From NCBI RefSeq assembly GCF_000740895.1, contig NC_025260.1:972001-1036000 (forward strand): DNA of 64,000 bases. The letters run 5' to 3'. Position numbers and translations under genes: made by a program. This document shows positions 1 through 64,000 of this stretch, piece by piece; within the stretch, counting starts at the first letter, position 1, and each line of letters opens with the position of its first letter. Below the pieces are notes generated by a model, which was not told the DNA's origin, did no database searches, and worked only from the letters and a program-made list of their open reading frames with translations. The DNA comes from Theileria orientalis strain Shintoku. Taxonomy: Eukaryota; Apicomplexa; Aconoidasida; Piroplasmida; Theileriidae.

Positions 1-385
1 CCGAGTTGTCGTACTGGAAGGGCGTGAAGTCTGCGAAGCGCCCCTTCTTGCTGAAGAGGTTCGACATGTCGATGTTGAACATGCGCAGCACCTCGAAGAA
101 GTTGTTGGCCTCCGCCGAGGAGGAAACTGCGAGCTCGACCTCCTTCCCTCTGAAGTGCTCGTCGTACTTGCTCAGCAGCAGCTTCTTCAGCCGTTCTCGG
201 CGCTCGTAGTTCCCCTCGCCGAACAGGATGATGGGCTCCAGCAGTGCGCGGAATATTCGCTTGATGACGACGTCGTTCGTCGTAATGCCGATGTGCAGGT
301 TCGACATGTTCGACTTAAGCTCGAACTGCTTCATAACCTCGGAATCGACACTGTAGGTGTCCGAGGAGGCACTAAGATCAGCCAT
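1..385 (-). CDS. PRP4: U4/U6 snRNP protein PRP4-like, 5' part (cut by window edge)
   Basis: Minus-strand reading frame opening with ATG at 385 and still open at base 1, so 128 N-terminal residues are visible. Residues about 33-70 match the splicing factor motif (SFM) of PRP4/PRP18: a short acidic/serine lead, then IKRIFRALLEPIILFGEG followed by ERRERLKKLL. In the family this motif precedes a C-terminal WD40 propeller that holds U4/U6 in the tri-snRNP; that part would lie left of the window. It is transcribed divergently from the VPS13 gene, with about 1 kb of AT-rich spacer between. I infer PRP4 rather than PRP18 from the position of the motif near the N-terminus and the EPI-LFGE wording; the missing WD40 part would settle it. 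Confidence 0.72.
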   Translation of the reverse strand, partial: MADLSASSDTYSVDSEVMKQFELKSNMSNLHIGITTNDVVIKRIFRALLEPIILFGEGNYERRERLKKLLLSKYDEHFRGKEVELAVSSSAEANNFFEVLRMFNIDMSNLFSKKGRFADFTPFQYDNS

Positions 386-1384
386 TTTAGAGTTTAAAAA
401 AACCAGATTTAAAAATTTATTCAGCACCAAATTATATTTCAAATAAGTTTGAAGAATAGCTATGTTACAACAAAATAAGTTAAGAATAATTTTGGATTGA
501 CAAAAAATGACTTGATTGTTATTTATAAGCTCTGTATTGGCAATTTTAAAAATATAATAATTTAAATGAGTTTTTAAAGCGATATATATGAGCGTGTTTG
601 TAAAAAAAAATCAAGTTCCTAAAACATTGTGCTAGAATACTGGAAGATTCATCTTCCTGGTGAGTAAAATATTTTAAGGTTAAATTTAGCTTTAAAATAG
701 TATGAAATGTGTTAATTGAAATCAATGTCACTTTTTAAGTAAATTTAACAGTATATTTTCTGAAGATTCGACGCTTGAATGGACTTAATGTCAGGCTATC
801 GTACTATGTGTCATTAAAATAGTAATTTTAATGAATCTATAAGTAACGGTTATGTAAATTTGTACTTTTTATTTTTTTGTTTCCTGTATAATAACGTGAA
901 TATCGGAATATCACCCTTTTAGTGTTGCACATTTTGTCTATACGACACATTGCGGAATTGAAACTTTGAATTACTGGAATTAAATTGCTTTATTTCTGAA
1001 TTGTATAGAAGCGGATGGTTTAAAACTGCGCTTTGTAGGCTTTCGACTGTGTCCAAAGCCGTGTAACCGTTACTCTAGGATAATTTCTGGATTGATGTAA
1101 AAAATTACTGTAAAATAGTACGTAGTTATTTCAAATTCACTGTAGCTTTTTAATACCGTAGAGTGTATCTAGATAGATACACGTGAGTCCTGTAAAATAT
1201 ATTCTTTCTGATATAAGTTCTTTTTAAAAAACGTGGCATTTTTGAGCAAATTTCTACTTTAAACATAGTTTTCCACTTAATTCTGAACATTTTTAATCGA
1301 TGAAATGTGTTAAACAAGGTTCATAAACAGTTAAAACCGCGAATATGTCAAAAGGGTTACACATTTGGAGCAAGTTAATTCAAA
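386..1384. other. AT-rich divergent spacer (PRP4 / VPS13)
   Basis: About 1 kb between two divergently transcribed genes. It is AT-rich with poly-A/T runs and no convincing exon on either strand; the only open frame of note (546-731, minus) is low-complexity F/L/I/K with no recognisable domain. It should hold both promoters. A TCTAGATAGATACACG stretch near 1168 is the only locally distinct sequence. No tRNA or other RNA gene was seen. Confidence 0.5.
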
Positions 1385-4300
1385 ATGTTTGAAGAAAAGA
1401 TTATTCAACTTTTGAATAAGGTGTTTGACTCATACATTGAGGGCATAGACCAGAGTAAGCTGAGTCAGATAAACCTTTGGGGCGGAAAGATAGTTCTAAA
1501 CAGTCTACACATCAGACCGGACGCCCTGGATTTTTTAGAACTGCCGTTTCATCTGACATTCGGGTAATTAAGCGTTTTAGTAAATTAGATAGCTGGTTCA
1601 TTTATTGCATTGTCTTATTTATTTAGTTAATCATGTAGCTTGTATGTTACTAACCTTTGGTGACCGTGGAAAAGTAGCCGTAAAACTTGAGTTGATTGAT
1701 GCTATAGGCTTCTGGATTCTGTTACCATTAAGATTCAAATACCGCTGCTTACTCTGTCGAGAAAAAACCTGAGTCTAGAAGTTTCGGATGTACTGCTCCT
1801 GTTGACAACTAAGCCCGAGAGTAGATGGGACCCGGAGTGGTACCGAGATGAGTACATTTCGAATAAAATCGCAACGCTGTCCGCTGAAAGTCTCGAATTG
1901 GTAGTAAACCAACTTGAGGTAACTTTGGCTCATTTAGATATAAATGATTAGGAAGACAGTTTTATTTGTATTTGCAGAATTAACCGATGCTTAGTTAGAT
2001 ACGTAATAAGGTGTTTTAATAAATTTGATAGGGGAACGGGTTTGTATGGAACACCGCGTTATCCTTTCTGGAGACGCTCGAAGTAACGATACATAACATA
2101 CACATAAGAGTGGAGGACTACACCACGAACGATAACGTGGCGTACGCATTCGGATGTGTGGTCAAGAACGCGTACTTTAAGCTTAACATGGATAACGCGA
2201 AGGAAACGAACGTGGATCTGCCGTTCCAGAAATTGTTCGAAGATAACGGGAAGCTGCTCTCGTCAATAAAGCACAGAACGATAGACCTGGAAGGCTTTGG
2301 ACTGTACATAGATCAGTTGGACCCCTTTAAACGAGTAAAGTTGTCACTGCCATCAGGCACATTGGACTTTGGAATGAATTCGTCGAAGGATAATGTAAGT
2401 AACGAGGGTCGAAAGAGTACCGATGAGAAATACTTTGCGAGAGTGAGGAAGAGTATGAGAAGCGCGAGAAGGAGGAAGTTCGCATCGAAGGTGTACTCGA
2501 GGTTCTCAGAAGCCACGAATATCTTAACGACGGTGCTGAAGGGAGGCGAAGAGGACGCGGGAGAGAAGGATAGGAAGACGTTCATCGAGCACACCAACGG
2601 AATATACACGAAGGTGTTCTCAGACGTGTTGAATTACCTGGTGACCTCGAAGCACGACGACTACTGCAGCCACTTCGCAGAAGAAGCACCTGAGGACGGA
2701 GGATATAACAGCACAGTCTGGGAAAACTCGAACGTACCAGCAGAGGAACCGACGATCAGTCAGTCAAACAAGTACCAGAGACGCACGAGTAAAATAAGGA
2801 CGAGTGGAGCATTTAAGACCGGATACATACTTAACAGACAGAAAAAAAGACAATTGGGAACGAGCTTTAAGTCGAAAACGTCGGAAGACAAATACCTGCT
2901 GACGAGCGAGTTCTTTCAAACGAGTACACAAAAGTCAACCTCTAGTGAGTCCTGTGAAGACGAAACGGATGAGAACACAGAAGATAGCACGAGTGAAGAA
3001 GATGAGGATAGCAGTGACGCCCAAGACAAAGATGATGATAATAAAAACAAACGCAAAAATAAGGATAAAAATTATGAAGATACGAACAAAAGAAGGAAAA
3101 ATAAAGGCAAAGAAAAGAGTAAAGAACAAGTCAAGGAAGAAGATCGGGATAACCCGAAGCTGAATCGAGTGTATGTGAGTGGTAGTTGGAGGGAGCATCT
3201 GAAAACGTTTTGCAACGTGAGAGGGAATGAAAAGAGGATGACAAAGTCATCAGCAGAAATTATAAACGCGTCTCTGAGGAGAAGGCGCTCGAACAAATCA
3301 ATAGATATATTAGACCGAGAGAGTTGTGAAGGTAATAACCGAGAAGGTGGTGAAGGTAATAACCGAGAAGGTGTTGACGATAGCAACGATAAAAAGAAAG
3401 ATAATGCGTTGGATGGTAACAAAGAACCAGGTAGTTATACAGGTCGATTGGAGAGGAAGTTGGATAAAATCACTGGTGGAAGTTCAAGTGAAGATACAAA
3501 TGCTAAGTTTAATCTCGCGTTGAGTCAAAGAGTAGGGGAGGGTGCCGAGAGTAGAGGTTGTAAGGGCTCTGACGAATTCCTCAATGCACATTTGTCAAGT
3601 AGGTCAGGGAATACATACGATTATGACATTGCCGTGGAGGGAGTGGACGAAATACTGGACGAGTTTGAAAAAAGGCGTCTGCGCCCAGATAATCTGAGTC
3701 CAAAGGACCGTCTGCACAAAGGACCAATAAAGTCAGAAAGTGAAGACAGCAGTGAAGAGTCAGGAAGTAGTGAAGAGGTAGATACTAGTGAACAGTCAGC
3801 GAGTAGCCAAGATTCGGAAAGTAGTGAAGAGACACCGAGTAGTGAAGAGTTGGAAAGTAGTGAAGACGTATATAGTAGTGAAGAGGCAGGAAGTAGTAGC
3901 TTTTTCAGCAATGAAGATGATGAATCAGAGGATCTGAAAAGGGAATGTACACCAAAGCCGAAAGATGATATGAAGAGGCCTGTTACACCAATGCACAACG
4001 AAAAGGGTCAGAAAGGCTCGGACGCTGGCAAGCTATTGGGTGAGGTTCGAAGGCCGGAAGCAGTGAGGAAGGATGGTATGACTAACAAGGCAAATAAAGC
4101 GAAAACACCGACGATTGCTGCAAATAAGACGAAAACACCTATAATTGCTGCAAATAAGACGAAAACACCGACAGTTCAAAGAGGAAAGGGAGGAGATAAT
4201 GGAAACACAGATCAAAATAGGGATGATGAAGAGTTTGAAAGTGCAAATAACGCGGACTTGGATACGGATAGCTACGAAAGCTTTAGTGCGTGCAGCAGCA

Positions 4301-7300
4301 GTAGTTTCTCCTCATCAGAAACCACTTTGGGCAAAACCTTTAGTTTTGAGTGCAAGGTTAGCGGAACGCCAAAAAGTTTGAAAACGCAGACGACGGCAGA
4401 TACATACGGAAATGAGTTAGGAGAAGCAGGAGAAGAAAAGGATGACGACTCGTGGACGTGCATAACGTACGTGCTGAGAGAAGGGTGCAGAGACAAGTTG
4501 AGAGCGTTCGTGGAGGGACTGAAGAGAGTGGACCACAACTACATACTTAACACGAGGGATTTTAGAGGACTGGGCTCGTTTTACTTCTGCACGTACCCAA
4601 TCCTGCCCTCGAAAAAGTATAGCTCATGCTGGTCGGACTGGGGCTCGAAGTACGGAAGAGTGGCGCCGACCAAAAACGAGTACCTGCCGAAGTGCAGCAT
4701 ATTCCTGGTATTCGAGGACCTGGACGTCATCATGTCGAAGGAGCAAATCGAGTGCGTCATTAACCTGATCAACCACAACGTATTCAAGTTCAGCTACTGG
4801 ATGTCAGGAGTGGTCTCGACGTTCGAAAACGCAAGAGCATCGGAGGAAGACGAGAAGATGTACATGGAGTACTGGCCGCAGTTCCTGATGTCGAACCCGA
4901 CCGTAGGAGCGGAGTCGCCAGCAGTGGACTCGGAGGTGTCCAGAGAGAAGATAGAGACGGCGGCGTCAGAAATAAGCCAAATCATCATCGACGCCTACGA
5001 AAACGAAGGAGAGGAGGAAGAAGGGAGCAGCGAAAGGTCAGGGAAGCAGATCACGAGGAAGGAACTGACGCAGTTCGTGGCAGACTTTGAAATCCTGCAC
5101 TCAATACAGACGATAAGAATACTGAGGAACAGAGCAAACCACAGCCTTAACAGACTTATCAGAGGGTTCCAAGCAGGGACGAAGTCGACGATACTGGGCT
5201 CGAACATGAACGAGTGCATAACAAACGTGCTCTTCACGAACATATGCGCCTCGTACGACAATAAGGAGAGCTCACAGGCAGGGCTGGTGACCTCGAAGGT
5301 GCAGGAGAGACTGCAGTTCGTGGGAGGAATCTACGAAATAGTGTCGAAGCAGGCGAACAGAAGCGGGATGATGTCGTCGCTGAAGAAGCTGAACACGGAA
5401 CAGACGTTTACAGTGGACCTGGCGCTGGACTTCCTGTTCATCAACTCGAAGGTCATACTGACGAACAACATGCACACGTCGAAGGACGAGACGGACATCA
5501 AGGGGTACATACTGTGCTCAAACGGACTGCACATATTCTACCAGGACACGTACGGAAGGGACGGAAGTAGGTTCATAGAGTTCGAAGCAGCACCATTCAC
5601 AATATTCTCGCTCGACATAACGTTGCCGAGAGGGAGGTACACGAGAACGGAGAGCATCGGAGAGGATAACACGCTGACAGTGACGTACACGGAGAATTGC
5701 GAAGTGAGAGGCGGCGAAGGGGGGCGCGGAGAAAAAAGTACCTGCATATGCGACATGGTGAGTGGAACGCCGTGCATACTGATGAGCTGCGGAGACTGCA
5801 CGCCGGACCCGAGGAAGAAGAACAAGAAGAACCTGCTGTCGCTGCTCTGGGGAGAGGACGAGGAGAACTGCCTGTTGCCGTCAGTGCTGTACTTCGCCTC
5901 GGACTACAACCACTTCAGAATCCCGGAGACGTCGGACGTGAAGATACGGCTGCACCTGGACTCGGAGATATTCATGCACCTGCCGATCATCGACGAGCTG
6001 AGCCACATACTGCGAATCTACAAGTACAACATGGACAAGCACGCGAGCACGTTCCCGATAAAGATCGACGATAAGCTGAAGAGGCTGGAGTACCTGGCGA
6101 AGGAGGACTCGGTGGTCTACGAGCTGGTCGACCTGGGCGTGGACTACCAGAGGAAGATACTGCAGGGCTCAATCACGTACCTCAACTACGACGTGAACAT
6201 AGAGCTGGCGAAGGGGCTCTTCCTCATGTTCGACGTAAACCTGAAGGGCTCGTACTTCACGTACAAAATCGCACTCGACCTGCTGAAAATTAAGACGCTG
6301 ACGCGCAACTACGAGGAGGACGAGGAGGGGAGCTGCTCGGCGGACACTCTGGACTCGGAGGCTGTGACCGACAGGACAGAGGAGTTGCTGTACTCGGACG
6401 GCCTGCAGGAAGGAACGTGCTTTCACGCGGTGAACATGCTCAGAGCGAGGAGCTCGGCGGAGCAGGAGGGCTTTAACCCAATGAGTTGCCTGAGTCCGAA
6501 CGTGAAGGAGATCGACGCGGGCGAGGACTCAGGAGTTGATGTGAGCGAAGGAGTCGGCGTTGAGGTCACGGCCGGTGAGAGCGGCGACGTGGCTGGTGGT
6601 GGCGCACTCCTAGGCAATGACAACGCCGGCAGTAACAACCCTGGCAGTAACAACAGTGCAGATAACAACAACCCTGGCAATGGCAACCCTGGAATTAACA
6701 ACAGTGCAGATAACAACAACCCTGGCAATGGCAACCCTGGCAGTAACAACAGTGCAGATAACAACAACCCTGGCAATGGCAACCCTGGAATTAACAACAG
6801 TGCAGATAACAACAACCCTGGCAATGGCAACCCTGGAATTAACAACAGTGCAGATAACAACCCTGATGGCAACGAACTGTATGAAGAGAATGGGCGCTTT
6901 CAGTCCTTCAGTAGCGATGAAAATGTGGAGAGAAAGTACGACATGGGAACGCAGCTGGACACGGACGGATACGACCTGCACGCGTGCATAGTCTCAGGGC
7001 TCACGTTCGACTGCCTCAACGGAATGTGCGAGTTGGAGGAGAGAAGCGTCTACATGGGAAAAAACTGCAGAATCTCGCTCAACAACTACCTGAAGTCGGT
7101 GCTGAGAATAAAGACGAAGTACCTGGACAGAGTCGAGGGCATGGGCGAGTTCACGAAGCTGTTCGAAAGTAGCGTTAACCTGGTGAGCACGGACAGAGAA
7201 GTGAAGGTGGTGGTGAAGACGCTGACGAACATGGTGAAGCAGAACCACGCAAACCTGATAGTCTCAGTGGACATGGGAAGCATGTACGTGGCGCTGAGGG

Positions 7301-10300
7301 ACGTGGACATGGTGGGCCTGATATGCTCGCTGTCTGACTACAAGCAAATCATACTCAAGTACGCAATTAAGCTGGACGTGGTCTCGGAACACGACATTAA
7401 GAGGAAAGACGCGAGCGTAAGCGTGCACCAGAACAAGTACCACAGCAACAAGTACATACGGAAGCTGAAGAAGGGAGACGAGGGCGGCAGCAGTGAAGGC
7501 AAGGAGTATTTCGACGACCTCATGCTCAAGGTGTACTTTAACTGGAACCTGCTGCAGGAGAGCCAGAGTGGAGAAAGGACGGAGGGCCTCATCAAGTACG
7601 AGATGAATCTGGACTTTTTCAACCTGACCTTCAAGAGACTGATATCGTTCAACACGAAAAACAGCTACTACACAGACTGGAACGGAAGCAGCCCGGTGAA
7701 CGAAAGCGCAGGCAACGGAGGTAACGCCAATGTGAGTGCGAGTGCTAATGTGAGTTCTACTGCGAATGTGAATGTGAGTTCGAATTTTGGCAATGCAAAC
7801 ACGAATTTTGGCAGCGGGAGCTACCCTAGCACCAGCAACATGGGCGCCTGCGCAGCGACGGACGGGAGCGCGACTGGTAACACGAGCACCATTGGCGGCA
7901 GCAGCTCTGGCATTGCAGGAAGTAGCCAGAACACGGCGACGAACGCAGGCGGCGGAACCGGCAGTGTTTCTGGCGTCGTCAACAACAACGCCGGAGCCTC
8001 GAGCGTCAGCACAGGCAAGGGCCAGCACGCGATGAGTAGGTCTGAAGTTAACTCGGGCAACATGAACGCAGCGGCGAACAGCATCACGAGGAGACTGGAG
8101 TCAAGGTTTAAGTTCCTGAGTAGAGATGAGTCGTCGAAGTTCGGAAGCGGAAACTACGGGTTCAACAATTACGTACACGGATATGACCTGAATAAGTTGG
8201 AGGAGTACGTTAAGTTCTACGGAATATCGACGCCGCTCCTGAGTCTTAAGGTGACGGGGTTCGGAATAAAGGTAGGCATCCTGGACTCGAAAATAGAAAG
8301 AATATGCTCGTACCTGGGCTCGATGGAAGTGGAGGACCAGTCGAACTGCGTGCCGCTGTACGCGTCGACGCTATTCTCAGGAGGGAACACAACAATGCTG
8401 TGGTCATGGCTGAAGGTGAGGAGAGAGTACGACCAGTATAGAATGGACACGGAGCGAGTAGGAGTGGGAAGTAGTGGAATAGAAGCGAGGCCGTCGAAAG
8501 GAGGGAGGACAGTGAGCGGAAAGATATACGGCTACTATAAGAGAGTGCAGAGGTACATAGACGCGACAATGGATTTTGACGCGCACTCGCACAACCACAT
8601 ATATAACGCAGACGACCAGGAAAATCTGGACCACATAGTGGAGAGCATAATGAAGATGAACGTGCACGCGGGCGATAAGGCGGCAGAAGTGGACCTGCGT
8701 GAAATGTACGCGCTTGACACGAAGTCGCATTCCTCCTCGTCAAACACGCCGAGAAATAATCGGAGTAGCAGGGACATGGAAGACGAATCGTGCAATAACA
8801 GCAGCAGTATGAGTCAGCTGCTAGAACAGTACAGAGAGGATTACACGACCCACAGCAGTAGTTTCGAGATGGATAGCGAAAGGTTGGAGATTTCACTTGA
8901 CAAGAGTACGCAGAAGACTGTAGAAGCTGCCGAAGCTGGGGAGATTCTCCAAGGCATAAGCGCAGCGCAGCTGTGGCACGGTTCGAAAATTAGTCAAAGA
9001 GTGGAGCAGGCGAGTGCGAGTAAGAAGCAGTCGGAGGACAATGCAGCCAGTAAAAGACAGGAATACAGATCGAACCTGAACGAGGTGACGCAAAATCCGA
9101 CAGTAAACCTGCCCCCGGGAGAGAACAGCGGCGACAAGGACATCGGAGTCGTGGGCATGGTCTTCGGAGGATGCCCGTGCTTCGTGAGTCTGTCGCTGAT
9201 CTCGGGGACGACGAGAAGCTGCAGCATATACGTGTCTAGCTCAATAGTGACGCTGCCGTGGGAAGTGATCGAGTCGGTGACGACGTACTTCAACTCGATC
9301 AACGCGTACATAAAGGATAACACGAACCAGAGCGGCGCGAGAGAAAACGAGGACATGTACAAGGATGACGACGAGTACACAGAAGACTTGGGTAGCACAG
9401 ACGCAGGGTCGCAGCGAGGCTTGGACGAAGATTACCAGGACGCAAGCTCAGGAGACTGGGAAAGCAAGCGCTTGAAAAAGGGAGACGTTGAGCACGAAAG
9501 TAACAAATTTGGCCTGGAGGACACGGACAGCGTGTCAGACGTTGCAGAAGTGGGAGAGGATGACTCGACGCTCGTCGGGAGGCTGCACTCCGAGGGAACG
9601 AGCACGCCCACGGATCATGGTCACGAGGAAGAGGAGGACGTGTTGAACAGGCAGTTCTATAGGACGCCCGAGGAGTCGGAAAAAAAATTCTCCTTCAACG
9701 TGCACGTGGGCATCAGCTGCATGAATCTGTTCACGGAGAGCGCCTGGACGGGCTACGGGTACTTCCTGAAGTACCTGTACCACAAGACCGTGCCCAGCGA
9801 CAAGGCCATGAACCTGAAGTGGAACCTGGTGAGGAACATCCTGCGGGACAAGAACAGGAAGGCGTACATGATATATCCAATCACGATCAACATCACGGGC
9901 CAGGGCTCCCTGTATTTGACGCACGCGAGAGTGTCGGCCACCGACATAATGAGAGCAAGATACAACACAATGAATAGTGCAAGGTATAACACAATGAATA
10001 GTGCAAGGTACAACACAATTAACAGTGCAAGGTACAACACAATTAACAGTGCAAGGTACAACACAATGAATAGTGCAAGGTATAACAGGGTCAACAGTGG
10101 CAGATACGACCGCAGAAGATCCTCAAGGCTCAAGTACGGGAACGTGCACAGAAGAACCAAGTTCGACATGTACTGCAAGGAAACCATCGACCAAATGTTC
10201 GACGGATGGTTCCACTTCATGCCCTGCGTCTTCGAAGTTAAGCTGATGTCGAGGAACGTGAGCGTGAAGCTGACGAGAGAAGCCTCAGGAGCAATCCTGA

Positions 10301-13300
10301 CGCCCTCAGGATACACGATGTGCGACGTCTACCTGGACATATCGAGCGACTTCAGACACAAGAGAGCGAACTTCATCAAGTACATCAAAATGAGCCTCCT
10401 GATGGACAAGAGGTACTACGCGCTGGTCAACCTGGCTAAAAACAGCCTCTACGACCCGACGAACCTGAACACGAGCAAGATAGTAGACCCTTTCAGGTCG
10501 ACAGTGTCGGCAGTGTTCTACCTCTACGGCAACGACAGGAACACATGGGCGACGCAAATCATGCCGCAGTCGCTCTCAGTGCACCTGAAGCTGGAGCCGC
10601 TCAACGTCTCAGTCAACTGCATCGACTTCTTCTGCCTCATGGACTTCTCGAACCTGCTGCTGAGCTTCTTCGAGCTCTTCAAGCAGAACTACACGCTGAT
10701 ACTGCACGCATCCGACGAGTTCCTGGAGCACTGCAAGGGCGACTACACGACGCTGGAAAAAATAAGGATCACGAAGCTGTTCTCAAAGATGGAGTCGGGC
10801 TCAAAGGCGGAAGGGTTTAAGAGCAGCAGCTACAGCGAGTACAGCTCCTGCGTGTCCTCGCGAGAGTCGTGGTACACGAACCAGAACAGCAGCGGGAGCC
10901 TCAGAACCTCGAGGCTGAAGCTGGACGAAATGCCGGAGTCAGGAGGATACGCGAGCGAGGACGAGTACTCGTGCGAGTCGGGCAGCAACTACAACCGCAA
11001 CAGGACGGAGGAGGAGATGTACGAGACGATAAGCGAGCTCCAAAGCTACTACGACTCGGGAGCGCAGGAGCCCTACGCCCGAGGAGCGAGGTACCTGGAC
11101 AAGGAGGAGGCAATGAGCAGCTCCTCGGCAGACTACGAAGAGGCGGAGGGGCAGAGCCTCCTGACCAGGATCCTCTCGACGCTCAGCGTCGGAGTCTCAG
11201 TGGACCTGGAGCTGATAAACGTGGAGATCGTGAGCAGCGTGACCTCGGAGGTGAAGCACATGTTCGCTCTCACAGTCGAGGACACGGGACTCTGGTTCTG
11301 GGTCAACAACATATTCGACTGCGAGTTCCTCGACGCGAGGTCGAAGATACCGAGTCTGGAGTTCGGAGAGGAGGGCGCCCACAGAGCGACGTGGTTCAAC
11401 GACCCGCTGCTGCACAAGGACCCCTCGCACTACCACATCGGAGACGTCGACTACGAAAACGTGGCGTACCTGGAGCAGTTCTCAGGAGTGCTGCGAGGAG
11501 GATTGCTGGAGATGTCGTCCTCCTCGCTCCCGCAGGCGATGAAGTACAAGGCTGACGCGGTAACGGACACGCAGGTGATAATAGACGAGCTGAAGGAAAC
11601 AAAAAACATAATCATCAGAGAGTCGAAGTTTAAAAGGGAGGCCCAGAAGGTGAATGAAAAGTACAGGGAACAGAAGGGGCTGCAAAGCGACGATGATGAC
11701 GAGGCCAAGTGCAGCACCGCCACCAACCAGCCTGAGTCGAATATTCAAGTTCGGACTGGATTCACGCCGCTTAACCAGACGCCGTCGGAAATATATAACC
11801 AAGATGAGGACGATGCCGAGTTTGAAGCAAACCGATCCCACAGCGGGTACTCAATTCACTCCGCGGAGAACAGGAACGACGTGGTCATACTGATTAACGA
11901 CGAGTACAAGCGAAACAACGTGAGATACAGCATCGTGAGCAAGAAGCAGAAGGCGGAGAAGGTGGAGAACCTGATAGGAGTGCAGGCTGATGAGGAAAAC
12001 AACGGCATCGGACTGGAAAACATACTGCACGTGGACGAAATGATCGACGTGGAAAAGATCCCCTCGATAGCGAGTTTCAATAAGTTCCTAGGAGCGTCAT
12101 CAGGTTTGTGTATTCCTTGGTTTTATTAATCCGTTACCCTTTATGTTGGCAATGTTTACCCGTTTATGTTGGCAATAGTTACCTTTATTAGTTGATGGTA
12201 GTTACTGCCTCTATTCCACTTTGGCAATAGTTACTGCTACTACCTAGTTATAATAGTTACCGCAACTATTCCACTTTGGTAATAGTTAACGCAACTAGTT
12301 AACACGCTAATGAATGCGCAGATGACATGGACCTGGATGAAACCTATTACGAAAACAGGCAGCTCGACCAGTGTTACAGAGAAAATGTGAAGAACTTTAT
12401 GCAGTTTAGATTTAAGACGAGCGTGACAATAGACCTGTGCAGAGAGGGAAACAGAGAGATGGCAGTGGAAACGTTCACAGTGAGTCTGATGGGATATAAG
12501 CCGTCGCTGGCGACGAAGCTGCTCTCGAGGCTGGAGTCGTCGTGGATAAACGTGAACGTCACGCTTAACGCAGCGGAGTGCTACTTCGGCTTCCTGTCGT
12601 ACGTGTCAGTGATGCTGAAGCTGAGGAAAATACTGCTGGAGTACTCAATAGAGGAGGCGAAGATCCTGGACTCGGTGACGAAGTACACGATCAACGACCA
12701 GGTGCCGAGGCTGTCAGCAAAGGCATTTGAGCCGCCAAGTGAACAGGCGCAAATAAGAACGTCGAAGGAGTACGGAGAAGGAAACGTCATGGGAAGAGCA
12801 ACAAAGGACCTGTCGGAGTACACGCTGAGTAAGTTGTCGAGAGACTCGAGGCCGTCGAAGGACATGAGAATAAGTAAAATGTTCATGGACACGAAGCTGA
12901 GTAAGCTGAGTGTGTACTCAGAGGCGGATCCGGCGGAAATATACTCAATGCCAATCAACAGCGTGACCAAGGACATGTTCGCAAAATGCATAACCTACAG
13001 GTACTTCAACGGACTGTTGCAGCCCTGCGGAGTGATGAACCTGAATAAGCTGATAGGAGAGCGGCTGAAGGCAGTCTCGGAGCTCAAGTTCCTGGGAATC
13101 AAGAAGCTGGAGCCCCTGTACCAGTCGTACCTTAAGTTCGACACGAAGGAGCCGACCGGAAAGACCACACAGGGGGACCTGAAGGAGGACTTCGCGCAGT
13201 ACAAGACGGACCAGGACATATACAACGTGCCGATAGAGCATAACGTAGTGCACGTGGGCAAGCTGGGACACGGGAACGTGTTCGGCTCAGGCTACGAAGG

Positions 13301-16300
13301 GAACATGCACTCGAGGCTGCACAATAACCTAGGACAGCCGATAGCAGTGGCGATGAAGGGAGGGCAGGCGAGTCACGGAGCGTCAATACATCAGCTAGTG
13401 ATGATGAACACTGCGACGTCAAACACGGCGAATGAGTTCACGGAACGGGCTAACGTGGATGCGACTGCGATGAGAGACACCGGAGTGCCGAGCGAGGACT
13501 CGTACACGTGGCTGGTGCTGAGAGACGGAGCCTCGTGTGAGTTGCCAGTGGGCCACTACGGAATACTGGAGCCATTCCTGGTGAAGGTGAAAATAGGCAA
13601 CTACGAATACGAGATCACGTCAAGCCAGCTGGACCTGAGTTACAACAACAACCAGATGATGTTCAAGCTGGATCTTAACCCGAAGGACGATCTGGGCCAA
13701 TATGGCGTGGACAGCAGCGTCGAGGAGACTGAGAAGAGGAGAGAGAGCAGCACAGAGGGCTTCGGAGTGGTGCGATTCGCGAGAGAGTACGTTAAGAGGC
13801 TGATGGGAAGGAAGGAGCTGGAAAAAACGTATAACCACGCGTACCTGATGGTTAACGTGGAGCACAAGACAGTGATGCAGTCGTCGAGCACGAGCAGCTC
13901 CTCAATCAATATATACTTCACGTCAGGGCTCTCGGTCACGAATAAGTCCAGAGAGATGGTCGTAGTCTTTCCAGCCTCAAGGACGCCGGAAAACAGAACT
14001 GTGTCGCAGCGGGACCTGATGAAAATGGACGTTCAGGCGCCCTCAGTGTCGGACACGATGATCACGAAGTCGTACTTCAGAGAGAGCAGAATGACGGACC
14101 TGGACAAACTGTTTAAGCCCATATCGGTGCTGACGGACCACAAGTTGGTTAAGAAGATAGAGCCCAGGAGGTCGCGCAGCAGATCGAGCCCGTTCGGGTC
14201 TGGAGACTACTCGTACACAGTGGACAGCAGGAAGACGAGCTTGAACAGAGAAGTGAGTGTGCAGCAAGGCCACAGGGAACCGCAAGGAAAACAGGCCGCG
14301 ATGTCGAGTCCCAAGAGCGCAAATGTAACCACTGACACCTTTGCCACTAAGCAATCGCCTGCCGTAGGCAGTAGCAAATCGCCCATGTTAAACAGCCATC
14401 AATCGCCTACTTTGAACAGTCATAAATCTCTCACCTTGAACAGTAAGAAATCGGTCAGACAAAACAGCGGTATTAACGAGTCGTACTCGTCCGCGCACAT
14501 GAGCGCCGGGGAGTTGCAGTACATAGTGCTCAGAGGAGGAACGGATAACCCGGACAAGGCCGCAATACCGCTCCCCTGGATAGTGGACGGGAATAACACG
14601 ATATGCGTGGCGCTGCTCTCGGACTTTAGCCTGAGCAACGAGCTGAGTGAAATAGACGAGGAGACAGAGCAGAAGGTGTTCGCAAAGGAGATACCGTGCG
14701 ACGTGCTCCTGAGCAGAGAGGCGACGCTGCACATAGTGTCCTCGTTCGAAGGACAGAGAATCAAGGTGCCAGTGCCAGGATTCGCGCCGACGTTGCACCT
14801 GGGGAGGTCGAAGAGAGGCCTCGAACGCGAGGGAGTGCACACGCTGGAGCCGATGAGCAGAGAGCCTGTGGAGTCGAAAACGCAGAGCCAGGAGCACGAC
14901 TACACAATGATACTCTCATGCACCCTCAACGAGTTCACGAGCGTGCACAAGACGCAAATACCGCTCAACCCAATGAAGCACTGCCTGAAGCAGTACGAGT
15001 TCATACTGGAGCCGATCCAAGTGATAGAAAACATGATGCCCTACGACATAAACATCATCTCGCCGAAGCTGTACGCGAGTCTTAACACGCAGAAGACGGA
15101 GAACGGAAGGGAGCTGGAGAAGGTGCAGAGAGCAATCAGCTTCGATAACGTGGCGGACGGGTCTGAAGAGGAGCACATGAGGCTGTTCTCAAGGTCCCTG
15201 AGCATATCGACGCCGCAGCTGGTGCACGAGGAGCTGAAGGATAAGATTCTGGGCCTGAGGCCACCCCTGGGAGACGTGAAGCAGGAGGACGACGAAGTGT
15301 TGTCTATCAAGTCGGGAACGAGCATGCACCTGGACAAGTACATGACGAAAGCGATAATATTCTTCAAGGACTTCTGCAGCAACGAGGTACTGTTCAAGAA
15401 GGAGAGGGCGAACACGACGCTGGTCTTCGAAAGAGTGACCGGAGCGCTGCTGGAAAACGCGGAAACGAGGCTCAACGTGGACCCGAGGCCCCAGTCCTCG
15501 TACATGCCCGCGAAGATCACAGTCTCAGTGGAGATATTTAAGAGGTCGGTGCAGCCTTCGAAAGACAAGGAGGGCCTGATAAAGAGGTGCCTGGCCTCGT
15601 CGCAGATAGTGTGCAGCATATACGCGGACAAATGGGCAGTAAACTGGCTGGGATACCCAATACTGCTCTCGCGCTCAGACGCGAGGTACATTCAGTGCTT
15701 CGGAGGAAACGGGTGCTCGGTGGTCTCGCAGGACCTGTCAAACACGGGGCTGCACATGGTGGTCAGGAAGAACAACCTGAAGAAGATACACGCCTACGAC
15801 ATGTACAAGAAGAAGGAGAAGGGCTGGTCGCTCTTCAGGCTCACCTCGCCCTCGCACCTGATCAGCAACAAGTTCGTGGTGCCGGAGCTGACATTCAGCG
15901 CGTGCTCAATACGGGACGTGCCCAACTACCCGAACCTGCACTACCTGGTCTCGACCTCGATCGCACCCATGCCCTTCTTCAGAACAGTGGTGATGGAGAT
16001 ACTGCCGCAGGTGACGATCACGAACGACTTCGACCTCGACATCTGGATACGCGAGTACTTCAAGAGCAAGAGCGTGGTGAAGTCGGTGATCAAGAAGACG
16101 GGAATATTCAGTAAGCTGAACAACAAGGTGAAGCTGTGGCTGCACAGAAGAGTGACCTCGACGAAGGACGACGAGGAGCACATCAAGACCTCGGCGAGGA
16201 TGACGCTGGCGAAGTACAGCAGGAGCCTGCACAGAATGAAGTCGGCGAAGACCCACAGCTACGCGAACAGGAAGAGCACGTACAATGAGGACCGGGGAGG

Positions 16301-19300
16301 CTCCGCGGGCACTGCAAACTGGATTAAGGTGAGCAGCGGGATGACAGTGGAGTTCCACTCGCAGTCGAAGGGGGAGTTCTACCTGCAGGTGACTGCGATA
16401 AACCCCGCGGACTTCCAGAACCTGAAGAACATCAAGTTCTGGTCGTGTTCGCTCCTGATAAAGCCCTCGTCCTCGACGCAGTTCAGGTACCCGGAGAGCA
16501 TCAAGTACAGGCCGAGCATGATGACGAGCGAGTTCGCGAAGGAGACGCTGCCGCGCTTCGGCGGCCGCCCGCTGAGCAAGACGAACAGCGATGTCACGAT
16601 AAACGAGATGAACGCGCAGACTGCGAGCGACAACACGAGCGTGATAACGTTGGCAGATAACCTATCGGCGGCTGGCCTGACGCCTAACTCGCCTCGAGTG
16701 TACGGCGGATCGCATTCCAAGTACATGGATTCTATTAACGCTGGTTTTGTAAGTGCTGGTGCAGTTAATACTGGTTTTGTTAGTACCGGCGCAGTTAACG
16801 CCAGTGCCACGAGTACGGGTCCAGTTAACGTTTGGGGCGACAGCGCCAGAAGCTGCGGAGACCTGACGGGCACGGCAATGAGCACGACTTACATCACAGG
16901 CGACGAGTTAACCGCGAGAGAAGTGACCTTAAGTGGAGCGAGCTCAAGCTCGGTCCTAGGGAACTACATGACGCCGAGCGCCTCGAACACGGGAGCGACG
17001 ACGACGCCAGTCATGAGGCCGTCGACGCCAGGAGCACCAGGGACGCCGGTGCTGACAACCGGAATGATGCAAAGAGGCTTCGGGTACTCGGGAGAGACGG
17101 GAAGAAAGCTGAGTCAGGCAGACATAGTGAAGTACGGACTGTGCGAAGTGGAGACGCTGGTGCACAAGGGCTGTAAGATGGTGCGCTTCCTGAGGCCGAT
17201 GAGCCCGGAGTGGATGATCATCAACGCGACGGGCTTCAACCTGTACATACAGCAGCTGGGCATACTGTCGCACGGAGAGATTCTGGAGAGGAATAGCACG
17301 CTGAAGGAGCTGAACACGACGAGAGTAAACACAATGAGGGACCTGAACAACAGAGACTACATCGACCTGGAGTTCCAAAACGGAGTGGAGTACGGATGGT
17401 ACGACCCGCAGAAGGAGCAGAAGCTGATAATAAAGCTGCACCACCTGCAGGACAAGAACAACGAAGTGCTCGCGAAGTACGCGACGAAGGCGAACGTTAA
17501 TGTTAACGCTAACGCGCTGGGAGAGAAGCTGTTCGTGAAGGTGAAGGGAGCGCTGCTAATAGACCTGGGAAAGGTGGAAAGCATCAACGCGACCAACATG
17601 TTCAACGTAAAAATGGGACAGATGAGGCTCATGGCGAAGCTGAACGCGCAGACGAGCGTGATCATGGGCCAGAGGACGCTGATCCTGACCTGCGGAAAGC
17701 TGAACAAGCTGCTGACGAGGAACAAGAAACTGTTCGACATCTACAAGCAGATAAAGATTAAAATACCGAACACGAAGGAGCAGTTCAACCCGCGCAACTA
17801 CTTGCTCAACAGGTTCAAGTACAACGCGAAGAACGTGGAGGGGATACGAGTGTCGGCGAGAAGGACGAACAACACGTACCCCTTCAGCGGAGGCATGACG
17901 AACAGGCACCTGCGCAACAGGTCCCCGAGGGACACCGAGAGGATGTCGACGAAGATGCTGTACCTGCGGAACACGGCGCTGAGCGGAGCGAGGTCGAGCT
18001 CGCTGTCGACGAGGCGGAGCGCGGTGCCGAAGAGGCACACGTACCCGCTGACTGACAAGTACAGGCCGACGAACGCGGCGAGGGAGAAGGAGGTGGTGAT
18101 CAACATCAGCAACGACTACACGCTCAACATCTCGCTGAACGGGCTCGGAGTGTGCGTGTGCTCGTACCTGCCGGACGAGCTGCTCTACGTCTCGCTGGTG
18201 CTCGTGCAGTTCAACACGAGCTTCCAGGACAACGAGTCGCGCTACGAGTTCTCCGTCGGCTGGCTGCAGTCGGACGTGCACGACATCGAGTCCTACTTCC
18301 CGACGATGGTGAAGCCCGTGATCAACTACTCGCCCTTCAACGTCGGCAGCATCAACAGGAGGAAGGCGAGCTCGTACGTGCACCACGACGTCATCACGAA
18401 CAGCAACAAGCAGGTGATCAACATCGTGATGAACACGAAGAGCAACCGCTACATCAAGGAGATCTCGCTGCTCAGCATCGACATTCAGCCGATCAACATT
18501 AACCTGGACACGCGCATCATCTTCTCCACGCTGCTCCTGCTCGACGACTACCTCTCGGTCTTCTCGCAGTCGGAGCGGAGCATGGAGGCCTTCTCCGCGC
18601 CGCACGTGGGCATCTTCAACTACGAGAACATGCAGTCCTTCGACGACGACGTCTACACGCTCAGCGACGTCGTGCGCTCGCAGTACGGCGCCGACGCGTC
18701 CAAGGGCGCGAGGTACAACATCTCGAGGCTGATCATCGGCAAGATCGTGATGGTGATCAACATAAGGCGCTCCGAGGCGCTCCAGATGGACGAGCTGCCG
18801 CTGCTGAGTCCGACGGTGCGCTACCTGCTCTACATCGTGAGGAGGACGCCGCACATCTCGGACGCGCACATCGTGCTCAACAAGGAGTCGCTGCTGCGGC
18901 TCTGCTGCACGCCCTACGTGCTCCTGTCCCACTTCGGCTCGCGCTACGTGAGTCAGGCGATTCACCAGATCTACAAGGTGCTCTGGGCGGTGGACCTGAT
19001 AGGGAACCCGAAGATGATATTCAACCACTGGTTCTCGGCCCTGTACCAGTCGCTGATAGTAAGTTTCACAACTGACGCAGTTTATTGTTTTTGGTAGTTA
19101 TTGTTTGGCTGTTACTAGTAATAGTTAAGGTGGTTGTAATAATTTTATTATTGTATGTGGGACGCAGCCTACTACTTACTACCATGGTGGTCCTGGCCCT
19201 ATCAAAACCTGGTGCTAATAAAATTTGTAGGACTTTAGAGAGGCACTGAGGTTCGTTCACCTGCCGCCAGTAACATTTCTGTTGCTGTTGAAGGGAGTTA

Positions 19301-21316
19301 GCCAGTTTGGAATATCAGTGCTGTCAGGGATAGTGGACGCATTCTACAGGTTCACAGGAAGCTGGTGCATACTCCTGAACGCAATGGCACTTAATTCGGA
19401 CAGGTAAAGTACGAATTGAAACAATGTGTGTAGATACGCGGTGTTTCTGCTAAACGAAGTGTTCCCGAAGAACTTCGGGCACCCATCAAACGTGTTTGAG
19501 GGCCTGTATTTTGGAACAATGATGATGGGCCGTAATCTATACATCAGTTTGGGTAGGCGCAGTTTTAGCTAGCTATAAAAATGCTTGTAACTATGTACAC
19601 TCACCAATTTGTATAACCAATTTTAACCATTGATACGTATAACCAATTTTAACCATTGATACGTACAACTAGGTATAATACACAACAATGCATAAAAAAT
19701 TAATAGGAAACTTCGTGTTTAAGCCTGTGAACAGCTTCAATAAGTTCCTGGAGTCGATCAGGCTTAGGAGCGGAAACAAGGAGGTGCTGATGTCGTTTCT
19801 GCACATATGGAGCTCACTGTGCTCCTCGTTGCTGAGCCTGCTCTTCGGGTCGTTCTCGTCGGCACTCTCCGGGCTCTCAATAACGCTGCAAGGGCTGCTG
19901 AATCAGATGCACTCAGTGCCAATGTTGTCAGCAATTAGGCCGAGAAGGTCGCTGCAGCACCTGAAGAGCACAGGGCCGATTCGATACAACTTCCTGGAGT
20001 CGTGGTCGATGGAAGCGTCGAAGAGAATAGGACACACGAACCAGGTGCTCCTGGTGCTCCCACTGGACGTGAAGCTGAAGCTGTTCGACCCAGTGTACCT
20101 GGCAACGTCGCACTGGTCAGTGCTGGCAACGCACATAAGCTCAATCAGCCCACTGATACTGAGTCAGTCGTTCGGAAACTTCAAGGACCTGATATGGATA
20201 GATAGACTCAACGTGGGATACGTGGAAAAGGGACGCATAAAATGGAAACATAACATTAAGAGCGTAAATAGAATACAGCTGATAGAACTGAACGCAGAGC
20301 TGAGCAGCAGGGGAACGGACGAATTTGACATAGAGGAAGTGAGTGAATCGGAAGAATATGAGTCGGAAAGAACAGGAGATAATCGCAATGTCACGGAAGA
20401 CTATGAAGACAGAAACATGAACAAGGGGATTAACGCAAACGACGACGACGTGAGAGTTGTAATCTATGACTCGCACTTCTGCGAAAAGAAGGTGCAAAAC
20501 ACGAAGCTGAAGGTAGTGCTGCCCCTGAAAAAGGGAAAGAAGCTGCTGGGAAAGAGAATGTACTTCATGCGCATCATGTTCTCAGAGCCAGGAGAAGGAC
20601 GCCAGTTCAAGTGGACGGGAAAAAAGAAGATACCGCTGAAGCTGCAAATTACACTGCAAAACCCCTACTATCTGCAGGACAACGCGTCGAGCAAGATAAG
20701 TAGGACGGAGGGAGGCCTGAGTCAGCGAGAAAGACAAATACATAAGCAAATACACGAAAACCTGGGAGGAATCGCGAGGCAGCTGAACAGACTGAGCATA
20801 AGCACGCAGAGAAACAACGAAGGAGAACTGGAACTGGAGCCAGTAAAAAAGTTCGGAGACCTGTATAACATAAAGAAGGAGCTGGTTGATATAAACAACT
20901 ACGTAAAGACACTGAGCAAAGTCAAGTACAAGAACGTAGACGAGGGAGAACGCACGGAAATGATTAAAAGGAAAAGGGAAAGCGAAGGTAGGAGTAAAGG
21001 AGAAGAGGTGGAGGAAAATAAATCGGAAGGAGAGGAGCACAACTCAAAAGAATGGGACCTAAACGAGGAGGAACAATATATCTATGACAAGTTTAACAGC
21101 ATAATCTCAGATTACACGGAAAGGCACACGGCTCGAGGAAGAAACAGCGGAATCGGAAGACAAAAGGGGCATAAATCGGATAAAACGGACGTACACAACG
21201 AAATGGCGGAAAACGAGGAAGAGGAGTGGGTAGAAATAGTGAAAATGCCAAATCTAGAAACGGGAAAACTGTATTTCACACTGCTAACCTCTGTGATCAG
21301 AGAAGTGGCACTTTAA
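1385..21316 (+). CDS. VPS13: Giant VPS13/chorein-type bridge lipid-transfer protein
   Basis: Seven exons: 1385-1563, 1708-1918, 2032-12103, 12322-19058, 19231-19403, 19434-19552, 19707-21316. All junctions are GT-AG and close in frame, giving 19101 nt (about 6366 aa). The N-terminus is a classic chorein motif (LLNKVFDSYIEGID, then LWGGKIVLNSLHIR and LPFHLTFG). Around residues 4670-4730 comes the VPS13 adaptor-binding (SHR-BD) type segment, and exons 5-7 encode the conserved C-terminal region (GNFVFKPVNSFNKFLE). VPS13 proteins are hydrophobic-groove rods that move bulk phospholipid between membranes at contact sites. This one is roughly twice the usual 3100-4000 aa because of acidic, Ser/Glu-rich, Asn/Gly-rich and coiled low-complexity insertions, mostly in the 10-kb exon 3. 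The two very long frames are one gene: exon 3 ends with one spare base and exon 4 begins with the two needed to complete the codon. The role in the parasite is inferred from the family. Confidence 0.88.
3735..3905 (+). repeat. In-frame SSEE-type acidic repeat in VPS13
   Basis: Degenerate tandem units of about 18-21 nt encoding S-S-E-E plus two or three variable residues, read about nine times. It is coding, hydrophilic and probably disordered, inside the insertion between the chorein N-terminus and the rod. Confidence 0.7.
4090..4180 (+). repeat. In-frame ANKTKTP repeat in VPS13
   Basis: Three tandem copies of a roughly 30-nt unit (gcaaataagacgaaaacacc core) encoding NKTKTPTIAA-like peptides. 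It keeps the frame of exon 3 of the VPS13 gene. Confidence 0.75.
6649..6870 (+). repeat. 48-bp in-frame minisatellite (NNSADNNNPGNGNPG) in VPS13
   Basis: Units start at 6649, 6697, 6745, 6793 and 6841 (the last one short), each 48 nt and nearly identical at the DNA level. They encode a 16-residue Asn/Pro/Gly-rich repeat. A 48-nt unit cannot shift the frame, so copy number could vary without inactivating the gene. Confidence 0.85.
9950..10100 (+). repeat. 24-bp in-frame minisatellite (ARYNTMNS) in VPS13
   Basis: Six consecutive 24-nt units encoding ARYNTMNS or ARYNTINS, decaying at both ends (RARYNT on the left, ARYNRVNS on the right). It is inside the coding frame at about residues 2770-2820. 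Confidence 0.85.
12104..12321 (+). other. VPS13 intron 3 with TTGGCAATAGTTAC repeats
   Basis: 218-nt intron between the two giant exons, donor caG|GTTTGT and acceptor gcgcag|AT. It is built largely of imperfect repeats of TTGGCAATAGTTAC/TTGGTAATAGTTAC. It contains stops in the reading frame of exon 3 and must be removed for exon 4 to follow in phase. Confidence 0.7.
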
Positions 21317-21394
21317 TCTATTAAATACGTAGTATGTGTTAGTCCATGGGGCAGGGGCGCGAGCTCGTGTACACTAGTAGATTTTGTTGCGAAA

Positions 21395-24091
21395 ATGAGC
21401 TCGAGGCTGGACTTCACGGAAAAGGACGCGGGAAAAAACGCTGCACAGAGCACCAACGTTAATTTCTCAGACATAGAGTCGTCGAGCGGGTACGAAAACA
21501 AGCTGTGGCTTAACTCGCCACTTTCAGGGAACCGCAACGACGGATACCCAACGCACGAGTTCAAAGGACTGTCGCTGCCGAGCGCGAACGATCTTCCACT
21601 TTCGGCGGACATAGTACCGCTGAAAATATCAAACGGCGCACAAGATGAGGTGGGCTCGGACGAGTTTGACGTCATGGTCAACGACCTGCGAAGCATCTTC
21701 CTGTGCTGGCTCAAGAAAACGCAAAACAGCCTAAAATCGCAGCGCGAAAACTTAATCAGAGAAGCAGATGAACTGCAAAAGGAGAAAAACGCATTTGTGC
21801 AGAAGATTAAGCAGGAGAGAGCAATAGAAGCAGAAAAGCTAGCAGTAAGTTACTAGATAGGAGAAAATATGGGAAGTGTGATAAAAATGGATATCAATGA
21901 GAAAAGGAGCCCATTTATGCCGCAAATTGCCAGTTATTTATATACTTACACACAAACTGAGATGTACACATATGCACACTAGGGTCCGTAGATAAATATG
22001 TATATGCGCATTGTTAGTAATCAGCTACGCAGTAACTGAGCACTGTTGTAGGAGGACAGAAGAAGACAGAACGCAGAAATAGCGTCACAGCTTAAGCAAA
22101 TACAAATAGAAAGAGAAGACTCGAGAAGAAGAATAGAAGACGATTGGTGTAAACTGGAACACGAAAAAGACGTATTCAGAAAATATATGCAACTGGAAGC
22201 GGAAAAGTTGAAGCAGAGAATAGAATTGCTGGAACAGGAAAAGAGGAAAGTGGTGGACAGTAAAATAGCATCTGAGACGATGGTGGACATAAACGTAGGA
22301 GGAGTGGTGTTTGAAACCTCGAGACACACGTTAACGAGGCAGGAAAACAGTTATTTAAACGGACTGCTGAGTGGCAGATATGAGATAGGAAGAGACAGGC
22401 AGGGAAGAATATTTCTGGACAGAGACTACGAGTTGTTTAGAATAATTTTAAACTTTTTGAGGAATCCAACGTCGTTGCCAATACCAAGGTGAGAAGCCGC
22501 TTTAGGGTTATTTCTAGTTAGTAACACTAGTTAGCACAATGTACTGGTAAATAGTGTTTGTGACAACGTACTAGTTTATAGCCAGTTAATAGTTAGTAGT
22601 TGTTTCCTTAAAGTGTTAGTTACTATTGTCCAGTGGATGGATAACACCATCGAAACGTACTTTTTACTGTTCGCCACTTAGTAGTTGCTAGTTTAAAATG
22701 GTTGAGTGAATATAATGAGTAGAGATTTGACGGAAAGCGCAATGATATTGGACGAGGCTAAGTACTACAAGATCAAATTCAGCCCGTACCCGCTGGTGCT
22801 GTGCTACGGAGGACATAACGGGAAGGAGCACCTTAAGTCGATGGAGTTGCTGGACATGGAGAGCAAGGTCTGGAGAAACTGTAACCCGATGACGACGGAG
22901 AGAATGTATTTCGGATCAGGAGTGCTTAGCAACTTTTTGTACGTGTTCGGAGGACAGAACCTGGACTACAAGGCACTCTGCGACGTGGAAATGTACGATA
23001 GGCTGAGGGACACATGGCAAGCAGCAGCGCCACTGAAGCACCCGAGGAGAAACAACGCAGGAATGACGCTCGAGGAAAGAATATTCTGCGTCGGAGGATT
23101 CGACGGAATGAACATACTGGACTCGGTGGAGACTTACGACATGAGGATGAAAAACTGGATACCAGTGGCGCCGCTTAAAGTGCCGAGGTCGTCAGCAATG
23201 GTGACGCACCAAAACGGCTCTCTGTACGCAATCGGAGGCACCAACGGAGAGAGGCTGAAGTCAGTGGAGAGGTACGACGTGCGCAAAAATGAGTGGGAGC
23301 TGATAAACAACGGACTGCTGGAAGTTAGGTCGGCAGGCTCAGTGTGCACGTACCTGAACGAGATGTTCATAGCGGGAGGAATCGACAACCTGCAGTCGAT
23401 TCACTCCTCAGTGGAGACGTGGGACTCGAAGAACCAGACGAGCTCGTTCCTGAAGGACGTGCCGGTGCCGGTGATGGACGGAGCGATGGCGGCGACTCCG
23501 CACAGCGTGGTGCTGGTGGGAGGCCAGAACACGAAGATACTGGACTCGACGTTCTTCTACCAGCCTGAGTCGGACCAGTGGACGCAGGGTACTGATTATC
23601 CACGACTAGTTATTTCTGTTATTTTAGTTAGTTAGTCAGTTAGCGCTTATCTAGCCAGTTACGGCTGTCGGTTTAGTTTAGTTGGTGCCTAGATATTGTT
23701 AATTAGTGACTAGATATTGTTAATTAGTGACTAGATATTGTTAGTTATTGACTAGATATTGTTAATTAGTTACTAGATATTGTTAATTAGTGACTAGATA
23801 TTGTTAATTAGTGACTAGATATAGTTAGTTATTGTCAAGCCAGGCTATTGGAGCTTGTACCCTTAGCCAGAGTGCCAGTGCTGGTCACCATTAGCCAGGG
23901 TGCCCATCCTGGTTACGGCAGTGTGTGTGACCAGCGATAGTTACTGTTAAACAGTTACAACTATAGTTACTGGCACGTATTTGGTAAACGTTGTTAGAAA
24001 ATTTCACATAATTTTCGGAAAATAATTATTTTCAGGACCGAACCTCATTATGCCGAGGTACGGACACTGCACTACCGTACTTGACTTTTAA
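21395..24091 (+). CDS. K13: Kelch13 (coiled coil + BTB/POZ + Kelch propeller)
   Basis: Four exons: 21395-21844, 22052-22488, 22723-23588, 24036-24091; 1809 nt, 602 aa, all GT-AG with closing phases. Residues about 100-220 form a Lys/Glu/Arg-rich coiled coil; residues about 226-300 are a BTB/POZ domain (MVDINVGGVVFETSRHTL then LLSGRYEIGRD). From about 320 to the end is a Kelch propeller (CYGGHNG, VFGGQN, CVGGFDG, AIGGTNG, IAGGID, LVGGQN). This order is that of apicomplexan Kelch13, which in Plasmodium marks the cytostome neck, is needed for haemoglobin endocytosis and carries artemisinin-resistance mutations. Theileria does not make haemozoin, so the cargo here is unknown; the adaptor/endocytosis role is family inference. 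The Cys of FCVGGFDG sits where the Plasmodium resistance Cys is found, judged from memory of that motif. The short last exon completes the final blade (MPRYGHC). Confidence 0.92.
22489..22722 (+). other. K13 intron 2
   Basis: 234-nt intron, AG|GTGAGA to gagtag|A, rich in TAGTTA/CTAGTT words. No gene seen inside. Confidence 0.6.
23589..24035 (+). other. K13 intron 3 carrying a 21-bp minisatellite
   Basis: 447-nt intron that separates the propeller body from an 18-codon terminal exon. It holds the tandem array at 23688-23836 and a second short duplication (AGCCAGGGTGCC-like, near 23870-23910). The acceptor is preceded by a good pyrimidine-rich tract (ttattttcag). Confidence 0.75.
23688..23836 (+). 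repeat. 21-bp tandem repeat (GACTAGATATTGTTAATTAGT)
   Basis: About seven near-exact copies of gactagatattgttaattag, with single-base variants (TTAGTTATT for TTAATTAGT), inside K13 intron 3. Non-coding; length variation between isolates is likely. Confidence 0.85.
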
Positions 24092-24182
24092 TGTATAATA
24101 TATCAATCTTCTAGCTTTAAATGTACACTAGTAAATATTTCGAGCACGAAAACGTCATATGTGGTTTAAATGAGGCCCGAAA

Positions 24183-25717
24183 ATGGAAAATTATAGAGAG
24201 CATCTAGTGGATGCACTTAACAGGAAGTACAGAGGAAAATTTAGACCGTTTAAAAAAAGCAGAGCATCGGAAGATGCAGAAACAGGAACGTACGTGGAGG
24301 AGTCGGAAACGGAGCCATTTGAAGATCTCGGAAGAGAGACCATCAGGAAGGGGCAGGCAGCAATAGTCATTCTCGCAGGAGGACTGTCCACGAGAATTGG
24401 AAGCTGCGAGCCAAAATCAATACTGCCAGTGACGGCAGTCAAAAGTAAATCACTCCTGCAGCTACACCTCGAAAAGCTGAGGAAGTTATTCACGCTGGTG
24501 GAAGCGGAGAAACACCCATCAATATTCATACTAACATGTAGTTTCAACTATTCACAAATAGAAACGTTCCTAAAAAGAAATTCGCACTTCGGACTGGACC
24601 CGAAACGTGTAATATTGCTGGTACAAAGCAACCTTCCCTGCTTCATCGGAGACGACTTGGAATACTCGAGGTACCCGAGCTCAGAACTGAACACGCCGAA
24701 GGCAGAGGTCATAGACTTCTCGAAGAACGAGGATTTTGACAATTTCTACACACGGGGGTTCAGACTCGACCTGAAGTACGAGGGAATCGTGACCTCGCCG
24801 AACGGGAACGGGAATGTGTTCGAAACGCTTCACAAAAACGAGGAGTTTTCGAAAATACTCCCGACGATTAAGTGTTTGCACGTGATAGGAGTGGACAACT
24901 GCCTGTCGAAGCCGCTAGACCCGGCGTTCGTGGGAATGATGGCGCACACGCAGGGGCTGGACATGCTGAACAAGTGTGTGCTGAGAAGCCACGGGGAGAA
25001 CCTGGGCGTGTTCTGCGTCGGAGACTTCCCGAGGATCATCGAGTACAGCGAGCTCGACAGGCTCACTGAAAACGGCCTGAAGGACTACGTGTTCTACGGG
25101 AACATTTGCGACCACATGTTCTCAGGCGACTTCATGTCGAGGGTTATGAGTGAGCAGCTCTACAAAAGCATGCCCCTTCACGCTGCGAAAAAGAGAATAC
25201 CAATCTGGTCTTATGAAAACGGCCGTTTCGTATTCCCCGCCGAGTGCAACGGCTATAAACTGGAGCTGTTTGTGTTCGACGTGATGGAATTCACCTCAAA
25301 AGTGATGGTAAGCAGTGCTCGAATACATTTAGTTACGATTACTCTTTATTTATACTACTAGGGTATTGTGTATGCCATTATCATGTATACTACTAAAGTA
25401 GTTATGTATACCATTATATAAACTGTTTAGTTTTTACGACTAGAGTAGTGTGTTAACCTATTGACAACTGGATTGTTTAGTGTGTTGCCGTTGAAAGGGA
25501 TTATAATTTTGCTCCACTTAAAACGTCCTGGGACTGCGACATGTCCAACGAGAATGCCATTCAGTATAAAATGGATAGAGTGTTTAAGGCGTGGCTCGGG
25601 AGGGTGGATTGTAGAGTTGATGGTATTTGCGAGATATCACCGACTCTTAGTTACTCTGGCGAAAACCTAGAGGAGTACAGAGGCAGGCTTCTGAAAGGGC
25701 AAGTGTACCTTGAATAA
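24183..25717 (+). CDS. UAP1: UDP-N-acetylglucosamine pyrophosphorylase
   Basis: Two exons, 24183-25307 and 25481-25717, phase-0 GT-AG; 1362 nt, 453 aa. The nucleotide-binding signature is at residues about 66-87 (ILAGGLSTRIGSCEPKSIL), a variant of LAGGxGTRLGxxxPK. Substrate-pocket segments follow (SPNGNGNVFETL, then HVIGVDNCLSKPLDPAFVG), and the last exon supplies the family's C-terminal REEEFSPLKN-like element (VERDYNFAPLKTS). The enzyme makes UDP-GlcNAc from UTP and GlcNAc-1-P in the cytosol, the donor for GPI anchors and any N-glycan cores; in a parasite dependent on GPI-anchored surface proteins this is expected to be essential. Length is close to the yeast enzyme. It lies 91 bp downstream of Kelch13 in the same direction. 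Confidence 0.88.
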
Positions 25718-26041
25718 CATAATGTAGTTTATATTTTTACTTCGATTGTTAACTGTGTATACTTTTAAGTATATATGTGTATACTTTTAAGTATATATGT
25801 GTATACTTTTAAGTATATATGTGTATACTTTTAAGTATATATGTGTACAGTAGATGTCCATACATGAACGTACGTATGTATGTGTATATACATCGGTGTG
25901 TACGTATGTATGTTGTGTGTGTATATACATCTGTGTGTACGTATGTAAGGTGTTTATGCGTAAATCGTTAATTATGTGCATATAAACACACATATATCTG
26001 CAAAAATGAACGTGTTATCTGACTGATAAGGGTGCCGGTTT
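25718..26041. other. Convergent 3' spacer with dinucleotide-rich repeats
   Basis: Spacer between UAP1 (plus) and the 173-residue gene (minus). It holds a 22-bp tandem array at 25755-25846 and then purine/pyrimidine-alternating TGTGTATATACATC / GTACGTATGTATG blocks to about 25960. No gene seen. Confidence 0.6.
25755..25846 (+). repeat. 22-bp tandem repeat (GTGTATACTTTTAAGTATATAT), four copies
   Basis: Four essentially perfect copies of a 22-bp unit that is itself nearly palindromic (ATACTT-TTAAGTAT), followed by TG/TA-alternating sequence. Non-coding. Confidence 0.9.
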
Positions 26042-26563
26042 TCATCTTCGCTGTTTCGGTATGAAGTTCTCCTGATACAGTGATCCGTCAGGCAGGTGAA
26101 CCGGGTGCCTCAGACTCTTGGGCTGGAAGAAGATGTTGTCGAAGTACAGTTTTCGGTTCTCCTCGTTGACCTGCTCGAAGATCTGACCCTTCTTCAAGCC
26201 GTGCTCCTTAATGTAGTTCCTTTCGCAGTAAATGACAAACCGGGGCTCCCTAGGGTCCTCCCCGTCCATGTACACGTCGTCGGTGCTCGGGTCGTAGGGC
26301 AGCACGTCCTCCCTCAGCTCCACAATCGTCCCGTTAGAGTGGCAGTATATGAGGTCGCACAGAAAGTCCCTTTCGTAGTCCACCTGGTCGTCCGGGTTCT
26401 TCTTATTGTACTCGTCAATGATCTTTTTGGCGTCGCTTGGCATGGCCGGCGACCCGTAGAACGGATGAAACCAATACTTGTACCTGTACTCCCCGAGGTA
26501 TCTCGGATTCCTGAATATGTCCCCCTCGTCGCAGACGTCGTCGAGGTACGGTAAATCAACCAT
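26042..26563 (-). CDS. Unrecognised conserved-looking 173-aa protein
   Basis: Single open frame from ATG 26563 to stop at 26042. The protein is rich in Tyr, Asp, Pro and charged residues (KYWFHPFYGSPAMPSD; RDFLCDLIYCHSNGT; KSLRHPVHLPDGSLYQ), with no signal peptide or membrane segment. The composition is that of a soluble globular protein and the codon use matches flanking genes. I do not recognise the family. The frame extends a little above the ATG (DIVENSGDA) to a possible acceptor (ctttcag near 26595), so a short upstream exon cannot be excluded, but no upstream ATG closes in frame that I can see. It has the same strand and a 156-bp gap to the next upstream gene. Confidence 0.7.
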   Translation of the reverse strand: MVDLPYLDDVCDEGDIFRNPRYLGEYRYKYWFHPFYGSPAMPSDAKKIIDEYNKKNPDDQVDYERDFLCDLIYCHSNGTIVELREDVLPYDPSTDDVYMDGEDPREPRFVIYCERNYIKEHGLKKGQIFEQVNEENRKLYFDNIFFQPKSLRHPVHLPDGSLYQENFIPKQRR

Positions 26564-26719
26564 GGCATCTCCCGAGTTTTCAACAATGTCCTCTGAAAGT
26601 AGTTGTGTACTTGAGGTACTGGTGTGTGTGTAACCATTTCATTATGAATATTTGGTATATCAGTGTTTGATGCATAAAAACGGTACAACTAATATCTAGT
26701 TAGCAGAGTTGGCATATTG

Positions 26720-27742
26720 TTAGTGTGGTTTACCTGGGAACGCTTCTCGTATTATTTGCTTTAGTTTTTCGTCCTCTATTGGCTCATCCAGGGGTATTTT
26801 GAAGCTCTGCTTTTCGTCGCTCCTGAATTGCCTTTCAAACTTGTCCACCTTTTCGTCCTTTTCGTGGCTCTTGAGCTCACTCAGAGGCACTGGCTCCTTC
26901 CACGATTTCTTCTTTCCCAGTCCAAAGCCGGCTCCCTTGCCCACGCTGCCGCCTGGCGGTACTATCTGGCCCATCATCGGCGTCGGAGGCTCATCAGACT
27001 CACCCGTTATCATGTAGTCCGTTCCCATTCTGCTGTAGTATCCGCAGCTTCGCGCGTCCATGATCTCAAGGAGTCTGTCCATTGGGTAAGGCTCACAGAA
27101 CCTTTCGTACTTCCTCCTTCCTGGTATGTAAAAGTTGCTGTTCCCCTCGCTGTCGTTGCTACTCTTCCGCCCCGTTGGACAAACTTTAATCGTTCTATCC
27201 GGGTCCAGCGGCTTAAACCTGAATCCTATGTTTCGGAGAAGCGGCGTTGGGTTAAAGGGTATCTCCTCCCTCATGTTCAATACTGTTTTAAAGGGTACGA
27301 TGGAGTTCAAGTCAACCAGTGGAGACACTGGCAGCCTCAGCAGCTGTAAATTGCAGCGAGAGTTCCTAAAGTTGATCTTCCGTATGTCCACGAAGCGATC
27401 ATTGTACTTCTTCCTTCTCTCCCTTACAAGCTGAAATAGCTTCTTCTCCTTGTTGAACCTGTTAATTTTGGCCCTCCTGCTCAAAAAGAGTCGGCAGTCC
27501 CTCTTAGACTTAGGGATAGCTCCATTGAACCCGGTTTCTGGGCTGCGATAAACAACATCATTGTTCAAAAAATCACCGGTTTTCGTAAGAAAAGGTTCAT
27601 TAAAAAAATTATCCAACTGTTTACTAAGTGGAATCCTCGAATTCAGGAAGCAGTGTTTCGAAATTGCGATGCTAGTGGCATTGGAGAAATAATGTGTAGA
27701 GCCTACATGGTATATATTTATAAACTGGTTGTAACTAACCAT
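26720..27742 (-). CDS. Unrecognised 340-aa basic protein, possibly organellar
   Basis: Single open frame, ATG 27742 to stop 26720. The first about 60 residues are poor in acid and contain Ser/Thr/Asn with scattered His/Arg/Lys (THYFSNATSIAISKH), compatible with a mitochondrial presequence. The middle is strongly basic (KKLFQLVRERRKKYND); the C-terminal third has a Gly/Pro-rich patch (PPGGSVGKGAGFGLGKKK) and ends in a charged helix. No family is recognised. A basic organellar protein of ribosome or RNA-processing type is a guess only. It is divergent from the ApiAP2 gene across a 632-bp spacer. Confidence 0.7.
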   Translation of the reverse strand: MVSYNQFINIYHVGSTHYFSNATSIAISKHCFLNSRIPLSKQLDNFFNEPFLTKTGDFLNNDVVYRSPETGFNGAIPKSKRDCRLFLSRRAKINRFNKEKKLFQLVRERRKKYNDRFVDIRKINFRNSRCNLQLLRLPVSPLVDLNSIVPFKTVLNMREEIPFNPTPLLRNIGFRFKPLDPDRTIKVCPTGRKSSNDSEGNSNFYIPGRRKYERFCEPYPMDRLLEIMDARSCGYYSRMGTDYMITGESDEPPTPMMGQIVPPGGSVGKGAGFGLGKKKSWKEPVPLSELKSHEKDEKVDKFERQFRSDEKQSFKIPLDEPIEDEKLKQIIREAFPGKPH

Positions 27743-28374
27743 TTTTGCTGCGATAAATAACTGATATGGTACATGAGATTAGCAAGTATACTAGACTGAG
27801 ATAAATGTAATTGTGAAATGACACAATTGACATTAGAAATTAAATATACATTATTTAACAACTCCTTGTCTGATCTACTGGGTCTTCCCCTGTTAATTTG
27901 GGTGATATTAGGCTAGATTTGGAACTCTACACCTATGAACGCCAATATTAAATGAATGGAGTAAATCCTAACACAAATGAAATATTCTAAAGGGATTGTT
28001 TTTTAAATAAATTTGTGTCCGGTCTTCTATTAATTATTTAAATAAATTAATGCATAAAGCGGATTATTCGATGTTTGTATGTAGTGTAAAGCTAGTCAAG
28101 AGTTTCGCAAAAGATGATTTAATATATATACATAAGTTATTTGAATGATTTGTATTTTTAAAATCGAGTGATTTTTTGTAATATATTTTCAGTTCATTCC
28201 CTAAATTTACCCTTAAAATCGATTATGGACGCCTGTATACTATTCTACTCTTGTTTTAACATTTTAAAATATTCTTTTTATTCACAGTGATTACCTATCG
28301 CATTGTACGTTTATTTTTAACTCTTCCGTTAAAAATGGTAGTCAAATCGCACGTAGTTCGCAGTAAAATTTAAA
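27743..28374. other. AT-rich divergent promoter spacer
   Basis: 632 bp between the minus-strand 340-aa gene and the ApiAP2 gene; AT-rich, with ATATATATAC near 28120 and several poly-T runs. No gene found on either strand. Confidence 0.5.
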
Positions 28375-30516
28375 ATGCCGAATGGAAAGGATTATTACCA
28401 GTATATCCCTCAGTACAATATCCAGGATTGCATAGATAACGGAGTAGATGCGCAAAACTCAACCACGCATCCAGTTTATAAGAATATTCCCTACTATAAT
28501 AACGAGATTAAGTCACTAATGGACAAGACGGAGAGCTATTCCGAGAGCGTAGATGACCTGTATTTCAAGGATAAGTGCCAAAACAGCGTAAACCTCGACT
28601 CGAACCTGATTTACAACGACGGATACCCCTCGTACCGCATGGTCAACACACCGAATCCACGCGTCGTCGAAGTAACGAATAAAACGCCAAGCTCGTCAAG
28701 CGCCTCGTGCGCTGGAACGCCCAGAAACGATAACACAGTGGCCTCGGAAATTGCAAAATTCACCGAGGCGATAAGAGATCTGACATCACGACTGCCAGCG
28801 CCGCCGAGCTCGGACCTTCTGCGCTCAGTTCATCCGACGCTGGCAGTAAAATTGCAGTTGACGTATTTGAAGGCGTACATTCAGAATCAGCAGCTGTTGT
28901 TGGACCTTAAGTCGAAGCTGGACGCGGGGTACGGAGGAAGCGACTACGCCAAGTACTCCGCCAACGCGGTGTTCGAGCCCGAGTTCTATAGCAGCGGAGA
29001 CCAGCGCCCAGTCGTGGAGCTGCGAATGCCGTACCCGCAGCTGGCCAGCCCCGCCCTGACCTCGGACCCGAACATGTGCAACGGCCAGATGAACTACGCG
29101 TACGACGTCGAGCCGGTCGACTACGCCCAGAACGCGCAGTTCGGTCAGATTAACTGCCCACAGCTCACCAACTATCCGAACTTCTACTACCCTCTCGTCC
29201 AGCAGCCCAACTACGCTCTTCCTCAGCTGGCGAACGAGCCCAAGACCAACTACCCGCAACTCACGGACTACCCACAGATCAGCGACGCACAGAGCTACCA
29301 GTACGCAAACGGGAACGGGGCCTACGAGAAGAAGAACTTTGAGTCGAAGTACAGCAAGAGGGCGAAGCGCGACGACAGGCCCGTGGAGAACCCTGCCCTT
29401 CTGCTGCCCGACGACTACAAGGACCGCGTCAAGTACAACAGCGCGAAGAACTCGTTCGTCTCAGTCTACTACAACGCGCTGGGGATCCGCAAGAGGAAGT
29501 CCTTCTCGATAAACAAGTTCGGAACGCACAACGCCCTGAAGCTGGCCATGGACTTTTCGAATCAGCCGTACCTGAAGACGAGCAAGAGCACCCTGAACCG
29601 CCTGAGCGGCGCCTCAGACGCGCGGGCTGCCGAGTCGGAGAACGAGACCATCACGCTCGCGCACAAGGAGCGCGTGCTCGTCAAGAAGGTCTGCGAGCAC
29701 GCGCTGAGCGTGAGCCCGAAGATCTGCGAGGACTTTGAGCTCTTCGAGCTCGCCCTCTCCATGGACCGGGTGCGTGGCCTCGTGTACAGCCTCGGCGCAA
29801 ACCTGTGGATGTGCATCTACTACAAGGACTCGCGGCGCCACTTCCAGTGCTACAAGGTGGAGGAGCACGGCTTCGTCATGAGCTACCAGCTGGGCAGGTC
29901 CTTCTTCGAAAAGAACCCGAAGATCACGCGCTCGAAGCTCTCAGGCGTCCTCTCCTACTGGATCGACCCGGTGCCCACGAAGACGCTCGTGATCATCTTC
30001 AAGGTGGGCACCAACTTGCTCATCGACTTCAGCATCGAGGACAGGAACACGATCTTGGTCAAGGCCGCGCCTCCGAGGGGCACGGGCAGCAGGAACGGCT
30101 CCGCCGCGTCCTCGCGGTCCAAGGCCCAAAAGCTCAGCTCCGACTCCCAGATTTACGTCGGCCGCTTCGAGCTGGAGGTGTACGGCGGCTTCCTGCAGGC
30201 CAAGAAGGCTTCCCAGGACTGGTTTTCTCACGTCAAAAGCTCCCACTTCAGCGGGAACATGGACTGGAGCCGCAGGTACAAGACCGCCACTGAGAACGGC
30301 GAGAACTTCATCGTGGACAACACCATCGACCAGGGCTCTGCGATATACAGGCTCGGCTTCATGTACTACGACCACTCCAACAAGATGTGGGTCGTCGTGA
30401 ACAAGAGTCATCACATGTTGTTTTCCGCCGACGAGCTCGGCCACCGCGAGTCCAAGAAGCAGGCTCTGACCCTCAGACAGCAGCACATTGTGACTTCTAA
30501 AATTAACTCCATGTAA
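28375..30516 (+). CDS. ApiAP2 DNA-binding factor with one clear and three probable AP2 folds
   Basis: Single exon, 713 aa. Residues about 354-405 give a clear AP2 domain: a strand with KNSFVSVYYNALGIRKRKSF, then INKFGTHNALKLAMDF, the usual three strands plus amphipathic helix with the conserved Gly and Ala. Three further segments have the same plan. These are about 462-512 (RGLVYSLGANLWMCIYY then VEEHGFVMSYQLGRSFFE); about 521-620, in which the strands (LSGVLSYWIDP) are separated by a Ser/Arg-rich insert from the helix (EVYGGFLQAKKASQDWF); and about 656-705 (YRLGFMYYDHSNKMWVVV then FSADELGHRESKKQA). The N-terminal half is Tyr/Asn/Pro-rich and probably disordered. ApiAP2 proteins are the main sequence-specific transcription factors of Apicomplexa. 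Which target this one has cannot be told from sequence. Domain 1 is seen clearly; domains 2-4 are my pattern reading. Confidence 0.82.
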   Translation: MPNGKDYYQYIPQYNIQDCIDNGVDAQNSTTHPVYKNIPYYNNEIKSLMDKTESYSESVDDLYFKDKCQNSVNLDSNLIYNDGYPSYRMVNTPNPRVVEVTNKTPSSSSASCAGTPRNDNTVASEIAKFTEAIRDLTSRLPAPPSSDLLRSVHPTLAVKLQLTYLKAYIQNQQLLLDLKSKLDAGYGGSDYAKYSANAVFEPEFYSSGDQRPVVELRMPYPQLASPALTSDPNMCNGQMNYAYDVEPVDYAQNAQFGQINCPQLTNYPNFYYPLVQQPNYALPQLANEPKTNYPQLTDYPQISDAQSYQYANGNGAYEKKNFESKYSKRAKRDDRPVENPALLLPDDYKDRVKYNSAKNSFVSVYYNALGIRKRKSFSINKFGTHNALKLAMDFSNQPYLKTSKSTLNRLSGASDARAAESENETITLAHKERVLVKKVCEHALSVSPKICEDFELFELALSMDRVRGLVYSLGANLWMCIYYKDSRRHFQCYKVEEHGFVMSYQLGRSFFEKNPKITRSKLSGVLSYWIDPVPTKTLVIIFKVGTNLLIDFSIEDRNTILVKAAPPRGTGSRNGSAASSRSKAQKLSSDSQIYVGRFELEVYGGFLQAKKASQDWFSHVKSSHFSGNMDWSRRYKTATENGENFIVDNTIDQGSAIYRLGFMYYDHSNKMWVVVNKSHHMLFSADELGHRESKKQALTLRQQHIVTSKINSM

Positions 30517-31018
30517 TCGACACACTCTTCTACACACTAATTTTACCACTCATTTACACATTTGCTTGCCTATTTGAATTGCTAATTTACACGCTCATTT
30601 ACATTGATTTACGCAATCTACAAATAATAGTCATCGCATACATTCCTGAGATAAATAGTAACAGCTAGTAGTGGAAAATCCCTTTCATAGTTAAGATGAT
30701 CAGTATCAAAGGCAGTAGCTAACGTCTACATTATAATTAAGCAGTTAAAAAGTCTACATTATAATAAAGCAGTAGGTAACGACTAAATTATAATAAAGCA
30801 GTAGCTAACGTGTACGTTTATAATCGATAAATTACTACATTATAAATGGTCAACGTGGTTATTTATCTTCCTGAGTTAAATGCTTATCTTCAAATAATAC
30901 TTGTACCCGTGCGGTTCCAGAACGCACATAGTATCGTAGGTCTAATCGTGTGCGTGTCGTGAATAACTGAAGGCGTAAAGTCGGACGGGGTGGGCAACGT
31001 CGCAAGAGATGGCGGAAG
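30517..31018. other. Convergent 3' spacer with CTACATTATAATAAAGCAGT repeats
   Basis: About 500 bp between the stops of the ApiAP2 gene and PEPCK. At 30718-30845 a unit of about 33-35 bp (ctacattataataaagcagtagctaacgt-like) recurs three to four times imperfectly. No gene seen. Confidence 0.55.
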
Positions 31019-33334
31019 TCAGGCCTGCGTGAGCTTGGGCTCCCCCCTGAGAATCAGGGAGTTGGCCCTGCTCCTGTACTGGTTGAAGTTCTTGACGAAC
31101 TTCGCAGCCACAGTCTCCACCTGCTGCAGGTAGTGCTCCCTGTCAGGCCAGCTCAGCTGCTGGTTCAGCACCTCCCTGGGGACGCCGTTGACGTTCCTCG
31201 GGACCAGGATGCCGAAGTACGGCATGACGTCGAAGTCCTTGGGGTCCCTGCTGATCTCGTCGTTGTTGATCGCGTCGACGATTCTTCGCGAGTACTTGAG
31301 CGGGATTCTCCTGCCGTTCGGCGAGTCTATGCTGCCTCCTATCCAGCCCGTGTTGAGCAGCCACACCCTGATGTTTCCGTTGAAGCCGCTGAAGTCCAAG
31401 GAGCTGTTGTTGGCTCCAGGGTTACTCGGGTTCTCGAAATTGGCTTTGTTGTCAATGTTGTTCACCCTACCGGGGTCGTCGTTGCCACCAACACTGTCGG
31501 CACCGAGGCTCGCCTTATCCAAGTTCATGCCGTCAAGGTTGGCGGCGTCGGCACCCAACACCTCCTCGGGGCCGGAGCTCACTCCTGCCGGGACTTCCTT
31601 GGTCTTTCCTCCGCTCAGCTTCTCGTACAGCAGATCCGCGTACACCAGCGGCGACAGCGCCAGGAAGGGCCCTGCGTAGCACGCCGAGAATGTCGCCGTC
31701 GGCTTGTTAACTCCTATCTCCGTGCCCACCATCTTCGTCGTGTAGCCTGAGACGAAGTGGTATATTGCCTGGGACGTGTTAAGCAGACTCACTGGCGGGA
31801 GCGCTCCGAATGCGTCGCAGGTGAGGAAGATCACGTTGTTGGGGTGGTTGTTCACCAGTGCGGGCAGCTTCACGTTCTTGATGAACTCGAGCGGGTACGC
31901 GCACCTCGTGTTCTCCGTTATGCTCACGTCCTTGTAGTCGACCACCTTGTTCGTTTCGTCGAGCACCACGTTTTCCAGCACTGAGCCGAACTTGATTGCG
32001 TCGAATATCTCAGGCTCGTGGTCCTTGCTGAGGTCCTTGCACTTTGCGTAGCAGCCTCCCTCGATGTTGAAGACTCCGCGGTCCGTCCACACGTGCTCGT
32101 CGTCTCCTATAAGGAGCCTGTTTGGCTCAGTGGAGAGCGTCGTCTTTCCCGTGCCGCTGAGTCCGAAGAAGAGCGTCACGTTCCCGCTTGCGTCCACGTT
32201 GCATGAGCTGTGCAGCGGCAGCAGCCCCTTCTGCGGCAGGATGTACATCATCAGCGTAAGGATTCCCTTTTTCATCTCTCCTGCGTACTCCGAGCCCAGG
32301 ATGATCATCTCCATGCTCGTGTAGTTGATGCATATCGACGTGTTGCTCGTCACTCCTGGTATCGAGGGCTTCGCGTCGCACGGCCCTGCGTTGTAGATCG
32401 TGAAGTCCGGCTTAAAGTCCTTCAGCTCATCTTGACTTGGCACTATCAGCAGGTTGTGCATGAAGAGCGCGTGGTAGGCTCTTATGCTTACCACGCGCAC
32501 CTTAAGCCTGTGGTCTGGGTCCCAGCCTGCGAATGCGTCCGTGACATATATTCTCTCGTTCGTGTTTATGAAGTCTACTGCCAACTTCTTGTTCATGTTG
32601 AAGCTCTCCAGGTCTATTGGTATGTTAACTGAGTCCCACCACACTGTGTCTCTAGTGTTATCGTCCAAAACGGTCCTCTTGTCCAGGGGTGACCTGCCCG
32701 TCTTCTCACCTACAATTTCGTGTATTAGCCATCCCAATGACGCCATATATCTATCAAAGATGGTTAATCTATCCTCTACGTACTAATACTATGCGTGTTT
32801 ACACATTTGTGTCACTAATCGTTAACTTAAAGGTACACACTGGGCTACGTGTGTTAATAGCTGCCATGAATAATTATATGGACCATTAAAATAGCCGCAA
32901 TTTGTATCATATCAGTAAATATCTATTGTATGAATTTGTGTCCATTATTTGTGTACCTGATAGGCAAGAAAGGGCCCCCGTGGATGTCAACTCCGTGTGG
33001 GCCTCGAAGCGCAGAGCGTGATGGTAAAGCAGGGGAATGCAACTGTTGTGTAAAACCTTAGATTCGTCGATTTTACCCTAAAAACACGTGAGTGTGGATC
33101 GAAACAGGGACTTACGTATGGTCCATCTTCACTGGTTTTGAGCGTCGTCTTGACTGGGGCTAGGAAATCTTCTGCCGAAGTTTCAAGCTTTTCCGGAACC
33201 AATTGGTTTTCCTTCTTATCACTCACACCTTGGGTCAGGTCTGGGTTCTTTGGCCCGGATATGTTCAGGCCGTTGACCTTATCCAAAAGAACGTTATAGT
33301 GAGGTACGTTAGTATTAACAGTAACCTTCGCCAT
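31019..33334 (-). CDS. PEPCK: Phosphoenolpyruvate carboxykinase (ATP)
   Basis: Two exons: 33334-33116 and 32773-31019 (phase 0; donor TAC|GTAAGT, acceptor gtagag|GAT); 1974 nt, 657 aa. ATP-PEPCK signatures are present: the P-loop [11 protein letters not shown] near residue 276, [21 protein letters not shown], and [11 protein letters not shown]. It interconverts oxaloacetate + ATP and PEP + CO2 in the cytosol, linking glycolysis to the TCA cycle by CO2 fixation or gluconeogenesis. It is about 75 residues longer than usual because a Gly/Asn/Asp-rich insert (residues about 460-532) separates the YEKLSG element from [12 protein letters not shown]. The N-terminal 73-residue exon is also variable. 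Choosing ATG 32746 alone would miss in-frame upstream residues DRLTIFDRY. It is divergent from DIS3. Confidence 0.93.
32774..33115 (-). other. PEPCK intron
   Basis: 342-nt intron separating the variable N-terminal exon from the catalytic body. AT-rich, nothing else seen inside. Confidence 0.65.
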
Positions 33335-33993
33335 TTTAATGTGTAATATCGTTTATTGGTCGAATTTGGAATTGTTAATTGTCCGAAGCAATGTATCTAT
33401 CACTGTTCCATTCAGCTAGCGATGAAATTGAATCGTTAGAGTCCGAAACCAATAGATGTGTTTGTTTGATAAGAATTAGGAAAACTTATCTAAAAGTAAG
33501 CTGCATACTTTAAAATTGTATACAAATTTGTCAAGAACTTTATGTGTGAACATTTTATATCCCATGTGCTTAATTAAACACTGAAACCAGGATTGCAACC
33601 TCGACAAAATATTTCAAAGTAACTTGCGGCTTTGTACAATTAAGGATCGAATCAGAAATATATAGATAATATATTTCTGTGTATTTTAACTAATTTATGT
33701 CGGTAAAAATATGTTAATTTCTGTTGGAAATACGGCAGCGTTGTTAAGTCCTGCACCTAATTTCCAAAAAAGCTTTTGGTTGAATTTAAAATCGGTTTGG
33801 GATTTATTTTGGTAAAAAATACTGAGTGAATATTAGGATTGACACTACATTGGATCTTCCACCGATTTAAGGCCCTACTGGTGTACAACCCGAGAGCTAT
33901 GACAAAATGTCGACTTTCACTACAAACCTTAATATTAGTTATCGCAATGTATTTAAAGATTAATTGTATATATAAACAAGTTTATGTGTGGTG
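33335..33993. other. AT-rich divergent spacer (PEPCK / DIS3)
   Basis: 659 bp holding both promoters. AT-rich with ATATATAGATAATATAT near 33658. No gene found. Confidence 0.5.
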
Positions 33994-36900
33994 ATGTTTC
34001 ATTATTCTACGGTTTCGGACCTTTCTGTATCCTCTTGCGTGAGGCGATTTTGGAAGGTGTCCGGAAAATCTAACCTGAAAAGAGTGGTTAGAGAAGTATA
34101 TTTCAGATCAGATATTGGATGCGGTGTTGACAGTTGTAAATCTTGCTTTAGATCCGAGTCCCAGGGTAGTTTCCCCCAATTTACATACGCCTTAGGTACG
34201 CTGGATTCTAGCTCTCCGATCCTGATCCTAACGATAGAGGTATTTACGAAACATTTTGACGTGTGTGAGAAATACCTAAGAAACTGTGTGATTCCCGCCA
34301 CCGTCTCCAACGAAATTAGGAGAAGGAGCCTGAATGTATACGGTTGCCTGAAAAAACTGATAGAGCGCTCAGATTTTGGAGGATATTACATATTTTCCAA
34401 CGAAAACTTCAAGGACACGTATGTAGCGGAGAGGGTTGGTGAGAGTGTGATAGATAGGGACAACAGAGCCATATACGAGTGCGCCCATTGGTACTGCAAA
34501 CACCTACAGAACCAGAACATATACCTAGTGACCGTGCCGAATTCCAGCCTCTATAATAGTTAGTTTTTATGTAAATTGTCTATGCTTCAGTAAATAATGT
34601 ATATTAAAGGCCGTGTTTGTGAAGTGTGTGATTTATAATAATTGTTAGACGACGATGGTGTGTGTGACGTTGAGGTGGAGAGACCGAGTAACCTGAAGGT
34701 AGTGAGTCTGCATGAGTTGTGTGATCTGTTCCCATCGAGGTTCGAAGGAATGATGGAGCAGCTGCCCGCGAAAAGCTCGGAACCAGCGACCGGGGGCACC
34801 GAAAGGGGAGTATACCCAGCTCATCTGTCCGAGCCGGAAATCCACGAGGGAATAGAGAAAGGCAAGCTCTTCGTGGGAGTGTTGCACATGTACATCGGCT
34901 CCTACCAGAGAGGCTACGTGGCATGCGGCAAGGAGGAGTTCAAAGTCACCTCGCTGCTGAACCTTAACAGAGCCCTAGACAACGACCAAGTGGTGATAGA
35001 ACTGGTTAGTTCAGCCGACAGCGCGAATGAAGAGGGACCCAGTGAGCACCCGGAGGACAAGGTGGGCACCGAGGAGTTAGACGTGAGCGTCGTGGATGGA
35101 CACATGGAGCCGGAGCAGTTCAAGGTGCTCAAGAGGGAGTGCAGAGTCGTGGCAATCCTGAAGACGGGAAGGAGAGAGTTTTGCGGCAGCCTGCTTCCCC
35201 TGGAAAATGTTCAGGCAGAAGGGTACACAGAGCGCATGTTTGTGCCAGTCGACGCAAGAATACCCTTCGTGTCAATAGAAACGAGAAGGTCGAAGCAGCT
35301 GGACAATAAGAGAATAGTGGTGAGAATTGACAGCTGGGATAGGTTCTCGAGAAGGCCACAAGGACACTGGATAGAGATCATAGGAGATATAGACAACAGA
35401 GACGTGGAATCGAAGGTGATACTGAGAGAGCACGAGGTGATCACGGAGGATTTTAGCCTTAAGTCGTACAAGGAGCTCAACGAAGTGGCGCACAAGCTGA
35501 TTAAGCCGAAAAACGCGAAGCATCCAAGGCAGGGCCCCAGCGGGGAAATGGAAGTGGACATGGAGAGCAATTTCGGAGACATACACATGGATAGTAATTT
35601 TGGAGATTTGAACGTGGACCCAGATTTTGACGTGGGACTTGACAGAGTTGTGAACGCAGACGCTGATAAGCACGTGTACTCGTCCGCCGCAGCATATGAC
35701 CTGGTCATCGATAAGCAGACTCTGGAGAGGAGAGTCGACTACAGGAACGAGCTGGTGTTTAGCGTTGACCCGCCGGGATGCGAGGACATTGACGACGCCC
35801 TGGGATGCAAGACTCTGAAGAACGGCAACTTTGAAGTGTCGGTGCACATAGCGGACGTGACGCATTTCGTCCACGAGGGATCGAACCTGGACAGAGAAGC
35901 ATCGCAGCGATGCACGACGGTGTACCTGGTGGATCGAAGGACTGATATGCTTCCAAAGTTACTCACCACGAATCTGTGCTCACTAATGTAAGAAATAGCC
36001 ACTGCTACTAGTAGTATTGGTATTACGGCTACAATTACCACTACTACTATTAGTATTATTATTACTACTACTATTACTACTATTACCACTACTATTATTA
36101 TTATTATTGGATATTAGTTGTGCCAATAGTTTTAATTACTGGATAATAATGATTGTCATAGGGAGAACGTGAACAGGCTTACCTTTTCTGTGTACTGGGA
36201 AATAGACCCGAATGGTTTAATACTTAACACGTGGTTTTCGAAGTCAGTTATTAGGAGTAGAAGGGCATTGTCGTATAAACAAGCACAGGACTTGATCGAC
36301 TCCAATTACAGGTAACTTATATGTGTCTATCGACAATATTGGTAAATTAAGAGCTTATTGAATATGAATCAGTAACTGCATGGCTAAAAGTTTAAAAAAT
36401 ATGTAGCGACGAAATGTGTGTTGCACTGAGGAACCTTAACAACATTGCAAAGATACTGAGGAAGCAGAGGATGAAGCGAGGAGCAGTGGAGCTGGAGTCG
36501 TCGGAAGTAAAGTTCGAGTTCGACGTCGAAAAGGTGCAGAACCTGGAGTCGTACAAGACGTACGACACGAACAAGATGATCGAGGAGTTCATGCTGCTGG
36601 CTAACATTTCAGTGGCGACGAAGATCTACGACCGGTTCCCCAAGTTCGCACTGCTGAGGATACACCCGCCGCCCTTCGAGGAGAAGCTGAACGAGCTGAA
36701 GCGGACGCTGCAGCAGCAGGGCTTCCAGGACTTCAAGTACGGCAACTCGAAGCAGCTGAACGAGTCGCTCGACAGCCTCGGGAGCTCGAAGGCGGACAAG
36801 TTCGTGAGCGCGGCAAAAATACTTACCACGAGGACGATGTCGCAGGCGCTCTACAGAAACAGCAATGACCTGAGCGACGAGGAGTTTCGCCACTACGGCC

Positions 36901-37564
36901 TCTGCTGCGAGTACTACACGCACTTCACGTCCCCAATAAGGAGGTACGCGGACGTGATAGTCCACAGGCTGCTGGCCTCGGCACTGGATTTGGCTCCGCT
37001 GAGCACCAACCTCGCCTCCAACGTATGAATATCTAGTACCACCTTTAACTAAGTACTGTATTTGCACCTATCAGTAGCTACAATAATTACTGTATCTATA
37101 GCTAGCAATAACTACAATAAGTACTGTATCTATAGCTAGCAATAACTACAATAAGTACTTATTAACGGCTATTGCCAACACCATTTTAGTTGACGAACCA
37201 GTGCGATGTGCTAAACAGAAAGCACAGAAACGCCCAGTGGTGTAGCAGGGAGTCTGATAAGATGTTTTCGTACCTCTACTTTAAGAACATGGTGCGTTTG
37301 TAGTCCTTAATTACCCTTTAGGAAAACGTTGAGAGCCCAGGGATTATACTGGACATAAACGAGGACAGGGTGGTGGTGCTGTCGATCAAATACGGCATTG
37401 AGGCAGTGGCCAACGTCAACTACAGCTCCTTCGACAAGGTTAACAAGTGTCTGGTGGATCAGAGCGGCAACACGTACCGGGTCTTCGATCAGGTGAACAT
37501 CAGGCTCTTCACCTCAAACAAGCACTTCAGGAACATGATCAAGGCCGAAATAATATCTCACTAA
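33994..37564 (+). CDS. DIS3: Exosome exoribonuclease DIS3/RRP44 (PIN + RNB)
   Basis: Six exons: 33994-34558, 34649-35987, 36162-36311, 36407-37022, 37190-37291, 37322-37564; 3015 nt, 1004 aa, all phases close. The N-terminus has the exosome-anchoring CR3 motif ([13 protein letters not shown]) and a PIN domain. Then come two cold-shock regions and an RNB domain with the catalytic acid cluster intact ([15 protein letters not shown]), the NLCSL motif across the exon 2/3 junction, [15 protein letters not shown], and a C-terminal S1 domain. DIS3 is the processive 3'-5' nuclease of the RNA exosome. In the PIN domain the usual PDTN acid is replaced (LTIEV) and the downstream TNDR-type Asp is missing (LVTVPNSS), so endonuclease activity is probably lost while exonuclease should remain. 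The start is ATG 33994, preceded by two in-frame GTG codons. Introns are small, the last only 30 nt. Confidence 0.92.
35988..36161 (+). other. DIS3 intron 2 with ACTACT/ATTATT triplet microsatellite
   Basis: 174-nt intron, CTAAT|GTAAGA to catag|G, holding a run of ACT, ATT and ACC triplets (about 36000-36110). Confidence 0.7.
37023..37189 (+). other. DIS3 intron 4 with direct repeats
   Basis: 167-nt intron containing two to three direct copies of ACAATAAGTACTGTATCTAT plus GCTAGCAATA-type ends (about 37078-37165). No gene inside. Confidence 0.65.
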
Positions 37565-37859
37565 TGTGCTGTACAACATTGATAAATACACAAACACGCA
37601 CCTGTAGTTAATTTAGTTTTAGCTGTCCACTGCCGGTAGATAATAGTTGTTTTTGCTAGCTGTGAGTAGCCTGTTACTTCAGGGTACCATTATAAAATCA
37701 GTACAGGTGGCATAAACAAGCATAAAGTTCAGTTTGTATTAATAGGCATAAAGAACAGGTGGCATGAAGCAGAAGAGGTGATATGAATAAATGGGTACCA
37801 AATTAGTGTATATCCTGGTGAGATACGTTGCAATTGGTGGTGTGATTATACTGTTACAT
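37565..37859. other. 3' spacer of DIS3
   Basis: About 295 bp of mixed composition directly after the DIS3 stop, with AGGTGGCAT/CATAAAGTTCAG-type short duplications at 37707-37770. No gene. Confidence 0.5.
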
Positions 37860-38110
37860 GTGGGCAAAAGTGGACGCTGTGAAAGGGCCCAGCCACTTGC
37901 AAATCGTCTGCGTAGCAAGGTAAGGCGGTAATGAACCGTACGCTCAACGTAAAGGCTGCCCACACTGGGCAGGGAGTGCACAGTGTGGGCAGCGCCAGCA
38001 GAGTTTGCAGTGGTTTCGGGGCCTGAGCTCACTCGTCCGAGAGGACCAGTAGGAGGGCGAATCTTAAGGCCGCCAGGTTCAACGGCAGGGCCGCAGTCCC
38101 ACTGGCCCAG
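37860..38110 (+). ncRNA. Candidate structured RNA (G+C-rich, hairpin-rich spacer)
   Basis: An island of clearly G+C-rich sequence between two convergent genes, where neighbouring spacers are AT-rich. On the plus strand CTGCCCACACTG (37957-37968) and CAGTGTGGGCAG (37981-37992) form a perfect 12-bp stem. CCACTTGCAAA (near 37892) can pair with TTTGCAGTGG (near 38003) with one bulge, with GGCCC/GGGCC extending it. CGGTAATGAACCG (near 37925) makes a further small hairpin inside. Together these suggest a multibranch RNA. I could not match it to U-snRNAs, or to motifs of RNase P, SRP or telomerase RNA, so class and strand are open. A structured 3' UTR of DIS3 is the main alternative. Confidence 0.35.
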
Positions 38111-38118
38111 CCAACATG

Positions 38119-39570
38119 TCAGTAGGAAGGCTGACGACTAGTCTTGTAAACCACCTTTAGCTTCTTGCCCAAAATGCTGAACCCGTTCATGTTCGCCACG
38201 GCCTGCGTAGCGCTGTCAGGGTTGTCGTAGGAGACGAACGCGTAGCCCTTGCTGCGGTTCGTCGCACGGTCGAAGACGATCTTCGCCTTCACAACGCGGC
38301 CGAAGGGACTGAAGGTCCTGAACAGGTCCGAGTTGTTCCACTGGCTCGGAATGTGGAAGACGAAGAGGCAGGAGTCGTCGGTCACGGCATTGAAGCCTGG
38401 GGAACTGGCTGGGTTACCGGCGGGCGCGTAGCCGCCGTTGTTGTAGCCTCCGAAACCGGCGCCGTGGCCGCTGAGCTTCAGGAAGTCCCTGGGCACCTCC
38501 CACTGCGTCGAGCCCGTCTCGACGTTGAAGTAGTAGAAGCGGCCGTCGGGCGAGATGTACTCGCGCCAGGCGCCCGCGTGGCGCGGGTTCCCGTTGTTGT
38601 AGCTCATGTACCCCAGGCTGGCCCCGTTCTTCTTCCTCTTCTTCAGCTTGCCGTAGCCCCCGTTGAAGTTGCCGCCAGGGCCGTAGTTGGGGAAGATGCC
38701 GTCGAGGGGCGGCGGCGGCCTCTTGATGCGCTGCATCAGGCGCGGATCCTGCGGCGCAGCATTCTTGCTCTGCGCGAACCTAACCTCGATCGGTTTTACG
38801 GAGTCCTTCACCATCTTCTTGTGGTCCAGCTCCCTGATCGCGTAGAGCGCCTGCTCCTTGTACCTCATGCGCACGAAGCCGCAGCCCTTGTTTCCCCCCG
38901 AGTTCATGTCCTTCATGAGGAAGGTCTCGACTGCGTCTCCGTAGTCCTTGAAGAGGTCCTGAAGGTCCTGCTCCGAGAATGACCGCGGCAGCGAGCCCAC
39001 GAACAGCTTAGCCGTGTCCACGCCCGGCTCGCCGACCATCTGCGTGAAGCCCAGCCTCTCGGGCTCGCCCGTGGCGTACCTGATCTGCACTGCTCCGAGG
39101 CCCGGCTCCACGGTGTGCTGGTTGTTTAGGCTTCGTATTGCAGCGTCGGCCTGGCAGATCGAGGCCATCTTGACAAAAGCGCAGTTCTTGGGCACGTTCG
39201 TGGCCTTGTCCTTGATTATGGTCACGTCCTCCACAGTTCCGAATTCCTCGAAGAGCTTACGTATGTCCTCCTCCTTGTGGTCCCTAGGGATTCTGGCGAT
39301 GAACAGCTTTATTGAGGCCGGCGGCGCCGGTGAGCACGGCAGGCCCTCAAGGGGCTTGATTTCCGGCTGTGCTTCCGCGCGCTCCTCCGACTCGTTGACT
39401 CCGCTCATGTCCAGGCCCTCTGCAATTTCAAACTCGTCGTTGTCCAGTTCATCCAAATTCGGGTCCTGGGAGTCGTCCATGACATCAATGTTAAGTTCAG
39501 GTGGGTAGTCCATCACGTCAAGTGGGATTTGTGACTCATCCATAAACTCGTCGGGATACTCTTCGCTCAT
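38119..39570 (-). CDS. CELF/Bruno-like RNA-binding protein (RRM-RRM-WW-RRM)
   Basis: Single exon, 483 aa. An acidic N-terminal tail (1-80) is followed by RRM1 at about 87-168 (KLFIARIPRD; CAFVKMAS) and RRM2 at about 187-267 (KLFVGSLPRS; GCGFVRMR). A basic Gly-rich linker (GPGGNFNGGYGKLKKRKK) leads to a WW domain at about 332-360 (WREYISPDGRFYYFN, TQWEVP) and RRM3 at about 400-478 (LFVFHIPSQWNNSDL; GYAFVSYDN). The RRM pair, long linker and RRM3 with the CELF N-cap (CLFVFHIPSQW) define the CELF/Bruno family of splicing, stability and translation regulators. The WW domain is unlike animal CELF and recalls apicomplexan and plant FCA-type relatives. It is convergent with DIS3. Confidence 0.88.
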   Translation of the reverse strand: MSEEYPDEFMDESQIPLDVMDYPPELNIDVMDDSQDPNLDELDNDEFEIAEGLDMSGVNESEERAEAQPEIKPLEGLPCSPAPPASIKLFIARIPRDHKEEDIRKLFEEFGTVEDVTIIKDKATNVPKNCAFVKMASICQADAAIRSLNNQHTVEPGLGAVQIRYATGEPERLGFTQMVGEPGVDTAKLFVGSLPRSFSEQDLQDLFKDYGDAVETFLMKDMNSGGNKGCGFVRMRYKEQALYAIRELDHKKMVKDSVKPIEVRFAQSKNAAPQDPRLMQRIKRPPPPLDGIFPNYGPGGNFNGGYGKLKKRKKNGASLGYMSYNNGNPRHAGAWREYISPDGRFYYFNVETGSTQWEVPRDFLKLSGHGAGFGGYNNGGYAPAGNPASSPGFNAVTDDSCLFVFHIPSQWNNSDLFRTFSPFGRVVKAKIVFDRATNRSKGYAFVSYDNPDSATQAVANMNGFSILGKKLKVVYKTSRQPSY

Positions 39571-41337
39571 CCTTTTTCTAAATTTACTTAAACTTGATCT
39601 GTTTTAAATTATCTAAGGTTAATTTGCCCTCCTTTGCTTTATTTACTTTGTTAGGCGCCTTTGGCGTAATGATCAATAATTGAAGAATACAGTGGCCAGA
39701 GGCGAATAATTAAACTCCAGTGGTCTAGGGCGTTATAACTACGTTACTAAAGTCACTGATGCTAATTCCGATTCACAAATTATGGACACAATATTGGAAC
39801 TTTGTATTCCACCTCAAACCAACGATTTGGAGAATACAGGTATGTTTTTTCCGTATGTGTGACCACTATCGGATAGCAGTAGTGTTCCAAATAGGGGTTT
39901 TAATAGGCAGCTCAAGTGCTAATTACAACTAAGCGGGAAATAGTTGCAAGAGTACTTTGTATTTGCCCGGAAGAATTGGTGAACTCTGTTTATTTAATGA
40001 TGCTGTCGTTCTAATAGTAAATTTTGTTATACTTGATATATTTACAATTTGAATCATTCGAGCTTGATTGCGATCTAATAATGTAAAATATAATGTAGAT
40101 ATATCTATAGTATTGAACTAATTCAACTGAGATTACTGTGAATAAGCTAATTTACGTAATGAAACCGACAATAAATCTGTACGAGGTTATATAATACCAG
40201 AATCTAGGATGGGTATTATATAATTTGGCATATAAATCAAATACAGATATACCAAAATCAGAATGCCAACATAGTTTAATAATCAAGATAGAAGCGACGA
40301 GGCATGGGGATGGTATTATATTCCCCGTTAAAGAGGCCTTATAATTCGTCCTTTTTACTACATATTCCATATCTTATGAGTCTATATTTTTAATATTGTT
40401 TATAGTATCAAAATTTATTATTTACATAATATATTATAGCAATTTTTGTAATAAAAAGGGAAATCAATAGTAGGGAATAAAACCATGAGCAGAAGGCGGC
40501 TGATTTTGGATACAAAAATAAATCTTCTATAATATAACTTGTTTATAGATGATAAAAGGTCATTATTGGCAAATTAATAAAAAGGCCACCCAATACATAT
40601 ATATAAATACATTAAACCGTAAAATTTTGTTAATAAATTGATACTAAAAAGAGCAAAAGAATAAATTTGAAATGGAAAGGACGGAAAAAAAAACTTGATT
40701 CACAAGAATGTTAAAATGAATTTGTAGGTTACCAAAAATACAAGTAAAAAAACCAAAAAGGAAAAATGTTAAAAATAATATGACATGTAATGGTTTGATG
40801 ATAAATTTTGGTTCTAAAAATCAATACAAAGTTAAAATATTGTATTAGAATAATATATTGAGAATATTTTGCAGTGGCAACACTGAATCATATATGTTTC
40901 TGGATATTGATGAAAAATATAATTGGTAAACTCAAAATTCATATATATAAAATTTATTATAAGTATAAGAATAGTATTTTTTATAGACAATGCACCCCCT
41001 CCTTAATCTCCCCATTAAGAAACGGTTAATTCACACCTAGCCAAACACAGTGATAAACGAGTTTGTACATTGGATGTGTACGGAATTTTCACTGATTTGA
41101 AATTTATCAAAACTATTTCAAACTTTTCCCACAAAAAATAGCCAAATTTTAACACCTGAATCACTAAATTCCCATTAAGTGATTCTACCCCGCATCTTCT
41201 ACACAAATATAAGTTATTTTTTAAACACCGACAATTTTAAAATAACAAACAAAATTTAAAATATATTTAATGGCTATAATTATTAAAATGATTCGCTCTA
41301 TCCCGCCGGATATTATCATTATTCGAAATATCGATAG
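39571..41337. other. Long AT-rich spacer (CELF / CCR4-type gene)
   Basis: About 1.77 kb between divergent genes. From about 40015 to 41280 it is strikingly AT-rich with many poly-A/T runs, and apart from the small spliced frame at 39782-40014 I find no coding sequence. It should hold two promoters but is much longer than other divergent spacers here. Confidence 0.5.
39782..40014 (+). CDS. Possible 53-aa spliced small gene or gene relic
   Basis: Exon 1, 39782-39839 (ATG to ACAG|GTATGT); exon 2, 39911-40014 (ggcag|CT to stop TAA). The join closes in frame and gives 53 residues: MDTILELCIPPQTND, then TTKREIVARVLCICPEE and LVNSVYLMML. The PEELVNSVYL wording faintly recalls the N-terminal helical domain of DNA ligase I (PEDLL..VYLC), but the frame stops there. 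It may be a tiny gene, a decayed ligase-like fragment, or chance. Confidence 0.28.
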
Positions 41338-44303
41338 ATGATACTTATATCGCATATTCTAAATAGGCGAATACACTTAGAAAATTTAAATCCAAGTATC
41401 AACACAATTAAAACATATTCAAGTAAGATAGCGCCATTTGGTATAAAATTGTTTAACAGTAGAAGAATAGATGTACTTGTAGAAAATAAAGTTAAGCGCC
41501 TCAGTTATGCAATTTATAGTAGACAGTGCTTTAATTTAAACAAAAAATATTTTTTATCGGGAAGTAGTAAACTTGATACGTTAAATGTAAAGTCAGCAGA
41601 TGGAATAAGAGATGTGTTTAATGGTAAAGTGAAAGGTAAAATGTCTCCAGCTTGTGTTATGCAGAGTATCAACCCAAGGCTGCCAAACGAGTTTATTGAC
41701 GAAAATAAAATTGAGAGTCAAAATACATCTTTGAGTACAAACAATAAAGGACGAACCACAAACATAGGATTCAACGCAGATAATTTCGGAATTAGCACAA
41801 AAGATCTGGGAATTAACAATCATGGAATGAGCAGTTTAATGATGAAAAGTAATCATGGAATCGACACGAATCATGGAGAGAACGTGAATCAGCAGGCGCG
41901 AGTTACACACGCGCTGAAGCAGGAAGCAGACCACTGGTCAGTGAAGCAGCCAGTTGAAGAGTCAGCAGGGATGACGAAGGAGCCGGGCCACGCCCAAGAG
42001 TCGCAGCTGACGAGGTACTGGTACTACCCGCAAACGAGGACGCCGAGTGACGACGGCAGTATGGATTTCAAGAGCTTCCAAGTGATGACGTTCAACACGC
42101 TCGCGCAGAGCCTCGTGGACCACAAGTACATGGAAAACGACCAGACGACGATGAGCTGGACGAAGAGAAGGCACGAGATATACAAGGTGATCCAGGAGAG
42201 CAGCTGCGACATAGTGTGTCTGCAGGAAATCGACGAGCTCGACTACATCAACTTCTTCAAGGAGAAGGTCGAGGAGCTGGGCTACGAGTCAGTGTACAAG
42301 AGGAAGCTGCAAAACAGGCTCGACGGAGTGCTGACGCTGTACAGAAGGGACAGGTACGAGCTGGTGCTGAAGAGGGAGCTTAACTTCTCGTCGGAGCAGG
42401 AGGAGTACGACAAGCCGCAGGTGGCGCTGATCGTGGTGCTGAAGGACCTGTACACCACAGAGAACAAGGCGCCAAGAGCGACTAACGATGGCATTGCAGG
42501 TGCCGGGGCCGTGAATGGGGGCGTGGACGACATCCTGATAGTGGCAAACACGCACCTTATTTTCAACAAGAGCAGAGGAGACATAAAGCTGTATCAGCTG
42601 TGCAGTCTGTTGGCAGGGCTTAAGCAGACGTACGACGAAGTAATGTATAACGGCTCGAACAGTGGCACTAGTGGTGCTGAAGCAGGGGCAGGTGCGGCTA
42701 TGGGCACTGGCTCCGGAACCGGGGGTAGCATGTTGTTGCCAAACGTGCTCTTGTGCGGAGACCTGAACATAACGCCTCAGAGTCTCATGTACAACTTCCT
42801 CTTCCACGGATTCGCGCCCCTGAAGCACACGAACCCGAGGTGCATATCAGGCCAGTACCTGATGTTCGATAAGACGTACCTGACCTCGTCGAGTGGACAC
42901 AACGAGTCGGGAGAGACGATGGGCTCAGTGAGGCACTACGTGTCGGACGTCTACGGGCCGGACGAAGGCCCGGAAATGGCGCAGGGATACGGAAGTGGAG
43001 CTAGCGGCAGCACGTACGGCTACGAAAAGGGCTTAGACAAGTCATTCAGCGGAGTTCCGCCGGGACAGGGCAACTGGTACGAAGGAGTCCTGAGCCAGTT
43101 GAACAGAGCGTACTTCTCAAAGAGGCCGGACCACGTAAACGTTAACCACGTGGCAGAGTTCCTGGAGTTGATCAACAACACAGTGGCCACGGAAAAGGAG
43201 TACTCGGGTCTGACGGATGAGTTGGCGAAGAAGCTGCACGCAGTGTCTACGAGCGGCAGCGTTGAACTTGGCACCACTGACACTGACAGTAACAACCGCA
43301 ACACTACCCTGAACACTGGTAGCATTAACACTGTTAGTGGTGACACTACCCTGAACACTGGTAACACTGACAGTGGTAGTAGTAACAGCAACACTGGTAG
43401 CATTAACACTGTTAGTAGTAACACTACCCTGAACACTGGTAGCATTAACACTGTTAGTGGTGACACTACCCTGAACACTGGTAACACTGACAGTGGTAGT
43501 AGTAACAGCAACACTGGTAGCATTAACACTGTTAGTAGTAACACTACCCTGAACACTGGTAACACTGACAGTGGTAGTAGTAACAGCACAAGTGCCAATA
43601 AAGTAGATGAAGTAAACGAAGGTGACGACGGCAGCTTCACAGGAGTAATTGGGCCATCAGATAGCGACGGTGCCGCAAACATTTCCACAGATCTAGGCGA
43701 CGCTGTGGTTGGTGGAACAAACGCTAATTCTGATAATACAGCAGTGACGAGAAGTAGTACAGGCAACACAAGCAGTTTCGACGGAGGCGACGAGGTTATT
43801 TACTGCCCACTTAAGCTGTCGAGCGCATACTCAGTGGATGACGGATTCAACTGCGAACCGGCATTCACAGCATTCCACGGCTGGCAAAAGGGCTGTGTGG
43901 ACTACATTTGCTATAACCCGGACTACACTCTCCTCGAGGGCATATACGAAATGCCATTATACACACAAGTAAGGCAAAACGGGGACCTGCCACACAAGGT
44001 AAGCGTGTACAGCCGACAATTACGGCCACGTATAAACATTATAGCAAAGTACTACTGTTGTATTTATGTAGTAGTAGTAGTAATAGTAGTAGGCTAGCTA
44101 TGTGGTAGTATCCTAACTATGTGGTAGTAGATGTAGTAGTAGGCTAGCTATGTAGTACTAGTCATCTATATTTAGTTTATGGAAATAGGTACCTACAAGT
44201 AGCTGTTATGTGACGTATGATACTTAGCACTGATAACAATTTTTAGAAATGGCCCGCGTCAGACCACTTTAGTCTCATTTCACAATTTAAACGTATCAAG
44301 TAA
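41338..44303 (+). CDS. CCR4/PDE12-type EEP-family exonuclease
   Basis: Two exons, 41338-43998 and 44247-44303 (phase 0, CACAAG|GTAAGC to ttttag|AAATGG); 2718 nt, 905 aa. The endonuclease/exonuclease/phosphatase fold starts near residue 246 (FQVMTFNTLAQSL) and shows the family's active-site elements in order: VCLQEIDEL (metal-binding Glu), ANTHLIFN, LCGDLNITP, CVDYICYN and, in the small last exon, WPASDHFSLI. Members remove poly(A) tails (CCR4, nocturnin, angel) or 2'-5' and mitochondrial poly(A) (PDE12). The first about 65 residues are basic and nearly acid-free (ILISHILNRRIHLENLN; TIKTYSSKIAPFG), so an organellar presequence and a PDE12-like role are possible. A Thr/Asn/Ser-rich insert, including a 120-bp exact repeat, interrupts the catalytic domain between GDLN and DYIC. 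Confidence 0.87.
43321..43560 (+). repeat. Exact 120-bp tandem duplication in the CCR4-type gene
   Basis: 43321-43440 and 43441-43560 are identical by direct comparison of the lines, and partial copies of the sub-unit AACACTGGTAGCATTAACAC flank them. It encodes N-T-G-S-I-N-T-V-S repeats and keeps the frame (120 is divisible by 3). Confidence 0.95.
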
Positions 44304-44508
44304 TATCGGTGTGTGTAAGTAGATATGTCTTAGCTAACATTGAATGTATATTTGAATTGTCGATTAACGTGTGTAACTGATATGTGTAGTAAATGATGAA
44401 TAGGTGTACTGTATATGAGCAAATGAGTGTGTAACTGATGTGTGTAGTAAATGATGAATAGGTGTACTGTGTATGAGTAAATGAGTGTGTAACGAGTGCG
44501 GTAAAAGA
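44304..44508. repeat. 3' spacer with a 59-bp direct repeat
   Basis: Between the CCR4-type gene and the small minus-strand gene. A unit of about 59 bp beginning GTGTGTAACTGAT, containing GTAGTAAATGATGAATAGG, occurs twice in tandem (about 44369-44426 and 44427-44485) with few differences. Confidence 0.75.
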
Positions 44509-44895
44509 TTACCCATTGAAAAATTCGCTCTGCAGCCGAAGAAGCTGTCGAGATACCTGTAGCTCCAGTGGAGAAGTGTAGGGGAAGGAGTCCAGGTCCT
44601 TGAAGGAGCTCCTGTCGTTAAAATAAAAGGGAGTCAAACGGGTGTAAGATGGATTTATCTCATTCGCGACCTCGTGAAGAGTGTTGGAGACCTTGGAAAT
44701 GTCAGCAAACATGTCCCCGGACAATTGAGTCAGTTTGTCAAGCTTTGCAGAGTTGAGAGTGGGAGCACCGGAGCCGAACTGGGTGTCCAGTGTAAGGTGC
44801 TTCAGAAGCTGAGATTCCAGCTGAAGGAAGTTAGAAATTTTCGGAGCGATGCTGCTCAAAAAGGCACATTCGTCAAACTTGAACTTTAAATCCAT
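44509..44895 (-). CDS. Unrecognised 128-aa helical protein
   Basis: Single open frame ATG 44895 to stop 44509. It is leucine-, serine- and lysine-rich and predicted mostly helical (ISNFLQLESQLLKHLTLD; KLDKLTQLSGDMFADIS; LELQVSRQLLRLQSEFF), with heptad-like spacing and no signal peptide or membrane segment. Looks like a small subunit of a coiled-coil complex; I cannot name it. It sits 142 bp downstream of the GEX1 stop on the same strand. Confidence 0.65.
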   Translation of the reverse strand: MDLKFKFDECAFLSSIAPKISNFLQLESQLLKHLTLDTQFGSGAPTLNSAKLDKLTQLSGDMFADISKVSNTLHEVANEINPSYTRLTPFYFNDRSSFKDLDSFPYTSPLELQVSRQLLRLQSEFFNG

Positions 44896-45037
44896 AGTTT
44901 ATGACGATGGAGGTAAATCTGCGGTAAATATCGTCAACGACCACGACGTGCTATGATCAGGGCCGCTGAAGGGTGAATTAAGGCGTCAATACAGTAAAGT
45001 GAATGGAAATGTATAGTACATTAGCAATAGGGAGGCG

Positions 45038-48000
45038 TTATTCACATGACTGGTCCTTGACACTTTCTAAGTATTCCTCCACTATGCCCTCGGAATCCGA
45101 GCCCAACTCCTCAGAATCGTACTCCGAGCTACTGACATCTGATTCTAAAAGGGGCGTTTGTTAAATAGGAACAGTGTCTGCGTATTAAATACTCGTGTAT
45201 CTGCGTTGATAAGGCTACTCCAGCTCATATTTATCTCATGATTCTTACCGTAGGTGTATTCGCTGTCGTCTCCGTCGAACTTCTCCACGAAGTCGTCCAA
45301 TGTGTATCTGACCTCCTTGACTAAACAATAGTTACTACTGGTTGCAATGCATCTATGGCGATTACAGCAGATATTCTACTAAAATCTACTTGTAAACTTA
45401 CAGTTTTGAACTGAGTTGTTGGGGATGTATATCACTGGGTTTTCTATGACCTTCTTGAGCTCGTTTACCTCAGTCAGCATCACTTTCCATGCTGGTTTGT
45501 ACCTATTAATTTTTGTTTAAATCCGTCTTCAATCTCGTCCACTTACCATATGAATGAATACAGCCACTCCAGGGCAATATACACACCCATCGACTACAGT
45601 TAAATTAACACCAAGTTTAACAATCAAGTTTGTAGCCCGTTTCTTAACATATACTCTAAGCCGCTACTTCTAATATATATCAGGTGCACATTTGTCTATC
45701 TATGTTCTTACTATTCTTAGTGACCTCAGTATGTACTGTTGTCCTTCTGGCGATATGTACTTCTTTACGTCAATGTCCAGCCATTGCGTGAACACCTTGT
45801 TCAGTATCGTTTCGAGCAGACACGAGGTCACAATTGCTAAATGTTTCTATCCAGTTGCTTCAACGTACCAAGTATCACTTTAAATCTTGAGTTGGACGTG
45901 AATTCAAACGACGTCGCCACTATGCCCAGTATAACAAACAGAAAGTATGTGAAAAACGTTTTAAAGTTATTGATAAAGTCTACACATTTGTCGTTGATTT
46001 AAGCATATAGTTTCAACTTATTACTACTTAAGACTATTCAAGTTATCTGCTAACTAAACACAACTATCAACTAAATTTCACTAAATTTTCGTTGATGCTA
46101 CTAGTACAAATAGTAATAGTAGCAGTATTAATAGTATTGTTGGTAGATATAGTACAAGTGGTAATACTAGTAATAATAATACTAGTAATAATAATACTAG
46201 TAATAATAATACTAGTAGTAATAATAGTAATACCTAGAATCCTCCTCTGGTATTCCTTTACTGTTGTTATTACTGTTAAAACCGTGCCCAAATCTGACTT
46301 GATTGAGTCAATCCATATGGTCAAACTAAAGTATCATTAGCATCAACGCCATATGCTAGTAGTAGCTACTATTTATTTGTGGTAGTCAATATCACTAATT
46401 TTATAGTATTTAATACTTCTCAGCCTTGTTCAGTTGTTCAGTTTGTTGCTCATTTAAAAGTTGAAATTGATCTCTCACTGACTTGTAGACTTTAACCATG
46501 TTATTGGCAGAGTCAGTCAATTTGTTAATCTACAAATTATTGATAAATGGACCATTGCCAGTACCATTTGTGATACAACATGTTTATTTGTATATGAGTG
46601 TGTAGGCGTGTCGACTTACGTTTATTTCCGTTCTTTTGTTCCATTCTCCCGATTGAAGATAAAAGCATATGTTGTCTGAAATAACGTCAACGAGTGTTAT
46701 TAACAACTAGTAAATGTCATTTTTGAGAAAATCATAAATTGGCCGTTTTTAATTGGTGATAGCAGTAATTCAGGCATGGCTAAGTCGTGAAAAAAAGGTT
46801 TAGAGCCAATGATTGAAAGATAAAACCAAATGGCTCCATCCGACGCTCTCAAAACAGTTCTGTGTGAATAGTTGTGAATTTAGTTTTGAACAACTGGCGG
46901 TGTGTCTGCGTAATGTTTAAAGATCAAGTAGCCTGCGTACGCTCCAAGAATGGCTCCTACACCCACTCCGCCGACTGACGCTCCCATCACCACCCAATTG
47001 ACTCCATCTCCTCCGGAACACAGCAGATTGAACAAAAATGATTGCCCTTGGGCTTTGGTGAACGAGATTTTAAGTGCGTGGCTTATATCTTCCAGTGCGC
47101 CCTCAATGTCGTCGTCGTCCTTGATCTTCTTCAATAGCTCCTGGTCAACTTCGCCGCGTTTTATTTTCCTCCACTTTTTAATGGTCGGGTCCCCGCTGAC
47201 AAGTCTGTAGTACTCGCTGGGCCCATCCTTGAAGTGGAAAACCAGCATCAGCGGAAAGATCAGCTCGCAATCGTGCAGATTGTAGTACGCATCCACTGAT
47301 ACGAGCTGTTTCGTTATATCATACTCCACGTTTGCGTTGGCGCTGCTGCAATACTTCACAAACCCCAACCTATAGCCATCGGCTCTGCCGTCCATGTCGC
47401 AAAATCTGTGTATGTATTTCCTGTAAGAGCTGTTGTTAGAAAGAGTCACCCTGATGGTAGGGGCGTTGGAAATCGGCTGTGCAACATGCGAGAAGCGTTT
47501 TCTGGCTTGGGAGTTTGCCATCTCACTTGCCAGTGCGGCTCCACCTGCCGGCCTGAAGCTCAGGTCCACTATCGTCAAGGATCCAATGATCTCAGAAAGG
47601 ACTGACACTAGCTTTTCACTGGAATCGGCGCTGATTGGACATTCGAACATCTCCGGCATTTTGACCCAATATTCAGCGTATTCAAGTGACGACAACGGCC
47701 GATATCCAGTGCCGTTACAGCAGAAGAATAGTGGCCTAGGGTCTCTGCCGTAGAAGAAGACGTACAAATTGAAGTCTTTTCTTAAGTACGCCAGGGGCCC
47801 TAGCTCACTACTCTTCTGCTGTAACGGCTCTTGGTCCAGGCCGCTATACTCGCCTAGCAACTTTATCTCACTGTACTGGCAACTTTCTGATGGCACCAAC
47901 AGTCTCAGAACACCGCCTTCACCTTGCCCCTCGGGCCTAAGTGTACTGCGGTAACACGCATACCCTGCCCTTTCTAAATCTGGACAATTTTCCCTTTTGA

Positions 48001-50507
48001 CGTACACGTTCTCGGGTTGCGACGTGAGGCACTCTGGGTTTGGGCAAATTTCTGAGCCAGAACTCTTAATGGCGTCGGCCACATCATCTTTACCGTATCT
48101 ACTCTGCCTATCTATCGGCAATACCACCGTGTTTTTATGAACCACTACGAGGGTTCTTAGCAGGAGTAGTAGCTTTCTATGCGAATCTGAAACCAGGGTA
48201 CTGTGAATCTGGTTAGTCTCAATTTCTTCATTTAGTAGCATCTTTGCCATCACTTTGTCCAGTTTCGCCCAGCCTTGTGTCTTTTCGTTTTTCCTTTGGG
48301 TGTAGTAGAAGGTGCCCTCTGAGGAGTTAAACTCCAGCAAGATTGCTTCTGCGAACTCAGAATAATAGTAGGAACAGATGTGCGAGTATTTTTTTCCTTG
48401 CACTTCTCCTATTGGGTTTTTGCCACTGGACAAGGGCGTTTCCCTGTCGACCATCACACAGCTATTGGTTTGCCCGTGTGCGTTCACTGGCTCGTGCTTA
48501 TACTTCCTGAATCCACTCATTTCAAGCGCCGGCAGGCTACTTGTTTCATTTGTCACGCAGATCTTATTCCCATTATACTCTCCGATTGTTATGTCCATTT
48601 GGTATGTCAGTGCGGAAGACAGTTTACTATTTTCATTCATTATTGTTCTGAACAAATGTACTTGATTCCCATTGAAATGGCATATTTCACTCATACGTTT
48701 ACTTTCGTTCCAGCGTATGAGTGAAGTAAGCTGTGAATATTTAAAGAACTTGGGAGCCGGGCGTTTTGTGACTTCGGATTTAAAGTTCAATAATATTACC
48801 AGCGGCGTATTATCCTCGTCGTACGCGTTGGCGTATACTTGCACGTGCGAAAGCTGGGCTCCAATATACCTTCCATCCTGCATCAATTTCAGCTTGTTTC
48901 CGCCCCTTTTTTCGTATATCTCAATATCTTCTCCCGGGGGCCTGTCTTCTATCTCATGAATACACTCTCTAATTATTCTGCATTGTCCATATAACCGATG
49001 CACACATACAACTCCTTCATAACTGGAAATTTCAGTAAGTATTATTTTAATCATTTTTGAACAAAGAGTAAATATTTCTCTTTATCACTTGTTGGATCTA
49101 AAATCCTCGGTGTGTTTCAGAAATCTTTTTATTTTTTTGCTTTTTCTCCAAACAATCGACTCTGTTCTTATCTCTATATCGAAAATATCTACTTGATTTT
49201 TTTTTCAACTCTTTCTTAATTCTATTCTTTTATCATATTATTCTACAACATCTGACCAAATTCTAGATCTAATCGACTTTTGATCTTCCAATGTTTGCAA
49301 CAACTTCTAAATTTCTTATTCGATGGACCATATCAGCCCTTTTCCATTCAAAATATTCCAAGACACTTCTACATATTAAGATTTCCTCTAAAATCATGCT
49401 ACTTCATCATGCTCGTATACCATGCTGCTCCATAAGAACTCTTTAGGCGTTACACCTTTTGTAAAATAGCCCTAGCCTAGTCTATGCCGGTGTTATTCAC
49501 CATCTGGCCTCTTAATCAGCAAAAACTCCAACAGTATCCTTACAAGCATCCCTTCTTACTGCTATCACCGGCCTTCTAGCTATCTGCCTACCTAGTAACT
49601 CACGTGACACCTATCTACAAAATTACCTATGTGATTTAAGTCCGAGTGGTACATCTGAAATGCCGATTCTGACATTACGCTGGTACAGTGCGATACTATT
49701 TTTCGTTTTATCTTTTCGCAGTCGGCGCCCTTGTAGCTGACCAAACACGGGTTATAGTCCCAATCGGCGCCGGCCTCAACGTCGTCGCCAGCATCATCAC
49801 TCGTGCCACTGACTGTCAATCCGTTGATCTCTTCATGGGTCAGAACACTCGGATTCAGGACACATCCTTCCTTCCTCGTTGGAAATTTCCTGTTTGCTCT
49901 TAAGAAGTGGCACTTCGTCTTTGCCAGCGCTATCAGCGACCTTGAGGCGTCGCCGTTGAAGTCGCAGCTTTCAACGTCCAGCGAGTTAATTTCATTGATG
50001 ACAAACTTCCAACAGCCGGCTTCGTTGATGATTTTTGAGTAGTTTAACTCAGTGTGAATGTCCGTATCCAGGTTAATGTCGAATTCATCTCCTGTAGAAG
50101 TATGACCGTTGGTCACATGGTTAATGTAAATAACTAATAATATTAATTAATAACGCCGATGCAATAATATCTAATCATATCCAATAGCAGCTACTCCCAT
50201 ATAATAGTTGATAATATACTTAATCCGTACCATTTTTCGTTAGTTGTGTAAGACATGGATACGGGTCCTTGCTGTTTTTTAAATATTCCAAATCCACTGG
50301 AATGTCGCTAGAAATGTGCTTATCTATTGACACCAGTGAGATGCAGTCCTCTTCCTTCTCTTTAATTTTATCCAGCAGGGATTTATAGGTATCTTTACCA
50401 CTTTTGAAGGTAGCTTTTGCTATTGAGTTCCAGTTTCTGAAAAGCGAACAATAAACGTTACATTTATAAAATGTAATCACAAGTGCTATGAAATATATGT
50501 TGTTCAT
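45038..50507 (-). CDS. GEX1: Gamete nuclear fusion protein KAR5/GEX1/Brambleberry family
   Basis: Twelve minus-strand exons: 50507-50231, 50091-49627, 46675-46620, 46529-46417, 46325-46234, 45981-45958, 45919-45869, 45836-45712, 45593-45547, 45502-45402, 45320-45249, 45144-45038; 1530 nt, 509 aa. A signal peptide (MNNIYFIALVITFYK) leads to a Cys-rich domain in the KAR5 order: GCWKFVINEI..ESC, a Cys-His helix (LAKTKCHFLR), FPTRKEGC, NPCLVSY..DC..CTSVMSESAFQMYHSD. Across the long intron it continues as [21 protein letters not shown], the family's most typical stretch, then a coiled coil and membrane segments ending in an acidic tail. These proteins sit in the nuclear envelope/ER and drive karyogamy of gametes, in Theileria in the tick gut. 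Intron 2 (49626-46676, phase 1) contains another whole gene. The 45958/45919 junction is doubtful: see findings. Confidence 0.78.
45920..45957 (-). other. Doubtful 38-nt intron (or frameshifted membrane segment) of GEX1
   Basis: The stretch begins GTTTTT and ends CATAG. Removing it restores the frame exactly (NNFKK then LATSFEF). Left in, the downstream frame reads FFTYFLFVILGIV, a convincing membrane segment, but then the six-A run just upstream puts the preceding codons out of frame. All other donors of this gene start GTA; this one does not. Confidence 0.4.
45982..46233 (-). repeat. GEX1 intron with ACTAGTAATAATAAT microsatellite
   Basis: 252-nt intron; at about 46165-46225 (plus strand) the 15-bp unit ACTAGTAATAATAAT is repeated four times. 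Open frames on both strands here are products of the repeat. Confidence 0.8.
46676..46879 (-). other. 3' flank of nested gene inside GEX1 intron 2
   Basis: 204 nt between the nested gene's stop and the GEX1 exon 3 acceptor (ttatttcag). A partial open frame here has an ATG at 46777 and could splice at 46708, but it is better explained as intron. Confidence 0.5.
46880..49054 (-). CDS. Lineage-specific modular membrane protein nested in a GEX1 intron
   Basis: Uninterrupted 724-codon frame, ATG 49054 to stop 46880, lying wholly within GEX1 intron 2 on the same strand. Residues about 20-115, 240-275, 440-480 and 590-640 share a pattern of hydrophobic strand ending in Phe, a turn, an aromatic pair and a Trp (PLVILLNFKSE..SLIRW; AILLEFNSSEG.YY..GW; NLYVFFYGRDP..YW; PLMLVFHFKDG..YY..KKW). 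This suggests a repeated piroplasm-specific domain, not FAINT. Residues about 690-715 are a Gly-rich hydrophobic stretch (GASVGGVGVGAILGAYAG) then LIFKHYADTPPV, so a C-terminal membrane anchor is likely. No clear N-terminal signal peptide is seen from this ATG; an upstream exon is possible but none was found. Function unknown; a surface or endomembrane protein of a multigene family is my inference. Confidence 0.85.
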   Translation of the reverse strand: MIKIILTEISSYEGVVCVHRLYGQCRIIRECIHEIEDRPPGEDIEIYEKRGGNKLKLMQDGRYIGAQLSHVQVYANAYDEDNTPLVILLNFKSEVTKRPAPKFFKYSQLTSLIRWNESKRMSEICHFNGNQVHLFRTIMNENSKLSSALTYQMDITIGEYNGNKICVTNETSSLPALEMSGFRKYKHEPVNAHGQTNSCVMVDRETPLSSGKNPIGEVQGKKYSHICSYYYSEFAEAILLEFNSSEGTFYYTQRKNEKTQGWAKLDKVMAKMLLNEEIETNQIHSTLVSDSHRKLLLLLRTLVVVHKNTVVLPIDRQSRYGKDDVADAIKSSGSEICPNPECLTSQPENVYVKRENCPDLERAGYACYRSTLRPEGQGEGGVLRLLVPSESCQYSEIKLLGEYSGLDQEPLQQKSSELGPLAYLRKDFNLYVFFYGRDPRPLFFCCNGTGYRPLSSLEYAEYWVKMPEMFECPISADSSEKLVSVLSEIIGSLTIVDLSFRPAGGAALASEMANSQARKRFSHVAQPISNAPTIRVTLSNNSSYRKYIHRFCDMDGRADGYRLGFVKYCSSANANVEYDITKQLVSVDAYYNLHDCELIFPLMLVFHFKDGPSEYYRLVSGDPTIKKWRKIKRGEVDQELLKKIKDDDDIEGALEDISHALKISFTKAQGQSFLFNLLCSGGDGVNWVVMGASVGGVGVGAILGAYAGYLIFKHYADTPPVVQN
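49055..49626 (-). other. 5' flank of nested gene inside GEX1 intron 2
   Basis: 572 nt between the GEX1 exon 2 donor (ATAG|GTAATT) and the nested gene's ATG. On the minus strand it is purine-rich with poly-A runs. It should hold the nested gene's promoter. No further exon found. Confidence 0.5.
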
Positions 50508-51545
50508 TTTCGAACATAATTACAACGGTATTAAAACAAAATTTAAAAATAATAATTTACAGCTGCGATTGGCCACGAGACGCCTTTATTAAACTCGCAT
50601 TGAAGGAAATGAAAACTTCCAGTGTTTTAGAATAATTTACAGGAAATAAATACTGAAATTTATAGTGATTAATGTATGCAAGGGGTGGAGATGTACCATA
50701 CAAACAAAAGATGCTTCCCCTCAAGAAGATATAATTTACAGTATAAAATATTAAACTTTAAAATGGAAAAACGTAAAACGTCAAATTGTGTGACCGAAAA
50801 TGAATTAAAACATCCAATCCATGACAAGAGCAGATATCTTAATTTCTGAGATGAAGATCTACATAAAATTAAATAAAGGAGTTTTAGTTAAAAGTAAATC
50901 GAATTTACAAAATTTTATCGCATAGACCTCGTTGCGTGTTTAAATGAGATTAAAAAGAAGGAAGGTTGTAAATTTAAAATATGCGGTTGCGTATAATTGG
51001 TCTAAACGAGTAAAATAATCGTACTGTCCACTTACACATTTTTTTCATAATCTGCATAGTAATTGCATTATTTGTGTACATTTTGATTTTAAAGAGTAAT
51101 TTTAAGTTCGATTAAACGTCAGCTGTTTATCATCTATTCAAGGTTTAACTGAGTATTTGCATTTTTATTCACGGATTCTTCTGAAATAATATAAAACTTT
51201 TTAATAAAACGTTTCTCGTGCCTAGGAACTCCGATTGTTTAATTATTATTCCCTAAAATGATCCATAATGAGTTTTTTACTTTCGTGCTAGATGGTGTAT
51301 GTTGAATTTGAATGTGTGTAGCCGATTTGCGAATTATTCCATATTTTTATAAGTTCATTCAATTGTTTATTTTACTTATTTTATGTTTATCTTTTAAGCA
51401 TAAAGTTTTAATGCAGTAATCAATGTGTTTTTGATTATTATAGTTTTATCTAATTTAATTGTTCCTAAAACGGATTAAACTAAAAACGTTAAATATTTTT
51501 AATTTTTGTTTAACCTTGAGCTTGAATTTTAACTAATTTGATAAT
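50508..51545. other. AT-rich divergent spacer (GEX1 / MyoA)
   Basis: About 1 kb with both promoters; AT-rich throughout, no gene or RNA recognised. Confidence 0.5.
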
Positions 51546-54299
51546 ATGGATCTGAGCACTAAGGAAAAGCTTCAGACTGCCAACGCTCTCAAGCGTGCCT
51601 CTTCGAACTTGGCAGTTTTTGACTCGAATGGAAATGTTTTAAATGTATGTAAACTACTTATGCCACTGATAAGCTAATGATTAGTTTATGGGACTCTAAT
51701 AGTTATAAATATGTTTGTAAAAATGATTGATAGTGTTTATTAATGCTTTTTATTAGGGTACATATGTTTGGACCGATATGGCTCCTGCGGTCAAGGAGAA
51801 CCCGGATATCATGTTCGCCAAATGTCTAGTTCATCACGGCTCTACTAAGGATGTCTTAGTTTGTACTCAAGTTGAACCTCCATATGACAAGGATAAGGTA
51901 TGTGAACACTTGTGTGCTTCTATCTGTTGCTTATCCCCCAGTTATTCTAAAGTTACTGCCTGTTATACCATCTAGTTACCTCCACATTTATGCCTGTTAT
52001 ATCCCCTCGTTGCCTTACAAGCTAATTATTTGCGTAGAAGTTTGAAGTTCCCGCCTCCAACGCCTGGAACACCAATAGTCAGATTGACCCGATGACCTAC
52101 GGCGACATTGGCATGCTTCCACAGACCTCGATTCCCTGCGTGCTCGACTTTTTGAAGCACAGATTCCACAAGAACCAGATATACTCGACTGCGGACCCCT
52201 TGGTCGTTTCCATAAACCCCTTCAAGGACCTCGGAAACGCAGGCCAGAACGTGATTGACAAGTACAGGGGCGCCAAGAATTTGATGGACATGCCTCCTCA
52301 CGTGTACTACACGAGCAGGCGCGCCCTTGAGAACCTCCACGACTTCAAGTACTCCCAGACCGTTATTGTTTCTGGGGAGTCCGGTACCGGAAAGACTCAG
52401 TCCGCGAACATGATGATGCGCTACTTCGCCAGTGGCGGCACCCAGAGCGGCCACATACAGCAGGTGGTCATGGCCTTCAACCCCGTGCTCGAGTCGTTTG
52501 GTAACGCCAAGACCATAAGGAACAACAACAGCAGCCGTTTCGGACGCTTCATGCAGCTCGACGTGGCCCCTGAGGGCGGCATTCGTTACGGCTCCATCGT
52601 GACGTTCCTGCTCGAGAAGTCCAGGATTGTCACTCAGGACGACGACGAGAGGAGCTACCACATCTTCTACCAGCTGCTCAGGGGCGCCAGCGAGGAGATG
52701 AGGAGCAAGTTCAAGCTTCTGGGCGTGAGTGACTACAACTACCTCAACAAGAAGTGCACCGAGATTAACGGGGTCAGCGACGCCAAGGAGTTCGAGCAGA
52801 TAATGGAGAGCTTTGAGAAGATGAACCTCTCCCAGGACCAGAAGGACACCGTGCTGAGCGTGCTCTCCGGAGTCCTGTTGTTGGGAAACGTGGTCATTGA
52901 GGGCGAGGAGCGCGACGGTCTCGTTGACGCCGCCGTTGTGACGAACACCAACGTGCTCCGCGACGCTTCGGATCTTCTGTTCCTCGACTACGACCAGCTG
53001 GTCTACAACCTGACCACCAAGAGCACCAACGCAGGCGGCTCAGTCATTGTAAGCCCCAGGAGGAGGGACGACTCGAACGTGCTCAAGATGAGTCTGAGCA
53101 AGGCCGTGTACAACAAGCTGTTCCTCTGGCTCGTGAACACCGTCAACAAGACCATCGAGCCCCCGCAGCCCTTCAAGCGTTTCATCGGGCTCCTCGACAT
53201 CTTCGGCTTCGAGGTCTTCAAGAACAACTCGCTCGAGCAGCTCTTCATCAACATCACCAACGAGATGCTTCAGACCAACTTCATCAACATTGTCTTCAAG
53301 AGGGAGTCCCAGCTTTACCGCGAGGAGGGCATTTCCGCCCCTGAGCTCCAGTACAGCTCCAACGCCGACGTCATAGATTTACTCTGCAACAAGGGCAAGT
53401 CGATCCTCTCCGTGCTCGAGGACCAGTGCCTTGCCCCCGGCGGTAACGACCTGAACGTTACCAGCACCTGCAACTCTCAGCTCGGCTCTAACCCCAAGTA
53501 CCTCAAGGCTAAGCAGGACGGCTACTTTATGGTTGTCCACACTATTGGGCCCATCCAGTACTCTGCCAGCGGCTTCGTCAACAAGAACAAGGACCTTCTG
53601 ACTGGGGAGCTCGTGACTCTCGTCAACGCCAGTGCCAACCCTCTGGTGAAGCAGCTCTTCGAGGGTGAGGTCATCAGCACCGGCAAGCTTGCCAAGGGCA
53701 TGCTCATTGGGTCCCAGTTCATGAGCCAGCTCGAGTCTCTCATGGCTCTCATCAACAGCACCGACTCTCACTTCATCAGGTGCATTTCTCCCAACGACCG
53801 CATGCTTCCCATGACCTGGAACTCCGTGCGTGTTCTTCTTCAGCTTCACGCTCTTTCTGTCATTGAGGCTCTTCAGCTCAGGAAGCTCGGCTTCTCCTAC
53901 AGGCGTCCCTTCAAGGACTTTGTTGAGCAGTACTATTACATAAGTCCCAAAATCGGCGGGGACAAGACCATGTCAGACCTCGATAAGGCGCTCGCTCTCG
54001 TCAAGGAGGGTGGTTTGTCAGAGGGCAGCTACGCTGTCGGCAAGACCCGGATGTTCCTCACTCGCAAGGCTGCCAACGAACTCACCTCTGTGGTTAGGGA
54101 GAGACTCGCCAGGTGGGCTCCTCTTGCTGACGTCCTTGAGGCACTCATGGTCCGCTGGAACAACCAGAAGGAGCTAAAGAAGAGCGTTAAGTCCGTCGTC
54201 AGGCTTCAGGCCCACCTCAGAAGACTCATTGTCGACTCCGGGGTCACTCCGAAGCCCAACCAAAAGGAGCTTGACGTTGCCAAACTAGTAAAAATATGA
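51546..54299 (+). CDS. MyoA: Myosin A (class XIV unconventional myosin)
   Basis: Three exons, 51546-51644, 51757-51897 and 52038-54299, all phase 0; 2502 nt, 833 aa, the normal size for this tail-less class. Motor signatures: P-loop GESGTGKTQ near residue 192, switch I NNNSSRFGRFM, switch II DIFGFEVF near 466, and the actin-binding FIRCISPND. The C-terminus is a short neck with two degenerate light-chain sites (VRWNNQKELKKSVKSVV, RLQAHLRRLI) and no tail. In relatives MyoA is the glideosome motor under the plasma membrane, bound to MTIP/MLC and GAP45. Theileria zoites glide poorly, so its use here may be in invasion or tick stages. It is the last core gene before the secreted-protein cluster. 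Confidence 0.95.
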
Positions 54300-54863
54300 T
54301 TTTAATTGACCTCTAATGTTATATTTTCCCACCTTTCCTACATCCGTCTTCGTTCATCTTTCCTACATCCGTCTTCGTTCATCTAAGTATGTAGCACACG
54401 CAATTGTGAATATTGTACATTTTTAACGCAGTAAGTACATCATGAATACAGTGCATAAAACTGATACAGTATACACAAAGTCGTGAATGTAGTACATTAA
54501 CCGTTAAAAAAAGTTTTAACTCTTCATAACGATTTTAAAGCTAATATACATTTATCCTTTAAGTGTGTTGGAGGTTTCAAGTTTTAAAACCGAAAACATT
54601 TAAATCTATGTTACAAGGGGTAGAGACGGGTCAACTGCATTTAAATCGCTTATATAAAACCAAAAGCTGCCTGCGAATGGAGTTAAATCCAACACAATAG
54701 TGGAATGATTGGTGATTCGGCAGTTAATAAAACATGGTTACCAGGGTGTGTATTTGATGTGAATACTACTCCAGTCATCTTCGTGATGCCTTAGTGTTCC
54801 TTAGCCACATAGCTAACAACACGCTCAATCACCCTAAAAACGTGATTCCATAAAAATTAAATC
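54300..54863. other. Spacer between core genes and FAINT cluster
   Basis: 564 bp; contains an exact 25-bp tandem duplication at 54333-54382 and AT-rich sequence. No gene. Confidence 0.5.
54333..54382 (+). repeat. Exact 25-bp tandem duplication after MyoA
   Basis: Two identical copies of a pyrimidine-rich 25-bp unit (CTTTCCTACATCCGTCTTCG plus TTCAT), 54333-54357 and 54358-54382. Confidence 0.95.
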
Positions 54864-57164
54864 TTAATCATCAGCAAATATAATGTCTCCGTCCGATCCC
54901 GCACCTTCTGATGCCTGAGCTTGACTAGAACCTGCTGCTTGACGGGCTGGTGGTTGAGTTGGTCCGGCTGGTTTTGGTGTAACCGATTGCGTAGCTGGCT
55001 TTGGTGTGACCGATTGAGTAGCAGGCCTTGGTGTCACTGGCTGAGATGCAGGTTGGGGTCTAGGTGTCTGTTGAGGTACCGGTTGAGGTCTGATGGCTTG
55101 TTGAGTCGGTGCAGGTATACTTACTGGCTGCTGATTACCGCCCTGTGGAGTTGGTGCCTGCTGACTAGATGCATTGGCGCTTGTGCTTGCACCTGCGGCG
55201 GGTCTTTGATTCTGTGCAGATGATGAAGCTTGAGCATTCTGTGCGTCATTAATCACGTTTGAATTTGCCTGGGTAGTACTTCTAGCTGGCTGAACTCCCG
55301 TTGGCAGTGGAACTCCGTCTATTACCTGGGCGGGAAAGGTCATCCGCACAGACCCTGCGTCTAACGTTACCCGGTTTGGATCCTGAGTATTGAATCTAAT
55401 TTGCTGGTTTGCGTTATTTGCTGAGACCTGGTCGTTTGTGCCTGACTCACTGTTGGACTGGTTGAGTGCAAACGAGTGTTGATACCCGTCTAACACGTAC
55501 ACGTTAGACTTGTTTGCGAACGTCAAGACAAGGTTTTCGCGCTTCTTGCGGTCAACGTTAACGTCAAACGCACCCTGCCTGTCTTGATCTGTGGACACTA
55601 CAACGTCCCTGGGGGCGAAGTGTGACCTGAAGCCAGTCCTTCCGGAAGGATCAATTATCATCGGATCGGGTCTTTGTGGATACGCAGGATTTGAATAATC
55701 AGTAAATTCAATGTAATCCTGGTTGTCGCTGTAATTGTCGTCATAAAGAGGATCTGAATGGAAAAATGGTTCTTGGTGATAGTCGGTCTGTGCCGATCTG
55801 TGGTGGTGATGCGATTGATGTGGCAAATTATAGCCTGGCACTGGCTGAAATTCTGGACGTCGGTATGGCCCGTAGGACTGGTTGAAGTAGTCTGACATCA
55901 TTTCAACGTGGCTTACAGGTTCCGTTTCACCGGGACGATAACCTGGGACAAAACCTGGCATTGGATATGGGATAGCTCCTGGCATAGCAGCTGGCCAAAC
56001 ACCTGGCATCGCAGACGGTCTAGCGCCTGGACCAGCGGATGGTACATCGGCCTTCATCCCATCGCCCTCAGCCTTTTTAACGTCTTCAGCTGCAAGTTCT
56101 CCTTGTGCTTGGGCAGATCCATCCACTGGCGGTTTTCCTGCTGCTGACTCATCTCCAGCTGCTGCCTCGTCTGGTGGGACAGATGTTTCATCTGGTTTTA
56201 CATTAAGCGATGTGTGTGGAGTGGGTTGATTTTCACCCGTGGGTATGTGTTTGGGACCCATGAACTGTCCCCATTGTCCGTACATTTCCGGACCCAAGTG
56301 ATCGTGAGTGCCTGAAGTAACTTGTGCGGCCATGTATTCAGAACCGAATTTTGTGTCACCTACTCTCCTGAAAACGTCCACGCGAGTGGGCCTCGCGGGA
56401 GGAATGTTCCTCTCGTAGTCTGGGAAGTATACCTTGCACGTGTCAGTTCCGTCAACGGTTTTGCAAACCACCTTGTAAGGATAGTCACCTGTCTTTGACC
56501 TCCAAAGAATTGTGCTGCCCCTTTGCACAGAACCAAACAGGTAGGGGTGAATAGACTTACAAATTGTCTTGTTCCCGTCAAACTTTACATCGTACCCGTA
56601 TGGATTCTGTGTGTTATTGAGGTCTAAAATCATCAACACTTTATTACTCAAATAATTCATGCGAGGATCATACCTCGTTCCTCCATCGGTACTATGTGAG
56701 TCATACCTGTGACTTCCATAGGTACTACGGGGGTCGTACCTTGATCTTACGGGGGACATACGTGGTTCATATCTGGATCTCGCAGAGGTATAATGTGAGT
56801 CGTACCTTTCGCGACGGTGGGACGAGTGTCGATTCTCCTCGTCGTTTTGGACCTGCATCTTGGGGTTGTCCAAATATCTGTAGTCGGTGATTTTCCTGGA
56901 GGTGCCTGTGCGGTACCTTCGCTTAGGCGAACGGTAGGAGTCGCGTGGACGGTTCTGTGAATCGATTCTGTCCGGGTATATGATCTTTGATTCGCCTCCA
57001 TAGCTGTTTGAGTTGTTTCTGTTGGAGGAGTATATAGGTCTGGCACCTTCGTCTTGAGAATTTGAATTCTCAGTACTACCGGAGTGGTCACAAGCGGCTA
57101 CGTATAGTCGGCAGAGAAGTACTAGCGATAATATTTTACACCATGATAGTAAACCTATATTCAT
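54864..57164 (-). CDS. FAINT-domain secreted protein, P/Q-rich (SVSP-like)
   Basis: Single exon, 766 aa. A signal peptide (MNIGLLSWCKILSLVLLCRL, cleaving after VAACD) leads to an Arg/Tyr/Ser/Asp-rich region with RYDPRS/RYDSHS repeats and basic clusters, then one FAINT (DUF529) domain at about 170-250 (LILDLNNTQ; HPYLFGSVQRGSTILWRS; YPYKVVC; CKVYFP). After that come Pro/Ala/Met-rich, His-rich and finally P/Q/T-rich low-complexity segments (SVTPKPATQSVTPKP), with a second weak FAINT-like stretch near 540-620. Signal peptide + FAINT + P/Q-rich is the plan of Theileria subtelomeric variable secreted proteins, thought to enter the infected leukocyte or red cell. No membrane anchor. Its first 31 codons and 147 bp upstream are almost identical to those of the gene at 61528-63633. 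Confidence 0.88.
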   Translation of the reverse strand: MNIGLLSWCKILSLVLLCRLYVAACDHSGSTENSNSQDEGARPIYSSNRNNSNSYGGESKIIYPDRIDSQNRPRDSYRSPKRRYRTGTSRKITDYRYLDNPKMQVQNDEENRHSSHRRERYDSHYTSARSRYEPRMSPVRSRYDPRSTYGSHRYDSHSTDGGTRYDPRMNYLSNKVLMILDLNNTQNPYGYDVKFDGNKTICKSIHPYLFGSVQRGSTILWRSKTGDYPYKVVCKTVDGTDTCKVYFPDYERNIPPARPTRVDVFRRVGDTKFGSEYMAAQVTSGTHDHLGPEMYGQWGQFMGPKHIPTGENQPTPHTSLNVKPDETSVPPDEAAAGDESAAGKPPVDGSAQAQGELAAEDVKKAEGDGMKADVPSAGPGARPSAMPGVWPAAMPGAIPYPMPGFVPGYRPGETEPVSHVEMMSDYFNQSYGPYRRPEFQPVPGYNLPHQSHHHHRSAQTDYHQEPFFHSDPLYDDNYSDNQDYIEFTDYSNPAYPQRPDPMIIDPSGRTGFRSHFAPRDVVVSTDQDRQGAFDVNVDRKKRENLVLTFANKSNVYVLDGYQHSFALNQSNSESGTNDQVSANNANQQIRFNTQDPNRVTLDAGSVRMTFPAQVIDGVPLPTGVQPARSTTQANSNVINDAQNAQASSSAQNQRPAAGASTSANASSQQAPTPQGGNQQPVSIPAPTQQAIRPQPVPQQTPRPQPASQPVTPRPATQSVTPKPATQSVTPKPAGPTQPPARQAAGSSQAQASEGAGSDGDIIFADD

Positions 57165-57311
57165 TTTGTCCTAAAATTACAGCTCATCATGATACTGTAT
57201 CCGATGCCGTTATAACTCATTCCGAGGGCACCAGTAGTAATAGCACTGGATCTAGTACCGCCCGGAGAACAAGGAAACTATCTCTCAAATTCCTAGATTC
57301 TATGAGATTCC
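57072..57311 (-). repeat. 240-bp promoter + signal-peptide cassette, copy A
   Basis: Pairs base for base with 63541-63780 (offset 6469, no gaps) with only five mismatches seen. It covers the first 93 coding bases and 147 bp upstream of the gene at 54864-57164. Outside the block the two genes diverge at once. Confidence 0.95.
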
Positions 57312-57701
57312 GTGAACTTTTTGTGAGTACATTTTTGTGAGTTGGAATATGTGCTTCATAGTCTAGAAAAGACAACAATATTGGCCCTTAACGGAGCTAT
57401 CGTCGAACTTGGCCGTCATGGGGGTCAAATCCTGCATCCGAAATGCCATTGACGACGTTACTTCATTAAAATACGATATTTGCGGCTTTAAAACTTACAT
57501 ATCGTTTTGCATATTAACCATAGGCATTTGGCCTTTAATAATTAAGCGTTATTGACATTCAGTGTTATAATTAGAGTAGCTACATATACAGTTGAAGTTT
57601 GAGTGAAATTAAAACCGTGAATTTTACAGCTTATCTGCGTTTCTACATTTGCTTACGTCTATTGTACAAACAAACTCAATACTTAGTCGGAAGGCTGCGA
57701 G
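57165..57701. other. Upstream spacer of FAINT gene A
   Basis: 537 bp; the first 147 bp are the duplicated cassette, the rest AT-rich with no gene. Presumed promoter of the gene at 54864-57164 and 3' region of the next. Confidence 0.5.
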
Positions 57702-59057
57702 TTACGTGAAAACGTCCGATACCAGCACCTCCTCCTGAGGTTGCGGTTGGGGCCCTTGAGCGTCAGTTCCTGTGCTATCTGAGGCATCACCAGTCTCTGT
57801 AGGTTTCTTCTCTTCGCCTTTCGTGATTATAGGCTCAACTTCGTCGCCACCCGACTCAAAGAATTCTATGGTTTTTGACCTGAAGTACAGCACCAGGTTC
57901 CGTATCCTATTTTTCTTATCTGTCACTTCAATTTCATAGGGGTACGTGCCGTCTTTGAACCACCATAGCGGCTGAATGCCGTTTTTGATTTTATTCACAA
58001 GGTACGGCTTAACTGGTATAAAAACGTCCAGATCCCCCCTTCTCTCGTACGTGTAGAACTCGTTGTTAGTCCTTTTCTCAATATCGACTGTAATTAAATT
58101 GCTCTTGTCTCGTTGCTCCGGCTGAAACCCGGAAGTGTCCTTGGTTTCGTCGAACTTATACACGGTAACTGTGTGGTTTTTGTTGTCGCACTCCACCTTG
58201 ATCGAGTAGTTATTGCGATTAATGGTGTGCCACAAAATAGTCTTATTCTGCTTCACCAACTTGAATCCGTATTTTTCATTCGCGGTGCAGGTGATGATGT
58301 CGTTTGAAACCTTCCACGTGTACTCGTCACAGTCTTTAATCTCACTGATGTTAAGCACAGCCGGGCGCCTGATAGCTGGAGCTTGTTGACTTTCAGGAGT
58401 GGTTAAATCAGTACTGGTATTCTGCTCAGCCGTAAATTTAATCTCATCTGTGTTACCATCTGATTTGTGTATTGTAACTGTGTGACTATTGCGATCGCAC
58501 TCTATTTTCGTGGCGTAATCGTTGATGTTGATTGTGTGCCATAAAACAGTCATGTTATACCTAACCAATTTAAATCCGTATCCTTTCTTAGGGTTATAAA
58601 CAACTTTATCGTCTGTGGTCTCCCATTCAAACTCGTCTGTGGTGAGTAATTCTGCGATATTGAGTATTATAGGATGACGATAGGTACTCCTTTTGTCAAC
58701 AAAGTTGGTTAAATCAATTTTAAAGTCATAATCGGCTTTAAGGCCTTTTATTTTATTGGCTAATAAATCTACGAAATCTATGAGCTGCAACTTGCTCAAA
58801 AGCTGAATCATGCTCATCATTTCTCGATCATTATACAGGGTCATAGTAACCGATCCTGGCGAGGGAATCGAAGGATTAGGACTGGATTCAACTGATATAG
58901 CATCGTTACTGTTTTGGATTTGGCCATTTGGAACCGCTAATGTGAGTCTTGGTTCCGGGCTAGTACCTTCAGATGTGCCTGACTCTAGCGGTGCGCTAAA
59001 GTTACATTTGATGGATTTATTGGGGCAGAGAATTGCAAAAATATATAGGTAACCATA
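57702..59057 (-). CDS. FAINT-domain protein with three FAINT copies; 5' end out of frame
   Basis: The frame is open from the stop at 57702 up to 59057. The first in-frame ATG is 58844 (380 aa), but the frame above it reads like mature secreted protein (FAILCPNKSIKCNFSAP, then Ser/Pro-rich), and a signal-peptide-like start (MNSHNTLIWLPIYF, ATG 59079) lies one base out of frame across a TATATATTTTT tract. From M58844, FAINT domains are at about 55-135, 158-240 and 250-328. The first two are close duplicates (ILNIAELLTTDEFEWE / VLNISEIKDCDEYTWK; GYGFKLVRYN / KYGFKLVKQN) and the third is of the PYLVNKIKNG type. The C-terminus is acidic with P/Q. Either pseudogene, sequencing slip, unseen splice, or internal start. 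Confidence 0.72.
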   Translation of the reverse strand, partial: YGYLYIFAILCPNKSIKCNFSAPLESGTSEGTSPEPRLTLAVPNGQIQNSNDAISVESSPNPSIPSPGSVTMTLYNDREMMSMIQLLSKLQLIDFVDLLANKIKGLKADYDFKIDLTNFVDKRSTYRHPIILNIAELLTTDEFEWETTDDKVVYNPKKGYGFKLVRYNMTVLWHTININDYATKIECDRNSHTVTIHKSDGNTDEIKFTAEQNTSTDLTTPESQQAPAIRRPAVLNISEIKDCDEYTWKVSNDIITCTANEKYGFKLVKQNKTILWHTINRNNYSIKVECDNKNHTVTVYKFDETKDTSGFQPEQRDKSNLITVDIEKRTNNEFYTYERRGDLDVFIPVKPYLVNKIKNGIQPLWWFKDGTYPYEIEVTDKKNRIRNLVLYFRSKTIEFFESGGDEVEPIITKGEEKKPTETGDASDSTGTDAQGPQPQPQEEVLVSDVFT

Positions 59058-59550
59058 TTAGTGTGTTATGGCTGTTCATAAACGTGTGTTTTGGCCGTGA
59101 AAATGGCCTCGATGAACAAGTGTAATCCTTTGACTGGGGTCAGCAGTCAGATTCTACGATAATTCTTACCATTTATGACAAATTATTTACAAATCTGTGA
59201 TTTATATATATATAAATATTGACCTATTGCGAATAAAACTAAAATATACCATCTAATCCATTATCAACACCACGTGATGATAAGGCACATCGGAGGCGTA
59301 TATGAGGGTTTCACTTTAAGGCATATACACATAATCGAGACATTATAGTACATTTAAAAATCTTCAAACCTGTATACGTTTAAATCGATTGTTCAAAACG
59401 GTCGATATGCTAATTGAAGCTCGTAACTTGACTGGCCATCAAACTCCGACTTCACACAACCGGCCATGCTCCGAGGGGTGTTCATTTTCACGTTCACCCA
59501 GTAACTCGGTGCTGAAACTTAACTCGTCTCAGTGCACCTTTTATCCACGC
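59058..59550. other. Spacer upstream of the three-FAINT gene
   Basis: About 490 bp; contains the out-of-frame signal-peptide start (59079 down to the TA/T tract), an ATATATATATAAATATTG stretch near 59201 and otherwise no gene. Confidence 0.5.
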
Positions 59551-60969
59551 TCAGCCTTGAGTTGTGACTTTTTTAACCGTTCCATCCGGCAAGTAAACAA
59601 ATACATTGGTCTTTCCGACGTTAAAATAACGATTCACGCAGACTCGACTAGAATACTCCGTTCTGTTTCTCGCTCTCCATATGACTTCGTGGCCTCTTCG
59701 CACCATGTCGAACCTATAGCCGACCCTGGCCTTGTAAGTGCTCTTTTCCGTGTGAAGAGGGTCCTTTTCCACATAGGAAGAAAACTCGTAAACGTCCTTC
59801 AGTCCCTTTTCATTTATATCCAGGTCCACTATCACGCACGTTTCTTTTACTAAACCAGGCTCGAAATGGTATAAGTTGTCTTCGAGCCATTGGTTGTGCT
59901 CGTTTTTTCTGAATGACCTCGTCGTGCCGTTGACTGAATATACGGTGACTAGGGACTCCGAGTGTTCGTACGTGACCTTTGTTGAGTATTCTAGATCTTC
60001 TCTGGCTTTCCATATTACTGCTTCCTTTTTCGACACACCGGCTCCTTTAACGTCCTTCACGAGTCCGAATATATATCCTTCGTTCGGTGTGTACGTGGCC
60101 GTGTTGTTCTTCTCGGCGTAACGCCACATGGGTGTGCTCCAATTATAATCTACATTAAGAGAAATCGGTGTTTTGTTTGCGATAGAGTCATATGTGTGTG
60201 ATTTGAGTCTTTTTCCTCCCATTCTTTGTACCTTCCTTTCAGGTCTAAAGTGCTCGATGGGCGGGGGCTCGGGCTCAATTGGAAAATACAATCGTATCAT
60301 GGGCTCGTCGTTCTGCCCCTTGAAAACAAGTGCTTTGTTGGGGTAGACTGGGATCTCAGGCTTCCAGACTGGCTGGTCTCCCTTTACTACTGATCCGAAC
60401 AGGTATGGGTCGAGTGCTCTGAAAGTGTGTGTGCCTGTGGTTGAATCGTACACATACTCCGTTCGGTCTGTTGTTTGTCTATTTCTGAGGTTGAGGATTA
60501 ATAAGTGCTTGTCAAAATCCTCTAGTGATACATCTTCATCCTGCTTTTTGGATTGGGTGACAAATTCGGGTTCCGGGACGTATTTAGAGAAGTATACTCT
60601 GAATATCCGTTCACCCTGGTCGTTCGTGCCTACAAATACTGATGTGCCGTATTCCTTGTGTTCAGAGTTCCATAGTTCCCTTGTTCCCTTTGTTACTGTG
60701 TGTATAAGGTGTGGTGATACGGGTATAAATGTGTGACTATCCTGAGCTGAATTGTATCTGTATTTGATTTCGTCAGTGTTGAAGTGATGTTGTATGTTTA
60801 CACTGACTAAAGAAGGTGGTTTTTGCTCAGTTTCCCTCTTGGTCCTAAGGAATGTTTGTGATTGGCAGGCTATGAATCTAGAAGGCGAAGTTTCCGTGAA
60901 AATGATAAACTTCTTATATACGAGTACTAGGCAAATGAACTTCCATATTCGTGTGTGATGGAAGTTCAT
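59551..60969 (-). CDS. FAINT-domain secreted protein with four FAINT-like domains
   Basis: Single exon. The frame opens with GTG at 60993; the first ATG is 60969, giving 472 aa and a hydrophobic start (MNFHHTRIWKFICLVLVYKK) that can serve as a signal peptide or anchor. FAINT-like domains lie at about 57-125 (VSVNIQHHFNTDEIKY; PHLIHTVTKGTRELW), 155-230 (LILNLRNRQTTDRTEY; DPYLFGSVVKGDQPVW), 260-365 (ISLNVDYNWSTPMWRY; GYIFGLVKDVKG; AVIWKA) and 385-465 (VIVDLDINEKGLKDVY; GYRFDMVRRGHEVIW). Unlike its neighbours it has almost no P/Q-rich linker, so it is a compact string of domains. Secretion into the host cell is family inference. Confidence 0.85.
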   Translation of the reverse strand: MNFHHTRIWKFICLVLVYKKFIIFTETSPSRFIACQSQTFLRTKRETEQKPPSLVSVNIQHHFNTDEIKYRYNSAQDSHTFIPVSPHLIHTVTKGTRELWNSEHKEYGTSVFVGTNDQGERIFRVYFSKYVPEPEFVTQSKKQDEDVSLEDFDKHLLILNLRNRQTTDRTEYVYDSTTGTHTFRALDPYLFGSVVKGDQPVWKPEIPVYPNKALVFKGQNDEPMIRLYFPIEPEPPPIEHFRPERKVQRMGGKRLKSHTYDSIANKTPISLNVDYNWSTPMWRYAEKNNTATYTPNEGYIFGLVKDVKGAGVSKKEAVIWKAREDLEYSTKVTYEHSESLVTVYSVNGTTRSFRKNEHNQWLEDNLYHFEPGLVKETCVIVDLDINEKGLKDVYEFSSYVEKDPLHTEKSTYKARVGYRFDMVRRGHEVIWRARNRTEYSSRVCVNRYFNVGKTNVFVYLPDGTVKKVTTQG

Positions 60970-61527
60970 CCAAAAAGAGCGGCACTGACCCACTTAGCCC
61001 TTGGAGTTCGGATTCCCATGGCCTGGGGTTATTAAACAACAGACCAGGCTAATATCCTCCAATCTTCTATTTTCTCATGTACATAATGGACTTTTGAGCT
61101 GTGTTCGGCCTTATTTTGCTTAAATTAGTGCCCCTTTGCAATGTGTAAACCAGCTAACTATGTGTGTAAAAATTATCTACATACGTCACTACATATGTAA
61201 AGACAAACAAAGATTAAGATGTGACAGGGTTAAATCTTTGCGATCGTTCGTGTGTACACCTTTCAAGTGTGTAAAGGTTAGTGTTAAAGCTACATTCGTG
61301 AATTGATGATATCACGTTTTCACCCTAGGGACCTTTTTATAGTTTAGGATTCCAACTACACTATAACCAGCATACTAAAAAATTCCTTAAATGATGCCCT
61401 GAACTTCAATATTTACCTCTCAAAAACAAATGTCCAGTGTTCCACTAATAGTGGTATATCTTATTTATTCACACCTCGTAAACACATCTTCCACAATAAT
61501 TTCGACCTACCCTAAGTCAGAATCTGG
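60970..61527. other. Spacer between FAINT genes
   Basis: 558 bp; moderately AT-rich, with TGTGTAAA-type words. No gene recognised. Confidence 0.5.
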
Positions 61528-63633
61528 CTAAGCCTGCACTTGTTGATCGAACACCTGTATTTTGCTGTCTAGTTGGTCATTTGCAGCAATTTTGGGCGTT
61601 TGAGGTCCTTGCTGAGCTTGTGGTTGATATTTGGGCCCAGAAAAGTACATTCTTAAAAATGATTGATCAGTTCCAGGATTAAAAATGGCTACAGCATACG
61701 GATAATTCCCTTCACTCTTTCTCCACAATACTTTATTTCGGTCCACAATTGTGCCTAGCAAATACTGAGGCCTAGCAACAAACACATCTGCGTTCCTAGA
61801 TTGAACCCATATGTACTCAACGTATTCATCGGTCCACTTATCATTTATATCGAGCTTCACCAAGTTACCATGAATTGTCTTAGATGGCTGGGTACATGCG
61901 GGTTGTGCACCAGGAAAATACACTCTCATGAGCGGCAGTCCATTAGACCCTTTTGCAATAGAGACTGCATAAGGATAATTGCCGTCCCTCTTTCTCCACA
62001 ATACATCATTACCATAAACTATTGTGCCGAGTAAATAGGGTTGTCTAGCAACAAACACGTCCGCCTTCATTGCATCATCCCATATGTACTCAACATACTC
62101 GTCGGACCACTTATCGTTAATATCGAGCATAACTAACATGCCATCCTTCTTCATCAAAGATTTTTCTGATGTCTCAACAGATTGTGGAACTGGTTGAGCA
62201 ACATGCTGAGGCTGTGGATCAAGGAGTTTGTATTCTTCGGGGATAAGCTTATGAGGGTCGGGTTTTTCCTGTGGTGCTTCTTGAATTTCAGGAACTACTG
62301 GCAATAGTTCGGGTGGAACTTTGGGTGGTTCATGTATTTCAGGCACTACGGGCAAATGTTCTGGTGGCACTTGAGGTGCTTCTTGAAATTGTGGTATTGT
62401 AGGTAATTGTTCAGGAGGTATTTGTGGTACTTGTTTGAAATTCTGTTTAACATGATGTAGAGGGTGCGGAGACTGTGGATGGTGCGGGCCTTGTGGTGTG
62501 ATTTTAGGCTCATCAAACGGAAAGAATGCCCTCAAACTGACCCCCCCGTTGGCTAGGTGGAACACTCTAACCTCATAGGGGTATTTTCCGTCAGGGTCCC
62601 AAATCAACTCATTACCCCTAACCACCAAGTCAAAAACGTACGGGTGTTCGAGGCTAAACACTTCTGCATTGTCGTTATAGTCCCTATAATAGTGTAGAAT
62701 ATTGGTGCTCCTTCTGTCGTTGATGTTGAGGTGAACAAATATGTTCGATAAAGGTTGTGGTGGGAAGAGAGACAGTTGTGGCTGAACCTGCAAAGATGGT
62801 GATGGTACGAAGGGTGCCTGGAACTGTGGTTGCTGGTAACGTGGAGGTAGTGGTTCAGGAGGTGGAAACTTTGCGATCGGGTGAGATAGTTGGCGAAGTT
62901 GAGGCTGAACATTCTGATATCCTTGAGGATTGGGCTCATCTGTGAGTTGTAATTCAATGTCTGTGGCCGGTTCAGGGTCACTTTCATAGACTCCGTCATC
63001 CTCGTGGCGTGCAACCTTCTTGGTCTTCAAACTAGATTTCGGACCGTCCACGCTGACGGTCTGAACACTGTATCTTTTCATTTGTTTCTTCTGCTCAACG
63101 AAACCTCTGAGGAGCTGTGGCTTCACTGGCTTCGGTTGAACCTCAGGATCTGTAAATCCTGAGTTTTCTCCAGGGTAGAATAGCCTCATGATCCTTTTTT
63201 CGTTTTCTTTAGGGTATAAAACAACTACGTTAGGGTATCTGCTCGTGGTTGGCTCCCATAAAAAAGTGAATCCCCTTCTTATGGCCATAACTAAAAAGGG
63301 TCCCTTTGCGATGAAGACGTGGTGATCATCTTTGTACTTGTACTTCGTGTATTCTGTGTCGTTCGTGTTTGAGATATCTAGAACAAACAAGCGTAAAAAC
63401 GGATCTTGAAAACCGTCGTCGGAACTACGTGATATTTTGTCCGGTGGTTTTTTCACCTTTTTGGTATATTTTTTACCTCGTTGTGTATCGAATTCCACGT
63501 CTGTTTCCGCAGAATTGCTTTGACTATGGCTGCTATGTAGAGCACTACCGGAGTGGTCACAAGCGACTACGTATAGTCGGCAGAGTAGTACTAGCGATAA
63601 TATTTTACACCATGATAGTAAACCTATATTCAT
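61528..63633 (-). CDS. FAINT-domain secreted protein, four FAINT domains, P/Q-rich (SVSP-like)
   Basis: Single exon, 701 aa. The signal peptide is the same as that of the gene at 54864-57164 apart from one residue (VVACD for VAACD). FAINT domains are at about 84-155 (FVLDISNTNDTEYTKY; PFLVMAIRRGFTFLWE), 300-375 (VHLNINDRRSTNILHY; HPYVFDLVVRGNELIW), 505-580 and 592-667. The last two are recent duplicates (LDINDKWSDEYVEYIW / LDINDKWTDEYVEYIW). Between domains 2 and 3 is a Pro/Glu/Gln-rich linker with repeated VPEIxEAPQVPPEHLP-type units. A basic patch precedes domain 2. Same expected fate as its paralogues: exported by the parasite into the host cell. Confidence 0.9.
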   Translation of the reverse strand: MNIGLLSWCKILSLVLLCRLYVVACDHSGSALHSSHSQSNSAETDVEFDTQRGKKYTKKVKKPPDKISRSSDDGFQDPFLRLFVLDISNTNDTEYTKYKYKDDHHVFIAKGPFLVMAIRRGFTFLWEPTTSRYPNVVVLYPKENEKRIMRLFYPGENSGFTDPEVQPKPVKPQLLRGFVEQKKQMKRYSVQTVSVDGPKSSLKTKKVARHEDDGVYESDPEPATDIELQLTDEPNPQGYQNVQPQLRQLSHPIAKFPPPEPLPPRYQQPQFQAPFVPSPSLQVQPQLSLFPPQPLSNIFVHLNINDRRSTNILHYYRDYNDNAEVFSLEHPYVFDLVVRGNELIWDPDGKYPYEVRVFHLANGGVSLRAFFPFDEPKITPQGPHHPQSPHPLHHVKQNFKQVPQIPPEQLPTIPQFQEAPQVPPEHLPVVPEIHEPPKVPPELLPVVPEIQEAPQEKPDPHKLIPEEYKLLDPQPQHVAQPVPQSVETSEKSLMKKDGMLVMLDINDKWSDEYVEYIWDDAMKADVFVARQPYLLGTIVYGNDVLWRKRDGNYPYAVSIAKGSNGLPLMRVYFPGAQPACTQPSKTIHGNLVKLDINDKWTDEYVEYIWVQSRNADVFVARPQYLLGTIVDRNKVLWRKSEGNYPYAVAIFNPGTDQSFLRMYFSGPKYQPQAQQGPQTPKIAANDQLDSKIQVFDQQVQA

Positions 63634-63780
63634 TTTATCCTAAAATTACAGCTCATCATGATACTGTATCCGATGCCGTTATAACTCATTCCGAGGGCAC
63701 CAGTAGTAATAGCACTGGATCTAGTACCGCCCGGAGAACAAGGAAACTATCTCTCAAATTACTAGATTCTATGAGATTCC
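63541..63780 (-). repeat. 240-bp promoter + signal-peptide cassette, copy B
   Basis: Ungapped partner of 57072-57311; covers the start of the gene at 61528-63633 and its 147 bp upstream. Confidence 0.95.
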
Positions 63781-64000
63781 ATTTATTATTTTACATCTGC
63801 AATAGAATGTTATACGTATTTTTGCGATATTACTCAAAAGGTTCCATTTTCTCAAGGACTTTTGCTCGGTTGCTTTCCTATAGACATGGGGATTACATTG
63901 AAAGTGCACATTATTTACGTTTTTTCAATTTATATATAATTCACACTTTTTACAAAAATATTACATGTTGTCAATTTATCTGAATAGTGTATAGAATTTT
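63634..64000. other. Upstream spacer of the last FAINT gene, right window edge
   Basis: Duplicated cassette to 63780, then AT-rich sequence to the edge. No telomeric repeat is visible, so the chromosome end is not in the window. Confidence 0.5.

What the first reader, a model, noticed from the sequence alone, without database searches (positions are those of the whole stretch)
46676..49626. A complete gene nested in an intron of the gamete-fusion gene GEX1/KAR5
The Cys-rich N-terminal half of GEX1 (50507-49627) and its coiled-coil/membrane half (46675-45038) are 2.95 kb apart. The donor (ATAG|GTAATT) and acceptor (ttatttcag|AC) are intact and both phase 1. Joining them recreates the family's signature HIDNICFYLQSGEW exactly at the seam. 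In between, on the same strand, sits a full 724-codon lineage-specific membrane-type gene. Same-strand nesting means the GEX1 transcript must cross the inner gene's start, stop and poly(A) signal. This could couple a sexual-stage gene to a variable-family gene, or break GEX1.
Basis: partly seen in the sequence, partly recalled or inferred. Interest (0 to 1): 0.88.

Follow-up and report, generated by a model that had tools for sequence, protein, structure and literature searches.

The report
Gene nested inside a GEX1-like intron
In the cattle parasite Theileria orientalis, a small intron of what looks like the only copy of a conserved nuclear-fusion gene has probably grown about 90-fold around a complete, fast-changing gene of a parasite-specific family, while the host gene's coding parts stayed intact.

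Summary
The window is chromosome 1 of T. orientalis Shintoku. An 11-exon GEX1/KAR5-like gene (minus strand 50507-45038, 521 codons by arithmetic, phases consistent) has a 2,951-nt intron (49626-46676) that holds a complete same-strand 724-codon gene (49054-46880). Whole-genome search with the T. parva ortholog finds this locus only, colinear on both sides. T. equi's predicted protein has 11 extra residues exactly at the seam, readable as an unspliced 33-nt phase-1 intron: the position is probably old, the length new. The 3' half shows no relaxation: 66% identical to T. parva (5' half 60%), 93% to Fish Creek (Chitose). The inner gene is 50% identical to its Fish Creek counterpart and belongs to a multigene family without Pfam name. 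The public Shintoku models split the host in two. A perfect 14-nt inverted repeat, whose only two exact genomic copies flank the inner gene, might fold the intron shut or be an insertion scar. 'Breaks GEX1' is unlikely; coupling is untested; the GEX1 name rests on architecture and recalled motifs. Splicing across the intron needs RNA evidence not available here.

The parts
50231..50507 (-). GEX1-like exon 1 (signal-like start by eye, first conserved Cys)
49627..50091 (-). GEX1-like exon 2 (rest of the Cys-rich domain), ends phase 1 with donor GTAATT
46676..49626 (-). 2,951-nt intron 2 holding the inner gene
   Evidence: T. parva protein continuous across the seam; 33-nt equivalent inferred in T. 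equi P0012
46880..49054 (-). inner gene, 724 codons, one open frame, hydrophobic C-terminal stretch (residues 685-712)
49556..49569 (-). 5' arm of a perfect 14-nt inverted repeat, 57 nt inside the donor
46755..46768 (-). 3' arm of the inverted repeat, 79 nt before the acceptor
46620..46675 (-). GEX1-like exon 3, NICFYLQSGEW after the split Asp codon
46417..46529 (-). exon 4
46234..46325 (-). exon 5
45869..45979 (-). exon 6, first hydrophobic segment
45712..45836 (-). exon 7, second hydrophobic segment
45547..45593 (-). exon 8, third hydrophobic segment (below the cut here, above it in T. parva)
45402..45502 (-). exon 9
45249..45320 (-). exon 10
45038..45144 (-). exon 11 with stop
46708..46777 (-). 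alternative first exon used by the public model of the 3' half (P0014), joined by a 32-nt GT-AG mini-intron 46707-46676; judged probably an annotation artefact

Best explanation
An intact, apparently single-copy GEX1/KAR5-like gene with an old small intron (about 33 nt in T. equi, inferred) whose T. orientalis version grew to 2,951 nt when a gene of a T. orientalis multigene family came to lie in it on the same strand. The inner gene is its own transcription unit (572 nt of AT-rich DNA between donor and its ATG, 204 nt between its stop and the acceptor); the host pre-mRNA runs through it and the whole block is removed as one intron. Shown by sequence: exon anatomy, phases, orthology on both sides, lack of decay, a real inner gene. 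Inferred: that the intron is spliced in sexual stages, that the inner gene has its own promoter and 3' end, that the nesting is shared by Fish Creek. Possible aid to splicing: a 14-nt stem that would leave about 136 nt of intron outside it.
For: Splice sites and phases. Orthologs continuous across the seam and a likely retained 33-nt intron in T. equi P0012. Locus unique in the genome by search with P0005. No sign of relaxation: T. orientalis/T. parva identity 181/273 = 66% in the 3' half, 140/235 = 60% in the 5' half; at sites where three outgroup rows agree, changes only in T. orientalis 6 against 12 only in T. parva (3' half), 5 against 2 (5' half). 3' half 227/245 = 93% identical to Fish Creek MACJ_003414, with genome-wide nucleotide identity Ikeda to Chitose/Buffeli 81.7-82.0% (PMC9323827 section 2.5). 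Inner gene has a full-length ortholog. Flank G+C 35% is nearer the Shintoku intron mean of 34.1% than the intergenic mean of 29.9% (PMC9323827 Table 3), a weak point.
Against: No RNA evidence. The public Shintoku models treat the two halves as separate genes (P0003, P0014). An intron 30 times the Shintoku mean of 96.5 nt may splice poorly, though annotated introns reach 5,418 nt there. The 5' half of Fish Creek was not found (could not see proteins under about 266 aa), and no Goon Nure inner ortholog was seen, so shared nesting is unproven. The relative-rate counts are small.
Confidence: 0.8

Rival explanations
1. Gene fission: the halves are expressed separately, as the public models have it; the Cys-rich half and the membrane half are two polypeptides that re-associate, with the inner gene between them.
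For: Public models P0003 and P0014; an in-frame ATG at 46777 with a 32-nt GT-AG mini-intron exists before exon 3.
Against: P0003 needs two further introns and ends in a tail that does not match its orthologs; P0014 leaves out exon 6, which is conserved in T. parva; the Fish Creek 3' model starts at a Met inside exon 4, not at the alternative exon; donor, acceptor and phase across the large intron are kept although fission would free them.
Confidence: 0.12
2. The nested gene killed the host gene; GEX1 is a pseudogene in this species.
For: Only the unusual intron length.
Against: No stop or frameshift in any of 11 exons, 93% identity to Fish Creek in the 3' half, no relaxation by relative counts.
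Confidence: 0.03
3. Functional coupling (not exclusive with the best explanation): transcription through the inner gene, or early termination at it, sets host and inner gene against each other by stage; reading into the intron would give a truncated Cys-rich product with 11 residues after the seam.
For: Same strand; in-frame stop soon after the donor (ORF 50116-49592).
Against: No expression data; the passage seen describes nested genes in animals as probably neutral, without functional links (PMC3488318).
Confidence: 0.15
4. Assembly artefact in Shintoku.
For: None found.
Against: Fish Creek, assembled from long reads (PMC9323827), has the inner ortholog and the 3' half on a contig of exactly its chromosome 1 length, 2,765,963, and there too the 3' half is a separate model.
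Confidence: 0.02

Closest known systems
Intron-nested protein genes of animals (PMC3488318, passages seen; it cites Kumar 2009 and Assis 2008, not read)
   Same: A whole gene inside an intron of an unrelated host gene.
   Different: Here in a compact piroplasmid genome with mean intron 96.5 nt, same strand, inner gene from a fast-changing multigene family, host intron probably a 33-nt mini-intron before.
GEX1/KAR5/Brambleberry nuclear-fusion proteins (PMC7586128, PMC10609895, passages seen)
   Same: Cys-rich N-terminal domain, then a region without such Cys, then two to three hydrophobic segments.
   Different: No Pfam match, also none to Tht1 (PF04163); no direct comparison with a named GEX1 sequence was possible; coiled coil not computed.
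Yeast introns with zipper stems such as RPS17B (PMC2536676, abstract and outline seen)
   Same: Complementary stretches after the 5' splice site and towards the 3' end that could shorten the effective distance.
   Different: Here only predicted from one genome, without covariation or test; the intron is long and carries a gene.

Membership tests
Intron-nested gene | Host exons on both sides belong to one gene | tested here: met
   T. parva P0005 covers both sides colinearly, seam exact
Intron-nested gene | Inner unit is a complete gene | tested here: met
   724-codon ORF with a full-length ortholog P0002
Intron-nested gene | Host intron is spliced out in RNA | not testable with these tools
   no RNA data held
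GEX1/KAR5 | Cys-rich N-terminal domain (six conserved Cys in land plants, PMC7586128 passage) | tested here: met
   9 Cys columns invariant in 10 of 10 rows of A1 and one more in 9 of 10; one-to-one match to the plant Cys not tested
GEX1/KAR5 | N-terminal signal sequence | tested here: inconclusive
   N-terminal hydrophobic stretch passes the hydropathy cut in P0009 and P0010, not in T. orientalis, P0005 or P0011; no signal-peptide program run
GEX1/KAR5 | Two (KAR5) or three (GEX1) C-terminal membrane segments | tested here: inconclusive
   at a cut of 1.6 two pass in T. orientalis and two in T. parva, not the same two; three in union
GEX1/KAR5 | Coiled coil between them | not tested
   no coiled-coil program run
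GEX1/KAR5 | Pfam Tht1 (PF04163) match | tested here: inconclusive
   no match listed for 10 of 10 members of A1 at E up to 10 nor in the genome; but the model also rang in 0 of 14 control genomes
GEX1/KAR5 | Sequence similarity to a named GEX1 | not testable with these tools
   no hit bears that name; Ning 2013 is not held; resemblance of SRSLIALAKTKCH and ICFYLQ..W..RTE to plant GEX1 is recalled
FAINT/DUF529 (inner gene) | Pfam PF04385 match | tested here: not met
   no FAINT match in P0001, P0002 or 9 relatives, while neighbours of some relatives do match

The most novel reading that the evidence does not exclude
A piroplasmid mini-intron became the lasting home of a fast-diverging family gene, and a 14-nt RNA zipper stem, with no other exact copy in the genome, evolved or was made at insertion that folds the inner gene out and shrinks the effective intron from 2,951 to about 136 nt plus stem, so that a gene needed for karyogamy survives. 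Use of the stem, or transcription of the inner gene, might then act as a stage switch between full-length and truncated host product.
Probability: 0.2. Interest if true: 0.72.

Novelty: new member of a known kind. Interest (0 to 1): 0.5.

Why it matters
It corrects the annotation of a conserved, apparently single-copy candidate nuclear-fusion gene that public files show as two truncated hypothetical genes. It also gives a natural case in a compact genome: the same intron is likely 33 nt in one relative and 2,951 nt with a gene inside in another, so the cost of same-strand nesting and the possible role of a closing stem become directly testable with RNA reads and DNA of sister genotypes.

Tried and rejected
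Traces of the insertion: in 46400-49800 (8 direct-repeat families, 10 inverted pairs) no clean target-site duplication stood out. Two imperfect direct pairs straddle the inner gene (D2, 23 nt, 78%; D3, 22 nt, 73%); I take them for chance, untested. Only the 14-nt inverted repeat was perfect. Donor-to-acceptor contour distance in whole-intron folds does not discriminate: 25 steps natural, 10-29 in 6 of 6 folds with shuffled flanks, so folding alone brings the ends near; only the helix itself (pairing probability 0.81-1.0) is specific. Duplex energy of the two flanks is only mildly low (10 of 300 shuffles as low or lower).

Other nested family members: around 11 chromosome-internal family places one search lists 34 flanking ORFs of at least 110 aa; I scanned 20 of 34, covering both sides at 8 of 11 places. 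13 of the 20 have a Pfam match at E 0.01. No ordinary gene was seen on both sides of a member; one place (L045) has FAINT genes on both sides. Low power, but no pattern of nesting.

Related DNA in genome contigs and viral contigs: none confirmed (two peptide patterns each).

Papers: searches for GEX1+KAR5+Theileria, Theileria+gamete+GEX1 and Theileria+gene family+FAINT+orientalis+subtelomeric gave 0; nested gene+intron+Theileria gave 3, nested genes+apicomplexa+intron+same strand 1, nested gene+Plasmodium falciparum+intron 9. By title and start of abstract none describes this locus; of these I opened only passages of PMC3488318. T. orientalis papers: PMC9323827 (outline; Results part 1 of 2; sections 2.5 and 4.8; data statement; figures and tables; passages), PMC9610513 and PMC5921998 (passages only).

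Full report
Identity of the window. The genome behind the window has 9,010,364 bases in 6 contigs, the total length printed for T. orientalis Shintoku (Ikeda) in PMC9323827 Table 3; the contig length 2,746,313 is that of its chromosome 1 in Table 2. A protein of this locus is named as Shintoku on a contig of that length.

Host gene. On the minus strand eleven exons, 50507 to 45038, give 1,566 coding bases with stop (sum of the lengths); every intron is GT-AG and every phase fits. Introns are 139, 2951, 90, 91, 254, 32, 118, 44, 81 and 104 nt. The large one is 49626-46676. T. parva P0005 (529 aa) aligns exon by exon on both sides, and a whole-genome search with it gives 9 matches, all here and in order (8 of 8 candidates scored). 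So it is one gene and, as far as this search sees, the only copy.

Seam. In 8 of the 10 aligned homologs the protein reads LNH(I/M)-D-(N/D)ICFYLQ without a break; T. orientalis has LNHI + G|AC + NICFYLQSGEW, the Asp codon being split by the intron. The T. equi protein P0012 has eleven extra residues, GPFLVHKEKFT, exactly there. With Gly first (GGT: G, then GT) and Thr-Asp last (ACA, G), this reads as an unspliced 33-nt GT...AG intron of phase 1. It would make the intron position older than the inner gene's presence.

Is the host alive? I compared the halves apart. T. orientalis-T. parva identity is 60% in the 5' half (140/235) and 66% in the 3' half (181/273). At sites where three outgroup rows agree (B. 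caballi P0009 and the unnamed P0010, P0011), changes found only in T. orientalis number 5 (5' half) and 6 (3' half), only in T. parva 2 and 12. The numbers are small, but nothing suggests that the part behind the inner gene has been set free. The Fish Creek 3' half MACJ_003414 is 93% identical (227/245) against a genome nucleotide identity of 81.7-82.0% between Ikeda and Chitose/Buffeli (PMC9323827 section 2.5).

Public models. Two named Shintoku proteins cover the host: P0003 (340 aa: 5' half, with a bit of intron 1 and a tail drawn from the large intron) and P0014 (254 aa: 3' half, with an alternative first exon 46777-46708, a 32-nt mini-intron, and without exon 6). The inner ORF is in the protein set as P0001 (two member sequences; its source is not shown). 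MACJ_003414 (3' half, beginning inside exon 4) and MACJ_000373 (inner gene) lie on a contig of 2,765,963 bases, which is Fish Creek chromosome 1 (Table 2). That the Fish Creek 3' half is also cut near this place hints that the nesting is shared; locus tags do not prove adjacency. For Goon Nure nothing can be said from these calls.

Inner gene. 724 codons, 47% G+C (Shintoku exon mean 46%), between flanks of 35%. Own-genome search gives 59 matching stretches including itself (62 of 74 candidates scored; stretches, not genes), the next best 30% identical; 23 of 59 lie within 42 kb of a contig end. In Pfam, P0001, P0002 and 9 relatives have no match above a curated cut-off; the strongest below it is SPOB_a in L018 (E 4.9e-5, 23.3 bits, cut-off 28.1). 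FAINT is not met. Outside this genome only P0002 was found (7285 candidates of similar length), 50% identical over 710 aligned residues, so it changes much faster than the 3' half of its host. Its hydropathy passes the cut near the C-terminus (685-712) and at 482-500. PMC9323827 describes T. orientalis groups of hypothetical proteins with one C-terminal membrane segment that cluster within but not between genotypes; whether this gene is among them is not known.

The inverted repeat. A perfect 14-nt inverted repeat lies 57 nt inside the donor and 79 nt before the acceptor, on either side of the inner gene. The 14-mer was found exactly twice in the genome, both here; 12 further sites have one mismatch (backward control pattern: 6 sites). 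Shuffled flanks reached 14 or more in 1 of 400 trials, that one 19; real pieces of the window in the same geometry in 0 of 400. The repeat was picked out after looking at a list of 10 inverted pairs, so these figures overstate it. In a whole-intron fold all 14 pairs form (probability 0.81-1.0), but donor and acceptor come about as near in 6 of 6 controls with shuffled flanks. It may be a zipper stem of the kind described for yeast introns (PMC2536676, abstract and outline), or a scar of the insertion, or chance.

Name of the host. The architecture fits GEX1/KAR5 as described in passages of PMC7586128 and PMC10609895, with nine invariant Cys. Pfam gives nothing useful. I accept the name as likely (about 0.85), partly on recalled motifs.

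Verdict. The drama is less: nested genes are a known kind, the host looks intact, and coupling is speculation. What lifts it is the contrast between a likely 33-nt intron in T. equi and a gene-bearing 2,951-nt one here, and a possible closing stem.

Noticed in passing
T. equi protein P0012, residues at the seam: The public T. equi model seems to keep a 33-nt intron as coding sequence (GPFLVHKEKFT).
   Followed up: partly
window 46162-46233: TAA-type tandem repeat (15-nt unit, 4.3 copies) at the start of the 254-nt intron between exons 5 and 6.
   Followed up: no
window 41338-44097: Endonuclease/exonuclease/phosphatase-family gene (Pfam PF03372) with a long Ser/Asn/Thr/Gly-rich repeat stretch.
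   Followed up: no
window 52092-54299: Myosin motor gene (Pfam PF00063) on the + strand, beyond the 5' end of the GEX1-like gene.
   Followed up: no
L037, L041, L045: Some chromosome-internal relatives of the inner gene sit next to FAINT-domain (PF04385) genes.
   Followed up: partly
G000 C4:589457-594268 (L014, L011) and C3:1721446-1726941 (L016, L004): Relatives of the inner gene stand in long or tandem same-strand open frames; the stretch C4:591134-592171 has one stop inside.
   Followed up: no
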